DNA of 64,000 bases from Prochlorococcus marinus str. MIT 0917. Lineage in GTDB: Bacteria; Cyanobacteriota; Cyanobacteriia; PCC-6307; Cyanobiaceae. Where the stretch lies: the NCBI RefSeq assembly GCF_027359575.1, contig NZ_CP114784.1, forward strand, positions 991,819 to 1,055,818, written 5' to 3'. Under the pieces are notes generated by a model. The model saw only the letters and a list, made by a program, of their open reading frames with translations. It ran no database searches and had not been told where the DNA came from. Positions 1 through 64,000 of this stretch are shown here, one piece after another (positions within the stretch are counted from its first letter, which is position 1; each line of letters opens with the position of its first letter). The position numbers were made by a program, and so were the translations under genes.

Positions 1-1441
1 ATTCATCTTCTAAATCTGCAGACAGATATATAGGATCGCCTTCCTTAATTAATCTCCCATTTTCCACCTTCCAAAATGGTGTCTCAATAAAACCGTATTC
101 ATTTACTCGTGCGTGAGTTGCTAAAGAATTAATCAAACCGGCATTTGGTCCTTCAGGGGTTTCAATTGGACAAAGTCTTCCATAATGAGATGGATGAATA
201 TCTCTAACTGCGAAACCAGCTCTTTCACGAGTTAAACCACCTGGTCCCAAAGCAGAGATGCGTCTTTTATGAGTCAATTCAGCTAATGGATTGGTTTGAT
301 CCATAAATTGACTTAGTTGACTTGAACCAAAAAATTCTTTTATTGCTGCAACTAAAGGTTTTGGGTTTACCAATTGCGCTGGGGTAAGTGAATCTGTTTC
401 CCCAACGGTCATCCTCTCTTTAATTATCCTTTCAAGTCTATTTAAACCAACTCGAACTTGATTTTGTAAAAGTTCACCGACTGACCTAACTCGTCTATTG
501 CCCAAATGATCAATATCATCCAAAGTTGCACCACCAACATCTAATTCTAAATTGATTAAATAATCTAAAGTAGATAGAACATCTTCGTTTGTAAGTGTCC
601 TTATATTGTCAGGAATAGTTAAGCGTAATTTCTTATTTATTTTATATCTACCAACTCTTCCTAAGTCATAACGTTTTGGATCGAAAAATCTTGTTTGAAG
701 TAGTTGTTGACCTCCACTTACTGAAGGAGGCTCGCCTGGCCTTAACTTTTTATAAAGCTCTAACAAAGCCTGGTCCTCTGAACTTATTCCTTCTTCATTT
801 GCCGCATCAATTGACTTTTGATAAAACTCGGGATGTCGTAATTTATCTATCACATCATTATCTGACAAACCCATTGCCCTCATTAAGACATGAGCATTGA
901 TTTTTCGTGTTTTATCTACACGAACATGCAGCAAATCATTTTTATCAGTTTCAAATTTTAACCATGCTCCGCGATTAGGAATAACGCTTGCATTGTAAGT
1001 TCTTCTACCATTTTTATCTTGCTCATCTTTAAAATAAACTCCTGGACTTCGAACGATTTGATTAACTATTACTCTCTCAGCCCCATTAATTATAAAAGTT
1101 CCACGTTCAGTCATTAAAGGTAGTTCACCTATAAAGACTTCTTGCTCTTTAATCTCTCCAGTTTCTTTATTAACTAAACGACAAGTGACATACATTTGAG
1201 AAGCAAAGGTTGCATCTCTTCTTTTTGCTTCTTCTACATCATGCCTTGGACGCTTAAGCCTATATTCTGCTCCTATGAAATGAAGTTCAAGCTTACCGGT
1301 ATAGTCAGTAATGGGCGAAAAATTGTCTAATTCTTCTATCAAGCCTTTATCCAAAAACCACTTAAAACTTGATCTTTGCACCTCAACCAAATCAGGCAGA
1401 TATGTAGCTGCTTTGGCTACCTGAATCGCGCTTCTGCTCAT
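1..1441 (-). CDS. rpoB: RNA polymerase beta subunit, N-terminal part (cut by window edge)
   Basis: This is the catalytic beta subunit of bacterial RNA polymerase. Only the first 480 residues are inside the window; the gene continues past base 1. The start [16 protein letters not shown] is typical of cyanobacterial RpoB. Recognisable blocks are the N-terminal lobe, the rifampicin cluster ([18 protein letters not shown] and [13 protein letters not shown]) and the [16 protein letters not shown] block near the cut end. The rifampicin-cluster residues visible here match the usual sensitive form. The ATG lies at 1439-1441 and about 255 bases separate it from tatD, so it probably has its own promoter. 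Identification is from sequence; the missing C-terminus is only a window artefact. Confidence 0.97.
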
Positions 1442-1696
1442 TCGAGAACCTGCGTTTATATGTAGAGGACGGGGTTAATGTCTTGTCCTATATGTCGAAA
1501 AATGATCTTTACTTAAGAAAAAAACAAAAAACAATCTCCTAAAAGACTGAAATTTGAAATTGAATTTACTTAATCAACGAACAAACTGACTCAAAAGGGT
1601 AGAACCTTAAAGATTAAGCGCAGATAAAACGCCTAGGCAAGACAATAAATAACTCTACACTCAAATCAGTTAATTAACTATGGTAAATGATGATAT
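1442..1696 (-). promoter_or_regulatory. rpoB upstream region
   Basis: This 255-base non-coding stretch lies between tatD and rpoB, which are both read on the minus strand. It contains poly-A/T runs and, on the minus strand about 45 bases before the rpoB ATG, a CATATAGG stretch that could be a -10 element. I see no ORF and no strong hairpin. It probably holds the rpoB promoter and leader; the exact promoter is inference. Confidence 0.4.
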
Positions 1697-2488
1697 TTAA
1701 GGCAACGCAAACAATTCCCTTGCATTTTGAGTTGTTTTTTCAGCAATTTCAGAAAAGTTTTCACCTCTAAGCTCTGAAATTTTATCTACCACATGCTTTA
1801 CGAAAGAAGGTTCATTCCTTTTCCCTCTATGAGGAACGGGTGATAAGAAAGGACTATCGGTTTCTACTAGAAATCTACTTTTAGGAACTTCTTTGGCACA
1901 TTCATGAATATCAATAGCATTCTTGAAAGTTACATTTCCACTGAAGCTTATATAAAAGCCAAGATCAAGGAACTCTCTCATCTCTTTGACATTGCCGCTC
2001 CAGCAATGCATAACACCTTTTGGACAACAATCATCTTCAGAAAGCTTAGAAAAAACTTCTAACATTTCTTTTGCGGCATCTCTACAATGAACGATGATTG
2101 GCAAATTCAATTCAAAAGCCAAGTTTAATTGCGGCATTAAAATTGAAAGCTGCTCATTCAAGTTCTCTGCTTTGAAAAGATCTAGTCCTAATTCACCTAT
2201 TGCAACAACTCTACTGTCATCAAGAGCTGCATTTTTTAAAACACTTAAAGTTTCAGGTCCCCAATGATGTGCATCCAATGGATGTACTCCTACTGAATAT
2301 CTCATCTCCTGAAATTGATCAGCCATTGATTTAATAGCAGGGATTTCAGAGGGTTCTACGCAAGCATGTAATAAAGCTTTAACGCCTTGTGATCTCCACC
2401 TCAATGCAACTTCTTCTCTATCTTCATTAAAGTTAGAAAATACGATGTGGCAATGACTGTCAATTATTGAACTTTTGGAATCGCTCAA
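1697..2488 (-). CDS. tatD: TatD family metal-dependent hydrolase (deoxyribonuclease)
   Basis: This 263-residue protein has the TatD amidohydrolase fold, the usual length for the family. Visible metal-binding and catalytic motifs are DSHCHI near the N-terminus, the GELGLD block, IVHCRDA, MHCWSGN and VETDSPFLSP. TatD proteins act as 3'-5' exonucleases or DNases in the cytoplasm and are linked to DNA repair. It lies 49 bases downstream of rpsT and upstream of rpoB on the same strand. The family call is secure; the physiological substrate is not shown by the sequence. The symbol is used in the broad family sense. Confidence 0.93.
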   Translation of the reverse strand: MSDSKSSIIDSHCHIVFSNFNEDREEVALRWRSQGVKALLHACVEPSEIPAIKSMADQFQEMRYSVGVHPLDAHHWGPETLSVLKNAALDDSRVVAIGELGLDLFKAENLNEQLSILMPQLNLAFELNLPIIVHCRDAAKEMLEVFSKLSEDDCCPKGVMHCWSGNVKEMREFLDLGFYISFSGNVTFKNAIDIHECAKEVPKSRFLVETDSPFLSPVPHRGKRNEPSFVKHVVDKISELRGENFSEIAEKTTQNARELFALP

Positions 2489-2537
2489 GGTGCAAAATTA
2501 AATGTTCTTTCAATATTAAATCTTAGTTTATTTATTC

Positions 2538-2924
<387 letters not shown>

Positions 2925-2951
2925 TCAAATTGAACCAATAGCCAAAAGTTC

Positions 2952-4301
2952 ATGACGCAAATAATTAATAAAGATGAGGTTCAAGAAACCCCTTCAAGAA
3001 AATTGACCATAAAAACAGCTAAAAATCTTGATCAGGCTCAGCTTGAGCTCAACAAAATTACCAATAGAACATCTGGAACCGTTCAAGATAAAGCTATAAA
3101 GGTGGTTGAAGATATTCTTAAAAACGTTAATGAAAGAGGGGATGAGGCGCTTAAAGAATACACTTCTCGCTTTGATGGATTTTTAGCAGAAAGTTTTCAA
3201 GTTCCATCAGATTTAATAATCAAAGCTTGGGAAGAGACTAATAAGGAGTTACAAGATGCACTTTTATTGGCAAAAAAAAGAATTGAAAAATTTCATAGTC
3301 TTCAGGTGCCGAACAATATTAGTTATACGGGACCCCATGGTGAATCACTTGGACGAAGATGGAGCCCTGTTGAAAAAGCGGGAATATATGTTCCTGGAGG
3401 AAGAGCCGCCTATCCAAGCACAGTTTTAATGAATGCTATTCCTGCTTATGTTGCAGGAGTCAAACAAACCATCATGGTGTCTCCCGCAAACTCTAAAGGA
3501 GAATTAAACCAAACAGTATTAGCTGCAGCACACATTACAGGGATCAATAAGGTTTTTCGTATTGGAGGGGCACAAGCCATTGGCGCGCTTGCTAGTGGAA
3601 CAGAATCAATTCCAAAAGTAGATGTAATTACTGGGCCAGGAAATATTTATGTAACTTTGGCAAAGAAAAAAGTTTATGGAAAGGTAGGTATTGATTCTTT
3701 GGCTGGTCCAAGTGAGATCCTAATAATCGCTGATCAATCAGCAAAACTGGAACATGTTGCATCAGATATGTTAGCTCAATCGGAACATGATCCTTTAGCT
3801 TCGGCAATACTAATCACTACTAATAAAAAATTAACGGAAAAATTACCAGCAGAAATTGAACGTCAATTAATTAATCATCCAAGATTGGAAATATGCCAAG
3901 AATCTATTTCCAGCTGGGGTTTAATAGTACTTTGTGATGATTTAGAAACTTGTGCAAAACTAAGTGATACTTTTGCCCCAGAACATCTTGAATTACTTGT
4001 GGAGAATCCAAAAGAATTATCAAAAATCATCAAGAATGCTGGAGCAATATTTATGGGACCATGGAGCCCAGAGGCTATAGGAGATTATCTTGGGGGGCCT
4101 AATCACACTCTTCCCACTTCAGGGACTGCAAGATTTGCTGGCGCTCTTGGGGTTGAAACTTTTATGAAAAATACTTCACTTATAGATTTTTCAAAAGCAG
4201 CCTTCAATGAGAATAAAAATGCAGTTGTACATTTAGCCAACAGCGAGGGATTGCATAGTCACGCAGAATCAATACGAATTAGAGACTCTAAATCTTGTTA
4301 A
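2952..4301 (+). CDS. hisD: Histidinol dehydrogenase
   Basis: This enzyme catalyses the last two oxidations of histidine biosynthesis, L-histidinol to L-histidine, using NAD and a zinc ion. The 449 residues include GGRAAYPST, the [12 protein letters not shown] nucleotide-binding block, AGPSEILI, the zinc-ligand region AQSEHDP and the catalytic FAPEHLEL Glu-His pair, followed by the GPNHTLPT C-terminal block. The ATG at 2952 begins a slightly extended N-terminus. Its 3' end overlaps the convergent rpiA by 14 bases. No other his gene is adjacent. Confidence 0.97.
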
Positions 4302-4998
4302 GTGATTCAACACCCACTACGTCATTTTCCACTTTTCCAACTAATACTTCATCTGTCAGATTTACAAAAAGTCCATTTTCAAGGACGCCGGGAATATTGT
4401 TAATTTGACTTTCCAATAGTTCAGGTTGGTCAATGCCGTTACTGAAAGTTAAATCAAGTATCAAGTTTCCTTGGTCAGTAACTATAGGTCCAGCTTTTTT
4501 CTGAGCCATCCTTAGATCACCTTCTCCTCCTAGATTTATTAATGTTTTTCGTACTTGTTTCCATGCAGAGGGAAGAACCTCAACTGGTAATTTGAACTCA
4601 AGGTTCAATTTTTGGACAATCTTTGTTGAATCAACTACAACTATAAATTTTTTAGCCAAAGCAGCAACAAGTTTTTCCTGAACATGACAGGCTCCGCCCC
4701 CTTTAATTAGTTGAAATTTGGGATCAACTTCATCCGCGCCATCAATTGCAAGGTCAATTTCTGAGACTGAGGAAAGAGATTTAAGAGGTATGCCCAATTC
4801 GGAAGCAAGAACCTCACCTTGAAAAGATGTAGTCACTCCAACAATATCTTTAATTTCTCCTGATTTTATTTTCAACGCAAGTGCTTCAATCATTAAAGCT
4901 GCTGTAGAACCAGAGCCAAGACCAAGGATCATCCCGTTTTGAATTTGATCTACAGCAGCTTGAGCAACTGCTTGTTTCATCTGATTTTGGAGATCCAT
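4288..4998 (-). CDS. rpiA: Ribose-5-phosphate isomerase A
   Basis: This enzyme interconverts ribose-5-phosphate and ribulose-5-phosphate in the pentose phosphate pathway and Calvin cycle. The 236 residues carry [17 protein letters not shown] and the KGGGACHV phosphate and catalytic loops typical of RpiA. The length is normal for the family. It overlaps the 3' end of hisD by 14 bases in a convergent arrangement and lies 35 bases downstream of the HtrA gene on the same strand. Confidence 0.96.
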
Positions 4999-5033
4999 TT
5001 AGTCGTACCTTTTGAAAGACAGTAGCAAGATTA

Positions 5034-6260
<1,227 letters not shown>

Positions 6261-6327
6261 TTATCTAGTAATATTTAGTTGCCTGACGGTACCTCTTTAA
6301 ATAGGGGCGGGTCAAAACTTAAACCGC

Positions 6328-6344
6328 TCGGGCTTCCTGCCCGA
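6328..6344 (+). repeat. GC-rich hairpin in the rimP 5' region
   Basis: TCGGGC (6328-6333) and GCCCGA (6339-6344) form a 6-bp stem around a TTCCT loop, about 15 bases before the likely rimP start. It stands out in AT-rich surroundings. It could be an mRNA leader structure, or part of an N-terminal extension of rimP if the upstream TTG is used. Confidence 0.5.
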
Positions 6345-6359
6345 CTTCGACACTGCCTT

Positions 6360-6830
6360 TTGTCTAATCAAACCGTTTCAGAATTGAAGGTTCTTGCAGC
6401 AAAGTCAGCAACTAATTATGGCTTTGATGTAATTGATTTTAAGATGTTCACTCATCTAAACCCCTTATCAATTCAGGTAAATATCCGACACAAAAATCCT
6501 GACAAGAAAGTCACTATTGATGACTGTTCTATTCTTAGTCAATACATTGATGAAGCTATTCAAGATTCTTCAATACTTGATCAACCTTTCAATCTTCAAA
6601 TCAGCAGTGAGGGAATTGGTGATTTCTTAACGGATGAACAAGATTTTCAAATTTTCAAAGGTTTTCCAATTGAAGTTACTTATCAGGATTTAAAAAAAAT
6701 TGAACAACAAACAAATGGTTTGCTTCTAAAAAGGACTCATGATGAACTACAAATAAATCAAAAGGGGAAAACTCAACGAATCCCAGTCGAGGATGTGATT
6801 CAAGTCCGACTCACAACACCCTCTGGTTAA
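6360..6830 (+). CDS. rimP: Ribosome maturation factor RimP
   Basis: RimP helps assemble the 30S subunit. The conserved protein runs from SNQTVSELKVLAAKSATNYG to the end, 156 residues if the TTG at 6360 is used. A longer TTG start at 6279 is open, but its extra 27 residues cross a GC-rich hairpin (6328-6344) and do not look like RimP. Recognisable parts are the N-terminal alpha/beta domain, the ISSEGIGDFL motif (family form SSPGLDR-like) and the C-terminal SH3-like barrel. It begins the rimP-nusA-ylxR-infB cluster, an arrangement widely conserved in bacteria. The start is uncertain. Confidence 0.88.
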   Translation: MSNQTVSELKVLAAKSATNYGFDVIDFKMFTHLNPLSIQVNIRHKNPDKKVTIDDCSILSQYIDEAIQDSSILDQPFNLQISSEGIGDFLTDEQDFQIFKGFPIEVTYQDLKKIEQQTNGLLLKRTHDELQINQKGKTQRIPVEDVIQVRLTTPSG

Positions 6831-6886
6831 AACCTAGATATCAATCTATCTAACCCAATCATTCTCATCTCTATATCCCATCATCG

Positions 6887-8413
6887 ATGGCTCTTGTTCT
6901 ACTCCCCGGCTTAAATAACTTAATTGAAGACATTAGTGAGGAAAAAAAGCTTCCATCACAAGTCGTAGAAGCTGCTTTGCGAGAAGCACTTTTAAAAGGT
7001 TATGAACGATATCGAAGAACGCTTTATTTAGGTATTAGCGAAGATCCTTTTGAAGAAGATTACTTTAGCAATTTTGATGTTGGTTTAGATCTAGAAGAGG
7101 AAGGTTACAGAGTTTTAGCTAGTAAGATAATAGTGGAAGAAGTTGAGAGTGATGACCATCAAATAGCAATAGCTGAAGTTATGCAAGTTGCTGATGACGC
7201 TCAAGTTGGAGATACCGTTGTTCTAGATGTGACTCCAGAGAAAGAAGATTTTGGAAGAATGGCTGCAGCTACAACCAAGCAAGTTTTAGCCCAAAAATTG
7301 AGAGATCAGCAAAGAAGAATGATTCAAGAGGAATTTGCTGACCTAGAAGATCCAGTGCTAACTGCCAGAGTCATTAGATTTGAAAGGCAGTCAGTAATAA
7401 TGGCAGTAAGCTCTGGTTTAGGCAGACCAGAAGTAGAAGCAGAGCTTCCAAGACGAGATCAATTGCCAAATGATAATTATCGAGCAAATGCAACATTTAA
7501 AGTATTTCTCAAAGAAGTTAGTGAAATCCCTAGGCGAGGGCCTCAGCTTTTTGTGAGCAGGTCAAACGCTGGTCTGGTTGTATATTTATTTGAAAATGAA
7601 GTTCCTGAAATTCAAGAAGGTTCAGTTCGAATTGTTGCTGTTGCTCGTGAAGCAAATCCACCTTCAAGGGCAGTAGGTCCCAGAACAAAAGTAGCTGTTG
7701 ACAGTATTGAAAGAGAGGTTGACCCTGTTGGAGCATGTATTGGTGCTAGAGGTGCCCGAATTCAACAAGTAGTTAATGAACTTCGTGGAGAAAAAATAGA
7801 TGTAATTCGCTGGTCTTCTGACCCTGTTCAATACATCTGCAATTCATTAAGTCCTGCAAGAGTTGAAGTGGTCAGACTTGTGGATCCAGAAGGTCAGCAT
7901 GCCCATGTCCTAGTTCCTCCAGATCAACTTAGCCTCGCAATAGGTAGAGAAGGGCAAAATGTAAGACTTGCTGCAAGGCTTACAGGATGGAAAATAGATA
8001 TCAAAAATTCACAAGAATATGATCAAGCTACTGAAGATTCTGAGGTTGCAGAATTAATTTCTCAAAGGGAGGAAGAAGAATCTTTACAGAGAGAAGCTGA
8101 GCAGAGATTAGAGGCTGAGCAGGCAGCCAGAGCTGAAGAAGATGCACGATTAAGAGAGCTTTACCCCTTGCCAGAGGATGAAGAAGACTTTCAAGATGAG
8201 CAATTGTCAGATATCGATAATGATGATGAAGCAGAAGCAGAAGCAGAAGCAGAAGCTGAATCTGAATCTGAATCTGAATCTTCTGAAACTGATTCAAATA
8301 TCGATATAGATGGTACAAACACTGAAACTGAAGAGACTGATATTGAAGAAACAATCGAAGCGGCGGTTACTGGAGAAGATAAAATAATGACAAAAGAGGA
8401 AGGAACCCGGTGA
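6887..8413 (+). CDS. nusA: Transcription termination/antitermination factor NusA
   Basis: NusA binds RNA polymerase and nascent RNA to control pausing, termination and antitermination. The 508 residues contain the N-terminal polymerase-binding domain, an S1 domain (about residues 130-200), and two KH domains (blocks VDPVGACIGARG and LSLAIGREGQNVRLAARLTG). The tail is very acidic and repetitive, with an EA/ES run encoded by a hexanucleotide repeat at 8228-8281. Translation begins at ATG 6887, 56 bases after rimP. Its stop overlaps the GTG start of ylxR (GTGA), which implies translational coupling. Confidence 0.96.
   Translation: MALVLLPGLNNLIEDISEEKKLPSQVVEAALREALLKGYERYRRTLYLGISEDPFEEDYFSNFDVGLDLEEEGYRVLASKIIVEEVESDDHQIAIAEVMQVADDAQVGDTVVLDVTPEKEDFGRMAAATTKQVLAQKLRDQQRRMIQEEFADLEDPVLTARVIRFERQSVIMAVSSGLGRPEVEAELPRRDQLPNDNYRANATFKVFLKEVSEIPRRGPQLFVSRSNAGLVVYLFENEVPEIQEGSVRIVAVAREANPPSRAVGPRTKVAVDSIEREVDPVGACIGARGARIQQVVNELRGEKIDVIRWSSDPVQYICNSLSPARVEVVRLVDPEGQHAHVLVPPDQLSLAIGREGQNVRLAARLTGWKIDIKNSQEYDQATEDSEVAELISQREEEESLQREAEQRLEAEQAARAEEDARLRELYPLPEDEEDFQDEQLSDIDNDDEAEAEAEAEAESESESESSETDSNIDIDGTNTETEETDIEETIEAAVTGEDKIMTKEEGTR
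8228..8281 (+). repeat. Hexanucleotide tandem repeat inside nusA
   Basis: Five units of GAAGC(A/T) are followed directly by four units of GAATCT, coding for (EA)5(ES)4 in the acidic C-terminal tail of NusA. All units are multiples of three, so slippage would change tail length without breaking the frame. Confidence 0.9.
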
Positions 8414-8685
8414 GTCAAAGTCCCATCCTGCGTAGGTGTGTAGCTTGCAAAAAAGTTCTTGATCGCAAGTATTTTTTAAAAGTTACTAGAGATTTTCAGA
8501 ATGGAGTAGTCCTATCAGGCGGGATGGGAAGATCAGCCTATCTCTGTCCAGCTGAGTCATGTTTTGAAGAAGCTTTGAAGCGTAAAAGATTACAAAAAGC
8601 TTTGCGATGTGCTATTGACTCAAGCATTTTCAATATGCTCCAAAAACAACTTAATACCTGCATTGAGTCAGATACTGAGGCATGA
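8410..8685 (+). CDS. ylxR: YlxR family (DUF448) RNA-binding protein
   Basis: This 91-residue protein has the DUF448/YlxR fold, seen in RRCVACKKVLDRKYFLKVTR and GRSAYLCPAESCFEEALKRKRL. YlxR proteins are encoded between nusA and infB in many bacteria and are thought to bind RNA or nucleoid DNA. The start is a GTG whose GTGA overlaps the nusA stop. The gene order supports the call. Confidence 0.9.
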   Translation: MSQSPILRRCVACKKVLDRKYFLKVTRDFQNGVVLSGGMGRSAYLCPAESCFEEALKRKRLQKALRCAIDSSIFNMLQKQLNTCIESDTEA

Positions 8686-8745
8686 TGTTCATTGAGAGAA
8701 CTCAGTAAACTCAAAAACCAAATCTAAAGTTCAATCACAACATTA

Positions 8746-11700
8746 ATGACCAGCAGCGGCAAAATCAGAATTTATGAATTGTCCAAGGATTTAAGCCTTG
8801 ACAATAAAGATGTGCTAGACGCAGCTCGAAAACTTGCCATACCAGCAAAAAGCCACAGCAGCTCCATAAGCAGTCTTGAAGCAAATAAAATCAAAGATTT
8901 TCTAAAAAAAAGCAATAATATAAAAACGACAAGCAAACCCGGCAAGAAATTAGATAAACAAATCCTTTCCGTTAAAAAAAGTCCCGTCAAAACTCAAAAA
9001 GATCAGAAGCCTGAACTGAAGCAAAACAACCCAAATCAATCAGAGATTTCAAAAGCAAAGTTAAATATCCCTTTAAAACCAAATCAAACTTTGGTTAAAG
9101 ATCAAGTATCTTCTCAAGCTAACAATCGTAATACTTTAAAAAGTAGATTTCCTACACCACAAAAAATAAATGCACCCTCTAAACCAAACAAACCATTACC
9201 TCCAAAACCAAGAGAGGAAGTAAAAAAAATTATTTCTAAGCCCTTAAATCAAACAGAGAGTGAGATTACACGTTTAGAACAAAAAAAAGATGCCAAATTC
9301 ATCAATCAATCCAAAATTTCTGAATCAGCTAAAAAGCCAATTGTTCAACCACAACAAACTAATCGTCAAGAACCAAAGAGGCCATTAGCACCACCAAGCA
9401 GACCAAAAATAAATATTCAAGATAAAAAACAACTACAACCCAACAACCAAAAGCCAAAAACAAAAATCAATCAAGGTGATATTTCTCCACAGAAAGTTAG
9501 TCCAGCAAATATCCAAAGAATCAAAAGTCAAACCAAGCAGAATTCACCATCGAGAAGCCCACAGCCTCCAACCAAAGGAAATACTCTTGAACTTGTAGGT
9601 GCCCCAATACGAAGAGAGAAACCTACAAATAAACCTCAGACTAACGAAGCAAGAAATAAACCAGTAATTCCATCCAGGCCTGGAGCTCCAAAACCGCCAG
9701 TCTCTGCAAATCGTCAAGGCTTATCAAATCGACCTGGTCCTAATAACAGAATGGGAGGACCAAATCGTCTTGGTTCGCCAAATCGCCAAGGTACCAATCG
9801 AGGTGGAGTATCTAATCGACCTACCCAAGGACAAAATCGTCCAGGGTCCAATAATCGACCTGGAGCACCAGTTCGTGCTGGATCTCCAAATCGAGGGGGG
9901 ATGCAAAATAGGCCTGGATTTCCTAGCAGGTCCCTTAGCGGGCCAAACCGTTCTAATAATCGTCCAGGGGTTCCTTCTGGCATGAGAAAACCAGTTGCAC
10001 CTAGTGAATTGATGCAACTGCAAAAGCCGCAAGCCAGACCTAATGCTCCACAAAGAAAAACTGATTCCTCAACTAGCCCTAGACAGAAAAGAGATAACTC
10101 AAATGGAGCAAGGCCCCCAGTAAGCAGGCCAACTCCAGCAGCCCCTAAAAAGCCAGCTCATAGGCCTGGAGGTACTGCCGCAGCCCCAAGAAGGACAGGT
10201 AGGCCTGACTGGGATGACAGTGCAAAGCTTGATGCTTTAAGAAATAAATCTCCTCAAAAACAGCGTCAAAAGGTTCACATTATTGGAGAAAATGATGATG
10301 CACTAACTGCAGAAAGAGGTGGATTCGCAGGAGAACAACAAGCAGTTGTTCTCTCAGCAAGCTTGGCTCGACCATCAAAGCCTAAATCTGGCAAAAGAAA
10401 CAATGGGAAGCCTTTAACTGCGCTGAAAAAACGTAAAAAAGAAACAACTCGCCAAAGGCAACGAAGACGTGCAATGGAATTAAGAGCGGCTAGAGAAGCA
10501 AAACTTGTAAGACCTGAAATGATTGTTGTTCCAGAAGACAATCTCACAGTTCAAGAGCTTGCTGACATGTTGAGTGTTGAAAGTTCCGAAATCATTAAAT
10601 CTTTATTTTTCAAAGGAATTACTGCAACTGTTACTCAATCATTAGATCTAACGACAATCGAAACAGTAGCTGAAGAGTTCGGCGTACCTGTTCTTCAAGA
10701 TGATGTTGAAGAAGCAGCGAAGAAGACAGTTGAAATGATTGAGGAGGGAGATTTAAAACATTTAATTAGAAGACCTCCAGTCGTTACTGTGATGGGGCAC
10801 GTTGACCATGGAAAAACATCTTTACTGGACGCTATTAGGAAAGCAAGGGTTGCAGCAGGAGAAGCTGGAGGAATCACTCAACACATTGGTGCTTATCAAA
10901 TTGAGACTGAACATGATGGATCAACGAAGAAACTAACTTTTCTTGACACCCCTGGGCATGAAGCTTTTACTGCGATGAGAGCGAGAGGAACCAGGGTTAC
11001 AGATGTAGCCATCTTAGTTGTAGCTGCTGATGATGGAGTTAGGCCTCAAACCCTTGAAGCTATTAGCCATGCAAGAGCAGCAAAAGTCCCCATTGTCGTA
11101 GCAATCAACAAAATTGACAAAGAAGGATCTTCTCCAGACCGCGTAAAACAAGAGTTATCAGAGCAGGATTTACTGTCAGAGGAGTGGGGAGGAGATGTAG
11201 TGATAGTTCCCGTTAGTGCCATTAAAGGCGAAAACATCGACAAACTTTTAGAGATGGTTTTGCTTGTAACTGAGGTAGAGGATTTACAAGCAAACCCAGA
11301 CAGATTGGCCAAAGGTACAGTTATTGAAGCCCACTTAGACAAAGCCAAAGGACCTGTTGCAACTTTACTAGTACAAAACGGTACCCTTAAATCAGGAGAT
11401 GTAGTCGCAGCTGGTCCAGTGCTTGGAAAAGTGAGAGCGATGGTAGATGAAAATGGATCTAGAATTAAAAAGGCAGGTCCATCTTGTCCAGTAGAAGCTC
11501 TTGGATTCAGTGAAGTGCCAACAGCTGGCGATGAGTTCGAAGTTTATCCAGATGAGAAAGCAGCAAGAGCCGTAGTTGGAGAAAGAGCAACAGATGCTAG
11601 GGCAGCAAGGCTTGCACAGCAAATGGCTTCCAGACGAGTATCACTTTCTTCTATGTCTGGCCAGGCAAGTGAGGGTGAACTTAAAGAATTAAATATCATT

Positions 11701-12297
11701 CTTAAAGCTGATGTTCAAGGAAGCTTAGAAGCAATTCTTGGTTCTTTAGAACAGCTTCCTAAAGATGAAGTCCAAGTAAGAGTTTTGCTATCAGCTCCAG
11801 GTGAAATTACTGAGACCGATGTTGACTTAGCAGCAGCATCTGGTGCAGTTATAGTTGGATTTAATACTTCAATGGCTTCGGGTGCCAAACGAGCAGCTGA
11901 TGCGAATGGTGTTGACGTAAGAGATTACGAGGTTATTTACAAGCTTTTAGAAGATATCCAATTAGCCATGGAGGGTCTTCTAGAGCCAGAAATGATAGAA
12001 GAAGCTCTAGGGGTTGCTGAGGTTAGAGCAATTTTCTCAATTGGGAAAAGTGCCGTTGCAGGCTGTTATGTAACAAATGGAAAAATACAACGGAATTGCC
12101 GAGCAAGAGTCAAACGAGGAAAGCAAATTGTTTTTGAAGGCGATCTAGATTCACTGAAAAGGAACAAAGATGATGTAAAAGATGTAGCAACAGGTTTCGA
12201 GTGCGGAATAGGATGCGATCGCTTTGCAAACTGGGAAGAGGGGGATCAAATAGAAGCCTTTAAACTTGTAACTCAAAGAAGAAAATTAACGAATTAA
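8746..12297 (+). CDS. infB: Translation initiation factor IF-2
   Basis: IF-2 is the GTPase that brings initiator tRNA to the ribosome. The protein is long, 1183 residues. The first roughly 500 residues are a Lys/Gln/Pro-rich and then Arg/Gly/Pro/Asn-rich disordered region with irregular NRPG-like repeats (DNA about 9700-9990). A classical IF2_N motif follows ([21 protein letters not shown]). The G domain has [19 protein letters not shown] and NKID, and domains II to IV run to the end. It lies 60 bases after ylxR in the rimP-nusA-ylxR cluster. Several long antisense frames over the repeat region are artefacts of base composition. Confidence 0.97.
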
Positions 12298-12355
12298 ATT
12301 AGTTATTTATTTCGGCTCTAGATCTGAATAAATATAATGAGTTAAAAGGAAAAGC

Positions 12356-12622
12356 CTAATCATTTTTTTGTTTATTCCTATCTTTATATAATAAAAAACC
12401 AAGAATTAATAATGCTGAACTTTGGATTACAAGATCATTAATAGAGACAGTATCTCCTGCGATTATATTAGTAATCATAATAAAAAAACCAACAGAAGCC
12501 GAACCGAAAAGCGCTATCCAAACAGCTCTTCTTAATCCCCGATAAGGATTTTTTGACTCCTTCAAAAGTCTTGCTCTTAAATTGGGATCTAAATTGGATC
12601 CTGGCTTATTAGGCTTATTCAA
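12356..12622 (-). CDS. DUF3493 membrane protein (LPA1/Rep27-like family)
   Basis: The conserved core is LDPNLRARLLKESKNPYRGLRRAVWIALFG followed by two hydrophobic segments, which matches DUF3493. Plant relatives, LPA1/Rep27, take part in photosystem II assembly or repair. I start it at a TTG at 12620-12622 (88 residues). The longer frame reaching 12718 reads antisense through the tRNA-Thr gene and gives the well-known false peptide NHRPTGYESVALPLSYTG, so its N-terminus is not real. The true start could also be a non-ATG codon slightly upstream. Function is inferred from the family only. Confidence 0.7.
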   Translation of the reverse strand: MNKPNKPGSNLDPNLRARLLKESKNPYRGLRRAVWIALFGSASVGFFIMITNIIAGDTVSINDLVIQSSALLILGFLLYKDRNKQKND

Positions 12623-12655
12623 AAATAAATCGAAAGATGATAATTTGATTCTAAT

Positions 12656-12727
12656 GCCGGTGTAGCTCAGGGGTAGAGCAACTGATTCGTAACCAGTAGG
12701 TCGGTGGTTCAATTCCACTCATCGGCA
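12656..12727 (+). tRNA. tRNA-Thr (anticodon CGT)
   Basis: A complete cloverleaf can be folded. The acceptor stem pairs GCCGGTG with CATCGGC (one G-T pair), and the D arm is GCTC/GAGC. The anticodon loop TTCGTAA gives CGT, which reads the threonine codon ACG. The T arm is GGTGG TTCAATT CCACT with one mismatch at the end. The discriminator base is A and the CCA is not encoded. The gene is 72 bases with no intron. Confidence 0.95.
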
Positions 12728-12987
12728 TAAAGTTTTTAAATGGCTTTCGAGAGAATTAGCCTGTAAGAAGATGATCTAAATAAAGCACTTATTCAGATAT
12801 TTCTTCTTTTATGAAAAATGGAATAACTCCTGAAATAGCTAAGACCTTGCCCTTAGAAAATACATGTGACCATTGATTCGTATAAAATTGAATAGGTATT
12901 GTATCCATAACGAAAGTGATCTTGATATGTTAGGGTCTTAGCGCTCTAAATGTATGTCATCGGTTTTTACCCTTACAAATAAAGGTT
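12728..12987. other. Intergenic region before folE
   Basis: These 260 bases between tRNA-Thr and folE show no credible ORF on either strand and no strong hairpin. An AAAGG close to 12985 is a plausible folE ribosome-binding site, and the upstream part must hold the folE promoter. Confidence 0.4.
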
Positions 12988-13734
12988 ATGACTTCTACTG
13001 CTCCTAATGAGAATGTAAAGGATAATTTAAAAGATCAAATTTCTTGCAAATTAGTCTCAGAAATAATTCGCGAACGTATACAAGCCCATGGAGCTAGATT
13101 CCATGCAAATGATAATATTTCCGATTTCATTCAGCCAGGAGAACTAGAAACTCTTGAAAGAGAAGTTGCAACTAGGGTGAGAGATTTACTGAAAACTTTA
13201 TTGATTGATGTTGATAATGACCACAACACTCAAGAAACTGCAGAACGCGTTTCAAGAATGTATCTAAACGAGGTATTCAAAGGCAGATATCACCCTCAAC
13301 CTAAAGTTACTAATTTCCCCAACGATAGAAATTTAGATGAGATTTATACACTTGGGCCAATAACAGTTCGATCTGCTTGTTCTCATCACTTTGTCCCAAT
13401 TCTTGGAGATTGCTGGATAGGAATAAAACCTGGAGAGAAAGTTATTGGAATATCGAAGTTTGCAAGAGTAGCTGATTGGGTTTTTTCTAGGCCACACATT
13501 CAAGAAGAAGCCGTAATGATTCTTGCTGATGAAATAGAACGTTTGTGCGAACCTAAAGGCCTAGCAATACTTGTTAAAGCTCAACATTATTGTATGAAAT
13601 GGAGAGGAGTAAAAGAACCTGAAACTAGCATGATCAACTCAATCGTTAGGGGTGATTTTCGCCATGATGCAAGCTTGAAGCAGGAGTTCTTCGAACTTGT
13701 TAAACAGCAGTCAAACTTCGGTAAAAATTACTAA
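12988..13734 (+). CDS. folE: GTP cyclohydrolase I
   Basis: This enzyme converts GTP to dihydroneopterin triphosphate, the first step of folate and pterin synthesis. The 248 residues contain the family signatures ETAERVSRMY, CSHHFVPILGDCWIGIKPG (zinc and catalytic His/Cys), IGISKFARVADWVFSRPHIQ and AQHYCMKWRGVKEPETSM. The N-terminal 45 residues are longer than in minimal homologues. The ATG at 12988 has an AAAGG nearby. Confidence 0.96.
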   Translation: MTSTAPNENVKDNLKDQISCKLVSEIIRERIQAHGARFHANDNISDFIQPGELETLEREVATRVRDLLKTLLIDVDNDHNTQETAERVSRMYLNEVFKGRYHPQPKVTNFPNDRNLDEIYTLGPITVRSACSHHFVPILGDCWIGIKPGEKVIGISKFARVADWVFSRPHIQEEAVMILADEIERLCEPKGLAILVKAQHYCMKWRGVKEPETSMINSIVRGDFRHDASLKQEFFELVKQQSNFGKNY

Positions 13735-13783
13735 ATCAACTAAAAAAGGTTTGGTCACTTACAACAACTGTTAAAAAGTTCTC

Positions 13784-14266
13784 TTAGAGAAAAGAGGGAT
13801 CTAAAAGTGATGGTCGATAAGAAAGCAAAAATGGCCTTTGGTCACTCTTAACTGCAATAATCACATCTTCTCCAGTATGCCAAATCCATTGTTGCTGGGT
13901 AGGCCCGTTTTCAACATCAACATTTGTTCCAACTGGGGGACCAAAGCGATAGCGTAATCCTGCCAGGACCTCAGTCATATTTTCGTTGTCTATTTCATAA
14001 GCAAGTTGTTTTAATCCACCCTCCTTCTCAATTCGAACTCTAAGAGCCTTTACAGGTAAACCACTTATTTGAATATCGTTCACTTCGAACAGATTCTGAT
14101 TTATTTTTTCTTTTATAGGAATGAAAGAGACACCAAGATGAGTCTCTACGCTTGAAAGATCCATTCCCCATTTCAATCCTTCAACACATGCATCAACTGG
14201 TTGAGAAAAAATTTGAATAAGCAAACCAAACACTATAACAAAAACGAATTTAGAAGCCTTTGTCAT
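13784..14266 (-). CDS. Secreted protein of unknown function
   Basis: I do not recognise this 160-residue protein. It begins with a clear signal peptide (hydrophobic FVFVIVFGLLIQIFS, with a likely cut after VDA), so it should be exported. The mature part starts CVEGLKWGMDLSSVETHLG, a pattern seen in small periplasmic proteins that follow a 'WGM..' start. It is mixed alpha/beta with no repeats. It lies downstream of the porin on the same strand, separated by 155 bases with a hairpin, so co-transcription is uncertain. Confidence 0.7.
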   Translation of the reverse strand: MTKASKFVFVIVFGLLIQIFSQPVDACVEGLKWGMDLSSVETHLGVSFIPIKEKINQNLFEVNDIQISGLPVKALRVRIEKEGGLKQLAYEIDNENMTEVLAGLRYRFGPPVGTNVDVENGPTQQQWIWHTGEDVIIAVKSDQRPFLLSYRPSLLDPSFL

Positions 14267-14354
14267 AGTTAAGAATTGACCCTTTTTAAACTTGATGATA
14301 GGTCTCTAGGTGTAAAAAATCATTGATTAGACTCTACATAAGTAAAATCTCTGC

Positions 14355-14390
14355 AATTGAGATAATAAGTTTAATATTATCTACTCAATT
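14355..14390 (-). terminator. Stem-loop after the porin gene
   Basis: AATTGA plus GATAATA (14355-14367) pair with TATTATC and TCAATT (14375-14390) with a three-base bulge. It lies about 30 bases beyond the stop of the porin gene read on the minus strand. There is no long T run on that strand, so termination or 3' stabilisation is a guess. Confidence 0.4.
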
Positions 14391-14421
14391 AGCTTAATCA
14401 AAGTAAAAACCAACATTAGCA

Positions 14422-15612
14422 TTAGAACTTGAAAGTGGTTTTAACCAATGCTCCATTAACGTCCTCTTTACCATCTTGTTCAATAACAAAAATAGCTGGG
14501 GTAACTGTGACACTATCGTTCACCGAAAAATCATAAAAAGCTTCCCAAGCCAAAGGATCATCATAACCACTGTCATCTCTATGAGTTTCGGCTGTTCCAA
14601 TACCAAATCCAAACTTATTCCCCTCAATAAACGCATCATTCCATAGGAAGCCAACAGACCATGTATTGCCATCCTCCACCTTATTCATCGCAGTATCAGG
14701 ATTATCCTCGTTTTCAGGATTCTTCCAACCAATACCAGCACTCAGACTGTAGTCGTCTCCAAATTGGTAACTACCACTAATTCCATATGAAGAGTAATCA
14801 TTCACATCAGGAGAATCATCAGTATTCCCGTTATCCGCTTGAGTATAGGCCGCTGCAAGAGTAAATTTCTCATCAACCCATGCCAACTGAGTTGTTATGT
14901 GATCTTTACCATCATCAGTTAAAAAGCCAATCGAAGAATTTGATGCATCTTCTGAAACGAAGAGTGCAGAAGCAACTAATTTGTCTTGGGACCAAGTAAT
15001 ACCAGCACCCGCTCCCATTTTTTTGGAATAAGTATCATTGGCTCCTGCCTGGTTTAGTACAAACAAGACTCCATCGCCTGGGTAAGCACTCGGCCACACA
15101 CCAAGCAAATCATCTTGACGAAGCTTGGGGCCAAAAGTTACTTGAATATCGTCTCCAACAGGGAATTGGTAATAAGCCTTGTGAAGTTCTAACGAATCAC
15201 TACTACTAAAAGCAGTATCTAATCTTGCCTCACCCATCATCCCGAAGGGCTCCATCATTCCGAAATTACCTATGCGAACAGCAGTCTTAAGAATGTCTTG
15301 GCCAGTAAAACTGGTCATAAACATCAGCTTTGTATCGTAATGAAAAACTGTCCCATCCTTGTCCTCAGAAGTAGACATTCCACCCATTCCACCCATTCCA
15401 CCCATTCCAGAATCGCTTACGCCATCTACTCCACCCAAAACAAAAGTCGTTTTACCCATAAACATAGTTGTAGGGTATGAATCCCCCATATTCATGTGAC
15501 CAACATGGTGATCATGATGACCTTTCTGATCGCCACCTCCTGCTTCAACAGCCATTGGGGCCATTAAGCCTAACGCAGCAGGAATCAAGAGTAATCGCGA
15601 AAAGAGCTTCAT
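14422..15612 (-). CDS. Outer-membrane porin (Som-like) with His/Met-rich N-terminus
   Basis: This is a 396-residue beta-barrel protein of the picocyanobacterial porin type, starting at ATG 15610-15612 with the signal peptide MKLFSRLLLIPAALGLMAPM, cut near VEA. The mature N-terminus is rich in His and Met (KGHHDHHVGHMNMGD) and is followed by a GMGGMGGMGGM run, both unusual for a porin and suggestive of metal binding. The body is a series of alternating amphipathic strands (for example ITWSQDKLVASALFV and YSLSAGIGWKN), and the last residues KTTFKF give the terminal aromatic of outer-membrane proteins. There is no SLH domain. The N-terminus closely resembles the second porin at 38991-40001. It is divergent from the DUF3721 lipoprotein gene, with a repeat array between them. 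Confidence 0.85.
   Translation of the reverse strand: MKLFSRLLLIPAALGLMAPMAVEAGGGDQKGHHDHHVGHMNMGDSYPTTMFMGKTTFVLGGVDGVSDSGMGGMGGMGGMSTSEDKDGTVFHYDTKLMFMTSFTGQDILKTAVRIGNFGMMEPFGMMGEARLDTAFSSSDSLELHKAYYQFPVGDDIQVTFGPKLRQDDLLGVWPSAYPGDGVLFVLNQAGANDTYSKKMGAGAGITWSQDKLVASALFVSEDASNSSIGFLTDDGKDHITTQLAWVDEKFTLAAAYTQADNGNTDDSPDVNDYSSYGISGSYQFGDDYSLSAGIGWKNPENEDNPDTAMNKVEDGNTWSVGFLWNDAFIEGNKFGFGIGTAETHRDDSGYDDPLAWEAFYDFSVNDSVTVTPAIFVIEQDGKEDVNGALVKTTFKF
15378..15410 (-). repeat. 9-bp tandem repeat encoding GGM units
   Basis: A nine-base unit (CCCATTCCA on the plus strand) is repeated about three and a half times and encodes the GMGGMGGMGGM run of the porin. It is in frame and could vary in number. 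Confidence 0.85.
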
Positions 15613-15689
15613 AGATCTCACAAATACTAGCAAAACTAGTAAAACTATATATAAATAAAAATATAACCTCAAAAACTTGCGAGAGTTCT

Positions 15690-15759
15690 AAAAGACGTGC
15701 GTTTTGCTACAAAGATTGTGTGCGTTTTGCTACAAAGATTCAACGTCTTTTGCTGACAA
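15690..15759. promoter_or_regulatory. Three-copy 23-bp-period repeat in a divergent promoter
   Basis: A 21-base sequence GTGCGTTTTGCTACAAAGAT(T) occurs at 15697-15717 and again at 15720-15740. The core TTTTGCT recurs at 15702, 15725 and 15748, an exact 23-base period, with the third copy degenerate. AAAAGACGT (15690-15698) and ACGTCTTTT (15743-15751) form a 9-bp inverted repeat around the array. It lies between the divergent porin and DUF3721 lipoprotein genes, so an operator shared by both is plausible. The binding factor is unknown. Confidence 0.75.
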
Positions 15760-15808
15760 CGTTCACAAGTTAATTAACCTAAAACTAGACGAACTAGATA
15801 AACCTAGA

Positions 15809-16051
15809 ATGATGAACAATCTCAAGCCTATTTTCACCGCCATCATTATTTCTATGTCGTTTTCACTGATGGGATGCTCGGGTAATTCCCAAACAAACGG
15901 AACTACTGCACTTTTTGAAACGAAAGCAGAAGCTGAAAAAGCAGCAAAAAATTTCAATTGCACTGGAGCTCATAAGATGGGAGATAAATGGATGCCTTGC
16001 AAAAGTCATACAGATCATGAATCTCATGATGGGCATCACCATCATCACTAA
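15809..16051 (+). CDS. DUF3721 lipoprotein with His-rich tail
   Basis: This is an 80-residue protein started at the ATG at 15809 (or the next codon, also ATG). It has a lipoprotein signal (IIISMSFSLMGCSG), so it is probably anchored in a membrane facing the periplasm. The domain KAEAEKAAKNFNCTGAHKMG followed by DKWMPC matches DUF3721, known for its WMPC motif. It ends in HTDHESHDGHHHHH, a strong candidate metal-binding tail. The same domain ends the next gene. The 35 in-frame codons upstream belong to the repeat region and were rejected. Confidence 0.8.
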   Translation: MMNNLKPIFTAIIISMSFSLMGCSGNSQTNGTTALFETKAEAEKAAKNFNCTGAHKMGDKWMPCKSHTDHESHDGHHHHH

Positions 16052-16063
16052 TATTGTTAGATA

Positions 16064-16507
16064 ATGACAAATTCAAATAGTACCGATCAGAACAATTCCG
16101 AAAGTCCTTCTCATTGCGGAAGTAAACCAAAAAAAATTGCATTTGGGATAGCGCCACTCGGATTTATATCCATTGGAATTGTTCCCATGGGAATTGTTAC
16201 CATTGGGATTGTTCCCATGGGTGTAGTTTCTATAGGCGTAGTAGCTATGGGAGTCGTTAATGCCTCAATAGTAGGAATGGGAATATTTTCTGCAGGAATA
16301 ACAACTATGGGTCTAAAGGTGTGGAGTCCGGAAAATAATGCTATTCACGAGTCAATCAATCGTTCAAATTCTCCTTCTTCAAAAAATATATATGCATATC
16401 CAACTAAAGCTCAGGCAGAGATCGAAGCCAAAAAGATCGGATGCAATGGTGTCCATAAGATGGGTAAATTATGGATGCCTTGTGCAATCCATATAAACCC
16501 TAACTAA
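16064..16507 (+). CDS. Membrane protein with decapeptide repeats and DUF3721 domain
   Basis: This 147-residue protein begins with a polar, Cys/His-containing head (SPSHCGSKPKK). A hydrophobic stretch of about 55 residues follows, built from repeats of roughly GIVPMGIVTI / GIVPMGVVSI / GVVAMGVV, alternating Gly and Met at five-residue steps. The C-terminus (YPTKAQAEIEAKKIGCNGVH then KLWMPC) is a DUF3721 domain closely matching the preceding lipoprotein. It starts 12 bases after that gene, so the two are probably co-transcribed. Function is unknown; a membrane or barrel-like metal-handling role is only a guess from the Met, Cys and His content and the neighbours. Confidence 0.75.
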   Translation: MTNSNSTDQNNSESPSHCGSKPKKIAFGIAPLGFISIGIVPMGIVTIGIVPMGVVSIGVVAMGVVNASIVGMGIFSAGITTMGLKVWSPENNAIHESINRSNSPSSKNIYAYPTKAQAEIEAKKIGCNGVHKMGKLWMPCAIHINPN

Positions 16508-16640
16508 TCTTGAAGTAATTAAGAATTTAAAGCTGTGGTATAAACTTCTTGGCAATATATCTAAAAAAAGACTAAATTCATCCCCCTGTTTTGTAACAAA
16601 TTAGGATTTAATTACCTTTCGAAAAGTGATCTTAATTGGT

Positions 16641-17258
16641 CTAAGAATATATATCTTCAACTAACATTGAACCCTTTTCGCAAATTTGCTCCTGTGAAGG
16701 GAACTCTTTATCGGAGCAACAACATTCTCCTCTATCTGAATTTTTGATCCAATTAATAATCCCTGTTCGGATTGGTTGAGGACAAACTTGTCCTGCTTTA
16801 AGGTGATTGATTTCTTCGCTTGTTAAAGGATCAGCATGTTCAATAAAAAGAGACTCTTTAAGCCTAAAAGAACATGTCTCATTCCATTGTTCAAAACAAT
16901 TTATATGGTTTATAAAATCATTCCATGCTTCTTTCATTGATCTATATCCCTTCTTTTTTAACTCTTTGCTGAAAACAGCTTTTATGAATTCATTAAAATT
17001 CTGTAATTGATGAGGTGTAAAAGATGATGTGACATGGCTTTCATAATCAGGAAATTCAAGTTTTTTCTCTAATGATTGCAGTCTTTGTTCAATCATGTGA
17101 AATCGAGAATCTATCGATTCAACAGGCAGATTTTCTATTTGATTAACAAAACAATCAGAGACATAACCAACCAATGATTTTCCCGAAATCCTCGCACTCT
17201 CCTTAATCTTTTCTAAAAGTTTTGGGTCAATACTTACATTGAGTTGAGTTCTCTTCAT
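16641..17258 (-). CDS. Ribbon-helix-helix-like protein with C-terminal Cys cluster
   Basis: The first about 45 residues (MKRTQLNVSIDPKLLEKIKE then SARISGKSLVGYVSDC) look like a ribbon-helix-helix DNA-binding domain. A short coiled coil follows (RFHMIEQRLQSLEKKLE). The remaining about 130 residues match no family I recognise but contain many cysteines, including QVCPQP, GECCCSDKE and QICEKG. At 205 residues it is long for a simple RHH regulator. Its place between DUF3721 genes and znuB suggests, but does not show, a metal-responsive regulator. Confidence 0.65.
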   Translation of the reverse strand: MKRTQLNVSIDPKLLEKIKESARISGKSLVGYVSDCFVNQIENLPVESIDSRFHMIEQRLQSLEKKLEFPDYESHVTSSFTPHQLQNFNEFIKAVFSKELKKKGYRSMKEAWNDFINHINCFEQWNETCSFRLKESLFIEHADPLTSEEINHLKAGQVCPQPIRTGIINWIKNSDRGECCCSDKEFPSQEQICEKGSMLVEDIYS

Positions 17259-17417
17259 GAGTTAATCAATGAAAGGGTGGGAAAATCCAATTAATGAATA
17301 TTTTATTGAATTCAAAACCATATCGTTAACATTTTCAGATTTCTTGATCTTTAAGAAGCTATCTCTTTTCACCCATCCAAAAATTACCTCTTACAAGCAA
17401 TAAGGGTAAAAATAAAT

Positions 17418-18203
17418 CTATCTATTATTTGGTAGCAAAATTAATGAAATCACACAAAGAACACTAATCAAAGGTCCAGGAGGCAAATTCAAAATCATAG
17501 CTAGAGAAAAACCTATAAGCGATAAAATTAAGCCAAATATGGATGATCTAATCATTGCAATCCATAAAGATCTTGCTTTCTGTAATCCCAACAAAGTTGG
17601 GGTTGAAAGTAACGCAATCACAAGAATGACTCCCACTGCAGACATTGAACTCACAATGACAAGTGCCGTAGTAAAACCAAGAGCCAAATTTAAAAAAGAT
17701 ACATTAACTCCACTTGAGGCAGCTCCTTCTGGATCAAGACCAATATGAACAAGCTTGTCGTAACCAAAAAGCATCAAACAAATAAATACCGAGAAAGCGA
17801 TCAAAGTTCTTAGCAGATCACTCAAATTTGCAGTTAATAAATCTCCAAATAAAACAGCCTCCAAATCAATCCTGATACCCAGTAGAGGTATAAGCAAAAC
17901 ACCGAGTCCCATCGAACCAGCAAGAATTGTATTCATAACCGCTTCATAATTTTGATTTTTTCTATTTGTCAAGCTCTCTGCTGCAATAGCTCCTACCAAG
18001 CCGCTGATGACTCCACCAATAGAAGGATCCAAACCAAGCGCCATAGCCAAAGCTAGACCTGGCAAAACACAATGCGAAATCAAATTAACTTGAAGAAGCC
18101 TTTTATGAGTGATCAATACAGTGCCCATGGCAGGGCAAAGTATTCCTGAAAAGGAAGTTATCAAAAGAGGAATTATCCACCAATTTGTATTTAAAAAAGA
18201 CAT
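17418..18203 (-). CDS. znuB: Zinc/manganese ABC transporter permease (ABC-3 family)
   Basis: This is the inner-membrane permease of a metal-uptake ABC transporter. The 261 residues are largely hydrophobic, with about seven to eight membrane segments, and contain the family block HKRLLQVNLISHCVLPGLAL and the C-terminal PPGPLISVLCVISLI region. Zinc is more likely than manganese because a Zur-like regulator, a His-rich ZnuA and a COG0523 GTPase surround it. It is separated from znuC by the zur gene, which is read in the opposite direction. Confidence 0.9.
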   Translation of the reverse strand: MSFLNTNWWIIPLLITSFSGILCPAMGTVLITHKRLLQVNLISHCVLPGLALAMALGLDPSIGGVISGLVGAIAAESLTNRKNQNYEAVMNTILAGSMGLGVLLIPLLGIRIDLEAVLFGDLLTANLSDLLRTLIAFSVFICLMLFGYDKLVHIGLDPEGAASSGVNVSFLNLALGFTTALVIVSSMSAVGVILVIALLSTPTLLGLQKARSLWIAMIRSSIFGLILSLIGFSLAMILNLPPGPLISVLCVISLILLPNNR

Positions 18204-18256
18204 GAAGCCAATGATTCAGTATGGTCAGGAAGAGAGATCAAGTTAAGATCTTACAA

Positions 18257-18661
18257 ATGAGCAAAAGCAAGCCTGAAATCACTAGACGTCAACAGCAACT
18301 GCTCAATGAACTCAAGAAATGTACTGATGAATTGAGTGGGCAAGAACTGCATAGACAACTTCATAATGGTGAAAAGGTCATGGGACTGACCACGGTCTAT
18401 CGAAACCTGCAAGCTCTAGTAAAGCAAGGTTTGATTCGTTCCAGACATCTTCCCAATGGTGAGGTTCTTTATGCACCAGTTGAAAGAGATATTCATCATT
18501 TAACTTGCGTAAGCTGTGGAGAAACAACACGCTTAAAGGGATGTCCGGTCAAAACAACTGATCTGTCCAAAAAAACTTCTAAAAATTTTGAGCTTTTGTT
18601 TCATACTCTTGAGTACTTTGGTCTCTGCCAAAATTGTTCTCAGCAACTTAATGTTGGATAA
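18257..18661 (+). CDS. zur: Fur-family regulator, probably Zur
   Basis: This is a 134-residue Fur-family repressor started at ATG 18257; an in-frame ATG at 18221 would add 12 residues. It has the winged-helix part (GLTTVYRNLQALVKQGLIRS) and metal-binding sites HHLTCVSCGE and the C-terminal CQNC, the two CxxC pairs of the structural zinc site. Its location inside the znu genes indicates Zur rather than iron-sensing Fur. It is encoded between znuB and znuC on the opposite strand, so any znuC-znuB read-through RNA would be antisense to zur. Confidence 0.85.
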   Translation: MSKSKPEITRRQQQLLNELKKCTDELSGQELHRQLHNGEKVMGLTTVYRNLQALVKQGLIRSRHLPNGEVLYAPVERDIHHLTCVSCGETTRLKGCPVKTTDLSKKTSKNFELLFHTLEYFGLCQNCSQQLNVG

Positions 18662-18684
18662 GATTATTTGAATATGAATCAACC

Positions 18685-19380
18685 CTATAACTTCCACCTC
18701 AAATAATTAATTGAACTAAGTTTTTCTTGAACTTCCTGAGGGCTGCCAGAAGCCAAAATAATTTTATCTAAAGCAACAACCTTGTCATAGGCATTTAAAG
18801 ATGTTCCCCAGTCGTGACTACTAACAAAGACAGTGAATCCCGAATCAGCTAGCTGACGAATGATTAACAGGAAATCTTCTTTAGCGGGAGGATCAAAGGC
18901 GGAGCAAGGTTCATCAAGAAGAAAAATTTTGGCTGGATTCATTAATGTTTTTGCAAGTAATGCTCTTTGTTGCTGACCACCAGACAAAGCATCAAGTCTC
19001 CTTTTTGCTAAATGAGATATTCCAACACGTTGAAGAGCAGCTTCTAATTCACAACAAGTCGATTTGGAATGATTTACTCGACCTAAGGAAACTAATCCTT
19101 CAACTGTGATAGGAAAATTCCAATTCAGCTTTCCTCTTTGAGGCATTAAAGCAATTTGAGATCGATCATTAATTAATGGTTTCCCTCCAACAGTGATTTT
19201 TCCTTTATCTGGTTTGCTGTTTCCTTGAAGCAAGCTTAATAATGTGGACTTTCCTGCACCATTGGGACCAACAAGAGCAGTCAAAGTACCTGGCTCCAGC
19301 TTTAGAGAAACCTCACTTAAAGCAGGTTTGATTTTACTGGAATAGGAATATGTCACATTTTCAGCAATCAAACTAGACAT
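18685..19380 (-). CDS. znuC: Zinc ABC transporter ATP-binding protein
   Basis: This is the ATPase of the metal-uptake ABC transporter. The 231 residues (ATG at 19378-19380) show Walker A GPNGAGKSTLL, the signature LSGGQQQRALLAKTL, Walker B IFLLDEP and a switch His (SHDWG). It is transcribed away from znuA, with about 90 bases between the starts containing a Zur-type palindrome. Its partner znuB lies beyond the oppositely oriented zur gene. Confidence 0.92.
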   Translation of the reverse strand: MSSLIAENVTYSYSSKIKPALSEVSLKLEPGTLTALVGPNGAGKSTLLSLLQGNSKPDKGKITVGGKPLINDRSQIALMPQRGKLNWNFPITVEGLVSLGRVNHSKSTCCELEAALQRVGISHLAKRRLDALSGGQQQRALLAKTLMNPAKIFLLDEPCSAFDPPAKEDFLLIIRQLADSGFTVFVSSHDWGTSLNAYDKVVALDKIILASGSPQEVQEKLSSINYLRWKL

Positions 19381-19430
19381 CAATTAGAGGATTTGCTGAC
19401 AAGAAACATAATATACTTGCCAATCTCAAA

Positions 19431-19445
19431 TGAAAATGATTATCG
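19431..19445. promoter_or_regulatory. Candidate Zur box between znuC and znuA
   Basis: TGAAAATGATTATCG is a 7-1-7 palindrome close to the TGATAATnATTATCA form recognised by Fur-family repressors; five of seven positions are symmetric. It lies 27 bases before the znuA start and 51 bases before the znuC start, so one site could control both divergent genes. Confidence 0.7.
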
Positions 19446-19471
19446 TTTTAGATACGTTAATTTTTGATTAA

Positions 19472-20998
19472 ATGTCGAAATTGTTCAATCAACGCATCAA
19501 GAGCAAATCAATATTTAATAAAACAGTCCTTAAGAACTCTTTTCTTGCTGGAGCATTTTTATTTTCGGGAATTCATCAGAGCGCACAGGCAAATTCAAAA
19601 TCAATTATTGCTGTAGAGCCATTAGTCTGCGATGTCGTTTCTGCAATTGCACCACCCTCTACTCCCGTAACCTGCTTAATTGATAGAAAACAAGATGTTC
19701 ATGATGTCAAGATCACCCCAAGGCAAGCTCAAACACTAAAAAGTGCGAATCAAATATTTACGCTTGGTTCAGAGATGACCCCTGCAATTAAAAAATGGTT
19801 AGATAATCCCTTAACTGTTGTCGTTGGTGTAAGTGCAATAGAAATAGACGATCATCATGACGACCACGATGATCATTCAGCTGCTAAACATGACGATCAT
19901 GATGACCACGATGATCATTCAGCTGCTAAACATGACGATCATGATGACCACGATGATCATGGTGATAGCCATGGAGAAGGAGCTTTTGAATGGGCTGGTG
20001 TTTTTGATCTTTCAGCAGGAACATACAAATGGTCTTTTGCCAAAGTCGATGGAGACTATGCTGATCCTGCAATGAAAATGGTTATTCTCAATTCTGGTGA
20101 TATTGAAGCATCAGAAGAGCTTGCCAAAGAATTATTAGGATCTAAGGATTCAGAAACCAAACGCAATAATGACAAACTTGTTGCGCAGGAAAAAGCATAT
20201 TTTCTTTCATTTAATGAGAAGAAAGACATCACAACCTTTACTGTAGAAATCAAAAAAGCTGGTAAATATGCATTCTTTACTGAGCATATGCCTTTTGAGT
20301 TTGAAGCCGACGAACATTTCTTTAAGGATGTTTCAGGCGACGATGTTGAACCTATAGCTCAAGTTCCAGATGAAGGCGATCATCATCATCACCATGATCA
20401 TGGTGGGCTAGATCCTCATATCTGGCATGACCCTCATAACATCATCAAGATGGGAAATGTCATTTCTAAAAATATCAATAAGAAAATTTCCTTCTTTGAC
20501 AGAGAAACAAAAAAAGTTTTAAAAGAAAGAACTCAAGCCGTTAATTCTATTTTAGAAGATCTCGACTTATGGACTCAAAAACAAGTTGCTACAATTCCTA
20601 CTGATCGAAGGACAATCGTTTCTAAGCACAAAGCGATGGAATATTACGGAGATGCATTTGGCTTGAAGACTTTGAGTCTATTAGATTTCCTTGGTGATTC
20701 TTCCAGCCTTAGACCAGAGACTATTTCTACGGTAATAGCTGAGCTCAAAGAAGAAAACGTGAACGTCTTATTCGCTGAGCAAAAGCCTCCTTCCAAGCTA
20801 TTAAAAAACTTAAGCAGACAAACTTCCACCCCTATTGCAAGAAATCAAATCTTTGTTGATGGTCTAATGCTAGAAGGGAATACTGTTTCAGTAGCAGTAC
20901 ACAACACATGTACAATTGTTGATTCGCTTGGTGGAGAATGTGATGAGAGAGAGGGGGATGAACTTGAGGGTAAATGGAATGATTTAACCAACCCTTAA
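19472..20998 (+). CDS. znuA: Zinc ABC transporter substrate-binding protein with inserted domain
   Basis: This is the periplasmic metal-binding protein of the Znu transporter, unusually long at 508 residues (typical ZnuA is about 300-350). A signal peptide precedes the ZnuA N-lobe (IIAVEPLVCDVVSAI). A His/Asp-rich loop (about 127-169, two 14-residue repeats of DHDDHSAAKHDDHD) follows. Next comes an insert from about 172 to 285 (FEWAGVFDLSAGTYKWSF to FFTEHMPFEFEADEHFF) that resembles an insert in the COG0523 protein encoded downstream. A second His stretch (DHHHHHDHG) then leads into the C-lobe (DPHIWHDPHN, SKHKAMEYYGDAFGL). It heads a probable operon with the next three genes, under the Zur-like box. 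Confidence 0.92.
   Translation: MSKLFNQRIKSKSIFNKTVLKNSFLAGAFLFSGIHQSAQANSKSIIAVEPLVCDVVSAIAPPSTPVTCLIDRKQDVHDVKITPRQAQTLKSANQIFTLGSEMTPAIKKWLDNPLTVVVGVSAIEIDDHHDDHDDHSAAKHDDHDDHDDHSAAKHDDHDDHDDHGDSHGEGAFEWAGVFDLSAGTYKWSFAKVDGDYADPAMKMVILNSGDIEASEELAKELLGSKDSETKRNNDKLVAQEKAYFLSFNEKKDITTFTVEIKKAGKYAFFTEHMPFEFEADEHFFKDVSGDDVEPIAQVPDEGDHHHHHDHGGLDPHIWHDPHNIIKMGNVISKNINKKISFFDRETKKVLKERTQAVNSILEDLDLWTQKQVATIPTDRRTIVSKHKAMEYYGDAFGLKTLSLLDFLGDSSSLRPETISTVIAELKEENVNVLFAEQKPPSKLLKNLSRQTSTPIARNQIFVDGLMLEGNTVSVAVHNTCTIVDSLGGECDEREGDELEGKWNDLTNP
19862..19960 (+). repeat. 42-bp tandem repeat encoding the ZnuA His loop
   Basis: A 42-base unit starting GACCACGATGATCATTCAG occurs at 19862-19903 and 19904-19945, followed by 15 bases of a third copy. 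The units are in frame and encode DHDDHSAAKHDDHD. Copy number could change by slippage, altering the length of the metal-binding loop. Confidence 0.9.
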
Positions 20999-21007
20999 GA
21001 TTCAAAA

Positions 21008-21050
21008 TTTGAATAATGTCTAACTTGAAAAAAGTTAGACATTATTCAAA
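21008..21050 (+). repeat. Perfect 19-bp stem-loop between znuA and the next gene
   Basis: TTTGAATAATGTCTAACTT (21008-21026) pairs perfectly with AAGTTAGACATTATTCAAA (21032-21050) around a GAAAA loop. It begins 10 bases after the znuA stop. There is no T run after it, so it is not a simple terminator; an mRNA stability or attenuation element is plausible. It would bury an ATG at 21016. Confidence 0.9.
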
Positions 21051-21054
21051 CTAC

Positions 21055-21372
21055 ATGTTTCCAACCAAAGGATATAAAGCATACAAACAACATTGGGAAG
21101 ACCAAGCGGGTTTCATGGATAAACCACCATGGGACCAAGATAAGATCCTAAAACTTATTATCTCAACTGATTTCGATTCCAATCTAAAAGAACTTCAATT
21201 TTCAAATCATTCGCTTAAAAAAGAGAATGGGGAAAATACATTAAGAGTAAAAGTCCCTTATAATTATTACGAACTTGATGACTTCGAGTCAAAATCACTT
21301 GAATTATTGGGTATTCAAGAAAATTGGATAACTGATATTTCTCTTGAAAACTCACATTGTTCAAATCGTTAA
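21055..21372 (+). CDS. Small protein of unknown function in the znu operon
   Basis: I do not recognise this protein. It has 105 residues from the ATG at 21055. A longer start at 21016 (118 residues) lies inside a perfect 19-bp stem-loop and seems less likely. It is soluble and polar, with an aromatic, His-containing start (MFPTKGYKAYKQHWEDQAGF then MDKPPWDQDK). It lies between znuA and the COG0523 gene, ending nine bases before the latter, so it probably belongs to the zinc operon. Confidence 0.65.
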   Translation: MFPTKGYKAYKQHWEDQAGFMDKPPWDQDKILKLIISTDFDSNLKELQFSNHSLKKENGENTLRVKVPYNYYELDDFESKSLELLGIQENWITDISLENSHCSNR

Positions 21373-21381
21373 TTAAAGGAA

Positions 21382-22764
21382 ATGAGTACCAAACAAAAAG
21401 TACCGGTGACAATACTGACTGGTTTCCTAGGATCTGGCAAAACGACTCTTCTTAATCGAATTCTAAGCGAAGAGCACGGTAAAAAAATAGCTGTTATTGA
21501 AAATGAATATGGTGAAGTTGGTATTGATCAAGGATTAGTAATCAATGCTGATGAAGAGGTCTTCGAGATGTCGAATGGTTGCATCTGTTGCACCGTTCGG
21601 GGTGATCTAATTCGTGTACTTGGAAACCTCATGAAGAGGCGAGACAAATTTGACTACGTATTAGTTGAAACTACTGGCCTTGCTGATCCTGGTCCTGTCG
21701 CTCAGACATTCTTTATGGACGATGAAATCCGTGAGGAGTTTTCACTTGATGGCATAGTCACACTTGTTGATGCAGCCCATATAGAGCAACAACTTGGTCG
21801 AAGTGATGAGAGTTCAGAGCAAGTTGCCTTTGCTGACGTCCTTGTCTTAAATAAAACTGATCTAGTTTCAGATGAATCACTCGACAACTTAGAATTACGG
21901 CTACGCGATATGAATCGTATGGCTCGTGTCATACGCAGTAAACAAGCAGACGTCTCAATTGATACTGTGCTAAATCTAAGTGCTTTTGATCTAGATCAAG
22001 TACTTCAGCGTCGTCCAACTTTTCTTGAACCAGAATACCCATTTGAGTGGACAGGTGTTTTTTCACTTGAAAAAGGTCGCTATGAACTTACGCTCGAAGA
22101 AGGTCCAGACCCCACAATGTCTCTCGTCCTGTTATTAAATCAAGGCAAGGATGAGACATCACTCAACTCAGGGGCTGAATCATGCGTAAGACTATATGCC
22201 GAACAAGAACAACTTATGAATCCAGGGGATATGGTCCCAGTCGGCAAACATGTAAGCCTTCAACTGCAATCCGGAGGAACTAAGTCCTTCTTCATAGATG
22301 TTGATAAGGCAAGGGATATAGGTCTGTTCACTCAACATACAGCCGAAGAATTTAATATGAAATTAACGAAAGTAAATACTCCTTCTACAGATGAGATAGA
22401 TAATGATCAGAACACCTCTACAATTTCTCCAATAGCTGAAAGGGTTTGGGTAGCTGAACACGAACACGATGACGAAGTAGGTTCAATCGCTATCGAGCGA
22501 GAGGGTGATGTAGATCCGGAGAAACTCAATAGATGGCTAAGTCGACTTTTGTCTGAGAAAGGTGTGGATATATTTCGCACCAAAGGTTTCATTAGTTATG
22601 CGGGTGAATCTAAGCGAATAGTTTTTCAAGGAGTACACATGCTCTTCACAGCACAACCTGATAAAGAATGGGGCAATGAACCTCGCCGTAACCAACTCGT
22701 CTTTATCGGTAGAAATCTTGATGCAGCAGAAATGAGTAGGGAGTTTGACAAATGTCTGGTATAG
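21382..22764 (+). CDS. COG0523 (CobW-type) GTPase with inserted domain
   Basis: COG0523 proteins are GTP-dependent metal chaperones or allocators; many are controlled by Zur. The 460 residues show Walker A GFLGSGKT (14-21), the metal motif CICC (67-70), ETTG (96-99) and NKTD (157-160). A domain from about 221 to 327 (FEWTGVFSLEKGRYELTLEE to FTQHTAEEFNM) is inserted before the usual CobW C-terminal domain (about 350-455) and resembles the insert in ZnuA. A His-containing linker (EHEHDDE) lies between. It has an AAAGGA ribosome-binding site and overlaps the WD40 gene by 13 bases. A zinc role is inferred from context. Confidence 0.9.
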   Translation: MSTKQKVPVTILTGFLGSGKTTLLNRILSEEHGKKIAVIENEYGEVGIDQGLVINADEEVFEMSNGCICCTVRGDLIRVLGNLMKRRDKFDYVLVETTGLADPGPVAQTFFMDDEIREEFSLDGIVTLVDAAHIEQQLGRSDESSEQVAFADVLVLNKTDLVSDESLDNLELRLRDMNRMARVIRSKQADVSIDTVLNLSAFDLDQVLQRRPTFLEPEYPFEWTGVFSLEKGRYELTLEEGPDPTMSLVLLLNQGKDETSLNSGAESCVRLYAEQEQLMNPGDMVPVGKHVSLQLQSGGTKSFFIDVDKARDIGLFTQHTAEEFNMKLTKVNTPSTDEIDNDQNTSTISPIAERVWVAEHEHDDEVGSIAIEREGDVDPEKLNRWLSRLLSEKGVDIFRTKGFISYAGESKRIVFQGVHMLFTAQPDKEWGNEPRRNQLVFIGRNLDAAEMSREFDKCLV

Positions 22765-23825
22765 AAGCATTTAGTCCCAAGGGAATGCTTCATGAAGGTT
22801 GGTCTACGCAAGTTGACGACTATGCGATTGTCTGCGGCTGGGCACTAGAAGGTAAAACTTTTTTAGTAGGTGATGTCGCTGGTGGGCTTTACGCATTTGA
22901 GGGAAAATCTGGAAAGCTCATTTGGCAAATAAAAGACATACATAAAGGTGGCTTACTCGCAATGTCTATACATCCAAATGGAAAGACTTTTGCAACTGCT
23001 GGCCAAGATGGACATGTGAATATATGGGAAAGCCAAGAGGGTACGGCAACTAATGCTTTGGAACTTGGGAAAGGATGGGTTGAGCACATCAAGTGGTCCC
23101 CAGACGGAAAATTTTTAGCAGTAGTTTTTACTAAATACGTCTATGTTTTTGATGATAAAGGTCAAGAACATTGGCGATCAGAGGAGCATCCCAGCACTGT
23201 CAGCGCAATTGCTTGGTCTAATTCAAATGAATTAGCAACAGCATGCTATGGCCAAGTCACTTTTTTTGATGTAGTAAACGACAAGATCAATCAAAAGTTG
23301 GAGTGGCGAGGCTCACTGGTATCAATGGTGCTTAGTCCAGATGGAGACATAGTGGCATGCGGCAGTCAGGATAATTCTGTTCATTTCTGGCGTCGTTCAA
23401 CAGATGAAGATTCAGAGATGACAGGATATCCAGGCAAACCAAGCCACCTAGCTTTTGATCAAACTGGCACAGTTCTTGCTACTGGGGGTAGTGATCGAGT
23501 AACGGTTTGGAGTTTTCAAGACGATGGTCCTGAGGGCACTGTACCTGGAGAGTTAATGCTTCATACCGAACCCATTTCATGCCTTGCTTTCTCACATAGC
23601 GGGATGCTTTTAGCTTCTGGCGCGAGAGATGGTTCAGTTTTTTCTTGGTTCCTCCAAGCAGATGGTCAGGGTGATCCAGTTGGTGGTGCATTTTCAGGTG
23701 ACCTTGTAAGCCAAATCGCTTGGCACCCTGATGACACTGCCTTGGCTGCAATAAATGCAAACGGAGGAATTACGGTTTGGGATTTTAAGGTTCGGACGAA
23801 AACGTCACCTCAAGGATTCGAATAA
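22752..23825 (+). CDS. WD40 repeat protein
   Basis: This 357-residue protein consists of about seven WD40 repeats forming a beta-propeller, seen in blocks such as SIHPNGKTFATAGQDGHVNIW, AFDQTGTVLATGGSDRVTVW and AFSHSGMLLASGARDGSVFSW. It has no signal peptide and no extra domain. WD40 propellers are usually protein-interaction platforms. It begins inside the last codons of the COG0523 gene (13-base overlap), so translation is probably coupled and the two products may act together. The partner and function are unknown. Confidence 0.88.
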   Translation: MSGIEAFSPKGMLHEGWSTQVDDYAIVCGWALEGKTFLVGDVAGGLYAFEGKSGKLIWQIKDIHKGGLLAMSIHPNGKTFATAGQDGHVNIWESQEGTATNALELGKGWVEHIKWSPDGKFLAVVFTKYVYVFDDKGQEHWRSEEHPSTVSAIAWSNSNELATACYGQVTFFDVVNDKINQKLEWRGSLVSMVLSPDGDIVACGSQDNSVHFWRRSTDEDSEMTGYPGKPSHLAFDQTGTVLATGGSDRVTVWSFQDDGPEGTVPGELMLHTEPISCLAFSHSGMLLASGARDGSVFSWFLQADGQGDPVGGAFSGDLVSQIAWHPDDTALAAINANGGITVWDFKVRTKTSPQGFE

Positions 23826-23846
23826 GGTCAAAATTTCTTATTTGCA

Positions 23847-23880
23847 ATAGATACTCGAGGGCTGCTCGATTGCTATTGCC
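23847..23880 (+). terminator. Stem-loop after the WD40 gene
   Basis: GCAATAG and CTATTGC form a 7-bp outer stem enclosing an inner CGAG/CTCG stem, about 20 bases after the WD40 stop. There is no T run, so this may be a 3' end structure of the znuA-WD40 transcript rather than a classical terminator. Confidence 0.45.
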
Positions 23881-23971
23881 TAGAAAATTAAAACTTCAAC
23901 AAGAGGAGTTTTTACTGATGTATAAATATTCCACATAACTTATATATGGTTATATTCCACCAGAGGACTCA

Positions 23972-24115
23972 ATGAAAAAAACAATTCTTTGGCTTCAAGA
24001 ATTACTCATTTCAATGGGAAATGCTCTATTTCATCCTTATAAAGATAACTCACCTCCAAGTTTTGAGGCGCAGCCTTTCAAAGATGACCCTTACAAGAAC
24101 CGAGGAATTGCATAG
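23972..24115 (+). CDS. 47-residue small protein, unknown
   Basis: A short ORF begins at ATG 23972 with an AGAGGA ribosome-binding site at a good distance and reads MKKTILWLQELLISMGNALF then HPYKDNSPPSFEAQPFKDDP. It has an amphipathic or hydrophobic N-terminal helix and a Pro/Asp-rich tail. It is followed by a good rho-independent terminator at 24146-24171, which supports a real, separately transcribed gene. The function is unknown. Confidence 0.65.
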   Translation: MKKTILWLQELLISMGNALFHPYKDNSPPSFEAQPFKDDPYKNRGIA

Positions 24116-24145
24116 GGCAAGGTCAAAATTGTTTTAAATTTCAAA

Positions 24146-24171
24146 GAGAGGTTCAACTGGGCCTCTTTTTT
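24146..24171 (+). terminator. Rho-independent terminator
   Basis: AGAGG and CCTCT form a stem around TTCAACTGGG, followed by a run of T at 24166-24171. It lies about 30 bases after the 47-residue ORF. Confidence 0.7.
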
Positions 24172-24242
24172 ATTATCTATTTTCGAGAAGAGAAAGTAAT
24201 GACCGAACCATAAAGAATTAGAGAATGTGCTTTAATAAGCCC

Positions 24243-24398
24243 ATGAACTCACAGATTAAGAAGAAGTTAAGCACAAGCAATTCTGGCGTTAACTTAAAAA
24301 AAACCGACAAGAAACAACCTACTTGGCATTTTGAAGTTGAAGGTAGCGGTCAAAGAAAGAGATATTTAAGATCTCTGAAAGACAAAGCTGTAGCTTAA
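24243..24398 (+). CDS. 51-residue basic small protein, unknown
   Basis: A short ORF reads MNSQIKKKLSTSNSGVNLKK then TDKKQPTWHFEVEGSGQRKR and YLRSLKDKAVA. It is strongly basic and has no membrane segment, so nucleic-acid binding is possible but unsupported. There is no strong ribosome-binding site. I do not recognise the family. Confidence 0.5.
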   Translation: MNSQIKKKLSTSNSGVNLKKTDKKQPTWHFEVEGSGQRKRYLRSLKDKAVA

Positions 24399-24552
24399 TT
24401 TATAGCCTTTTAATAAAACAACTTCATTTAAATCAAACACAACCCCTCTAGCCAACTAAAAGAGGGCAAATGTCTCTATTGGATTTTTATTGAATTAGTA
24501 CTTTCAATGGATTTAAAGTATCCAGAGATCGAAAAAACCTTAAAAAAATTCC

Positions 24553-25182
24553 ATGAATTTAATAGCTAGCTATAGAAATAAAGGTTTTGAATCTGTTGCA
24601 GATGGTGTGATGTCATTTTTCGATCGTCGCACGGACTTGCATCGCAATGGAATCGCCTTCAGCAATGGATCAAATAATGATTCAGATCCTGCAAAAATTT
24701 CTACTGATATCAGCCTTGTAGCCATAGATCGCAGCGACCCAGAAGCATTTGCACTCTCTGAGGTCATTGTAAGAGGCGTCGATGCTGGGCTTCAAAAATA
24801 CCTCCAAGATCGTCCTCTTTTTAGTAAATGCTCCCCAGAACAATCATTATTTGTCAATCCAATTTTCAACATACAACGTTATGCCCCTGGAGAAGGATTT
24901 AAAAAATGGCATTGTGACTGGACGATTAGCGAAGAAGCAACCGAACCGGTTCATAGAGTTTTAGCTTGGATTCTCTATTGCAATGATGTCGAATCTGGAG
25001 GTACAGAATTCCACTGGCAGGAATATCATGAGACAGCTGAACGAGGAAAATTAGTTATTTTCCCTGCTGGATTGACGCATATTCATAGAGGCAGAGTTAA
25101 CAAAATTCATTCCAAAACAATTGCAACTGGTTGGATAAATGCAGGTTCAAGAGACTCATATATTTCCAGACTGGCAAGTTAA
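24553..25182 (+). CDS. 2-oxoglutarate/Fe(II)-dependent oxygenase
   Basis: This 209-residue protein has the double-stranded beta-helix signature of prolyl-4-hydroxylase-like oxygenases: His120 and Asp122 in KKWHCDWT, a distal His in THIHRG (176 or 178), and a basic residue in HSKTIATGW (Lys188), which would bind 2-oxoglutarate. The GGTEFHWQEYHE and GKLVIFPAG strands also fit. Such enzymes hydroxylate proteins or small molecules; the substrate is not evident. A 20-codon ORF (24507-24569) overlaps the start and may couple translation. Confidence 0.85.
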   Translation: MNLIASYRNKGFESVADGVMSFFDRRTDLHRNGIAFSNGSNNDSDPAKISTDISLVAIDRSDPEAFALSEVIVRGVDAGLQKYLQDRPLFSKCSPEQSLFVNPIFNIQRYAPGEGFKKWHCDWTISEEATEPVHRVLAWILYCNDVESGGTEFHWQEYHETAERGKLVIFPAGLTHIHRGRVNKIHSKTIATGWINAGSRDSYISRLAS

Positions 25183-25454
25183 TTAATAGAAAAATATTCT
25201 TACACAATTATTTTTTCAAGGTAGAGACAAGATTGCTCCATCTCTCCATAGAGTCCATAAGCAATAATTTTTTCCCAAATCGGACTTTATGCTTGAAAAG
25301 ACAAAAAGTTTCGGATCTAAATTGATAATAATTTTTGAAGAAACTTCAACAGATTGAGAATGAATTGTGTATTATCAACAGACGTTCAGCTCTATTCGAG
25401 TCGCAGTTAGATTCAAGCCATGGAACGGGGACTTGAACAATGACAATTTTTCTA

Positions 25455-25595
25455 ATGGCTGAACTAACTTACAGAGGACTTAAGTACTCTCAAAACAAAT
25501 CTGCTAAAAGCTCTCAAGAAGTGCACTTGCAGTATTGTGGTCATGAAATCATGAGTAAGAGAATCCATGAAGCCATGAAAGCTGAAATGGGTTGA
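25455..25595 (+). CDS. DUF4278 small protein
   Basis: This 46-residue protein reads MAELTYRGLKYSQNKSAKSS then QEVHLQYCGHEIMSKRIHEA, matching the DUF4278 pattern (LTYRG..Y near the start) common in cyanobacteria. An in-frame ATG at 25440 would add five residues. That ATG overlaps the stop of a seven-codon ORF (MERGLEQ, 25420-25443), a possible leader peptide. The function is unknown. Confidence 0.65.
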   Translation: MAELTYRGLKYSQNKSAKSSQEVHLQYCGHEIMSKRIHEAMKAEMG

Positions 25596-25700
25596 GAAAG
25601 AATTAGAAAAAAGTCTTTCCATTAGTTAAATATAGTTTTTAATTATATTTTTGAATTTTGTTATTTATAAACTAAATAATAAACTAGTTTATTAAAATAC

Positions 25701-25719
25701 TGAATCAATCAATACAGTT
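25701..25719 (+). promoter_or_regulatory. Shared promoter-like element, copy 1
   Basis: TGAATCAATCAATACAGTT lies 45 bases before the ATG of the 64-residue gene. An 18-of-19 match lies at the same distance before the gene at 26731. TACAGT inside it fits a -10 hexamer (TANNNT). Confidence 0.5.
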
Positions 25720-25764
25720 TTAATTTAATTAATGCCTTAAAAGTAAACTCTTTTCAAATCAAAC

Positions 25765-25959
25765 ATGCAATATGAGCCGGGGACGATAGATTGCCATGTC
25801 TTCCTAGAATGCAAAGAGCAAATAGAGAAGATGCTACTTAGATTATACAAAGTAGAGAATACTGAGCATATTTGTAACCAACTTCAATCTATTTACCAAC
25901 AAATAGAAGGTATGCATGAGTTAAAGAAAGTTAAGAGAAAAAAAATTTATACTAATTAA
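25765..25959 (+). CDS. 64-residue small protein, unknown
   Basis: The ORF reads MQYEPGTIDCHVFLECKEQI then EKMLLRLYKVENTEHICNQL and ends in a basic stretch (KKVKRKKIYTN). It is predicted to be mostly helical and has three cysteines. It has a promoter-like element in common with the gene at 26731. I do not recognise the family. Confidence 0.5.
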   Translation: MQYEPGTIDCHVFLECKEQIEKMLLRLYKVENTEHICNQLQSIYQQIEGMHELKKVKRKKIYTN

Positions 25960-26061
25960 GCTTTAAGCAAATAAATTCAAAACTTACTTTAATTTTTAAT
26001 AGATTTTTAATTCTGTATCAATTAAGTCTTAACTTATCCAACTAAATTACCTATAACTGTT

Positions 26062-26145
26062 TTATCAGAAAACCCGTTCCAAAGTTTTCTGTAGGGAGGT
26101 CAGCACTACTGGGAAGGGTTTTGACCTCCCTCTAATTTTTTAAAA
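26062..26145 (+). ncRNA. Candidate small RNA with two stem-loops
   Basis: This non-coding stretch folds into two hairpins. CAGAAAAC (26066-26073) pairs perfectly with GTTTTCTG (26084-26091) around a CCGTTCCAAA loop. AGGGAGGTCA (26093-26102) pairs with TGACCTCCCT (26122-26131) around a 19-base loop containing GGGAAGGGTT, followed by a T run. A TATAAC sequence at 26052-26057 fits a -10 box just upstream. A promoter, a 5' hairpin with an exposed loop and a terminator hairpin within about 85 bases is the layout of abundant picocyanobacterial sRNAs of the Yfr type. I cannot name the family with certainty. Confidence 0.65.
26093..26141 (+). terminator. Strong terminator hairpin of the candidate sRNA
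   Basis: A 10-bp perfect stem (AGGGAGGTCA/TGACCTCCCT) is followed within five bases by TTTTTT. It would end the short transcript starting near 26060. Confidence 0.8.
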
Positions 26146-26169
26146 AAAGTAATTAATTTAATAAATTTA

Positions 26170-26376
26170 CTAATTAAATCCTAATTTCAAAGTTCCCCAA
26201 AGATCAAATGCACCAAATAAAAAAGCTATAAAAACCAAGTCCCATGCTTTCTGCTTAATAGCCCAAGGAGCAAAAAATACTTCACCAAGGCCATGAAGAG
26301 CTGCTCCTATTCCTAGATGATCTAAAACCAAAAGGCCATGAGATAGTAAAAATAATCCACTAGCAAAGTATCTCAA
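26170..26376 (-). CDS. Small two-helix membrane protein, unknown
   Basis: This 68-residue protein starts at a TTG (MRYFASGLFLLSHGLLVLDH) and has two hydrophobic segments separated by GLGEVFFAPWAIKQKAWD. It resembles small conserved picocyanobacterial membrane proteins, but I cannot name a family. The start is uncertain because no ribosome-binding site is visible. Confidence 0.5.
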   Translation of the reverse strand: MRYFASGLFLLSHGLLVLDHLGIGAALHGLGEVFFAPWAIKQKAWDLVFIAFLFGAFDLWGTLKLGFN

Positions 26377-26730
26377 AAAGGTATCGTAAGTTATGAGTTT
26401 AATTTTTTTTTATGTTCGAAAAAGTAATCGCTGTTTCAGGGAGAGATTTAAAAGTTTTGACCATCAAGTCAACCAAGAGTTTTTTATTTTTAATGCCTGA
26501 TTTAGTCATAACCAGATAGCTTAATGTAGTTAAAGTTATAAATATTTTTGATATTCTTATGTATCATTAATTGCTTTGTGAGCTAAATAAAACAAAGCAT
26601 ATTTGATGACTTTTAGTATATTTAAATACCCTTACTCTTACCTAAAAGATAATTAATTCGATAAAAGTGAATCAATTAATACAGTTAGATACATTTATTC
26701 ACGTAATATTTGGTACAAATAAAATTTTTA
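26377..26730. other. AT-rich intergenic region
   Basis: These 354 bases hold no well-supported gene. A 35-codon ORF (26412-26519, MFEKVIAVSGRDLKVLTIKS...) is present but has no ribosome-binding site and may be chance. A 7-bp inverted repeat, GCTTTGT/ACAAAGC, lies at 26573-26598. The right end holds the second copy of the shared promoter-like element. Confidence 0.4.
26668..26686 (+). promoter_or_regulatory. Shared promoter-like element, copy 2
   Basis: TGAATCAATTAATACAGTT differs at one base from the element at 25701-25719 and lies 44 bases before the ATG at 26731. The matched spacing suggests a shared promoter or operator. Confidence 0.5.
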
Positions 26731-27240
26731 ATGAAACTCAATTTTGTACCGGTTAATATTTTTCGAGAGACTCCTGAAGTAACTTTTTTAGATGCCAGTG
26801 TTGAAGATTCAAATGGTAGTGACGTTGTTATTCATAGAGGAGGAGCAACTTCCCCCCCTGATTTAAATAGCTTCGAGCAATATTATGTACACTATCATCA
26901 AACAGATAATAATCTGGTACTTCAGGGAGATAGGATTTTCACGCTATTAAATCCTCTCTGGGATGAACCTCATCACATAATTTATCTCAATAGATTCATG
27001 GGGGCACTACAAATACCTATCGGTACTTTTCATAGATCAATATCTGGAAATGATGGAAGTATTGTTATCAATCAGGCAATCAGAGATAAACAATTTGAGG
27101 CGAAAACAGAATTTAATCCTATAAGTATTGAAAATAGAATTGATCTACAAAAAGCCAAATCTAAAGAACCTATTATCTGGTTATGGAAAGGGGGAGAAAT
27201 CAAGAGAATTAAAGATTCTCTATTCCTAAAAGTAGCTTAA
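26731..27240 (+). CDS. Unknown protein, possibly cupin-like
   Basis: This 169-residue protein is started at ATG 26731 (MKLNFVPVNIFRETPEVTFL); a TTG seven codons upstream was rejected. The middle (QYYVHYHQTDNNLVLQGDRI then FTLLNPLWDEPHHIIYLNR and GALQIPIGTFHRSISG) has the His-x-His spacing and glycine/proline turns of a cupin barrel, which would bind a metal. The match is weak by eye. The neighbours give no pathway. Confidence 0.6.
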   Translation: MKLNFVPVNIFRETPEVTFLDASVEDSNGSDVVIHRGGATSPPDLNSFEQYYVHYHQTDNNLVLQGDRIFTLLNPLWDEPHHIIYLNRFMGALQIPIGTFHRSISGNDGSIVINQAIRDKQFEAKTEFNPISIENRIDLQKAKSKEPIIWLWKGGEIKRIKDSLFLKVA

Positions 27241-27281
27241 CTTTTCTATTCCTAAAAAAATTAATTCAATACATATAGTAT

Positions 27282-27392
27282 CTAAGAAATATTTATTCTA
27301 AATACTATTTCTAGGAATAAAACAAATAATACACCTGACATTGCAATCCTGCCATGAACTATTTCAGTTTTGCTTAGTCTCTCGAAAGACAT
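27282..27392 (-). CDS. Degenerate short high-light-inducible (Hli/Scp) protein
   Basis: The 36-residue ORF reads MSFERLSKTEIVHGRIAMSG then VLFVLFLEIVFRINIS. E-IVHGRIAMSG is the chlorophyll-binding helix motif of Hli proteins (ExxNGRxAMxG type), here with His in place of Asn, and a second Glu follows in the same helix. Hli proteins bind chlorophyll and carotenoid in thylakoids and protect photosystems under stress. At 36 residues it is shorter than most. The ORF falls below usual length cut-offs. Confidence 0.7.
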   Translation of the reverse strand: MSFERLSKTEIVHGRIAMSGVLFVLFLEIVFRINIS

Positions 27393-27587
27393 GAACTAAA
27401 AACAAGCTAGTCGATTTATAACAAACTTAATAAAGAGAGCAAGTATCAAAAAATGCTTTTTCAGGTTAATTAAATTATTCAATTTTATTGATAAAAAGAA
27501 AAGACTACGGCCCAAAGGAAATGGTATATCTTACGACAGACAAAAAATAGTGTTATAAATAATCATAAAAAAAAGATTTAGTAATAA

Positions 27588-27731
27588 ATGAGTCCACTCT
27601 TTAAATGCCTTGGCTGTGGACAAAATATCGAAAGATCAACAAAGACTTTTTGGAAAAAGAAAGGTCATATCCTTTGCTCTACTTGCCAAGACAAAATAGA
27701 GCAAGAAACGAGTTTTACTAAAACAAAATAG
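27588..27731 (+). CDS. 47-residue zinc-ribbon-like protein
   Basis: The ORF reads MSPLFKCLGCGQNIERSTKT then FWKKKGHILCSTCQDKIEQE. Two CxxC pairs (CLGC and CSTC) spaced 23 residues apart could bind one zinc. It ends two bases before the convergent urtE. The function is unknown. Confidence 0.55.
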   Translation: MSPLFKCLGCGQNIERSTKTFWKKKGHILCSTCQDKIEQETSFTKTK

Positions 27732-27733
27732 AC

Positions 27734-28441
27734 TTAAACACTAAGGAATTTCTCAACAACAGATTTACTTAATTCGCTCGTTGGGCCATTAGCTACTATT
27801 CCACCGCGTTGCATTGCATAATAACGATCTGCTTGCCTAACGAAATGCAAATGTTGCTCTACCAATAAAACTCCAACCCCAGTCTCACTAATGATCCTTT
27901 TAACTGCTGACTCAATATCTTGAACAATATTCGGCTGTATTCCTTCGGTTGGCTCATCAAGTAAAAGCAACTTTGGTTTTCCAAGTAATGCTCGCGCAAT
28001 TGCAAGTTGTTGCTGTTGTCCTCCGCTTAAGTCACCTCCTTTACGAGCTAGAAATTGTTTTAAAACAGGAAAAAGTTCATATACAAGTTGATCAATCTTT
28101 TTATGCTTTGCTAACCCTCCAGGCAAAGCTTCCAATCCAAGTTGAAGATTTTCCTCAACAGTTAGATAAGGTATTATTTCTCGTCCTTGAGGAACATATG
28201 CAATGCCGGAACGAGCCCTTTGATGAGGCGGCTTTCTATTTAGTAAATCTCCATTAAAAATAATCTCTCCACGCCGTGGAGTTAATAAACCTATTAATGA
28301 TTTAAGCAAAGTTGTTTTACCTACTCCATTTCGACCAATAAGACAAATCATCTCACCTTGATTGATATTCATATCAACATCTCGAAGAATATGACTCTCG
28401 CCATAGTAGGTATTTAAGCCTTTTATCTGAAGCATAGTCAT
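27734..28441 (-). CDS. urtE: Urea ABC transporter ATP-binding protein UrtE
   Basis: This is the second ATPase of the urea transporter. The 235 residues have Walker A GRNGVGKTTLL, signature LSGGQQQQLAIARAL, Walker B LLLLDEPTEGIQP and the LivF-like GIAYVPQGREI block. The UrtE assignment rests on its place at the end of urtABCDE beside ure genes. Its start overlaps the urtD stop by four bases. Confidence 0.94.
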   Translation of the reverse strand: MTMLQIKGLNTYYGESHILRDVDMNINQGEMICLIGRNGVGKTTLLKSLIGLLTPRRGEIIFNGDLLNRKPPHQRARSGIAYVPQGREIIPYLTVEENLQLGLEALPGGLAKHKKIDQLVYELFPVLKQFLARKGGDLSGGQQQQLAIARALLGKPKLLLLDEPTEGIQPNIVQDIESAVKRIISETGVGVLLVEQHLHFVRQADRYYAMQRGGIVANGPTSELSKSVVEKFLSV

Positions 28442-29193
28442 TCTTCTTCCTCCACAGATTTTCCTAGATAAACCTCTATAACTAAAGGATCTTTTTGTAT
28501 GTCGCTCATAGACCCCTCTTTTAATACATGCCCTTGATGTAAAACACTAACAGGACAATCAAGTCTACGAATAAATTCCATATCATGATCAATGACTAAG
28601 ACAGTATGATCGCCAGCTAAAGATTTAAGAAGATCAGCAGTTAAATCTGTTTCTTCATCAGTCAAACCAGCTACAGGTTCATCAACAAGTAAAAGATCAG
28701 GGTCTTGTCCAACCAGCATCGCTATCTCAAGCCATTGTTTTTGACCATGAGAAAGCGATCCAGCCCTGATATTGGCTTTTGATTGAAGGTTGACAATACT
28801 CATCAAATGGTGAATTTGATCTAAATGCTTAACCTTTAAAGTATTAATTAATAATGAAAAAGGAGTTTTAGGTCTGCTAACTGATAGAGCTAAATTGTCT
28901 TGTACAGATAAATTTTCAAATATCCTAGGACTTTGAAATTTCCTTCCAATCCCTTTCCGCGCTATACGAAACTCTTTTTGACCAAGCAACGATTTTCCTT
29001 TAAAAATCACATCCCCCTTTGTCGGTGCTACTTTCCCAGTAATTACATCTAAAAATGTAGTTTTACCTGCACCATTGGGACCAATAACTGCTCTAAGATC
29101 GCCTTGATTCAAAACCAGATCAAGATCTCTGAGGGCAAGAAATCCTTCAAAACTAACTGAAATTTGTTTTAGCTCTAGCAATGGAGAATTCAT
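28438..29193 (-). CDS. urtD: Urea ABC transporter ATP-binding protein UrtD
   Basis: This is the first ATPase of the urea transporter, LivG-like, with 251 residues. It has Walker A GPNGAGKTTFLDV, the signature SLSHGQKQWLEIAM (SHGQ instead of SGGQ, as is usual for UrtD) and Walker B LLLVDEPVAGLTDEE. Four-base overlaps join it to both urtC and urtE, so translation is probably coupled. Confidence 0.95.
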   Translation of the reverse strand: MNSPLLELKQISVSFEGFLALRDLDLVLNQGDLRAVIGPNGAGKTTFLDVITGKVAPTKGDVIFKGKSLLGQKEFRIARKGIGRKFQSPRIFENLSVQDNLALSVSRPKTPFSLLINTLKVKHLDQIHHLMSIVNLQSKANIRAGSLSHGQKQWLEIAMLVGQDPDLLLVDEPVAGLTDEETDLTADLLKSLAGDHTVLVIDHDMEFIRRLDCPVSVLHQGHVLKEGSMSDIQKDPLVIEVYLGKSVEEEE

Positions 29194-30317
29194 GATTTAA
29201 CCTCACCTTGTTCATTGACTTCAAGACTTGGATATGTTTCTAGCTTTTTATTAATCCCTATTAAAAAAAGTAATTTCTTTGGACCGCCTTTTCTGATCCA
29301 TCCTAGTACACCCTCTGGAAGAGCTGTTACTACAAGAATAAATAATCCACCTTGAATAAACATCCAGCTTGCAGGTAATGCTTCACTCACCAAACTTTTT
29401 GCATAATTAATCAAAACAGCTCCAAAGATTGCGCCTAATAATGTTCCTCTACCTCCCACGGCAACCCAAATAACCATTTCGATAGAGAAAGGAACAGTCA
29501 TAAATTGAGGAGACACTATTCCAGATTGAACTGTATACAAAGCTCCTGAAACACCAGCTAATCCTCCTGCTATTGAAAAAATTATTGTTTTGAAAATTAC
29601 TGGATTATATCCAGTAAAACGAACTCGAGCTTCATCGTCTCTAATTCCAACAAGGATATTTCCAAATCTATCTCTAACAATCCACCGCGCAAAAAACCAT
29701 GCAAGTATTACTAAGATAGCTGATATCCAAAAAAACCATCTTTGCATTATTTCTGAACCAACCATTTGACCAAAAAGTTGAGTTACGTCTGTTTTCAGAC
29801 CATTTGTTCCATTAATCAATTTCTGTTGCCCATTAAAGAAATTGAAGAAAACTAAAAGTGCCGCTTGTGTAAGAATTGAGAAATAAACACCTTTAATTCT
29901 ATTTCTAAAAACTAAATACCCAAGAAGACCAGCAATTATTGCCGGTAACAACCAAATGGAAATAAGAGTAAAAATTGAACTTTTAAATGGTTCCCAGAAG
30001 AATGGAAGTTTTTCGACTCCATATAAACCAAAAAACTCGGGAATACCATTTGGGAATTCTCCTGCACTATTCAGTTGCAGGAACATCGCAGCACAATATC
30101 CACCAAGAGCAAAGAAAATTCCTTGACCTAAACTCAACATCCCTGTGAATCCCCAAATCAAATCAACTCCAAGAGCAACTATTGCAAGAGATAAATATCT
30201 TCCTAAGAGATTTAATCTAAAGACAGGAAGTACTGAGGGTGCAGCAATAATTAAGGCAATGATCAACACCCAAATAGTTAAGTTAATCCAACTTTTTTTT
30301 GTAGAAAAAATACTCAT
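29190..30317 (-). CDS. urtC: Urea ABC transporter permease UrtC
   Basis: This is one of two membrane permeases of the urea transporter, LivM-like, with 375 residues and about ten hydrophobic segments. Family blocks include GFTGMLSLGQGIFFALGGYC, the cytoplasmic loop RFGNILVGIRDDEARVRFTG and GRGTLLGAIFGAVLIN. It lies three bases after urtB and overlaps urtD by four bases. Confidence 0.95.
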   Translation of the reverse strand: MSIFSTKKSWINLTIWVLIIALIIAAPSVLPVFRLNLLGRYLSLAIVALGVDLIWGFTGMLSLGQGIFFALGGYCAAMFLQLNSAGEFPNGIPEFFGLYGVEKLPFFWEPFKSSIFTLISIWLLPAIIAGLLGYLVFRNRIKGVYFSILTQAALLVFFNFFNGQQKLINGTNGLKTDVTQLFGQMVGSEIMQRWFFWISAILVILAWFFARWIVRDRFGNILVGIRDDEARVRFTGYNPVIFKTIIFSIAGGLAGVSGALYTVQSGIVSPQFMTVPFSIEMVIWVAVGGRGTLLGAIFGAVLINYAKSLVSEALPASWMFIQGGLFILVVTALPEGVLGWIRKGGPKKLLFLIGINKKLETYPSLEVNEQGEVKS

Positions 30318-30320
30318 AAA

Positions 30321-31478
30321 TCAAGACTCCACCATTCTTCCTTTTTGAGGGAACATCCCAGTTGGTCTAAATTGAAGGAATATGACTATTAGAGCAAATA
30401 TCATTACTCTAGCCATGCTTGTTGTCGCAAAAAAATCTATCGTTGAATAAAGAGGGGATGGCATCTCGGGCCAAATGGTAAGCAGTCTTCCTGCTCCTAT
30501 CAAATCGGTCATTATTCCAATCGAGAAAGAAGCAAGAATTGTTCCTAATAAATTGCCCACGCCACCTAGAACGACAACCATAAAACAACCCACGATATAA
30601 TTTCCGCCAACATTTGGCCCCACTGAACCAAGTAGTGAAACCGCAACTCCTGCGACACCAGCCAAACCTGATCCAATTCCAAAAGTAATAATATCTACTG
30701 TTTCTGTTGATATACCTAAACAATCACTCATAGGTCTATTTTGAGTTACTGCTCTAATTCTTATCCCCCAAGCTGTTTTATCAAGAAAGAAAATTACTAC
30801 TAAAACAGATATTAAGGTAATAAAGATTATTAAAAGACGAGTTTTAGGAAAAGTAATTCCAACAAAATCAATTCCACCTCTCATCCAAGAAGGAGCTGTA
30901 ACATCAACATTCCTTGCACTAGCGCGGCTAAGTTTGCTTACTAAAGAAGATAAAATACCTCCTGTTGCGACACCTAGTAATGCAGAAAAGCCCCAAGTAC
31001 ATGCCTTAATTAATTTACCTTTTGCACCATGAAGTAAGTCATCCGAAATAAATAATGGTGAAAATAGTCCAAAGAAAAGTGCTATCACCAAACCACTTGC
31101 ATAGGCTAGCGGAACGCTTCTAACAAATTGTTGAAGGATTAGGCTAACTCCCCATGTCGCGAGAAGTGTTTCAAGAGGACTTCCATAGAGACGTCTAATA
31201 ACCGTTCGCTCTAAAAGAATGCCAACTGTTCCACTAACTAAAAAAGCAATCCCAATTGCAACTATGACATACGAATCATAAAAAGGTTTTAAAAAAGAAA
31301 CTTGTTTGAAAATTAATTGGGTTATGTATGTTGAATAAGCACCAAGCATCATCAATTCCCCATGAGCAAGATTGATGACGCCCATTAAACCGAAGACAAT
31401 TGCTAGTCCCAGTGCTGCGACAAGCAAAACTGAGCCAATAGCAACGCCATTAAAGAGGCTTTCAAGAAAAAGTTGCAC
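30321..31478 (-). CDS. urtB: Urea ABC transporter permease UrtB
   Basis: This is the LivH-like permease of the urea transporter, with 385 residues and many membrane helices. Blocks GLMGVINLAHGELMMLGAYS and LGISTETVDIITFGIGSGLA are characteristic. A perfect 11-bp stem-loop separates it from urtA, so it is probably expressed at a lower level than urtA. Confidence 0.95.
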   Translation of the reverse strand: MQLFLESLFNGVAIGSVLLVAALGLAIVFGLMGVINLAHGELMMLGAYSTYITQLIFKQVSFLKPFYDSYVIVAIGIAFLVSGTVGILLERTVIRRLYGSPLETLLATWGVSLILQQFVRSVPLAYASGLVIALFFGLFSPLFISDDLLHGAKGKLIKACTWGFSALLGVATGGILSSLVSKLSRASARNVDVTAPSWMRGGIDFVGITFPKTRLLIIFITLISVLVVIFFLDKTAWGIRIRAVTQNRPMSDCLGISTETVDIITFGIGSGLAGVAGVAVSLLGSVGPNVGGNYIVGCFMVVVLGGVGNLLGTILASFSIGIMTDLIGAGRLLTIWPEMPSPLYSTIDFFATTSMARVMIFALIVIFLQFRPTGMFPQKGRMVES

Positions 31479-31502
31479 TAGCTTGGTTGTTTTTTTTAAA
31501 GA

Positions 31503-31528
31503 AATAAGGAGCCCAAAGGCTCCTTATT
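31503..31528 (-). terminator. Intercistronic stem-loop between urtA and urtB
   Basis: AATAAGGAGCC (31503-31513) and GGCTCCTTATT (31518-31528) form a perfect 11-bp stem around a four-base loop. On the minus strand it is followed by TCTTT, giving a partial U tract. It lies 29 bases after the urtA stop and 25 bases before urtB, typical of an attenuator that leaves binding-protein mRNA in excess. Confidence 0.85.
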
Positions 31529-31556
31529 AGGATCTATTTATAAGTCAAAAATTGAA

Positions 31557-32834
31557 TCACATCCTATATTTTTCACCTTTCTTAGGATCAGTCCAATCAC
31601 AAGCGTAACCTTTTGAACTTGGATGTTTTTGGTTCCATGCTTGTGGTTCAACTACATCAGTTTCTTCAAGGATCGTAAATCCACCCTCTGCGTTGATTTC
31701 ACCAATTCTCACTGTTTGAGATAGGTGATGATTTGCCATAACTTCTACTGGACCTTGAGGAGCATCAAATGTCTGCCCAACCAATGCTTCTCTAACCGCA
31801 TTGTCATCAAATGTTCCTGCATCTTCAACTGCCTGCTTCCAAAGATAAACCATGTTATAAGCAGATTCTTGAGGATCAGCCACAACACGATCACTACCCC
31901 ATCTCTTCTTAAAGCTCTTAGCAAATTTCTTAGAAGCTGGAGTATCAATAGACATCATGTAGTTCCAAGCACCATAGTGGCCCTCAAGGAACTCAGGTCC
32001 AATCGTACTAATCTCTTCTTCCGCAATGGAGTAGTTCATTACGTAATAACCATTGGAAGGAGTAATTCCTGCGTCCTGGATTTGTTTAAAGAAAGCAACG
32101 TTTTGATCACCATTCAAAGTGTTAACGATGATTCCACCATCAGGAAGAGCAACTTTAATCTTGGAGATAATAGGAGCTACCTCTGTATTACCCAAAGGCA
32201 GATAGTCTTCCCCAACAACTTTACCGCCAAGTTGTTTGACTTGAGCTTTAGTAATTGTGTTAGAAGTTCTTGGGAAAACATAATCAGAACCAACTAAGAA
32301 GAAATCTCCTCCAGCCGCTGGTGAGCGCTTGTACATGAATTCTGTAGCAGGCTCAGATTGTTGGTTAGGAGTCGCTCCTGTATAGAAAATGTTATTGGAG
32401 CACTCTTGTGCTTCATATTGAATAGGGTAATAAAGGAATGCATCTTTAGATTCATAAACCGGAAGCATTGCCTTACGACTAGCAGAAGTCCAGCCGCCAA
32501 AGACAACTGGGACACCATCCTGGTCTATCAACTTCTTTGATTTCTCAGCAAAGGTAGGCCAATCTGATGCCCCATCTTCAACGATGTACTCAATTTTATA
32601 GCTTTTACCGTCGACTGTTACACCGCCAGCTGCATTGATTTCTTCAATAGCCATTTTCTCTGTATCAACAAGAGTTGACTCGGAGATTGCCATTGTCCCT
32701 GATAGGGAGTGGAGAATTCCAACAGTTACGGTGTCATCAAATTTGCCTGAGGAATCTGATCCACCACAAGCAGTAACAGTTACGGCCAATGAGGCAGTAG
32801 CTAAACCTGCAAAAATGCGCTTTGAAAGCTTCAT
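31557..32834 (-). CDS. urtA: Urea ABC transporter substrate-binding protein UrtA
   Basis: This is the periplasmic urea-binding protein, 425 residues. A lipoprotein-type signal is seen (LATASLAVTVTACGG). The mature part has the UrtA blocks VGILHSLSGTMAISE, VFGGWTSASRKAMLP, YYPIQYEAQECSNNIFYTGA and FLEGHYGAWNYMMSIDTP. It is the first gene of urtABCDE and has an NtcA-type promoter upstream. Confidence 0.96.
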   Translation of the reverse strand: MKLSKRIFAGLATASLAVTVTACGGSDSSGKFDDTVTVGILHSLSGTMAISESTLVDTEKMAIEEINAAGGVTVDGKSYKIEYIVEDGASDWPTFAEKSKKLIDQDGVPVVFGGWTSASRKAMLPVYESKDAFLYYPIQYEAQECSNNIFYTGATPNQQSEPATEFMYKRSPAAGGDFFLVGSDYVFPRTSNTITKAQVKQLGGKVVGEDYLPLGNTEVAPIISKIKVALPDGGIIVNTLNGDQNVAFFKQIQDAGITPSNGYYVMNYSIAEEEISTIGPEFLEGHYGAWNYMMSIDTPASKKFAKSFKKRWGSDRVVADPQESAYNMVYLWKQAVEDAGTFDDNAVREALVGQTFDAPQGPVEVMANHHLSQTVRIGEINAEGGFTILEETDVVEPQAWNQKHPSSKGYACDWTDPKKGEKYRM

Positions 32835-32880
32835 GAATTACTAACTAAATTTAGTTGTTTGCCCACCTTGGGGTTTAAGA

Positions 32881-32923
32881 AAAGTATCCAACTGAACACC
32901 CCTCTTTTTGTAACCAATGAGAC
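32881..32923 (-). promoter_or_regulatory. NtcA-type promoter of urtA
   Basis: On the minus strand GTCTCATTGGTTAC (32910-32923) matches five of the six fixed bases of the NtcA box GTAN8TAC. A -10 hexamer TACTTT (32881-32886) begins 23 bases after the box, within the spacing of NtcA-activated promoters. This predicts induction of urt under nitrogen limitation. Confidence 0.65.
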
Positions 32924-32976
32924 TGTTTTTGCTATTTCAGTAAATGAAGATAGATTTTCGTATTAACCACTACACT

Positions 32977-33585
32977 TCACCGAGCAGTAGGTATCTGATT
33001 ACACAAAAACTCTTCAATTGTTTTTATCCCCTCCCCTGATTTCGTATTTGTAAAGCACCAGGGACGATTATTTCTCATCAATAGAGTATCTCTCTCCATT
33101 ATTTTCAAGCTTGCTCCAACCATTTCAGCGAGATCAATCTTATTGATCACTAATAAGTCTGAACGTGTTATTCCTGGGCCTCCTTTCCTGGGGATTTTAT
33201 CTCCAGCTGCAACATCAATTATGTATATACATATATCTACTAGCTCAGGGCTAAAACTTGCGGCAAGATTATCGCCACCGCTTTCAACAAATATTAAATC
33301 TAAAGCTGTAAATTTATGTTCTAACTCTTCAACAGCAATTCGATTAATAGAACAATCTTCTCTTATAGCTGTATGCGGGCATCCTCCAGTTTCAACTCCT
33401 TTGATACGTTCAGGTGCTAAAGCTTTTGAATTAGTTAAAAACTTTGCATCTTCTTGAGTGTAGATGTCATTCGTTACTACTGCGATCTCATAGTGATCTT
33501 TCAGATTTTCACATAGTCTCTGAATAATAGCCGTTTTACCAGATCCCACTGGACCAGCGATGCCAACTCTCAATTTACTTTCCAT
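32977..33585 (-). CDS. ureG: Urease accessory GTPase UreG
   Basis: UreG is the GTPase that drives nickel insertion into urease. The 202 residues show the P-loop [10 protein letters not shown], the nickel-binding Cys-Pro-His in [30 protein letters not shown] and NKID. There is no His-rich N-terminal extension. Its ATG overlaps the ureF stop (TAATG). Confidence 0.96.
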
Positions 33586-34256
33586 TAGCTTCTAAATAAT
33601 CTTGAATAAAGTTCTATATGCGATTGTTGGGCCATAATCGCGCCAACATCGCTAATCCAAATTTCTTTGGGATTCTGTTGCAATAAGAAACTTGCTTGAG
33701 ACTTAATAAGCAATAGTGATTTCTTTTGAATCTGTTGAGCTTTTGTGGGTCCTAATGACAATAGTCTTAACGCTGCACTCAACTGGTTAGCGACCCAACT
33801 ATATAAAAATCCTTCCACTAAATCAATTTGAGGTATATCCCAACTAACTCCAGCCCAAGCCCACGCTATCGGCCATATAAATTTCTTTTCATTACCAGGA
33901 AGAGGATGATCAAGATCAATGAGAAGCTGTAATAGAGATTCACCCATTTGTATTTGTTGAGATCTAACATCTGGAGAATCTCTTAGTGAACTAAGCCAAG
34001 AATTCCACTCATCAATAATTAACTTATATTTAACATCTTTATAATCCCTCCAATCAACTAAATCTCTCATTATGTGAGCAATTGAGCTTGCCTCAATTGT
34101 TATCTGGCCTCTAGATAGTTCACTTTCAATCCAATTGAAAAGTGTTTTCTCGTCATATACTTTTTTATTTTGAACCAGCCACTCCAATCCTTCTGAGTAA
34201 CTAAAAGCACCAACTGGTAGTGATGGACTGATTAATTGTAAAAGCTCAAGTTTCAT
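33585..34256 (-). CDS. ureF: Urease accessory protein UreF
   Basis: UreF acts with UreD and UreG in urease activation. The 223 residues begin [24 protein letters not shown], the family hallmark, and contain the helical [16 protein letters not shown] region. It lies 21 bases after ureE and overlaps ureG by one base. Confidence 0.95.
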
Positions 34257-34277
34257 GAACGAAATTAATCAAACCTT

Positions 34278-34718
34278 CTACTCATAAGCACCAATCTCTG
34301 GAGAGAAAGGTCTTTGGAAACTTTCTATTGAAAATCCTTGTCTTTCTAGCATCTTTTGCATAACTACATCATTGAGTAAATATAACTCTTTTTCATGCAA
34401 CTCAATCTCAACATGTCTATTACCTAAATGATAAGCAGCTTTTAACAGTTTCAATCTATTTTCTGAGGTAATTCTTATTACATCTTCATGAGCCGCCTCT
34501 ATGATGACGAACACTTGTGAATTCTCACTTTGTAATACCTCTCCAGGCATCAATCTACCTCCTCCTCTAGGCAAATTTAAAATGACATCAATTCCATCTA
34601 ATGTTAATCTCTTGCCCCGAAGTTGAGTCCTCTCTTTTGCTGACAAGGGAAGTAGAAGACAATGTTCTATCACTTGAGCACTAATTCTCTTAGTGAGATA
34701 GATTAATTCGTGTGACAA
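34278..34718 (-). CDS. ureE: Urease accessory nickel chaperone UreE
   Basis: UreE delivers nickel to the urease complex. The 146-residue frame starts at a TTG (MSHELIYLTKRI); the exact start is uncertain. Family features are LTLDGIDVILNLPRGGGRLM and the YHLGNRHVEIELHEKELYL metal-site block. The C-terminus (FSPEIGAYE) lacks the His-rich tail of some UreE proteins. It is divergent from ureD with about 100 bases between starts. Confidence 0.93.
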   Translation of the reverse strand: MSHELIYLTKRISAQVIEHCLLLPLSAKERTQLRGKRLTLDGIDVILNLPRGGGRLMPGEVLQSENSQVFVIIEAAHEDVIRITSENRLKLLKAAYHLGNRHVEIELHEKELYLLNDVVMQKMLERQGFSIESFQRPFSPEIGAYE

Positions 34719-34821
34719 GCTTCAAATTTTTTGTAGAGCTAAATTTTAAAGGGTATATCTACCTGACAAGACATTTATTATTTTCTCAATACTAAATGAG
34801 CAAAATCGATACAACAATACA
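34719..34821. promoter_or_regulatory. Divergent ureEFG / ureDABC promoter region
   Basis: These 103 bases separate ureE and ureD, which are read away from each other, so both promoters must lie here or just inside the genes. I find GTAGAG and GTATATCTAC half-sites but no full GTAN8TAC NtcA box. Confidence 0.5.
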
Positions 34822-35745
34822 ATGACATCTCAATGGCATGGAACATGTGATCTAAGGCTTTTCAAAAAGTCAAATCCTAATGAGATCGATAGTCTCAAAA
34901 CAATTCATCAAGCAAAATGCACAGCTCCATTGAAATTAATGAAAGTATTCAATGATAAAAAAGATGGAAGATGTGAAATACCAATTCTCCATAGTGCTGG
35001 AGGCATTGTTGGCGGTGATCAACTAACAATAAATGTCAACGCTGAAGAAGCTAGCAGTGCTATTTGTTCTTCAGTAGCAGCTCAAAAAGTTTATGGAAGC
35101 AGAGGCAGGTCAAAATTAAATCCGCAAGGGAGATGGGCGAATCAAAAATGTTTTTTTCAGATTAAAAAAAATGCTGACTTTGAGTGGATCCCTCAAGAAT
35201 TAATTATTTATCAGGGAGGTCTTTTTGAACAAAATATGACTGTTAATCTTGATACCTCATCAAGCTTTTTATGTGTTGATTTGGTTCGCTTAGGACGAAC
35301 TGCGGCAGGGGAAGAACTTGGAACTGGAGTATGGAGATCATCTTTGGAAATCTTCAGGGAAAATCCTCAAGGTAAACATTATGAATTTAGTGATCGCTTA
35401 GAGCTATCTGGAGAAGCTCTAAAATCAATTCATGGTTTAGAACGACAACCAGTATTTGGCTCTTTAACATGGATAACACCTAAAGTAATCAACCAAAAAA
35501 ATTTATCTGATTTACTAGTAAAATGCCGACAACAAAGAGATGGACTGGAAGGGTTTATGACTTGTAGTCTTCTTGAAAATGGGATATCAGCAAGGTATAC
35601 AGGCTCTTCAACTCAATCAGCTCGGTTTTGGTTTTATAGAATTTGGAGTCTTACAAGAGTTTTCAGGAAATTAAGCATGCCTGAATACATGAGGATTTGG
35701 CCAATGCAAGAGAATCCATCAACAGATACAAAATGTCCATCATGA
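34822..35745 (+). CDS. ureD: Urease accessory protein UreD
   Basis: UreD (UreH) is the scaffold that binds apo-urease for activation. The 307 residues contain the family blocks KCTAPLKLMKVF, LHSAGGIVGGDQLTINVN, AQKVYGSRG and WIPQELIIYQGGLFEQNM. It starts the ureDABC operon. Confidence 0.95.
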   Translation: MTSQWHGTCDLRLFKKSNPNEIDSLKTIHQAKCTAPLKLMKVFNDKKDGRCEIPILHSAGGIVGGDQLTINVNAEEASSAICSSVAAQKVYGSRGRSKLNPQGRWANQKCFFQIKKNADFEWIPQELIIYQGGLFEQNMTVNLDTSSSFLCVDLVRLGRTAAGEELGTGVWRSSLEIFRENPQGKHYEFSDRLELSGEALKSIHGLERQPVFGSLTWITPKVINQKNLSDLLVKCRQQRDGLEGFMTCSLLENGISARYTGSSTQSARFWFYRIWSLTRVFRKLSMPEYMRIWPMQENPSTDTKCPS

Positions 35746-35794
35746 ACTTTTAAGCATTTCTTTGCTAGTAAAATGAAATTCTAACTATTAAAAA

Positions 35795-36097
35795 ATGTAC
35801 TTAAGCCCTCAAGAAAAAGACAAATTACTCATAGTTACCGCTGCTCTTTTGGCAGAGAGAAGATTAAATAGAGGTGTGAAATTAAATCATCCTGAAGCCG
35901 TTGCTTGGCTTAGCTTTCAAGTACTTGAAGGCGCTAGAGATGGAAAGAGTGTCTCAACCTTAATGAACGAAGGAACGACATGGTTAAAAAGAGAACAAGT
36001 CATGGAAGGTGTGCCAGAACTTATCCATGAAGTTCAAATAGAAGCTGTTTTCCCAGATGGAACGAAGCTGGTAACACTTCACAATCCAATTTGCTAA
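35795..36097 (+). CDS. ureA: Urease gamma subunit
   Basis: This is the 100-residue structural gamma subunit of urease. Hallmarks are [43 protein letters not shown] and the C-terminal [17 protein letters not shown]. It is followed eight bases later by ureB. Confidence 0.97.
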
Positions 36098-36105
36098 ATA
36101 CAATT

Positions 36106-36426
36106 ATGCCTAATTTAATTCCTGGAGAACTTATTCCCGAAGATGGTTTTATTGAACTCAATAAAGGAAGAGAAGTCACGACTCTAAAAGTCGCTAACAT
36201 TTCTGATCGACCAATTCAAATTGGCTCTCATTATCATTTCTTTGAATCAAATAAAGGTTTAGAATTTGATCGTCAACAATCTCTTGGCAAAAGACTAGAC
36301 ATCCCAGCTGGTACTGCTATTAGATTTGAGCCAGGTGACCAAAGAGAAGTTAGTCTTGTGCCCTATGCAGGAGACCGTAAAGTTTTTGGATTTAATGGAC
36401 TCATAAACGATTCACTTCAAAAATAA
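36106..36426 (+). CDS. ureB: Urease beta subunit
   Basis: This is the 106-residue structural beta subunit of urease, starting at ATG 36106 ([14 protein letters not shown]); an in-frame TTG at 36091 would overlap ureA and is unlikely. Blocks [29 protein letters not shown] and [16 protein letters not shown] are diagnostic. Confidence 0.97.
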
Positions 36427-36427
36427 A

Positions 36428-38137
36428 ATGTCTTTCAAAATTTCTCGCCAAGCTTATGCAGAGACTTATGGGCCTACCAAAGGAGATCGCATTAGACTTG
36501 CCGATACAGACTTAATCCTTGAAGTCGAAGAGGACCATACTCACTATGGAGACGAAGTAAAATTTGGTGGTGGTAAAGTTATTCGTGATGGAATGGGACA
36601 ATCACAACAAAGTAGAGACAATGGAGTAGTAGATACAGTAATTACAAATGCACTCATTCTGGATTGGTGGGGAATTGTTAAAGCAGATATTGGGATTAAA
36701 GATGGGAAAATTTCAGGCATCGGAAAAGCTGGCAATCCTGATACTCAAGAAGGTGTCAACATTATTTTAGGAGCCAGTACAGAAGCAATCGCAGGAGAAG
36801 GAAACATTCTTACTGCGGGCGCCATTGATAGTCATATTCACTTTATCTGTCCACAACAAATAGAAACTGCTTTAGCTAGTGGGGTTACCACAATGCTCGG
36901 AGGGGGGACAGGTCCAGCAACTGGTACTAATGCAACTACATGTACACCAGGAGCATTTCATATCACAAGAATGTTGCAATCAGCAGAGGGATTTCCTGTT
37001 AATATGGGATTCTTTGGAAAAGGCAATGCAACTAACAAAGCAGCATTAGAGGAACAAGTAAGAGCAGGTGCTTGTGGGTTAAAACTTCATGAAGACTGGG
37101 GAACGACACCAGCATGTATTGATTCTTGCCTAAGTGTTGCAGATCAATTAGATGTACAAGTTTGTATTCATACAGATACCCTAAACGAAGCTGGTTTTGT
37201 TGAAGATACAATTCGTGCAATAAAAGGAAGAACAATTCATACTTTTCATACTGAAGGAGCTGGAGGAGGTCATGCTCCCGACATTATCAAAATTTGTGGG
37301 GAATCTAATGTGATCCCTAGCAGTACAAATCCCACCAGGCCTTTCACTCTAAATACTCTTGAAGAGCATCTAGACATGTTGATGGTTTGTCATCATTTGG
37401 ATCCCAAAATTCCAGAGGATGTTGCATTCGCCGAGTCAAGAATACGTCGTGAAACTATTGCCGCTGAGGATATACTCCACGATTTAGGAGCCTTTTCTAT
37501 TATTGCCAGTGACTCCCAGGCTATGGGTCGAGTTGGGGAGGTAATTAGTAGGACTTTTCAAACTGCTCATAAAATGAAAGTTCAAAGAGGTTCCTTACCA
37601 GAGGATAATAAAAAGAATGACAATCATCGTCTAAAAAGATATATCTCAAAGGTAACTATTAATCCCGCTATAGCTCATGGAATCAGTGGTCATGTTGGGT
37701 CGGTAGAAGTTGGCAAACTAGCAGACTTAGTACTTTGGAAGCCTGGCTTTTTTGGAATTAAACCTGACTTAATAATCAAAGGAGGATCTATTGCATGGGC
37801 TCAAATGGGAGATGCGAATGCCTCCATTCCTACGCCACAACCAGTCCATGGTCGTCCAATGTTTTCTTCCTTTGGAAAGGCAATAAATCCTACATGCCTG
37901 ACTTTCTTAAGCGAGAGTGCGATACAAGCTGGTGTCCCTAAACGACTCAAATTGGAACGCTCTTATGCTCCTGTTAAAGACACAAGGAAAATATCTAAAC
38001 AATCAATGAAACTAAATAATGCAAGACCAAAAATAGAAGTTGACCCTCAAACATACGAAGTATTCGCAGACGGAGAGCTTTTAACCTGTGAACCAGCTGA
38101 ATCACTACCACTTGCTCAAAGATATCTATTGCTTTGA
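36428..38137 (+). CDS. ureC: Urease alpha (catalytic) subunit
   Basis: This is the nickel-containing catalytic subunit that hydrolyses urea to ammonia and carbamate. The 569 residues show the first metal His pair ([11 protein letters not shown]), the carbamylated Lys region ([12 protein letters not shown]), [28 protein letters not shown] and the flap region with the catalytic Cys and His ([10 protein letters not shown]). All key residues seem to be present. It starts one base after the ureB stop and converges on the DUF1830 gene. Confidence 0.98.
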
Positions 38138-38159
38138 GATAATTTAAATGGTTATCAAA

Positions 38160-38387
38160 CTAAGCTGCAACTTGATTTTCAGTATTAGAGGCGGATACTC
38201 TAAGACGTTGTTCTAAATTCGGTCCATAAGACTCTATTCCCCAAATTTCCAACTGAGAGCCTTCTGGTGCCATAGCCGAAAAAACTTCTTGGGGGAAAAT
38301 AGCTCTTTCTAAAAAAAATCTCTCTGGTCCAATGCATTTTAATATGACCATACTTGAGCTTATGTTTCTATAAGAGAAATCGACCAT
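38160..38387 (-). CDS. DUF1830 protein
   Basis: This 75-residue protein reads FSYRNISSSMVILKCIGPER then FFLERAIFPQEVFSAMAPEG, matching the cyanobacterial DUF1830 family, which is small and has a conserved Y.N.S start and an ERvvFPgE core. The function is unknown. It lies 22 bases from ureC in a convergent arrangement. Confidence 0.8.
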   Translation of the reverse strand: MVDFSYRNISSSMVILKCIGPERFFLERAIFPQEVFSAMAPEGSQLEIWGIESYGPNLEQRLRVSASNTENQVAA

Positions 38388-38543
38388 AACTTACATTTAT
38401 TTGCTGGAATTAAAACAAACAAATAAAAATATATTTGTGATTTTTTATACCAAAAACAAAGCTTAAAATATCAAGGAATTACAAACAGTCCAGAATGGAC
38501 AGTCGACTTAGAGCTGGTTAGCTAGAAAATATTAAAAAATTTT

Positions 38544-38723
38544 ATGATCTCAACAACAACAAAAATACGAGTCCAAAACATACTCAATAGAATAGAAAGT
38601 AATCAACTAGTTACATTAGAAGAGAGAATATTCCTTAACAAACTCTCTAGTGTTTCTGCAGTTGTTTCATTGTGGATTGCTTCTTCTCTAGGGCCAGAAG
38701 CCAGTGCGATAGACAATGATTAG
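38544..38723 (+). CDS. 59-residue small protein, unknown
   Basis: The ORF reads MISTTTKIRVQNILNRIESN then QLVTLEERIFLNKLSSVSAV and VSLWIASSLGPEASAIDND. It is predicted helical with a short hydrophobic C-terminal segment. The reading frame is open on sensible codon use and lies in a region otherwise free of genes. I do not recognise the family. Confidence 0.5.
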   Translation: MISTTTKIRVQNILNRIESNQLVTLEERIFLNKLSSVSAVVSLWIASSLGPEASAIDND

Positions 38724-38940
38724 CTATTAAAATCACATTCAATGATTTTTCAATTGATCGATCAAAGTTCAAAAAATTACTCCCAATTTCATTAGCTTTG
38801 ATTCTTAGATGAATAAGATAGCTAATCATTAAAACCTTAATCTATTAATTCACTGAAAATTAAAAAGATAAATCTGAACACGAAGATGTAGCTTTTAATA
38901 CCTATTATTTTCTAAAAATGTAATTTGCAATACATCAAAT

Positions 38941-38972
38941 TAAATTGTTAATTACGAAAATAAATTGTTAAT
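38941..38972 (+). promoter_or_regulatory. Direct repeats before the second porin
   Basis: TAAATTGTTAAT occurs at 38941-38952 and again at 38961-38972, a 20-base period, ending 18 bases before the porin ATG. Two equally phased copies suggest a regulator-binding site, possibly of an OmpR-type response regulator; the factor is unknown. Confidence 0.4.
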
Positions 38973-38990
38973 AATTTGTGTGAGGACACA

Positions 38991-40001
38991 ATGAAGCTTT
39001 TTCAGCGTTTGCTGGTTGCTCCTGCTGTATTGGGATTAATCGCTCCTGTTGCAGCCAATGCAGATACTGCATTTTCATCAACCACATCTCTTTCTGGTGG
39101 TGCTGTTTTTACTATAGGTTCTGTTTCCGACGGTGGTACAACTGATACGGAAGAAGAGCTCTATATGCAATACGGCTATGGACTTGATGTAACGTCTAGT
39201 TTTACTGGTGAAGACATGCTCTATATGGGTATGGAAACTGGTAATGCTAGTGGTCCATTAGCAAGCATGGATAGCTCAGTCGGCGGCACTGGTGCTATTA
39301 CATTGCATTCTTTATATTATGCTTTCCCTGTTGGCGATCTTTCAGTAACTGCTGGACCTTTACTTGATCAGGATGATGTTGTAGCTGCAACGACTTCTGC
39401 TTATTCAGATGCTTTCAGACTGGGCAGCATGCCTTACTCACTAGCTGGTGGCGAAACTGGTCCTGGAGTTGGTGTTGCTTACTCTGGAGACAACGGCGTA
39501 GTTGCTTCTGTTAGCTTCGTTTCTGTTGGTGGCTCTGATTCAACCGTAGGAATCGGCGCTGATGATGGAGATGATGTTTCTACATTCACTCTTGGTTATG
39601 ACGGAGACGGCTTTGGTGGCGGACTTGTAATCGCAACCAACGACGGCGAAGGCGGGACCTCTGGATACGACACATTTGGTGGAGGTATCTATTACAGCCC
39701 CGAGTCAGTCCCTGCAACAATCAGCGTTGCTTATGACACAACAGATCCAGAAACAGGTGCTGATGCAACTGATTTGTTCGTTGGTGTTGACTACGAAGTT
39801 GGTCCAGGAACATTAAGTGCTGCCTACAATTCAACAGATATTGATGGCAGTGATTCTGAAGATTCAACAGGATTTGAAGTTTCTTACAGCTATGGTCTTA
39901 ATGACTATGTCTCTGTCACAGCTGGATTCTTTACTGTAGAAGACACAAGTAGTGGTGATGACGACACTGGTGTAGTTGCAGAAACTTATTTCAGCTTCTA
40001 A
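38991..40001 (+). CDS. Outer-membrane porin (Som-like), short form
   Basis: This is a 336-residue beta-barrel protein with the signal peptide MKLFQRLLVAPAVLGLIAPV, cut after ANA, nearly the same as in the porin at 14422-15612. The ATG at 38991 has a GAGGA ribosome-binding site; the GTG five codons upstream was rejected. The body has many Gly/Asp/Ser/Thr-rich turns between strands and ends in VAETYFSF with the terminal Phe needed for outer-membrane insertion. There is no SLH domain. A strong terminator follows. Confidence 0.85.
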   Translation: MKLFQRLLVAPAVLGLIAPVAANADTAFSSTTSLSGGAVFTIGSVSDGGTTDTEEELYMQYGYGLDVTSSFTGEDMLYMGMETGNASGPLASMDSSVGGTGAITLHSLYYAFPVGDLSVTAGPLLDQDDVVAATTSAYSDAFRLGSMPYSLAGGETGPGVGVAYSGDNGVVASVSFVSVGGSDSTVGIGADDGDDVSTFTLGYDGDGFGGGLVIATNDGEGGTSGYDTFGGGIYYSPESVPATISVAYDTTDPETGADATDLFVGVDYEVGPGTLSAAYNSTDIDGSDSEDSTGFEVSYSYGLNDYVSVTAGFFTVEDTSSGDDDTGVVAETYFSF

Positions 40002-40020
40002 GCCAAGCCTTAAAAGTTAA

Positions 40021-40052
40021 AAAAGCCTCCTATTTAAATAGGAGGCTTTTTT
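40021..40052 (+). terminator. Rho-independent terminator of the porin gene
   Basis: AAAAGCCTCCTA and TAGGAGGCTTTT form a long perfect stem around TTTAAA, followed by further T residues. It starts 20 bases after the porin stop. Confidence 0.92.
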
Positions 40053-40100
40053 CATTAATAGAAAGATTAATTTCAAAATTTTAAATAAAAGCCATATTAA

Positions 40101-40229
40101 TTAAGTTAATTTATTATTTTTTCGAGAATTATTTGATTTAATTAGTGCTTCATAAGGATCAAGTTGGTCTGATCTAATGAAATCTTCATAAGGATCAGGA
40201 TTACTATTATGATTTTTAGTTTTTCTCAT
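40101..40229 (-). CDS. 42-residue small protein with DPYE repeat
   Basis: The ORF reads MRKTKNHNSNPDPYEDFIRS then DQLDPYEALIKSNNSRKNNK. It has two copies of a DPYE..I(K/R)S motif and is otherwise polar and basic. There is no clear ribosome-binding site. The internal repeat argues mildly that it is a real gene. Confidence 0.4.
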   Translation of the reverse strand: MRKTKNHNSNPDPYEDFIRSDQLDPYEALIKSNNSRKNNKLT

Positions 40230-40269
40230 TTCTTTTTCATAAATAAATAATTATTTTTTATTGTCTTTT

Positions 40270-40446
40270 TCATGCCGCAATATCAGAGTTCAATCCCATA
40301 TCACGAATACCTTTAAACCATCTCATTTGATGAGTAATACGATGACCATTTGGGTACAAGTAATTAAGATTTTCAGACGAAAAAGCCTTTTCCTTTCTAT
40401 TAACTATTTCTTGATAATTATCAGCACTAACTTGATTTAATTCCAT
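40270..40446 (-). CDS. 58-residue small protein, unknown
   Basis: The ORF reads MELNQVSADNYQEIVNRKEK then AFSSENLNYLYPNGHRITHQ and MRWFKGIRDMGLNSDIAA. Its composition is that of a normal soluble protein with several aromatic and His residues. I do not recognise the family. It lies between two terminators in a small-ORF region. Confidence 0.55.
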   Translation of the reverse strand: MELNQVSADNYQEIVNRKEKAFSSENLNYLYPNGHRITHQMRWFKGIRDMGLNSDIAA

Positions 40447-40584
40447 AATAGATAAAATGTATAAACTATTTAAAACATCTGTTCCATCAAATGATGTTCA
40501 TCATGAACAAAATTGTGATTCCAAAACGAATTAATCAAAGTAAAAGATTAACTCCATAATTTTTTTAGAAATTAATTATAAATT

Positions 40585-40615
40585 AAAAAAGGCAGCTTAT
40601 TCAGCTGCCTTTTTT
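40585..40615 (-). terminator. Bidirectional terminator
   Basis: GGCAGCT (40591-40597) and AGCTGCC (40603-40609) pair around TATTC, flanked by AAAAAA on the left and TTTTTT on the right, so it can act in both directions. It lies 25 bases after the 90-residue minus-strand gene. Confidence 0.9.
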
Positions 40616-40639
40616 AAAAAATTCAATTTTATTTGGAGT

Positions 40640-40912
40640 TTAAAAATATTTAAAAGGGAAGAATATTTTATCAGGACCGGCAAGCATAACTGAAGCAGCA
40701 ATAAGAGCAGTAACTACTTGAACACCAATAAATTGTTTTTGAAGGTACTTATATGAGCCTGTTTCAGAAAGCTCAACTGATGGTTCATTCTCAGGTAAGC
40801 CATAATAATAAATTTGAGAAATCTGAAAAAAGATCACTAAACCAGCAATTGCAGCTAAAGGATTAAATCCACCAAATGTGATTGTAGAAAAAGGGATTGT
40901 TGAGTAAAGCAT
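40640..40912 (-). CDS. Small membrane protein, unknown
   Basis: This 90-residue protein has two hydrophobic segments (NPLAAIAGLVIFFQISQIYY and VVTALIAASVMLAG) separated by an acidic loop. I do not recognise the family. A strong terminator follows and a gene for an RRM protein lies upstream on the same strand. Confidence 0.6.
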   Translation of the reverse strand: MLYSTIPFSTITFGGFNPLAAIAGLVIFFQISQIYYYGLPENEPSVELSETGSYKYLQKQFIGVQVVTALIAASVMLAGPDKIFFPFKYF

Positions 40913-40940
40913 TAAAAAGCATCGCTCTTAACTTCTAATC

Positions 40941-40972
40941 ATTACAGCATTAATTTGAGAAAATGCTGTAAT
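40941..40972. repeat. 11-bp inverted repeat between the RRM and membrane protein genes
   Basis: ATTACAGCATT (40941-40951) and AATGCTGTAAT (40962-40972) are perfectly complementary around a 10-base loop. It lies 23 bases after the RRM gene stop on the minus strand. No T run follows, so it may be a weak terminator or an operator. Confidence 0.6.
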
Positions 40973-40995
40973 CGCTAATAGACTGAAATCTAAAA

Positions 40996-41244
40996 CTAGT
41001 TATTTTTAGGTCTAGCTTTTGTAACCCTGATAGCTCTTCCCATCCATTCAACATCTTGAAGATCATCGATTGCCTTTTGTTCTTGCACATCATCGCCCAT
41101 ATCAACAAAAGCGAAACCTCTTTTCCTTCCAGTTTCCCTTTCTAATGGGAGCTTACAATTAGTAACTTCCCCATAGCTGCTAAAAACACCAACAATATCT
41201 TCAACCTCAGCATCAAAGGAGAGATTCCCTATGTAAATAGTCAT
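40996..41244 (-). CDS. RRM-type RNA-binding protein
   Basis: This is an 82-residue single RNA-recognition motif protein of the cyanobacterial Rbp type. RNP2 is IYIGNL and RNP1 is KRGFAFVDM. It lacks the glycine-rich tail found in longer Rbp proteins, ending in ARPKNN. Such proteins bind mRNA and are often cold-regulated. It is divergent from rpsU. Confidence 0.9.
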   Translation of the reverse strand: MTIYIGNLSFDAEVEDIVGVFSSYGEVTNCKLPLERETGRKRGFAFVDMGDDVQEQKAIDDLQDVEWMGRAIRVTKARPKNN

Positions 41245-41440
41245 TGGATAACGGACTTATGAAGTAAGAATGAATGGTCCGAAAAGGGAAAAACCTCAAT
41301 GAATTGACTAATGAGCAAAACCTGAAGAAAGCTATTTGGATAATTCAGGATATATTCTAGATCTTTTTCACCCAAAAAGGACAAAACAAAAATTTGCTTT
41401 ATCGTCCTGTAAAATTATCCAATAATAATTTTTTATCTTT

Positions 41441-41617
41441 TTGACTCAAGTAACTGTTGGAGAAAACGAAGGCATTGAATCAGCACTTCGCCGTTTTAAG
41501 CGTCAAGTTTCCAAAGCCGGCATCTTTGGAGAGTTAAAGCGCCTACGTCATCATGAAACGCCTGTCGAAAAATACAAGCGTAAATTACAACAAAGACGCA
41601 GAAGCAGAAGAAGATAA
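41441..41617 (+). CDS. rpsU: 30S ribosomal protein S21
   Basis: This is small-subunit protein S21, 58 residues, starting at a TTG ([20 protein letters not shown]). The basic body [19 protein letters not shown] and the Arg-rich C-terminus RRRSRRR are typical. Pairing of rpsU with an rbp gene is common in cyanobacteria. It is easily missed because it is short and has a TTG start. Confidence 0.93.
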
Positions 41618-41672
41618 ACAAACCTCAACAATTAGTTAAAACTAAAATTCTAAGGCTCTTTATCTTCATCAA

Positions 41673-41897
41673 ATGGAAAGAGAAAACTGTTGGGTTTGGT
41701 TTAAAGATTCACTAAAAGAAGGGGGCACATGGAAAGGAGGTTTTACTTACAAAAAAGATGAGAAACCAGGTGTTCTGATTCAAAATCCCTCTTACATACA
41801 ATGTCGTGTTCCGGATTGGCGTATAACCACTACTGAGCCCTTAGATAAATACAAAGGGCCAGTAATACCTGAAAAAGCTGTTTGGAAAATTTTATAA
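41673..41897 (+). CDS. Small conserved-looking protein, unknown
   Basis: This 74-residue protein is rich in Trp, Lys and Pro (MERENCWVWFKDSLKEGGTW then KGGFTYKKDEKPGVLIQNPS). It looks like a small all-beta domain and has no signal peptide. It starts 55 bases after rpsU. I do not recognise the family. Confidence 0.6.
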   Translation: MERENCWVWFKDSLKEGGTWKGGFTYKKDEKPGVLIQNPSYIQCRVPDWRITTTEPLDKYKGPVIPEKAVWKIL

Positions 41898-41943
41898 AGA
41901 TAATCAGCTTTCTTGAATAATTTTTACTTTTTTAAAAAAATTT

Positions 41944-42456
41944 CTAACTAGCATTAATAAGAGGAGCTAAATACTTAACCACAGCCGGAGTTATTAATAA
42001 AACTGCTATTAATCTAAATGCATGAATTGCTGCAACTGCCGCTCCAACTCCAAGCTCTGCACCAACCAGGCTCATACCAAGAGTTCCCCCAGGTGCAGAT
42101 CCTAGCACTGCTATTAAAGGATCAATTCCAAAGATACGTACTACTAGAAATCCAACAACTAAACCAGTAAAAATTAAAGTAATTGTAATCAGGATAGCTG
42201 GCCTCCAAAGAGTTTGTAACTCTGTAAGAGTATCCTTATTAATACCCGTACCTATAACAGTCCCTACACCAATACCAAGTAAAGTTTTGGTGCCCATCGG
42301 CCATTGGGCAGGTTCAAATTGACCACTTACGCTTAAGCATCCTGCTGCCAAAATCGAGCCAAGAAGAGGAGCCGCAGGAATGCCGCTTAGCAGCATCAAA
42401 CTTCCTAGAGCAGCCCCACTGAGAATGTATATGATCAAAGTAATTGAAGGATTCAT
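41944..42456 (-). CDS. AbrB-family (COG3180) membrane protein, single-domain form
   Basis: This 170-residue integral membrane protein has glycine-rich helices (GAALGSLMLLSGIPAAPLLG, LGIGVGTVIGTGI, LGSAPGGTLGMSLVGAELG). The APGG motif is typical of the AbrB/COG3180 putative transporter family. Full-length relatives are about 350 residues with two repeats; this protein contains one unit and would have to dimerise. The start is taken at ATG 42454-42456, with another ATG two codons upstream. Confidence 0.8.
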   Translation of the reverse strand: MNPSITLIIYILSGAALGSLMLLSGIPAAPLLGSILAAGCLSVSGQFEPAQWPMGTKTLLGIGVGTVIGTGINKDTLTELQTLWRPAILITITLIFTGLVVGFLVVRIFGIDPLIAVLGSAPGGTLGMSLVGAELGVGAAVAAIHAFRLIAVLLITPAVVKYLAPLINAS

Positions 42457-42462
42457 GATCAA

Positions 42463-42747
42463 AGCATCAAATCTATATCGTTAGTCTGATCTATTTTTTG
42501 CTTTTAAACCAATTGATCAAGATCAATTGGTTTAAAAGCCTCTAAAAAACTTTGCCTTTAAATTAAATCATTAAATTAATTCTTTCAAAAGACATGAAAG
42601 AATAAGCTGCAACTAAGTTTTGACTATATTCGGGATGGAATTTAATATTCTTCCTTTTAACTATTAATCTAATTTTCAATCAAAAAGGTCAACAAATTGT
42701 TAGTGTTTATCTCTACATAATTATTTTTGTTTTCAATAGATGTCCTG
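42463..42747. other. Intergenic region with two perfect inverted repeats
   Basis: No ORF of note is seen in these 285 bases. They hold a 19-bp inverted repeat (42500-42539) and a 9-bp one (42579-42603: ATTCTTTCA/TGAAAGAAT). Two structured elements within about 100 bases could belong to an untranslated RNA or to the promoters of the divergent flanking genes. Confidence 0.5.
42500..42539. repeat. Perfect 19-bp inverted repeat
   Basis: GCTTTTAAACCAATTGATC (42500-42518) and GATCAATTGGTTTAAAAGC (42521-42539) are exact reverse complements separated by AA. Short T and A runs flank it. No target duplication or transposase is visible. It may be a bidirectional RNA hairpin. Confidence 0.92.
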
Positions 42748-44361
42748 ATGAAAGCAACTTTGACTTCTGAATTAAAACTTCTTGGACCTAAATCGGAGGT
42801 TAAGATATTGTATGTCAGACTGCCTTGTAATCCTATTTTCCCAATTGGACCAATTTATTTAGCAGATCATGTTCATAAATGCTTTCCAGAGATTCAACAA
42901 TTAATTTTAGATTTAGCTTCATTACCCATATTAGATGTAGAAAGAATACTAATAAATAACATAAAAAGTTTTAAACCTACTCTATTAGTTTTTTCATGGA
43001 GAGATATACAAATTTACGCTCCTGTAGATGGACGAGGAGGTAATCCATTACAAAATTCATTTGAAGTTTTTTATGCTCGCAATCCTATAAAAAAAATTCG
43101 TGGTGCTTTAGGAGGTTTTCAACTATTAAAAAGTCATTATGGAGAAATATGGAGAAACCAAAGATTAATTAGAAATGGATTAAAATATGCAAAAAAATAT
43201 AAGCCAAATGTCAACCTAATATTGGGTGGAGGTGCAGTTAGTGTTTTTTATAATCAATTAAAAAAATCTCTTCCTAAAGGTACTATTATCTCATTAGGAG
43301 AAGGAGAGCTCTTAATAGAGAAATTAATAAGATATGAATCGATTGCAGATGAGAGATGTTTTATTGTAGGTGAGTCTCCTAGAGAAAAGTTGATTCATGA
43401 GAAACCAAATAATCTAATTAAAACTGCATGTGATTATGACTATATCCAATCTATCTGGCCCGAATTCAAATGGTATCTAGAAGGTGGCGACTTTTATATT
43501 GGAGTTCAAACTAAAAGAGGTTGTCCTCATAACTGTTGTTATTGTATTTACACTGTTATCGAAGGTAAAAAAGTAAGAATTAATCCAGTAAGTGAAGTAG
43601 TTAAAGAAATTAAATCACTGTATGAGCTTGGTGTTCGTGGCTTTTGGTTTACAGACGCTCAATTCATACCCTCTAGAGGACACATTCAAAATGCTAAAGA
43701 TATTCTTCAAGCTATCCATGAAGAAGGGTTACATGATATTCATTGGGCAGCATACATACGAGCTGACAATTTAGATGCAGAATTAGCTGAATTAATGGTT
43801 AGAACAGGCATGAGCTATTTCGAAATTGGAATAACTTCTGGATCCCAAGAGCTTGTTAGAAAGATGAGAATGGGATACAACTTAAAAACCGTTCTGAAAA
43901 ATTGCGAACTTTTAGCAAAAGCAGGATTTAAATCACAGGTTTCAGTAAATTACTCATTTAATGTTATTGACGAGCGTCCAGAAACAATAAGACAAACAGT
44001 TGCTTACCATAGAGAATTAGAGAAGATTTTCGGAGCTGATATTGTTGAGCCCTCTATATTCTTTATAGGACTTCAACCTCACACTTTATTGGAAGAGTAT
44101 GGGATGAAAAAAGGTTTATTAAAACCTGGTTATAACCCTATGAGTTTAATGCCTTGGACTGCAAGGAAACTACTCTGGAATCCAGAGCCTATGGGCAAAG
44201 AATTTGGAAGAATTTGTTTAGAAGCCTTCGATACAAATCCAAACGATTTCGGTAGAACAGTTATGCACTTATTAGAAAGAGATTATGGAGTTTCATCTTT
44301 AAACGAAGCATTAACTGTAGAAGCTAAAAATCGTCCAGTTCTTGCAAAAACCCTTCGTTGA
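42748..44361 (+). CDS. B12-binding-like / radical SAM enzyme
   Basis: This 537-residue protein begins with a cobalamin-binding-type Rossmann domain (KILYVRLPCNPIFPIGPIYL and following), then a radical SAM domain with the cluster motif C259xxxC263xxC266 in RGCPHNCCYCIY. It has the family blocks GVRGFWFTDAQFIPS and YFEIGITSGSQELVRKMRMG. Such proteins include BchE-like cyclases and methyltransferases; the substrate is unknown. I start it at ATG 42748; a TTG seven codons upstream is less likely. Its last 79 bases overlap the convergent CPBP protease gene. Confidence 0.85.
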   Translation: MKATLTSELKLLGPKSEVKILYVRLPCNPIFPIGPIYLADHVHKCFPEIQQLILDLASLPILDVERILINNIKSFKPTLLVFSWRDIQIYAPVDGRGGNPLQNSFEVFYARNPIKKIRGALGGFQLLKSHYGEIWRNQRLIRNGLKYAKKYKPNVNLILGGGAVSVFYNQLKKSLPKGTIISLGEGELLIEKLIRYESIADERCFIVGESPREKLIHEKPNNLIKTACDYDYIQSIWPEFKWYLEGGDFYIGVQTKRGCPHNCCYCIYTVIEGKKVRINPVSEVVKEIKSLYELGVRGFWFTDAQFIPSRGHIQNAKDILQAIHEEGLHDIHWAAYIRADNLDAELAELMVRTGMSYFEIGITSGSQELVRKMRMGYNLKTVLKNCELLAKAGFKSQVSVNYSFNVIDERPETIRQTVAYHRELEKIFGADIVEPSIFFIGLQPHTLLEEYGMKKGLLKPGYNPMSLMPWTARKLLWNPEPMGKEFGRICLEAFDTNPNDFGRTVMHLLERDYGVSSLNEALTVEAKNRPVLAKTLR

Positions 44362-45146
44362 AAAAATATCGTAATCAATAAAATTAAGATGCCAATAACG
44401 CTACCAATTGGATTTACCATGTTTTGACTTGGTCCTAGTAAAAAATAAGGAGTATGAATAGAAAAAACAAGCATTCCTGAATCAAATAGATACCAAATAC
44501 CAACCAATCCACCATGCAAACCTATACAACCTAATAATGAACCTCTATCAATAGTTCGTCTCAAAGTTAAAACTAATCCAAAAAGAAATAGACCAATTAA
44601 GAAAGGAATTAAAGCTAGTAAACCAATGTCAGATCTATAATGGGCAAGGCTAAAAATTATAGATTGAACAATTACCCCTCTTCTCAAGCCAAGCAAAAGT
44701 ACCATTTCCTCCATTAACCACCCTCGAAAAACTATCTCTTCAGCAAAAACAATGCCCACTATCAAAAATATTGCATTTAATAAGTCAGCAAATGTGACAT
44801 AGCCAAATCCATCAACCCAGCCGCATAATAAAAAGAACACAACCAGAATAAATAGAAGAAAAACTGAAAATATAAATCCACTACAAAATATTTTTAATGC
44901 TGTATATTTATTTTTAAAATCTAATCCTAATAATTCCCATAGATTATTAGTTTTCCATCTAATTCTACCCCAACTTGGTAGGATACTTAAAAAAAATATG
45001 AATGTTATTATGGTACCTATAATACTTAAATCACTGGAACTAATATCTCTATTAAATAAGTAAGATAAATGACTAATAAGCCATCCAGCAGGATACAAAA
45101 AGAAAAAAAGCGTAGCCGATGGTAGCCATTGCATCTTTTGAAGCAA
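44283..45146 (-). CDS. CPBP (CAAX-type) intramembrane protease
   Basis: This 287-residue membrane protein has about eight hydrophobic segments and the ABI/CPBP motifs EEIVFRGW, FSLAHYRS and GLHGGLVGIWY, which supply the Glu and His residues of the metalloprotease site. Cyanobacterial members are poorly studied. Its 3' end overlaps the radical SAM gene by 79 bases on the opposite strand, which is long for a compact genome and worth checking. Confidence 0.85.
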   Translation of the reverse strand: MLQKMQWLPSATLFFFLYPAGWLISHLSYLFNRDISSSDLSIIGTIITFIFFLSILPSWGRIRWKTNNLWELLGLDFKNKYTALKIFCSGFIFSVFLLFILVVFFLLCGWVDGFGYVTFADLLNAIFLIVGIVFAEEIVFRGWLMEEMVLLLGLRRGVIVQSIIFSLAHYRSDIGLLALIPFLIGLFLFGLVLTLRRTIDRGSLLGCIGLHGGLVGIWYLFDSGMLVFSIHTPYFLLGPSQNMVNPIGSVIGILILLITIFFQRRVFARTGRFLASTVNASFKDETP

Positions 45147-45178
45147 CCATCTATTCCAAAAAGTGTTAATTGATAATT

Positions 45179-45490
45179 TCAGCTTTCTATTTCTATTGTA
45201 CTTGTTAAGCCTTTTGCCTTTAAAGATTCAGAGTAAAATTCTGCGGGTTCTAAGTCACAAGTTATAACAAGTCCGACACCATTGTTATGCGTTTCTAACA
45301 TAATATTCAAAGCATCCTGTTCACTTAGTTGTGGAACTACCTGCCTTAAAGTATCAACTACATAATCCATCGTATTAACTGGATCATTATGAAGTAGAAC
45401 CTTATATTTTGGAGATAATTTTCTAACTCGCTGAACTTCCCTATCAATAACAGCCGTTTCACCATCACTTTGATTTGCAGAATCAACCAT
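45179..45490 (-). CDS. clpS: ATP-dependent Clp protease adaptor ClpS
   Basis: ClpS hands N-degron substrates to ClpAP/ClpCP. The product is 103 residues from ATG 45488-45490. The binding-pocket motif YKVLLHNDPVNTMDYVVDTL and the His in LETHNNGVGLV are conserved. The longer open frame upstream runs antisense-free into the 3' part of dapL and was rejected as coding. Confidence 0.93.
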   Translation of the reverse strand: MVDSANQSDGETAVIDREVQRVRKLSPKYKVLLHNDPVNTMDYVVDTLRQVVPQLSEQDALNIMLETHNNGVGLVITCDLEPAEFYSESLKAKGLTSTIEIES

Positions 45491-45542
45491 AATCAAACTA
45501 TCAGGATGAATAGCACTCTTTAAAAAGAAACTTACCATGAGA

Positions 45543-46772
45543 TTAAGCATTAAGTTTGACGATCCTTTGCATAGCTTTTTCGACATTTTCTTTACTGTTG
45601 AAAGCTGATAATCGAAAATAACCTTCTCCCGCAGCTCCAAAGCCACTTCCTGGGGTGCCCACGACATTTGCTTTTTCAAGCAAGAAGTCAAAGAAATCCC
45701 ATGAGCTCATGTTTTTTGGAGTTTTGATCCATGCATAAGGGGCATTAGTAGCGCCAAAAACTTCAAATCCTGCAGCAGTCAAATTTGCTTTAATTTTTTG
45801 AGCATTGTCCATATAAAAGCTTACTAATTTTTTTATTTGTATTTGCCCTTCTTTAGAGTAAACAGCTTCCGCTCCCCTCTGAACCACGTAACTTACACCA
45901 TTGAATTTAGTACTTTGTCGACGATTCCATAAAGACCACAAATCAACTTCTTCAGAACCTGCTTTACCTTTTAAAGACTTGGGAACAACTGTAAAAGCAC
46001 ATCTTGTTCCAGTGAAGCCTGCATTTTTCGAAAAAGAGCGAAACTCAATTGCACAATCATTAGATCCCTCAATTTCAAAAATCGAATGAGGAAGAGATTC
46101 ATCTTTAATGAAAGCCTCATAAGCAGCATCAAAAAGAATCAAAGAATTATTTTCTTTTGCATATTTAACCCAAGAAGCTAATTGCTCTTTAGTAGCAACT
46201 GCCCCAGTTGGGTTATTAGGAAAACAAAGATAAATCAAATCAAATTTTTCTTTTGGTATTGCTGCCTCAAAGCCATTCTCTGAATTAATAGGAATATAAC
46301 TTAAACCTCTATACTCTCCGGCCGAGTTGACTTCTCCTGTCCTTCCTGTCATCACATTAGTATCTACGTATACAGGATAAACAGGATCAGTTACAGCTAT
46401 TTTATTATCCTTCCCGAGGATATCTAAAATATTACTGCTATCGCATTTTGAGCCATCTGAAATAAAGATTTCCTCTGCCGAAATCTCACAACCACGAGAA
46501 AGATAATCATTTTCAGCAATGCTCTCTCGAAGCCATTTATATCCCTGCTCTGGTCCATAGCCCCTAAAGCCCTTTTCTGTTCCCATTTCTTCAATTGCCG
46601 CTTTCATGGCTTCACGACAAGCCAAAGGTAGAGGTTCCGTCACATCTCCGATTCCTAGACGGATCAAATCAGCATTTGGATTCTTAGAGGTAAAATCTTT
46701 AATTCTTCTAGAAATCTCTGGAAAAAGATAACCTGCTTTTAATTTCAGGTAATCAGCATTAACTTGTACCAC
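45543..46772 (-). CDS. dapL: LL-diaminopimelate aminotransferase
   Basis: This PLP enzyme converts tetrahydrodipicolinate directly to LL-diaminopimelate in lysine and cell-wall synthesis, the route used by cyanobacteria and plants. The 409 residues contain [36 protein letters not shown], the [11 protein letters not shown] cofactor block and the lysine-bearing [17 protein letters not shown]. It lies 52 bases before clpS on the same strand. Confidence 0.96.
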
Positions 46773-47163
46773 TTGAGAATCGCCAAGATTTAATTTAAGG
46801 ATAATCCCTTAAACACCTTAATAACTTCAAACACAGATGATTAAGCAATTAAGAACTAATTTTGAATAGGTCTTCATGCTCAAAACAATTAATTCAAAAT
46901 ATATGTTGTGTTAATATGTATTAGGAACTAAGAAAAGGGTTTAACCCCCTAATGTTCTCAATTAACGTAAGCTTTTCTTAAAGAGACACCTAGATTAAAC
47001 GTTGGTAAATCCAACGATTTCAACCGGACTATATTTAAATCCCATTCCGAACAGTATTCAAAAATCTCTTTAAGTTTGTTTAGCGTTAAAAATTGCAAAA
47101 AGTTCTATTTGCAATTTTTCTGCAAATCATTTTTTAATAGCTTTAAAAAGCTCAACATTATAT
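46773..47163 (+). promoter_or_regulatory. Structured leader and promoter region of rne
   Basis: This 391-base region between divergent dapL and rne has no ORF. It holds two stem-loops: CGTTGG/CCAACG (47000-47016) and a perfect 12-bp stem AAAAATTGCAAA/TTTGCAATTTTT (47088-47119) followed by more T residues. RNase E genes typically have long AU-rich leaders used for self-control by the enzyme, and this fits that pattern. The exact start of transcription is unknown. Confidence 0.6.
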
Positions 47164-49083
47164 ATGCCCCAGCAAATTGTTATTGCTGAGCATTTGCGTA
47201 TTGCCGCTCTGCTCACTGACGAGAGAATAGATGAATTAATCGTGGCTCAAGGTAGCTACCAAATTGGAGATATTTTCTTAGGGACAGTTGAAAATGTTCT
47301 TCCAGGAATAGATGCTGCTTTTGTCAATATTGGAGAAAGTGAAAAAAATGGTTTTATTCATGTAAATGACTTAGGTCCACTTAGATTAAAAAAAGCAACT
47401 GCAGGAATAACAGAGTTACTCGAACCAAAGCAAAAGGTTTTAGTTCAAGTAATGAAAGAGCCCACTGGTTCAAAAGGACCTAGATTAACTGGGAACATAG
47501 CGCTTCCTGGTAGGTATCTGGTACTCCAGCCCTATGGACAAGGTGTAAATATTTCTAGAAGAATAAGCACAGAGAATGAAAGAAATAGACTTAGAGCTTT
47601 AGGGGTACTAGTCAAGCCTCCAAGTACAGGGCTTTTAATAAGGACAGAAGCAGAGGATATTTCTGAAGAATTTTTAATTGATGATCTTGAGAATCTTCTT
47701 AAACAGTGGGAGCTTATTCAACAAGCATCTGAGAGTTGCACACCACCAATCCTTTTAAACAGAGATGAGGACTTTATCCATAGAATTCTTAGAGATAATA
47801 TCGGTCAAAATGTTACTCAGATTGTTGTAGATAATACTGAAGCAATTGGTCGAGTCAAAAGCTTCCTAGGTAAGGATAGCAAGGAATTAGCAATAGAATT
47901 ACATAGTGATTCGCAAAACATATTAGAAAAGCATAGAGTCATTTCTGCAATTAACGACGCATTAAAACCTAGGGTAAATCTACCTTCTGGCGGATATATA
48001 ATAATAGAGCCAACAGAAGCTTTGACAGTTATTGATGTTAACTCAGGCTCATTTACAAGATCTGCAAATTCAAGAGAAACAGTTTTATGGACTAATTGTG
48101 AGGCAGCTATTGAAATAGCAAGACAATTAAAATTAAGGAATATTGGCGGGGTGATTATTATTGATTTTATAGATATGGATACGAGAAGAGATCAACTTCA
48201 ATTATTAGAACATTTCACATCTGCTATTAATGGAGACTCAGCACGGCCACAAATTGCTTCACTTACAGAACTTGGACTTGTTGAGCTAACAAGAAAAAGA
48301 CAAGGTCAAAATATATATGAGTTATTTGGAAAAACTTCTCCTAATTCCCAAGGTCTAGGTAATTTTCAAAACATTAATATTGAAGATATAAATCCAACAA
48401 ATTCGACTGAATCAGGTGCAATCAATTCAACTTTAAGGTCAGGTGAAGATTTACAATCTTTACAAGAGAATAATATAAAAAAGAAGCGTATAAATAGAAC
48501 AAAAGATATAGAACATAATATTATCAATGAAGAATATAAATCATCTATAGATAATTCAAAATCAATATCAAGAGAAACAAATGCAGAGGATATAAATAAA
48601 GATAATAATAAAAAGCAAGAAAACCGAATAATAAATATAAGTATGAGTGAAAACGAAGAGATGGTATATAGTTCTATGGGATTAGATCCTATTCTAATTT
48701 TAGATCAACCTGAACTTTCCGAAAACTACACAGTTAACATAATTAGGCCTGGGGACGAGGCCGTTTTAGACAAAAAGGATGCAATACATGAGGCAAGTAA
48801 AAAAAATACACTTACCAGCTCAAGTGAGAAAAACAAAAAAATTCACAAAGATATTATTAATCTTCAAAACAATGTCTCTATTGAACAAAAACTAACTAAT
48901 TCTGAAGAGATAGAGAATGCCGAAAAAGAAAATATCAATGTAGATTTAGATGAAGAAATAAGTGAATTAATAAATACTGATAATAGTTTTAAAACTGAAA
49001 AGAATGAATTAAGTTCCACCGACCCAAAAGAAGTTGATGAGGATCCAAGACGGAAAAGAAGAAGGTCTTCCGCTTCTTCTTAA
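47164..49083 (+). CDS. rne: Ribonuclease E/G, cyanobacterial short form
   Basis: RNase E starts mRNA decay and RNA processing. The 639 residues contain the S1 domain, the 5' sensor region and the DNase-I-like catalytic site with Asp291 (DVNSGSFTRS) and Asp334 (IIDFIDMD). The zinc-link cysteines are replaced by serines at 392 and 395 (FGKTSPNSQGLG); spacing from Asp291 equals that of E. coli D303 to C404. The C-terminal 240 residues are Asn/Glu/Lys-rich and disordered, ending in RRKRRRSSASS, the tail known in cyanobacteria to bind PNPase. rnhB follows two bases later. Confidence 0.94.
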   Translation: MPQQIVIAEHLRIAALLTDERIDELIVAQGSYQIGDIFLGTVENVLPGIDAAFVNIGESEKNGFIHVNDLGPLRLKKATAGITELLEPKQKVLVQVMKEPTGSKGPRLTGNIALPGRYLVLQPYGQGVNISRRISTENERNRLRALGVLVKPPSTGLLIRTEAEDISEEFLIDDLENLLKQWELIQQASESCTPPILLNRDEDFIHRILRDNIGQNVTQIVVDNTEAIGRVKSFLGKDSKELAIELHSDSQNILEKHRVISAINDALKPRVNLPSGGYIIIEPTEALTVIDVNSGSFTRSANSRETVLWTNCEAAIEIARQLKLRNIGGVIIIDFIDMDTRRDQLQLLEHFTSAINGDSARPQIASLTELGLVELTRKRQGQNIYELFGKTSPNSQGLGNFQNINIEDINPTNSTESGAINSTLRSGEDLQSLQENNIKKKRINRTKDIEHNIINEEYKSSIDNSKSISRETNAEDINKDNNKKQENRIINISMSENEEMVYSSMGLDPILILDQPELSENYTVNIIRPGDEAVLDKKDAIHEASKKNTLTSSSEKNKKIHKDIINLQNNVSIEQKLTNSEEIENAEKENINVDLDEEISELINTDNSFKTEKNELSSTDPKEVDEDPRRKRRRSSASS

Positions 49084-49085
49084 AG

Positions 49086-49673
49086 ATGGGACCTAAGGAA
49101 TATCTGATTGCAGGAGTTGATGAAGTAGGAAAAGGTTGTTTATTTGGACCTGTCTTCGCTGGAGCTGTGATTTTAAGCAAAGAGAACGAAATAAAGCTCT
49201 TAAGCCATGGTTTAAAAGACAGTAAAAAATTAAACGAGCGGCAAAGACATAATCTAGTTCCTTTAATAAAAAAAAACTCAATAGCTTGGGCGATAGGACA
49301 GGCTTCAGCAAGAGAAATTGACTGTGTAGGTATCAGAGAGGCTACTGAAAAAGCTATGCTAAGAGCACTGGCAAAATTCCCATCCACTCCAGACTTAATT
49401 CTTGTAGACGGAATATTACCCATTCGCTTATGGCCAGGAGAACAAAAGACACAAGTTAGGGGTGAAAGTCATTTCGCCTCAATTGCGGCTGCAAGCGTCT
49501 TAGCAAAAGAAACAAGAGATGAATTAATTAAAAGACTAGCTCGCAAATACAGTATTTATGGACTAGCAAAAAACAAGGGATATGGAACTGAAATGCATAG
49601 AAGAAACTTAATCAAAGGAGGTTCAACAAAACTCCACCGAAAAAGCTTTATCTCAAGAGTGAAAATCGATTGA
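49086..49673 (+). CDS. rnhB: Ribonuclease HII
   Basis: RNase HII removes RNA from RNA-DNA hybrids and single misincorporated ribonucleotides. The 195 residues include AGVDEVGKGCLFGPVFAGAV with the catalytic Asp-Glu, DSKKLNERQR, LVDG and ESHFASIAAASVLAKETRD. It starts two bases after the rne stop, so the two RNases are probably co-transcribed. Confidence 0.95.
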   Translation: MGPKEYLIAGVDEVGKGCLFGPVFAGAVILSKENEIKLLSHGLKDSKKLNERQRHNLVPLIKKNSIAWAIGQASAREIDCVGIREATEKAMLRALAKFPSTPDLILVDGILPIRLWPGEQKTQVRGESHFASIAAASVLAKETRDELIKRLARKYSIYGLAKNKGYGTEMHRRNLIKGGSTKLHRKSFISRVKID

Positions 49674-49687
49674 TATTTATTTGATAA

Positions 49688-50200
49688 CTAATTTTCTTTG
49701 CACCAATTATTAAAGTCAACAATTAGCTGCTTCTCAACCCTTGCCTTAATTCCTAACAAAATTCCATTTAATATTGACTGCCCTGTTTTCTCAAGCATTT
49801 TGGGAGGAATTAATCTCAACAGCTGAGGTTGACTTACTGTTACACCCAAAAGAGCTTCGCCTTCGAGACCTGATGGGTTTGCCTCCAAAATTGCATCTAA
49901 TGTTAAATCAAAATCATCAACTAATCCCAAGCCATCCAAGTGGCTTTCGGTTACGTACATTCTGATTTTGCTCTCAGTATTTTCAACTGCTATTGATACA
50001 ACTGGATTTATTTGAAGTTGAAAAACTTTAAAACTTGTGACTTCGTACTTAAAACTTCCTGGCCCCAACGGAGTCAATTTTTTAGGATCAAGCATTGCTC
50101 CTACAACTCTTTCCTGTTGTAGGAGATAATCAGGAAGTTGCTCCTGATTATCTTGAACAACTAGATCAATTTTTTGTCGCGCTGTAAAGGCAAGAGACAT
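49688..50200 (-). CDS. DUF1997 protein
   Basis: This 170-residue protein (from ATG 50198-50200, MSLAFTARQKIDLVVQDNQE) matches DUF1997, a family of cyanobacteria and plastids. Blocks include YLLQQERVVGAMLDPKKLTP and GLGLVDDFDLTLDAIL. The longer frame to 50263 would overlap the pheA start and is unlikely. The function is unknown. Confidence 0.85.
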   Translation of the reverse strand: MSLAFTARQKIDLVVQDNQEQLPDYLLQQERVVGAMLDPKKLTPLGPGSFKYEVTSFKVFQLQINPVVSIAVENTESKIRMYVTESHLDGLGLVDDFDLTLDAILEANPSGLEGEALLGVTVSQPQLLRLIPPKMLEKTGQSILNGILLGIKARVEKQLIVDFNNWCKEN

Positions 50201-50256
50201 TATCAAAAACCTGCTCAGATTGATCTTATCGGCATTTACCCCATTTTTTTTATCTA

Positions 50257-51087
50257 ATGTCAACTCGAGTGGCCTACCTAGGGCCTAAAGGTACATACGC
50301 CGAGAAGGCTGCAAAAGCGCTAGCAGCCCTAGAAAAGATTGACTCACCTGAGTTCTCGCCATGCAAAGGCTTAAGGGCTGTGGTAGATAATCTTGCAAAC
50401 AATCTTTGTGAAGCAGCCGTCGTACCAATTGAAAATTCAGTAGAAGGTGGGGTTACCACAACATTAGATTCTCTATGGAGACATCAAAATCTATTTATTC
50501 ACAGAGCCCTAGTACTCCCTATTAAACACGCATTAATAAGCAGTGGATCAAAATCAACCATTTCAGAAGTCCTCTCACATCCTCAGGCCATAGCTCAATG
50601 CAGCCAATGGTTGCAAGACAATATTCCAAATGCAGTTCATTTACCAACTAATTCAACGGCTGAAGCAATAAGAATGGTAAAAGGTAGTTCATTTAGAGCA
50701 GCCATAGGGTCAAGAGATGCAAGCAATGAACTGAATATTTTGGCTTATCCTATTAATGATATTGATGGTAATTGCACTAGATTCGTTCTGCTTAGTAAGA
50801 ACAACATTAAAGTAGATGGCAATAAAGCAAGTATGGCTTTTTCTCTTAAGTCAAATAGTCCAGGTGCATTACTAAAAGCATTGAATTGTATCGCAAATCT
50901 CGGACTAAATATGAGTAGGATTGAATCTCGTCCCTCCAAAAGAGAGCTAGGAGAATATGTATTTTTCATAGATCTTGATTTGAATAGCAATAATCAAAAA
51001 GACTTTCAAAACATCACTGAAGAGTTATCTCCACTTTGCAATCAAATAATTCATTTTGGATGTTATTACGGATCAGAAGTTGAGTAG
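50257..51087 (+). CDS. pheA: Prephenate dehydratase
   Basis: This enzyme converts prephenate to phenylpyruvate in phenylalanine synthesis. The 276 residues show the start VAYLGPKGTYAEKAA, the VPIENSVEGGV block, STAEAIRM and the catalytic NCTRFVLLS, then an ACT regulatory domain (ALLKALNCIANLGLNMSRIE with ESRPSKRELGEYVFF). There is no chorismate mutase domain. It converges on the methyltransferase gene with one base between stops. Confidence 0.96.
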   Translation: MSTRVAYLGPKGTYAEKAAKALAALEKIDSPEFSPCKGLRAVVDNLANNLCEAAVVPIENSVEGGVTTTLDSLWRHQNLFIHRALVLPIKHALISSGSKSTISEVLSHPQAIAQCSQWLQDNIPNAVHLPTNSTAEAIRMVKGSSFRAAIGSRDASNELNILAYPINDIDGNCTRFVLLSKNNIKVDGNKASMAFSLKSNSPGALLKALNCIANLGLNMSRIESRPSKRELGEYVFFIDLDLNSNNQKDFQNITEELSPLCNQIIHFGCYYGSEVE

Positions 51088-51088
51088 C

Positions 51089-52021
51089 TTATCCTCTTGA
51101 TTTGAATACTCCAAATTTCATCAATCCATTTGAAAAGGACCATCTCATCATTAGTATTGTTGGAATTTCCCTAAATGCCTTTAGGAGAGATCTAAGGCCT
51201 AATTTCAAGATGGACGAAGGTCTTCTAAAACCTTCATATATAGATTCATTCCAAGATTGAATTGTATATTTTGTCCAATTGGAAGTCTCTACCGAACTTC
51301 CACAATAAGGACTGTTTAATAAGTTATTTTTGAACCCTTCAATACTTGAAAATTCTGGATGGGTCCATTGGATTAGTAATTGATTCATAATGAACTTTTC
51401 CAATAAATTCAAGGGATGCTTTTTTGAATTTCTTTGATTCCAATCTGCAACAGCCAAAACTCCCCCTGGTCTAAGGACCCTGAGCATTTCATCTGCAAAC
51501 GTTTGTTTATCAAAGATATGAGGACCAGCTTCCACACTCCACACCCCATCAAAGCTGCCTTTTTCAAACTTTAAGTCAAGGGCATTCATTACCTCAAACC
51601 GGCAAAAATCTCTGTTAGCTGTTAATTCATTCGCTCTTTTAATTTGTTCCTGACTTATGGAAATACCAATGACATCAAATCCATAATAATCAGATAATAT
51701 TCTTGAACTTCCGCCTATTCCACATCCTACATCTAAAATCCTTGAGCCTTTTGGTAATTTATTTAAACCACTCCAACGAACTAATTCATGAACAAAATCT
51801 ACCTTAGCTTTCCTAAAGTCTTTTTTTATTCTTGGTTTTTCATAAAAACCAAGATGAATATGTTCTCCCCAGAGATTTTCTAATAAACGATCATTAGTCC
51901 ATGAATCATATGAAGATGCAACGCTATTAACAGACTCATATTTACGACTTTTCCTGAGCCAATGAGTAGTTAAAATGAAAAGAAAAAAGGCACTAAATAT
52001 AAAAATCAAGATCAATTGCAT
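51089..52021 (-). CDS. MPBQ/MSBQ-type methyltransferase
   Basis: This 310-residue SAM-dependent methyltransferase has an N-terminal membrane helix (LILIFIFSAFFLFILTTHWL), then WGEHIHLGFYEKP, the SAM motif RILDVGCGIGGSS and VWSVEAGPHIFDKQTFADEM. It resembles Synechocystis Sll0418, the methyltransferase of tocopherol and plastoquinone synthesis. The specific substrate is inferred from similarity recalled, not shown. Confidence 0.8.
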   Translation of the reverse strand: MQLILIFIFSAFFLFILTTHWLRKSRKYESVNSVASSYDSWTNDRLLENLWGEHIHLGFYEKPRIKKDFRKAKVDFVHELVRWSGLNKLPKGSRILDVGCGIGGSSRILSDYYGFDVIGISISQEQIKRANELTANRDFCRFEVMNALDLKFEKGSFDGVWSVEAGPHIFDKQTFADEMLRVLRPGGVLAVADWNQRNSKKHPLNLLEKFIMNQLLIQWTHPEFSSIEGFKNNLLNSPYCGSSVETSNWTKYTIQSWNESIYEGFRRPSSILKLGLRSLLKAFREIPTILMMRWSFSNGLMKFGVFKSRG

Positions 52022-52023
52022 AA

Positions 52024-52686
52024 TTAATTGTTAGCTTGATCAGCATTTGAGAAAGTATCTTTTAAAGCAGTTCTGGCAGCTAATTGTCTTCTTGTGTGAT
52101 CAAGAAGTTCATATTCTCTCTCTAAACGCTGGAAAGTATTGGTTAATTCTAATAAATTTTGCTGTTCACTTGCTACCGGGCCTCCAAGATGAGCAGCTAT
52201 CCAAAAAGACAACTCCCTAGGGATATCAGGCAAAGAATCAGGGAGTGCTTTATCAGAGTCAGTCAATTTTGAAGTAAGTGAAACCACATCCTTCAAAGCA
52301 ATAGCGACTGAATCCTTTAGTTCCAATAGTTTGGTTTGATCTAAAATCTGTTCATCATCAACCCAACTTACTAACGCGTTAATAAAAGGAGTTTCACTAA
52401 TAATTTCTAGAATTCGAAATCTTTGTTGTCCAATAGTGACAATATTACTCCTTCCATCTTGTGAAGTTTGATGCTTAATGATCTCAGCACAACAACCAAC
52501 ATCTGCCATTTTTTTTGCAATTGGATCCCATCTAACCACACCAAAACGGCTATCCGATTTCAAAACAGATTTAAGCATCACCCTGTAACGAGTCTCAAAG
52601 ATATGAAGTGGCAAGTACTCCTGAGGGAAAAGCACAACCTCAGGCAATGGGAAAAGTGCTAGCTCCCTAACTGAAAGTTCGCTCAA
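52024..52686 (-). CDS. LON substrate-binding domain protein
   Basis: This 220-residue protein corresponds to the N-terminal substrate-binding domain of Lon protease (LALFPLPEVVLFPQEYLPLH then IFETRYRVMLKSVL) but has no ATPase or protease domain. Such stand-alone LON proteins are common in cyanobacteria and their role is unclear. It starts 60 bases after rpsJ on the same strand. Confidence 0.9.
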   Translation of the reverse strand: MSELSVRELALFPLPEVVLFPQEYLPLHIFETRYRVMLKSVLKSDSRFGVVRWDPIAKKMADVGCCAEIIKHQTSQDGRSNIVTIGQQRFRILEIISETPFINALVSWVDDEQILDQTKLLELKDSVAIALKDVVSLTSKLTDSDKALPDSLPDIPRELSFWIAAHLGGPVASEQQNLLELTNTFQRLEREYELLDHTRRQLAARTALKDTFSNADQANN

Positions 52687-52746
52687 ATGGGTATTCCTAA
52701 TTAAACATATCCTAGATAATCAATCTCTGGTTTGAGAGAAAAAGGT

Positions 52747-53067
52747 TTAGAGCTTAACTTCTATATCAACTCCGCTAGGAAGGTCCAACTTCATTAGAGC
52801 ATCTATAGTTTTCGCAGAAGGGCTATAAATATCAATAATTCTTCTGTGTGTTCTTGTTTCAAAATGCTCTCTTGAATCTTTATCAACATGAGGCGAACGA
52901 AGAACACAATAAATTTTTCTTTTTGTAGGAAGAGGTATGGGTCCTATTGCTGAAGCAGCTGTTGTGTCTGCTGTCTCGATTATTTTTTCGCAAGATAAAT
53001 CTAGCATTCTTCTGTCAAAGGCCTTTAGACGAATGCGTATTTTTTGCTGTGCAATTGCAGTTGACAT
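52747..53067 (-). CDS. rpsJ: 30S ribosomal protein S10
   Basis: This 106-residue protein has the S10 features [40 protein letters not shown] and [20 protein letters not shown]. It is the last gene of the str cluster, a position typical of cyanobacteria, where S10 follows tuf. A hairpin separates it from tuf. Confidence 0.97.
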
Positions 53068-53113
53068 AATGGGGTTACCAAAAGCTAATTAAGTTTTCCA
53101 GGTTCTTTTTAGG

Positions 53114-53131
53114 ATGAACTAGTTAGTTCAT
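53114..53131. promoter_or_regulatory. 8-bp palindrome before rpsJ
   Basis: ATGAACTA and TAGTTCAT are perfect reverse complements separated by GT, 47 bases before the rpsJ start. It may be an operator or a small mRNA hairpin. Confidence 0.35.
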
Positions 53132-53147
53132 TTGTTTATTTAATTTA

Positions 53148-53180
53148 GAGGATGACCTGAATAAATTACAAGTCATCCTC
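53148..53180 (-). terminator. Hairpin between tuf and rpsJ
   Basis: GAGGATGAC (53148-53156) and GTCATCCTC (53172-53180) form a perfect 9-bp stem around 15 bases. On the minus strand it lies eight bases after the tuf stop and is followed by an AT-rich TAAATTAAATAA stretch. It probably lowers read-through into rpsJ. Confidence 0.7.
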
Positions 53181-53188
53181 AGAAACAA

Positions 53189-54388
53189 TTACTCAATAAT
53201 TTTTGAAACCACTCCGGCTCCAATAGTCCTACCACCTTCACGAATTGCGAATCTCATTCCTTGCTCAATAGCTACAGGAGCTATTAATTCACCGGTCATT
53301 TTTATTCTGTCACCGGGCATAACCATTTCAACATTACTTCCATCATCAGATGTGAAAGCTGTAATTTGACCTGTTACATCAGTAGTACGAATGTAAAACT
53401 GTGGACGATATCCAGCAAAGAAAGGGGTATGTCGACCACCCTCCTCTTTTTTCAATACATAAACCTCCCCTTCAAATTTAGTATGGGGAGTAATTGATCC
53501 TTTTTTAACAAGCACCATCCCTCTTTCAATATCTTCTTTCTGAATACCTCTTAAGAGGAGTCCAACATTATCTCCAGCCATACCTTCATCGAGAAGCTTT
53601 CTAAACATCTCTACTCCGGTAACGGTTGTAAGTCTCGTATCTCTAATACCTACAATTTCAACCTCCTCTCCAACTGTTACTTTTCCTCTTTCAATTCGAC
53701 CAGTAGCAACAGTTCCACGCCCTGTAATTGAGAAAACGTCTTCAATAGCCATTAGGAAAGGCTTATCAATTTCACGTTCTGGTTCTGGAATTGAAGAATC
53801 AACAGCAGTCATCAATTCATCTATTTTTGTCTCCCAATCTGCTTCTCCTTCAATAGCTTTTAATCCTGAAACTTGAACAACAGGTATGTCATCGCCAGGG
53901 AAGTCATAACTTGTGAGAAGTTCACGAATCTCCATTTCTACAAGTTCTATCATTTCTTCATCGTCGACCATGTCACATTTGTTTAGTGCAACAACCAATG
54001 CAGGGACACCAACCTGCTTGGCCAAAAGAATATGTTCTTTTGTTTGTGCCATTGCTCCATCAGTAGCTGCTACAACAAGTATTGCACCGTCCATCTGAGC
54101 AGCACCTGTGATCATGTTTTTAACATAATCAGCGTGACCTGGGCAATCAACATGAGCGTAATGCCTACCATCAGTTTCATATTCAACGTGAGCAGTGTTG
54201 ATTGTGATACCGCGTTCACGTTCTTCTGGAGCTCCATCAATTTCAGCGTAATCTTGCGCTTCGGCTTGACCTTTTTTGGCTAAAACCTTTGTGATTGCAG
54301 CAGTAAGTGTTGTTTTGCCATGGTCAACGTGGCCAATAGTACCTATGTTGACGTGAGGTTTGTTCCTCTCAAACTTCTCGCGAGCCAT
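53189..54388 (-). CDS. tuf: Elongation factor Tu
   Basis: EF-Tu delivers aminoacyl-tRNA to the ribosome. The 399 residues show [14 protein letters not shown], the switch region [36 protein letters not shown] and NKCD, followed by domains 2 and 3. It is in the str operon 42 bases after fusA. Confidence 0.98.
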
Positions 54389-54430
54389 TTTTTTTAAAGA
54401 ATCGGGGGGTGGTTAGTAAATTTTTAGAGA

Positions 54431-56506
54431 TCAGGAATTGCCCTGATTCTTGGAGATAATTGCTTCAGCAACATTACGAGGAACTTCCTCGTAGGTGCTG
54501 AACTCCATTGAGAAAATACCCCGACCTTGAGTCATTGATCGGAGTTGAGTGGCATAGCCAAACATTTCGGCTAATGGCACTTTTGCCTGGACTTTGGATT
54601 GTCCATCATCGATGGATTGACCTTCAACCTGACCTCGTCTAGAGGACAGATCTCCAATTATAGATCCTAGGAAGTCCTCAGGCACTTCTACCTCAACTTT
54701 CATCATAGGTTCTAGAAGGACAGGATTGCACTTCTTGATTCCATCTTTGAAAGCCATTGACCCAGCAATCTTGAAAGCCATCTCTGATGAGTCAACGTCA
54801 TGATAAGAGCCATCAACCAATGTAACTTTTACATCAATTAAAGGATAGCCAGCAATTACACCAGACTCACATGTTTCTTTCATTCCTGATTCAGCAGGTT
54901 TTATATATTCTTTTGGTACAGAACCACCAACTATTTTATTAACAAACTCAAAACCAGTTCCTGGTTCACCTGGCTCAACTTCAATAACAACATGACCATA
55001 CTGACCTTTACCACCTGTTTGTCGCGCAAACTTTCCTTCACCTGAAGAGCTAGCTCTAATCGTTTCTCTGTAAGAAACTTGAGGTGCTCCAATATTTGCT
55101 TCTACCTTAAATTCTCTCAACATACGATCAACAAGAATCTCTAGGTGAAGTTCACCCATACCTGCGATTACTGTTTGATTGGTCTCCTGATCAGTACTTA
55201 CTCTGAATGTTGGATCTTCCTCAGAAAGAGATGTAAGAGCTTTTCCTAACTTTTCCATATCACTTTTAGTCTTGGGTTCTACCGCAACCGAAATAACTGG
55301 CTCAGGTATATAAAGGGTTTCAAGAACAATTGCCTCTTCGGAAGCGCATAAAGTATCTCCTGTGGTTGTGTTTTTGAGGCCAAGCACAGCACCAAGATCA
55401 CCAGCTCTTAATTCATCGACTTCCTCTCGGTCATCAGCTTTCAAAATTATCAATCTAGATATTCTCTCTTTTGCATCCTTAGTTGAATTGAGAACGTAAC
55501 TTCCTTTTTCAAGAACACCGGAATACATCCGAACAAAAGTCAATTTGCCATACGGATCAGCCATTACCTTGAATGCAAGAGCGCTAAATGGAGCGCCATC
55601 ATCAGAAGGTCTTACAGCTTCTTTTCCGTTAGGAAGTAAACCTTGAATAGGAGGGACATCAACAGGAGCAGGCAGATAATTAACTACTGCATCTAATAAC
55701 AACTGAACTCCTTTATTTTTAAAAGCTGAACCACATAACATCGGAACCACCCCATGTTTAAGAACTCCTTCCCTAATGCCAGATTTGAGTTGCTCTATTG
55801 TTAGCTCACCATTTTCTAAAAAAGCTTCTAATAATTCCTCCTCGGTTTCTGCTATTGATTCCATTAATTTTGATCGCCAATCAGATACCAAATCAACCAT
55901 GTCTGATGGAACCTCAGTCTGCTCAATATCTTTCCCGAGATCATCTTTATATATATATGCTTTGTTTTCTACAAGATCAATAATACCTTTTAAATCATTT
56001 TCAGCTCCAATGGGTAGCTGAATTGGAACTGCATTAGCTTTCAATCTATCTTTAATTTGACCATGAACCTTTAGGAAATCTGCTCCAGTTCGATCCATTT
56101 TATTGACAAATACCATTCTTGGCACTGAGTACCTATCGGCTTGACGCCAAACCGTCTCAGATTGAGGCTGTACGCCTCCAACAGCACAGAAGACAGCAAT
56201 AACACCATCAAGAACTCTCATAGAGCGTTCAACTTCAATGGTGAAGTCAACGTGTCCAGGGGTATCGATAATGTTTATACGGTGATCATCCCATGTGGTT
56301 GAAATCGCCGCTGCGGTAATCGTTATTCCTCTCTCTCTCTCTTGAGCCATCCAATCAGTTACTGCTGCACCATCATGTACCTCTCCCATCTTGTGAACAA
56401 CACCTGAATAGAACAGAATTCTTTCAGTGCAAGTTGTTTTACCAGCATCAATATGTGCAGCAATACCGATATTTCTTATTCGTTCTAAAGGGAAGGCGCG
56501 TGCCAC
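54431..56506 (-). CDS. fusA: Elongation factor G
   Basis: EF-G is the translocation GTPase. The 691 residues contain [36 protein letters not shown] and [10 protein letters not shown], followed by domains II to V including [14 protein letters not shown] and the C-terminal [20 protein letters not shown]. It is the third gene of the str operon. Confidence 0.98.
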
Positions 56507-56611
56507 AGAAAATACTCCGACTAAAGGGCTTTAAAATGCGCATGGACTCTACAACTAAGCATGCTAAAAAAGAAATATTTTGAGGATTTAAATAGAAAAA
56601 TTTGACCTAAA

Positions 56612-57082
56612 TCAATAGCGATAGTGAGCAAAAGCTTTATTTGCTTCGGCCATTTTATGGGTCTCTTCCCTCTTCCTGACAGCATTTCCGGCTTCATTGG
56701 CTGCATCCATAAGCTCCCCAGCAAGTTTTTGAGACATGCTTCTACCATTTCTTGATCTTGAGAAATTTACTAACCATCTGAGTGCCATTGCAGTCCCTCT
56801 TTCTTGGCGAACCTCCATTGGAACCTGATATGTTGCTCCACCAACTCTCCTTGCTCTAACTTCAACAAGAGGTGTGACATTTTTCACAGCTGTTTCGAAT
56901 AACTCAATCGGATCCGAACCAGTTCGTTCGTTAATCAAACCAAACGCATCAGAAAGGATTTTTTGGGCTGTTGATTTCTTCCCATGCTTCATCAAGCGAT
57001 GAACCATCATACTCGCCAAGCGATTATTGAACTGAGGATCTGGGAGAACAGGTCTTTTTTCTGCTGCGTTTCTTCTTGACAT
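56612..57082 (-). CDS. rpsG: 30S ribosomal protein S7
   Basis: S7 starts at ATG 57080-57082 ([20 protein letters not shown]), giving 156 residues; the 13 upstream in-frame codons are not S7-like. Blocks include [38 protein letters not shown] and [20 protein letters not shown]. It lies 48 bases after rpsL. Confidence 0.97.
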
Positions 57083-57130
57083 GAAATTAAATTGTATAAG
57101 TGGGTAAATTCGATAAAACAAACTAAATTT

Positions 57131-57505
57131 TTATTCTTTAGGAGATTTAGCTCCATATTTTGATCTTGACTGTCTACGGTCTTTAACCCCAGCGGTATCA
57201 AGAGTTCCTCTGACTATATGATATCTAACTCCTGGTAGATCTTTAACTCTTCCGCCTCTAAGCAAAACGACAGAGTGTTCTTGAAGATTATGACCGATAC
57301 CACCAATGTATGCAGTCACCTCAAAACCTGAGGTTAATCTGACACGAGCTACTTTCCTAAGAGCAGAATTAGGTTTTTTGGGAGTTGAGGTGTAAACCCT
57401 TGTACAGACTCCTCTCCTTTCTGGGCAGCCTCGCAAAGCAGGAGATTTTGTCTTTGTTTTAAGAGTCTTTCGCTCTGTTCTTATCAACTGTTGAATGGTT
57501 GGCAT
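57131..57505 (-). CDS. rpsL: 30S ribosomal protein S12
   Basis: S12 starts at ATG 57503-57505 ([20 protein letters not shown]), giving 124 residues. The decoding-centre block [20 protein letters not shown] and [20 protein letters not shown] are conserved with the usual Lys residues. It is the first gene of the str operon and is divergent from the glutamate synthase gene. Confidence 0.97.
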
Positions 57506-57784
57506 TAATTTAATATTTGGTCTAGGTACGACCAGATTCAACAATTCCTCAGATTACTTGGTCAACTACCCAAATTCATAGTTTTATTCAATTAATATTT
57601 TATTTTTATTCAGGTTTAAGCATAAGTACAAATAATTTTCAAGAAAGTATTGAATAAAAAACTTCTTAGTAGACAAAAATGTTTAAGATGTAACTCTAGG
57701 ATCTATCAAATTATTCTCATCAGCTATTTCAATCTTTTATAGATAGCACTTTTGTAAGAAAAGTAAAAATAGTAAGTTAAAAAC
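57506..57784. other. Divergent promoter region of rpsL and the glutamate synthase gene
   Basis: No ORF is seen in these 279 bases. They must hold the str-operon promoter and that of the glutamate synthase gene. I looked for a GTAN8TAC NtcA box and found none. A GTAACT half-site lies near 57690. Confidence 0.4.
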
Positions 57785-60700
57785 ATGCATCAACGACCCT
57801 CAAGATCAAATTGGCCCTACTGCGATAGCACCAATCCAGATGCCTTTTCTGGGGAAAAAGATTCTTGTGGTGTTGGCTTTATAGCGAGCGTTGAAGGAAA
57901 CCGAAATCATTGGGTCTTGTCTCAGGCATTACGTGGTCTCAGTTGCATGGAGCACAGGGGCGGATGCGGCGGAGATGGTGACTCAGGTGATGGTGCTGGG
58001 ATATTATGTGAAATTCCATGGTCTTATTTCAAGCAAGTTTGGGGCACGGCTAAACAATGTGACCCCCATTTATCAGGAATAGGTATGATTTTCATGCCTA
58101 AAGACTCTAAGAATAGGGAAATAGCGAAGAAGATATGTGAGCAAGAAGCTGAGTTGTTAGGGATAACCTCCAAAGGGTGGAGAGATGTTCCTGTTCATGA
58201 AGAAGTTTTAGGCAAACTTGCAAGGGAAAATGAACCCTTTATTAGACAATGGCTAGTTGATGTTAAGGATGATGAAATCAATCTTGAGGCTTTACTTTTC
58301 AGATTGAGGCAAAGGATTTCTAATCGAGCAAATATAGAATTAAAGGAGGATGAATTAGGTCTCTATATTTGCTCTTTAAGTAGCAAAACTATTGTTTATA
58401 AAGGGATGGTTAGATCTGAAATATTAGCTCCTTTCTATAATGATTTAAAGGACGATAGATTTGAAGTTTCATATGCGGTTTACCATAGAAGATTTAGTAC
58501 AAATACATTACCTAAATGGCCTTTAGCTCAACCAATGAGACTTTTAGGTCATAATGGAGAAATAAATACATTACTCGGAAATATAAATTGGGCTAAAGCA
58601 ACAGAAACAGATATAAGTTCAGTTTGGAAAGAACATGCAAATGATCTAAAACCGATAGTCAATAATTTATATAGTGATTCAGCAAATCTTGATTTAAATC
58701 TTGAACTATTAGTTCGAAGTGGAAGACCAATAACTGATAGTTTATTAACACTTATTCCGGAAGCTTTTAGAGACCAACCAGAATTAATTAACAAACCTGA
58801 AATAACTGCTTTTTACGAATATGCTGCAGGGACCCAAGAGCCTTGGGACGGTCCAGCTTTAATAGTCTTTACTGACGGAAGAAACATAGGCGCAACTCTT
58901 GATAGAAATGGTTTAAGACCAGCTCGCTATTGCATCACTAAAAATGGATATGTTGTCATGGGATCTGAAACAGGTGTTGTTGAATTAGAAGAAGATCTAA
59001 TCCAAGAGAAAGGTCGCCTAGGTCCTGGCCAAATGCTTGCGGTAGATTTAGAAAGCAAGAGAATTTTACGTAATTGGGATGTTAAAGAAGAGTCATCCAA
59101 TAGATACCCATACTTAGATTGGTTAAAGGCAAATCGAATAAACCTTAACAATCAAAGTTGGGAAACAAATAATAAATTTGATAAGCAAGAATTGCTTAAG
59201 CAACAAATTGCATTTGGCTTTAGTGCAGAAGATTTTGATTACATAATTAATAGCATGGCAGCAAATGCAAAAGAACCAACTTATTGCATGGGAGACGATA
59301 TACCACTAGCAATACTTTCTAATAAATCACATATTCTTTACGACTATTTCAAACAGAGATTTGCACAAGTTACTAATCCACCAATTGATCCTCTTAGAGA
59401 AAAGCTAGTCACCAGCTTAGAGATGAATCTTGGGGTTAGAAAAGCACCCTTAAGGCCTAAAGCAGAGTCTGCAAGACTAATTCATATTAAATCACCAATA
59501 CTTAATGAAAAAGAATTACTTTCAATAACAAAATCAGGACTTTCATGCAAGCAGATATCGACTTTAATTCCTATTAATGATAATAAAATAAACCTCGAAA
59601 AAGGTCTCAAAAATCTATGCCAAGAAGCAGAAGAGACTGTAATTAAAGGTGGAGAAATACTAATCCTTTCTGATAGAACTATTAATCAAGAGAACTCCTA
59701 CATTCCACCTCTTCTCGCTGTTGGTGCTGTTCATCATCACTTACTTAGAAAAGGGCTAAGACTAAAAACCTCGATAATTTTAGATACAGCTCAATGCTGG
59801 AGTACTCATCATATAGCGTGTCTGATTGGATTTGGAGCAAGTGCAATTTGTCCTTGGTTAACATGGGAAACTACTCGTCATTGGTGGCAATTACCTAAAA
59901 CTCAAAAACTCATTTCCGATGGGAAGTTATCTAATTTATCTATAGAGATTGCTCAAGATAATGTTAAAAAAGCAATGGAAGATGGATTAAGAAAAATACT
60001 TTCGAAGATAGGAATATCAGTATTAGCAAGTTATCACGGAGCACAAATCTTTGAGGCTATAGGTATCGGTGCAGATTTAATTGATTTAGCTTTCAAGGGA
60101 ACCACAAGTCGTATAGCAGGACTAACTTTGAGCGAATTATCAGTCGAGACGGTTTCCTTTCATACAAAAGCTTTCCCAGAACTAGCGCAAAAAAAACTTG
60201 ATTTTAATGGATTTGTTCAATATCGAAATAGTGGAGAATTTCATTTAAATAATCCAGAAATGTCAAAAATTCTTCATGCTGCAGTGAAAGCTGGGCCTGG
60301 ATATGACCACTTCAAAACTTATCAACAACTTCTAGAAAGTCGACCCGCCACTACCCTCAGAGATCTTCTTACATTTAAAACAGCCGCCCAGCCTTTACCC
60401 CTTGATCAAATAGAGAGTGTTGAGAGTATTTGTCAAAGATTTTGCACTGGCGGAATGAGTCTAGGTGCCCTATCTAGGGAAGCGCATGAAGTTCTTGCAA
60501 TAGCAATGAATAGGATTGGAGGCAAAAGTAATAGTGGTGAAGGAGGAGAGGATCCTGCAAGATTCAATGTTCTAGAGGATGTTGACGAAAATAATCAATC
60601 AAAAACATTACCTAATCTCAAAGGACTTTTAAATGGAGATACAGCATGTTCTGCAATTAAACAAATTGCGTCTGGCCGATTTGGTGTAACCCCTGAATAT

Positions 60701-62374
60701 TTAACTAGCGGCAAGCAATTAGAAATCAAAGTTGCTCAAGGTGCAAAGCCTGGAGAAGGAGGACAATTGCCTGGGCCAAAGGTTGATGCATATATAGCAA
60801 AGCTTCGTAATAGCAAGCCAGGAGTAGCTCTTATTTCACCTCCTCCTCATCATGATATTTACTCAATAGAAGACCTTGCCCAACTTATTCATGACCTACA
60901 TCAAATAAATCCAACTGCAAAAGTAAGTGTGAAATTAGTTGCTGAGATAGGGATTGGCACAATTGCAGGGGGAGTAGCCAAAGCCAATGCTGATGTCATC
61001 CAAATTTCAGGACATGATGGAGGGACGGGCGCATCGCCACTTAGCTCAATTAAACATGCTGGTTTGCCATGGGAACTTGGATTAACGGAAGTTCATCGCT
61101 CTTTATTAGAAAATGGTCTTCGCAAAAGGGTTTTATTAAGAGCAGATGGAGGTTTAAAGACAGGATGGGATGTCCTAATTGCAGCTTTACTTGGAGCAGA
61201 AGAATATGGTTTTGGAACAATCGCAATGATTGCCGAAGGTTGTATCATGGCAAGGATTTGCCATACAAATAAATGTCCAGTAGGTATAGCGACTCAACAA
61301 GAAGGCTTAAGAAAAAGATTCCCAGGGTTACCAGAACATGTAGTCAACTTCTTTATCTTCGTAGCTGAGGAAGTCAGACAATTAATGAGTCAAATTGGAG
61401 TAGCAAAAGTCGAGGATCTTATTGGAAGAACAGATCTATTAATCCAACGAAATCTAGACTTAACAAAAACAAAAGAAGTTGACCTTTCTAGCCTTCTCAA
61501 ACCTATAGACAAATCAAAAGATCGTTCATGGTTAAGACACGAAATTAAAGCTCATAGCAATGGAGAAGTTATTGAAAATGCCCTACTGAAAGATGAAGAA
61601 GTTTCTAATGCAATTCAAACTCAAGGAAGCATCACTAAAGAAATTCCAATTGTTAATACAGATAGAAGTGTTTGTGCACGAATCTCTGGAGAAATAGCTA
61701 AAAAATATGGCAATAAAGGTTTTAATGGGAATTTAAATTTGAGATTTAAAGGTTCAGCCGGCCAAAGTTTTGGTGCATTTATTTTAAAAGGAATGAATAT
61801 ATCTTTGATAGGAGAAGCTAATGATTATGTAGGGAAAGGTATTAACGGAGGTTCCATTACGATTGTTCCAGAAATTATTAATGACACATCTAACACCCAG
61901 GTAATACTTGGTAACACATGTCTATATGGAGCAACTGGTGGGAAGTTATTCGCCCTTGGAATAGCAGGGGAGCGTTTTGGAGTTCGCAATAGTGGAGCTC
62001 ATGCTGTTATTGAAGGAGCGGGTGACCATTGTTGCGAATATATGACTGGAGGAGTAGTTGTTGTGCTTGGCAAAACCGGAAGGAACATAGGAGCAGGAAT
62101 GACTGGAGGCATAGCTTTTATTCTTGACAAAACAAATGAACTTGACTTGAGAATGAATAAAGAAATTGTTAAGACATATCATCTAACTGCAACTAACCAA
62201 GAACAATTCTTAAATGACTTAATTATTGAATATCATCAGAAAACAAAAAGTCCTTTAGCGCAAAAGATTCTCTCAGACTGGTCTTCGTGGAAAAATTTAT
62301 TTAAGGTTGTAGTGCCTCCAAGTGAAAAGAATAAATTAGGTATTGAGGAAGCGCTGGAGAAAGCGACAATATAG
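57785..62374 (+). CDS. gltB: Ferredoxin-dependent glutamate synthase
   Basis: Fd-GOGAT makes two glutamates from glutamine and 2-oxoglutarate using reduced ferredoxin, the main entry of ammonium nitrogen with glutamine synthetase. The 1529 residues comprise the class II amidotransferase domain with the likely nucleophile Cys28 after a short propeptide (DSCGVGFIAS), a central domain, the FMN domain (GRFGVTPEYLTSGKQLEIKV, QISGHDGGTGASPLSS), the 3Fe-4S cysteines in MARICHTNKCPVGIATQ and the C-terminal beta-helix GXGXG-like domain. The gene is also called glsF. Confidence 0.95.
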   Translation: MHQRPSRSNWPYCDSTNPDAFSGEKDSCGVGFIASVEGNRNHWVLSQALRGLSCMEHRGGCGGDGDSGDGAGILCEIPWSYFKQVWGTAKQCDPHLSGIGMIFMPKDSKNREIAKKICEQEAELLGITSKGWRDVPVHEEVLGKLARENEPFIRQWLVDVKDDEINLEALLFRLRQRISNRANIELKEDELGLYICSLSSKTIVYKGMVRSEILAPFYNDLKDDRFEVSYAVYHRRFSTNTLPKWPLAQPMRLLGHNGEINTLLGNINWAKATETDISSVWKEHANDLKPIVNNLYSDSANLDLNLELLVRSGRPITDSLLTLIPEAFRDQPELINKPEITAFYEYAAGTQEPWDGPALIVFTDGRNIGATLDRNGLRPARYCITKNGYVVMGSETGVVELEEDLIQEKGRLGPGQMLAVDLESKRILRNWDVKEESSNRYPYLDWLKANRINLNNQSWETNNKFDKQELLKQQIAFGFSAEDFDYIINSMAANAKEPTYCMGDDIPLAILSNKSHILYDYFKQRFAQVTNPPIDPLREKLVTSLEMNLGVRKAPLRPKAESARLIHIKSPILNEKELLSITKSGLSCKQISTLIPINDNKINLEKGLKNLCQEAEETVIKGGEILILSDRTINQENSYIPPLLAVGAVHHHLLRKGLRLKTSIILDTAQCWSTHHIACLIGFGASAICPWLTWETTRHWWQLPKTQKLISDGKLSNLSIEIAQDNVKKAMEDGLRKILSKIGISVLASYHGAQIFEAIGIGADLIDLAFKGTTSRIAGLTLSELSVETVSFHTKAFPELAQKKLDFNGFVQYRNSGEFHLNNPEMSKILHAAVKAGPGYDHFKTYQQLLESRPATTLRDLLTFKTAAQPLPLDQIESVESICQRFCTGGMSLGALSREAHEVLAIAMNRIGGKSNSGEGGEDPARFNVLEDVDENNQSKTLPNLKGLLNGDTACSAIKQIASGRFGVTPEYLTSGKQLEIKVAQGAKPGEGGQLPGPKVDAYIAKLRNSKPGVALISPPPHHDIYSIEDLAQLIHDLHQINPTAKVSVKLVAEIGIGTIAGGVAKANADVIQISGHDGGTGASPLSSIKHAGLPWELGLTEVHRSLLENGLRKRVLLRADGGLKTGWDVLIAALLGAEEYGFGTIAMIAEGCIMARICHTNKCPVGIATQQEGLRKRFPGLPEHVVNFFIFVAEEVRQLMSQIGVAKVEDLIGRTDLLIQRNLDLTKTKEVDLSSLLKPIDKSKDRSWLRHEIKAHSNGEVIENALLKDEEVSNAIQTQGSITKEIPIVNTDRSVCARISGEIAKKYGNKGFNGNLNLRFKGSAGQSFGAFILKGMNISLIGEANDYVGKGINGGSITIVPEIINDTSNTQVILGNTCLYGATGGKLFALGIAGERFGVRNSGAHAVIEGAGDHCCEYMTGGVVVVLGKTGRNIGAGMTGGIAFILDKTNELDLRMNKEIVKTYHLTATNQEQFLNDLIIEYHQKTKSPLAQKILSDWSSWKNLFKVVVPPSEKNKLGIEEALEKATI

Positions 62375-62384
62375 ATAGACACTA

Positions 62385-62696
62385 ATGCCTATATTTATTA
62401 AGACAGAGAAGTTTAAAGAGCAAACCTTAGAATTATCTAATATTGAAAGGAAAAAATTCATATTACTGCATAAAGAATGGGTTAATAATATTAGTAAATC
62501 CGGCCATTACATCCATAGCGGATATTTAATAAATGAAAAAAAGATGCCGGGTGGTGGAGGTTTATTAATTCTTGAAGCGAAGGATTATTTAACAGCAAAA
62601 AAGATCATAGAAAATGATCCCATGATTAAAAATAATTTAGTTATCTGGGATCTTCAAGAATGGATATCTATTAATGGAAGTCAACCAAAGTTTTGA
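62385..62696 (+). CDS. YciI-like (YCII domain) protein
   Basis: This 103-residue protein has the YCII pattern: a His in KFILLHKEWVNNISKSGHYI, SGYLINEKKMPGGGGLLILE and the C-terminal ENDPMIKNNLVIWDLQEW. Members are small dimeric proteins, some with hydrolase-like activity, mostly of unknown role. It starts 10 bases after the glutamate synthase stop, so the two are probably co-transcribed. Confidence 0.85.
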   Translation: MPIFIKTEKFKEQTLELSNIERKKFILLHKEWVNNISKSGHYIHSGYLINEKKMPGGGGLLILEAKDYLTAKKIIENDPMIKNNLVIWDLQEWISINGSQPKF

Positions 62697-62698
62697 AA

Positions 62699-63568
62699 TC
62701 ATCTTGGATGAGACATCATTAATTTTTTAACTTCTCCTGCGTGATAACTACTTCTAGTTAATGGTGAACTAATGACCTGCAAAAACCCTAAATTATTTTC
62801 TCCCTCAAAACGGTAACTATCAAATTGAGCAGGAGATACAAATCTATTAACAGGTAAATGTTTTGGTCCAGGAGATAAATATTGGCCAATAGTTACTATA
62901 TCAACTTTATTTAGATGCAGATCAGAAAGAACACTCAAAATCTCTTCATCTGTTTCCCCTAATCCAGCCATTAAGCCAGATTTCGTATAAACTCTTGGCC
63001 AGCCTTCACGAACTCTTTTTAATAATTCCAAAGACCTTTCATATATTCCTTGAGGTCTGACTCTTGGATATAGCCTTGGAACAGTCTCAATATTGTGATT
63101 TAGTACATTTGGAGCGGCATCCAAAATAACTTTCAAAGCATCCCAATTACCGCAAAGATCTGGAATTAGAACTTCAATGGAGGTAAAGGGGGATCTGCTT
63201 TGAACAGCCTTAATACATTTCAAAAATTGACTAGCGCCACCATCTTCTAAGTCATCACGATTGACGGAAGTTATGACGACATGAGTTAAGCCCATCCTGT
63301 AAACAGCTTCACCTAGACGATCAGGTTCTGATGGGTCTAAAAGCCTTTTCGAATTATCAAATGAAATATCGCAATAAGGGCATTTCCTAGTGCATGCAGG
63401 TCCCATTATTAAAAAAGTAGCAGTTCCTCCTGCAAAACATTCTCCAATATTTGGGCAACTTGCTTCCTGACATACTGTATTGAGTTTTAAATCAACTAAT
63501 AGATCAGCAACATTGCCAATCCTCTCTTGCTGTGGTGCCTTAACACGTAACCAGTCTGGTTTAAGCAA
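62699..63568 (-). CDS. lipA: Lipoyl synthase
   Basis: This radical SAM enzyme inserts sulfur into octanoyl groups to make lipoate. The 289 residues have both iron-sulfur motifs: the auxiliary cluster in [16 protein letters not shown] and the radical [11 protein letters not shown]. The blocks [28 protein letters not shown] and [14 protein letters not shown] are diagnostic. It converges on the YciI-like gene with two bases between stops. Cyanobacteria often have two lipA paralogues; this could be either. Confidence 0.95.
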
Positions 63569-63703
63569 AGCTCTTTTAATAACAAACTAACTTTAGATAG
63601 GATTTCCAGATTGACTTGATTTTTTAACTTCTTCTCAATTTGACAACTAAAAAAAGATTCAAACTAAATATTCGATTTTCTGGTTCGTAGTAAGCAAAAA
63701 CAA

Positions 63704-64000
63704 TTAATTAGAGAAATAGCCTCTAGGCGTTAAAAATCTATTGTTTTTAATAACACTCTGACTATTACCAATAACCAAAATAGAAAGCATATCGACCTGA
63801 TCAAATGGCAAGGTTTCGAGTGTATGAATTTCAATACTTTCATCTGGCCTCCCAAGCTCTCTAGCGATAGCAACAGGTGTGCAGGGTTTGCGAAATTCGA
63901 TTAGCAAATCAACAGTCTTTTTTAACTGCCAATCACGTTTTTTTGATTTTGGATTAAATATTGCAATAACAAAGTCACCTATCGCTGCACTTTTAATTCT
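63704..64000 (-). CDS. cobJ: Precorrin-3B C17-methyltransferase, C-terminal part (cut by window edge)
   Basis: The frame is open from the right edge to 63704 and reads IKSAAIGDFVIAIFNPKSKK then RDWQLKKTVDLLIEFRKPCT and later VDMLSILVIGNSQSVI and LTPRGYFS. These match the end of CobJ of the anaerobic/aerobic corrin ring pathway (GDFVIALYNP.S, TP.GI.R and IGNS..., TPRGY). The start is outside the window. Only the last 98 residues are visible. Confidence 0.85.
   Translation of the reverse strand, partial: RIKSAAIGDFVIAIFNPKSKKRDWQLKKTVDLLIEFRKPCTPVAIARELGRPDESIEIHTLETLPFDQVDMLSILVIGNSQSVIKNNRFLTPRGYFSN

Follow-up and report, generated by a model that had tools for sequence, protein, structure and literature searches.

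In subfamily 5 of the COG0523 GTPases (Haas et al. 2009), the prokaryotic genes lie in clusters with znuABC and with genes for WD40 proteins, and Zur sites are predicted for several of them, according to the available portion of PMC2770081. For AdcA and ZinT, transfer through a His-rich loop has been proposed (PMC7858048; PMC6689063; both accessible in part). Homologues of ZepA lie near ZnuA and COG0523 genes, among others, in the accessible part of PMC10957091. In Synechococcus WH8102, a znuA cluster is repressed by Zur (PMC9337993, available in part); the presence there of the module described below is not established. It is an open question how cells capture zinc when it is very scarce and pass it on without loss, and the COG0523 GTPases are still poorly understood.

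We analysed a stretch of 64,000 nucleotides from Prochlorococcus marinus str. MIT 0917 (the window). A first-pass annotation had pointed to a segment that a ZnuA-type protein and a COG0523 GTPase have in common. The observation is right, and it is larger in extent than first proposed.

The locus and its two module copies

Table 1. Positions of genes, module copies and sites in the window
Feature	Position	Strand	Basis
ZnuB-like permease	17418..18203	-	translation and context, by eye
Fur-family regulator, likely Zur, between znuB-like and znuC-like genes	18221..18661	+	translation and context, by eye
ZnuC-like ATPase	18685..19383	-	translation and context, by eye
Zur-box-like palindrome, between znuC-like gene and znuA	19431..19445	+	2 mismatches to TGATAATNATTATCA
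ZnuA-type zinc substrate-binding protein, 508 aa, host of copy 1	19472..20998	+	PF01297
His/Asp-rich tether, DDH repeats, ahead of copy 1	19844..19984	+	sequence
Module copy 1, within His-rich region of ZnuA, aa 172-306	19985..20389	+	homology to copy 2
ZnuA E173, E of FEW	19988..19990	+	letter checked
ZnuA D198, D of (P/A)DP	20063..20065	+	letter checked
ZnuA H272, H of FT(E/Q)H	20285..20287	+	row conservation
ZnuA E276, E of HxPxEF	20297..20299	+	row conservation
ZnuA HxH (H304, H306) after module, inside His run	20381..20389	+	row conservation
COG0523 GTPase, 460 aa, host of copy 2	21382..22764	+	PF02492, PF07683
Module copy 2, between GTPase and CobW_C domains, aa 221-362	22042..22467	+	homology to copy 1
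GTPase E222	22045..22047	+	letter checked
GTPase D243	22108..22110	+	letter checked
GTPase H319	22336..22338	+	letter checked
GTPase E323	22348..22350	+	letter checked
GTPase HxH (H360, H362)	22459..22467	+	68/68 GTPase rows
WD40 protein, adjoins GTPase gene	22752..23825	+	PF00400, E 4.6e-31

ZnuA matches PF01297 (Pfam, E 1.9e-44) in two stretches that flank the module, the best at residues 290-482, and its N-terminus looks signal-like by eye. Copy 1 consists of a core (residues 172-284) and then a tail as far as HxH. In the GTPase, PF02492 was matched at residues 8-184 (E 3.4e-61) and PF07683 (CobW_C) at 367-459 (E 7.3e-26); the GCxCC motif reads NGCICC at 65-70 and is invariant in 46 rows. 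The adjoining WD40 gene and the znuABC-like genes meet the neighbour traits of COG0523 subfamily 5. The Fur-family gene and the Zur-box-like site supply the zinc context of the locus, and zinc binding by ZnuA is inferred from these two and from its family. When the window was compared with TGATAATNATTATCA, which we take to be the Zur-box consensus, three places were found at 2 mismatches, the site ahead of znuA among them, and none with fewer; the total at 3 mismatches or fewer is 14, no more than chance allows, since 12 of 100 shuffles also attain it.

Homology, extent and descent of the module

ZnuA residues about 172-284 and GTPase residues about 221-331 are homologous. Both genes lie where the first-pass annotation had placed them, the strings that it quoted are present, and BLASTP of the whole proteins gives a single significant alignment (ZnuA 169-313 with GTPase 218-369, E = 1e-7). 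Searched against the whole 1.92-Mb genome, the ZnuA segment matches only itself and the GTPase (E 4.1e-5). The annotation had also named profile comparison and structure prediction as checks, and both came out in its favour. Profiles of 9 cyanobacterial ZnuA rows and 11 cyanobacterial COG0523 rows match with probability 97.9 and E 4.9e-13, and wider disjoint sets (6 bacterial ZnuA rows, 68 GTPase rows) give E 1.5e-29. With seven host-specific profiles, one of which (CbtA) is a single sequence, all 21 pairs are homologous at E 3e-12 to 1e-44. For copy 1 (residues 165-310, modelled with 16 rows without GTPases), the pLDDT is 84.7 and the pTM 0.80, with the last 9 residues below 50; for copy 2 (46 GTPase rows), the block pLDDT is 90-97 at residues 221-330 and 63-80 at 331-370. 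The alignments behind the two models do not overlap, and the main order of strands and helix is the same in both, as compared by order and without superposition. The best explanation is that the shared segment is one domain family, mainly beta, of about 115 residues.

The module is often trailed by a tail of about 25 residues and then HxH. Conservation extends beyond the EF where the segment had first been ended to this downstream HxH, and so the module may be nearer 135-140 residues; the HxH tail is the low-confidence part of both models. We counted conservation in 215 distinct sequences, obtained from 244 segments by collapsing duplicates (loci L001-L079, L125-L204, L217-L238 and L247-L289). 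Segments shorter than 85 residues or with domain E of at least 0.01, including L261, were dropped, and loci L080-L124, L205-L216 and L239-L246 are not in the set. The cyanobacterial loci L001-L079 supply 72 of the 215; L238, a weak and diverged match (E 1.9e-6), was kept and is not used as an example. E, D, H and E are all present in 196 sequences. The E of FEW is kept in 213, a count partly forced by a search pattern that contained EW, on which the sampling of the family also partly rests. The H of FT(E/Q)H is found in 206 sequences and the E of HxPxEF in 201, and both are complete in the aligned rows (68/68 GTPase, 16/16 non-GTPase), where the D of (P/A)DP is kept in 67/68 and 16/16; L173 was excluded from these row counts and from the tree below, as its match is split. 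The two histidines of HxH are present in 14/16 and 16/16 of the non-GTPase rows and in all of the GTPase rows. In the GTPase, HxH may be a property of the host rather than of the module, because His stretches are common across COG0523 proteins (about 40%, from the accessible part of PMC2770081).

A His-rich loop stands at the D position in 13 sequences, and all 13 lack the H..E pair, compared with 2 of the 202 others. Five of the 13 keep the H, and the D is scored as lost there owing to the length of the loop. Since all 13 come from one phylum, probably one clade, the swap counts as about one event, and no Fisher p value is given for the contrast because these sequences are related.

The window copies are only about 26-32% identical, which would leave room for chance or a convergence of short motifs. 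That reading has already been refuted and retains practically no credibility: in addition to the BLASTP and profile-profile results, the Smith-Waterman score of the two copies is 91, whereas the best of 2000 shuffles scores 60, and a reversed GTPase profile, used as control against the seven host profiles, reaches only E 0.04-0.39. The position of the two genes, two apart as the first-pass annotation remarked, could also suggest that the segment was copied from one to the other within the operon. We regard this as very improbable. In a tree of 101 rows, the window ZnuA copy joins the SAR324 and Verrucomicrobium ZnuA copies (support 100/99) and then the haloarchaeal copies (100/93), while the window GTPase copy sits among other GTPase copies. 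The tree, which lacks CbtA and any locus after L204, carries warnings for few columns, long branches and the odd letter make-up of the window ZnuA row. On this tree the window copies belong to separate old lineages, and local duplication is disfavoured. Host kinds cluster on it with 4 changes, the minimum for five labels (shuffled mean 22.1), and so moves between hosts were few and old. The module had been called mobile; the variety of hosts given below supports the word, and the tree restricts it to rare and ancient moves.

Hosts, spread and relation to known families

The module spans bacteria and archaea and was found in six kinds of host: ZnuA, the COG0523 GTPase, a CDF exporter (Cation_efflux PF01545 with ZT_dimer PF16916), the CbtA cobalt-transporter subunit (PF09490, E 3.4e-38), a NicO-like membrane protein and His-rich lipoprotein-like proteins. 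Four kinds have a Pfam family; the NicO-like and lipoprotein hosts were assigned by eye. All hosts that fall into a recognised family handle metals, in line with the suggestion of a metal-handling module; metal binding by the module itself is inferred. Among the non-GTPase hosts, 24 ORFs were scanned and 21 were readable. All 21 have at least three His in the 30 residues ahead of the module, and 19 have at least three in the stretch after it. For three ZnuA hosts missed by the script (L139, L232 and L233), a count by eye gives 0-2 His ahead of the module; G125 has none there.

For the genus, 37 genomes were sampled, including that of the window: 30 have two matches, 3 have one and 4 have none. 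The single matches are the GTPase copy, as judged by E-value and frame length, and several assemblies are incomplete. In one haloarchaeal species (two records), a lipoprotein-like module gene follows ureF. Tandem copies occur in two lineages, G125 (86/113 identical) and SAR324 (98/117 identical). A double-module ZnuA in G136 was set aside as an assembly artefact and not counted as tandem, because its two copies do not differ at all and are separated by a run of unknown residues. A phage origin was rejected, as a phage collection gave no module match at E 0.1 and none of 37 pattern matches in a scan of viral contigs was confirmed.

The segment had been thought to lie outside the named families, and this agrees with our searches: no Pfam, NCBIfam or PHROGs model covers it in the window copies or the other hosts, with only weak matches below cut-off. 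A description is also absent from the literature searched (open PMC), a scope that leaves out most subscription papers. The ZinT model, presumably PF09223, is unlisted for ZnuA (E up to 1) and for 20 module sequences (E up to 10), where weak matches are dropped by the HMMER filters; with no Pfam match over the module, ZinT membership was rejected. ZrgA (NF047873) was also rejected, with 32.5 bits against a cut-off of 185 and a match at ZnuA 85-169, ahead of the module. A profile search of PDB sequences gave a best E of 0.33. With the predicted module, Foldseek returned nothing at E 0.001, and a second structure alignment (VIA) gave a best Z of 4.6 (SEC14-like 3) and none of 5 or more, the neighbours being generic sandwiches such as CBMs and ephrin-receptor domains. 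The matches to a GOLD/CBM-like beta sandwich are of this weak kind. On these models there is no confident match to a solved structure, and families absent from the searched set are not excluded.

A possible metal-holding function and comparison with known systems

Because a zinc receptor, a zinc-chaperone GTPase and other metal transporters have the module in common, it is probably a reusable metal-holding part. Our preferred reading, which we consider somewhat probable, is a portable domain that holds divalent metal and feeds its host. Beyond the homology, placement, spread, conserved residues and common predicted order of main elements that were observed, it infers metal binding, transfer, the direction of transfer and the cell compartment. 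Built into unrelated metal-handling proteins, the module would hold a divalent ion, zinc in the window proteins and perhaps nickel or cobalt in some hosts, through the invariant E, D and H..E, perhaps with HxH, and then hand it to the host protein; the proximity of these residues in space is not established. In ZnuA, the module lies between the two lobes, within the His-rich region. There, outside the inner membrane, it would trap zinc when this is scarce and pass it by way of the His tethers to the cleft, a route like that proposed for the ZinT domain of AdcA. The GTPase copy, between the GTPase and CobW_C domains, may hold zinc for GTP-driven delivery. In favour of it are the homology of the host profiles, the metal-protein hosts, the His-rich flanks, the lipoprotein-like gene after ureF, the conserved residues with the His-loop swap, the tandem copies, the common order of elements in the two models and the zinc context. 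Against it, conservation of H, D and E may have structural causes, a few hosts have few or no His ahead of the module, the lipoprotein forms have no known function, and metal has never been seen in any member. It is doubtful, though conceivable, that receptors, exporters, cobalt permeases and a cytosolic GTPase share one metal-presenting domain, used inside and outside the membrane alike. The site (E, D, H, E with HxH) would then be of a new kind, and zinc, nickel or cobalt could keep one chemical form while it is held and passed on from capture to delivery.

The conserved residues could instead be a binding face without a metal site, with the module as a docking adaptor for a common partner (another module, the WD40 protein or a permease). 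A WD40 match is present in the fetched flanks of 50 of 68 GTPase loci, compared with 0 of 12 loci with other hosts only. The family sample also suits docking, since none of its 36 positive genomes has a ZnuA copy without a GTPase copy (two or more matches in 30, the GTPase copy only in 6), and both carriers lie at one locus in the window, in SAR324 and in one Verrucomicrobium. On the other hand, another set of 22 positive genomes has one match each, none inside a GTPase, and most non-GTPase hosts have His-rich flanks, which points to metal, as does the His-rich loop found in place at the D. ZnuA and the GTPase are presumably on opposite sides of the membrane, and would then not dock directly on each other. 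We regard docking as unlikely, with a real chance of being right. The module might also bind metal, for example structural Ca or Zn, solely for its own fold and serve as a spacer or lid on its host. Its conserved acidic residues are suitable, and among the weak matches to known folds are carbohydrate-binding and C2-like sandwiches, a group with some Ca-holding members. Nevertheless, a spacer would be unexpected in so many unrelated metal proteins, or as a standalone protein, and a swap to His-rich loops is unfit for a Ca site; a purely structural ion is rather improbable.

A close parallel to the module is ZinT, an accessory zinc-holding unit which is fused to a ZnuA-type receptor in AdcA or is free-standing as ZinT/YodA (accessible parts of PMC7858048 and PMC6689063). 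In AdcA, ZinT forms a lipocalin-like barrel at the C-terminus and has a three-His site, whereas the module lies between the ZnuA lobes, has a different conserved set (E, D, H..E, HxH) without a Pfam ZinT match, and is present also in the GTPase and other transporters. ZepA (Anabaena All3515) is alike as a Zur-controlled extracellular zinc protein with a beta-sandwich domain, but its reported zinc motif is H-X2-9-H-F/Y-H (PMC10957091, as far as available; no sequence comparison stands behind the likeness). AztD, often near CobW genes, also hands zinc to a ZnuA-type receptor (PMC6689063, available portion), but it is a beta-propeller. The window GTPase resembles COG0523 subfamily 5 in its WD40, znuABC and Zur-site context, and no extra domain is named for that subfamily in the accessible part of PMC2770081. 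The closest solved relative of the GTPase, YjiA, has 318 residues compared with 460.

The module is a single small testable piece common to a receptor, a chaperone GTPase and several transporters, and it qualifies as a candidate Pfam family that covers bacteria and archaea. It would offer a clue to the hypothetical lipoprotein-like proteins found in haloarchaea and Bacillota, and would explain the extra residues, about 140, in many COG0523 proteins linked to WD40 genes.

Homology and predicted fold of the two copies

The first-pass annotation claimed a likeness between segments of ZnuA and the COG0523 GTPase, here called the module. The likeness is real and covers ZnuA residues about 172-284 and GTPase residues about 221-331; when the two full-length proteins were compared by BLASTP, ZnuA 169-313 aligned with GTPase 218-369 (E 1e-7). 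When the ZnuA segment was searched against the 1.92-Mb genome, the GTPase was the sole other match (E 4.1e-5), and the Smith-Waterman score was 91, compared with a mean of 27 and a maximum of 60 over 2000 shuffles. The profile-profile check that had been suggested also supported the claim, with probability 97.9 and E 4.9e-13 for cyanobacterial rows. All 21 pairs among seven host-specific profiles gave E values of 3.2e-12 to 1.2e-44, and a reversed GTPase profile, run as a control against each of them, gave 0.04 to 0.39; these host-profile values are for single pairs, and the segments were all cut with one common model. Judged from sequence, one domain is common to all host types.

Structures were predicted for the ZnuA module (alignment of 16 rows, GTPases excluded; pLDDT 84.7, pTM 0.80) and for the whole GTPase (alignment of 46 GTPase rows; pLDDT 85.3, pTM 0.67, with blocks of 90-97 across residues 221-330). 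With the FEW motif set to 8-10 in both (GTPase numbers less 213), the modelled elements are E10-16, E19-26, E36-42, H47-59, E64-66, E78-82, E89-96 and E100-106 in ZnuA, and E10-16, E19-25, E32-39, H45-59, E64-66, E77-81, E88-94 and E98-104 in the GTPase. The fold comparison proposed with the original claim was made on element order only, without superposition, and the main order is alike in both models. Minor elements differ (E71-73, H110-113 and E132-134 in ZnuA; E114-117 and E139-142 in the GTPase), and the downstream HxH tails have low confidence in both. A PDB structure search with the module gave no match at E 0.001, and the best Z in the PDB comparison was 4.6.

Hosts, distribution and history

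In the species-wide scan (one genome each, 84,980 species), 196 relatives passed confirmation by tblastn at E 1e-3, many of them metagenome bins; the best 80 were retained. It used a single pattern, P[FW]EW[GA]G..., and is biased toward intact motifs. Among the 82 module-bearing ORFs in the best 80 of 196 loci, COG0523 GTPases account for 68, ZnuA-like receptors for 9 and other hosts for 5. Those 5 are a Paenibacillus protein that combines Cation_efflux and ZT_dimer domains with a C-terminal module, a membrane protein of Alicyclobacillus whose module sits in a His-rich loop (by eye it resembles NicO/UreH; DsbD_2, below cut-off, was its only family match) and three haloarchaeal proteins of lipoprotein-like appearance. 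The haloarchaeal sample adds a CbtA-matching host (PF09490, 3.4e-38), whose module likewise occupies a His-rich loop; from the Bacillota sample come two more ZnuA receptors and short ORFs of lipoprotein-like appearance. The Verrucomicrobium, Ktedonobacter robiniae and SAR324 samples add 43 loci, 39 for GTPases and 4 for ZnuA, one ZnuA ORF being counted twice (L285 and L288). Searches among plasmids yielded the host kinds seen elsewhere (8 and 11 records), the gene behind ureF in Natrinema versiforme among them. None of the hosts in the best 80 of 196 loci of the species-wide scan, the haloarchaeal and Bacillota samples or the three later samples has a known non-metal function.

Two loci have further features. 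Around a Bacillota lipoprotein-like form (L242, 8251-8724, minus strand) lie two COG0523-like genes, a gene of the Fur family and others resembling, by eye, a cobalt/nickel ECF transporter. A second module-bearing receptor copy near the end of a Haloarcula halophila plasmid record (L124, 4461-5776) has its reading frame broken within the module.

Module matches occurred in 34/60 genomes of the relatives sample (own genome counted), 36/151 of the family sample and 23/292 of the phylum sample. At least two matches were present in 30 of the 36 positive family-sample genomes and the GTPase copy alone in 6, while none of the 36 had a ZnuA copy without a GTPase copy; in one genome (G123) the two copies are far apart on one contig, at about 34 kb and 907 kb. 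With the centre genome counted each time, the module was found in 14/194 genomes of the class of Halomicrobium katesii, and in 8/348, 17/240, 19/251 and 7/52 genomes of the phyla of Alicyclobacillus montanus, a Verrucomicrobium, Ktedonobacter robiniae and a SAR324 genome, respectively. Titles among the best 80 of 196 relatives cover Bacillota, Chloroflexi, Poribacteria, Verrucomicrobia, Acidobacteria, actinobacterial groups, Gemmatimonadetes, Myxococcota, SAR324, Proteobacteria, Cryomorphaceae, Cyanobacteria, candidate phyla, Thaumarchaeota and Haloarchaea. The distribution of the module is therefore broad but patchy.

The module tree was built on 113 columns for 101 rows; 28 of its 96 inner branches are open, its bootstrap has not settled, and warnings apply to long branches and to the letter composition of the ZnuA row from the window. 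The window ZnuA copy clusters with two more cyanobacterial ZnuA copies, a single Verrucomicrobial copy and the pair of copies carried by one SAR324 protein (100/99), followed outward by haloarchaeal receptors and lipoprotein-like proteins (100/93), and the window GTPase copy falls among GTPases. Copying of the module between these neighbours was considered and is disfavoured, since the tree places their copies in separate groups. The CDF and NicO-like copies form one group (99/92). Five host labels require 4 changes on the tree, the minimum possible (shuffled mean 22.1), from which host changes are inferred to be few.

A SAR324 cluster on one strand repeats the pairing of the window, encoding a ZnuA with two modules, ZnuC-like and ZnuB-like proteins and a module-bearing GTPase, and a Verrucomicrobial locus has the module in both ZnuA and GTPase. 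Tandem modules are identical at 86/113 positions in a cyanobacterial genome (G125) and at 98/117 in SAR324. An 873-residue frame in genome G136 (L060, 6727-9345, minus strand) was rejected as a double-module ZnuA: two identical ZnuA pieces flank a run of N, an arrangement that we attribute to misassembly at the DDH repeat.

Conserved residues and the putative metal site

Four positions stand out, namely a first E, in FEW (ZnuA E173, GTPase E222), D (D198, D243), H (H272, H319) and a last E (E276, E323). The first E is invariant in 68 GTPase-hosted and 16 other rows, though the search pattern required it. H and the last E are each present in 68/68 and 16/16 rows, D in 67/68 and 16/16, and the downstream HxH in 68/68 and 14-16/16. 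All four residues occur in 196 of 215 distinct sequences (72 of the 215 from cyanobacterial loci). Thirteen GTPases from the Verrucomicrobial sample (L249-L260 and L262) have the D loop swapped for a long His-rich, sometimes Cys-containing loop; all 13 lack the H..E pair (HxPxEF motif lost), with H itself kept in 5, and the pair is lost in 2 of 202 sequences without such a loop. The 13 are related sequences, so they represent few events. In another locus (L248), E, D and H are altered together and a His-rich stretch follows the module. Joint loss of the D loop and H..E is what one expects if both serve one metal site replaceable by other ligands.

In ZnuA, DDH repeats precede the module and HHHHHDH follows it. 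A script count over non-GTPase hosts (24 submitted, 21 readable) found 3 or more His within the 30 residues that precede the module in 21/21 and in the stretch after it in 19/21; three hosts missed by the script (L139, L232 and L233) have, by eye, 0-2 His before the module. By analogy with the role proposed for the ZinT domain of AdcA, the ZnuA module would capture metal for transfer along a His tether. The GTPase module would keep zinc next to the GCxCC site. The reach of the module across the membrane is likewise an inference.

Genes of the zinc locus in the one-contig genome
Feature	Position	Strand	Remark
ZnuB-like gene		-	named by eye
ZnuC-like gene		-	named by eye
Fur-family gene, probably Zur	18221-18661	+	named by eye
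znuA	19472-20998	+	
118-residue ORF	21016-21372	+	between znuA and the GTPase gene
COG0523 GTPase gene	21382-22764	+	
WD40 protein gene	22752-23825	+	13-base overlap with end of GTPase gene

The zur-like gene is flanked by the znuB-like and znuC-like genes, which are both on the other strand. For the 118-residue ORF, no Pfam model scored above cut-off, and the best 80 of 196 module-bearing loci contain no match to it at E 1e-5. Of the 68 module-bearing GTPases in these best 80 of 196, 50 have a WD40 match nearby; in one locus (L168) a WD40 match shares an open frame with the GTPase. A Zur-box-like site with 2 mismatches lies between the znuC-like gene and znuA; across the whole window, sites of this kind are no more frequent than chance would give. 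In Synechococcus WH8102 (PMC9337993), the znuA cluster is Zur-repressed and its neighbours are uncharacterised; presence of the module there is not established. Zinc as the metal at the window locus is supported by the Fur-family neighbour, the Zur-box-like site and this WH8102 cluster. For other members, the urease and CbtA contexts suggest, by inference, nickel or cobalt. In Natrinema versiforme the lipoprotein-like module gene is directly 3' of ureF (L118, 4872-5423, and L202, 5207-5809; two records, one species), hinting at nickel, and this adjacency is absent from three other lipoprotein loci.

Comparison with known families

The further claim that the domain belongs to no named family was upheld, as no Pfam, NCBIfam or PHROGs model covers it. 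A literature search found no account of it in the open PMC library, which mostly excludes subscription papers. We consider it more likely than not that the module, which has an unusual reach across hosts, is an accessory metal-holding domain, the metal holding being inferred. A 2009 paper (PMC2770081) described subfamily 5 of prokaryotic COG0523, whose genes have WD40 and znuABC genes as neighbours. The host proteins are already known; the module is a new domain family.
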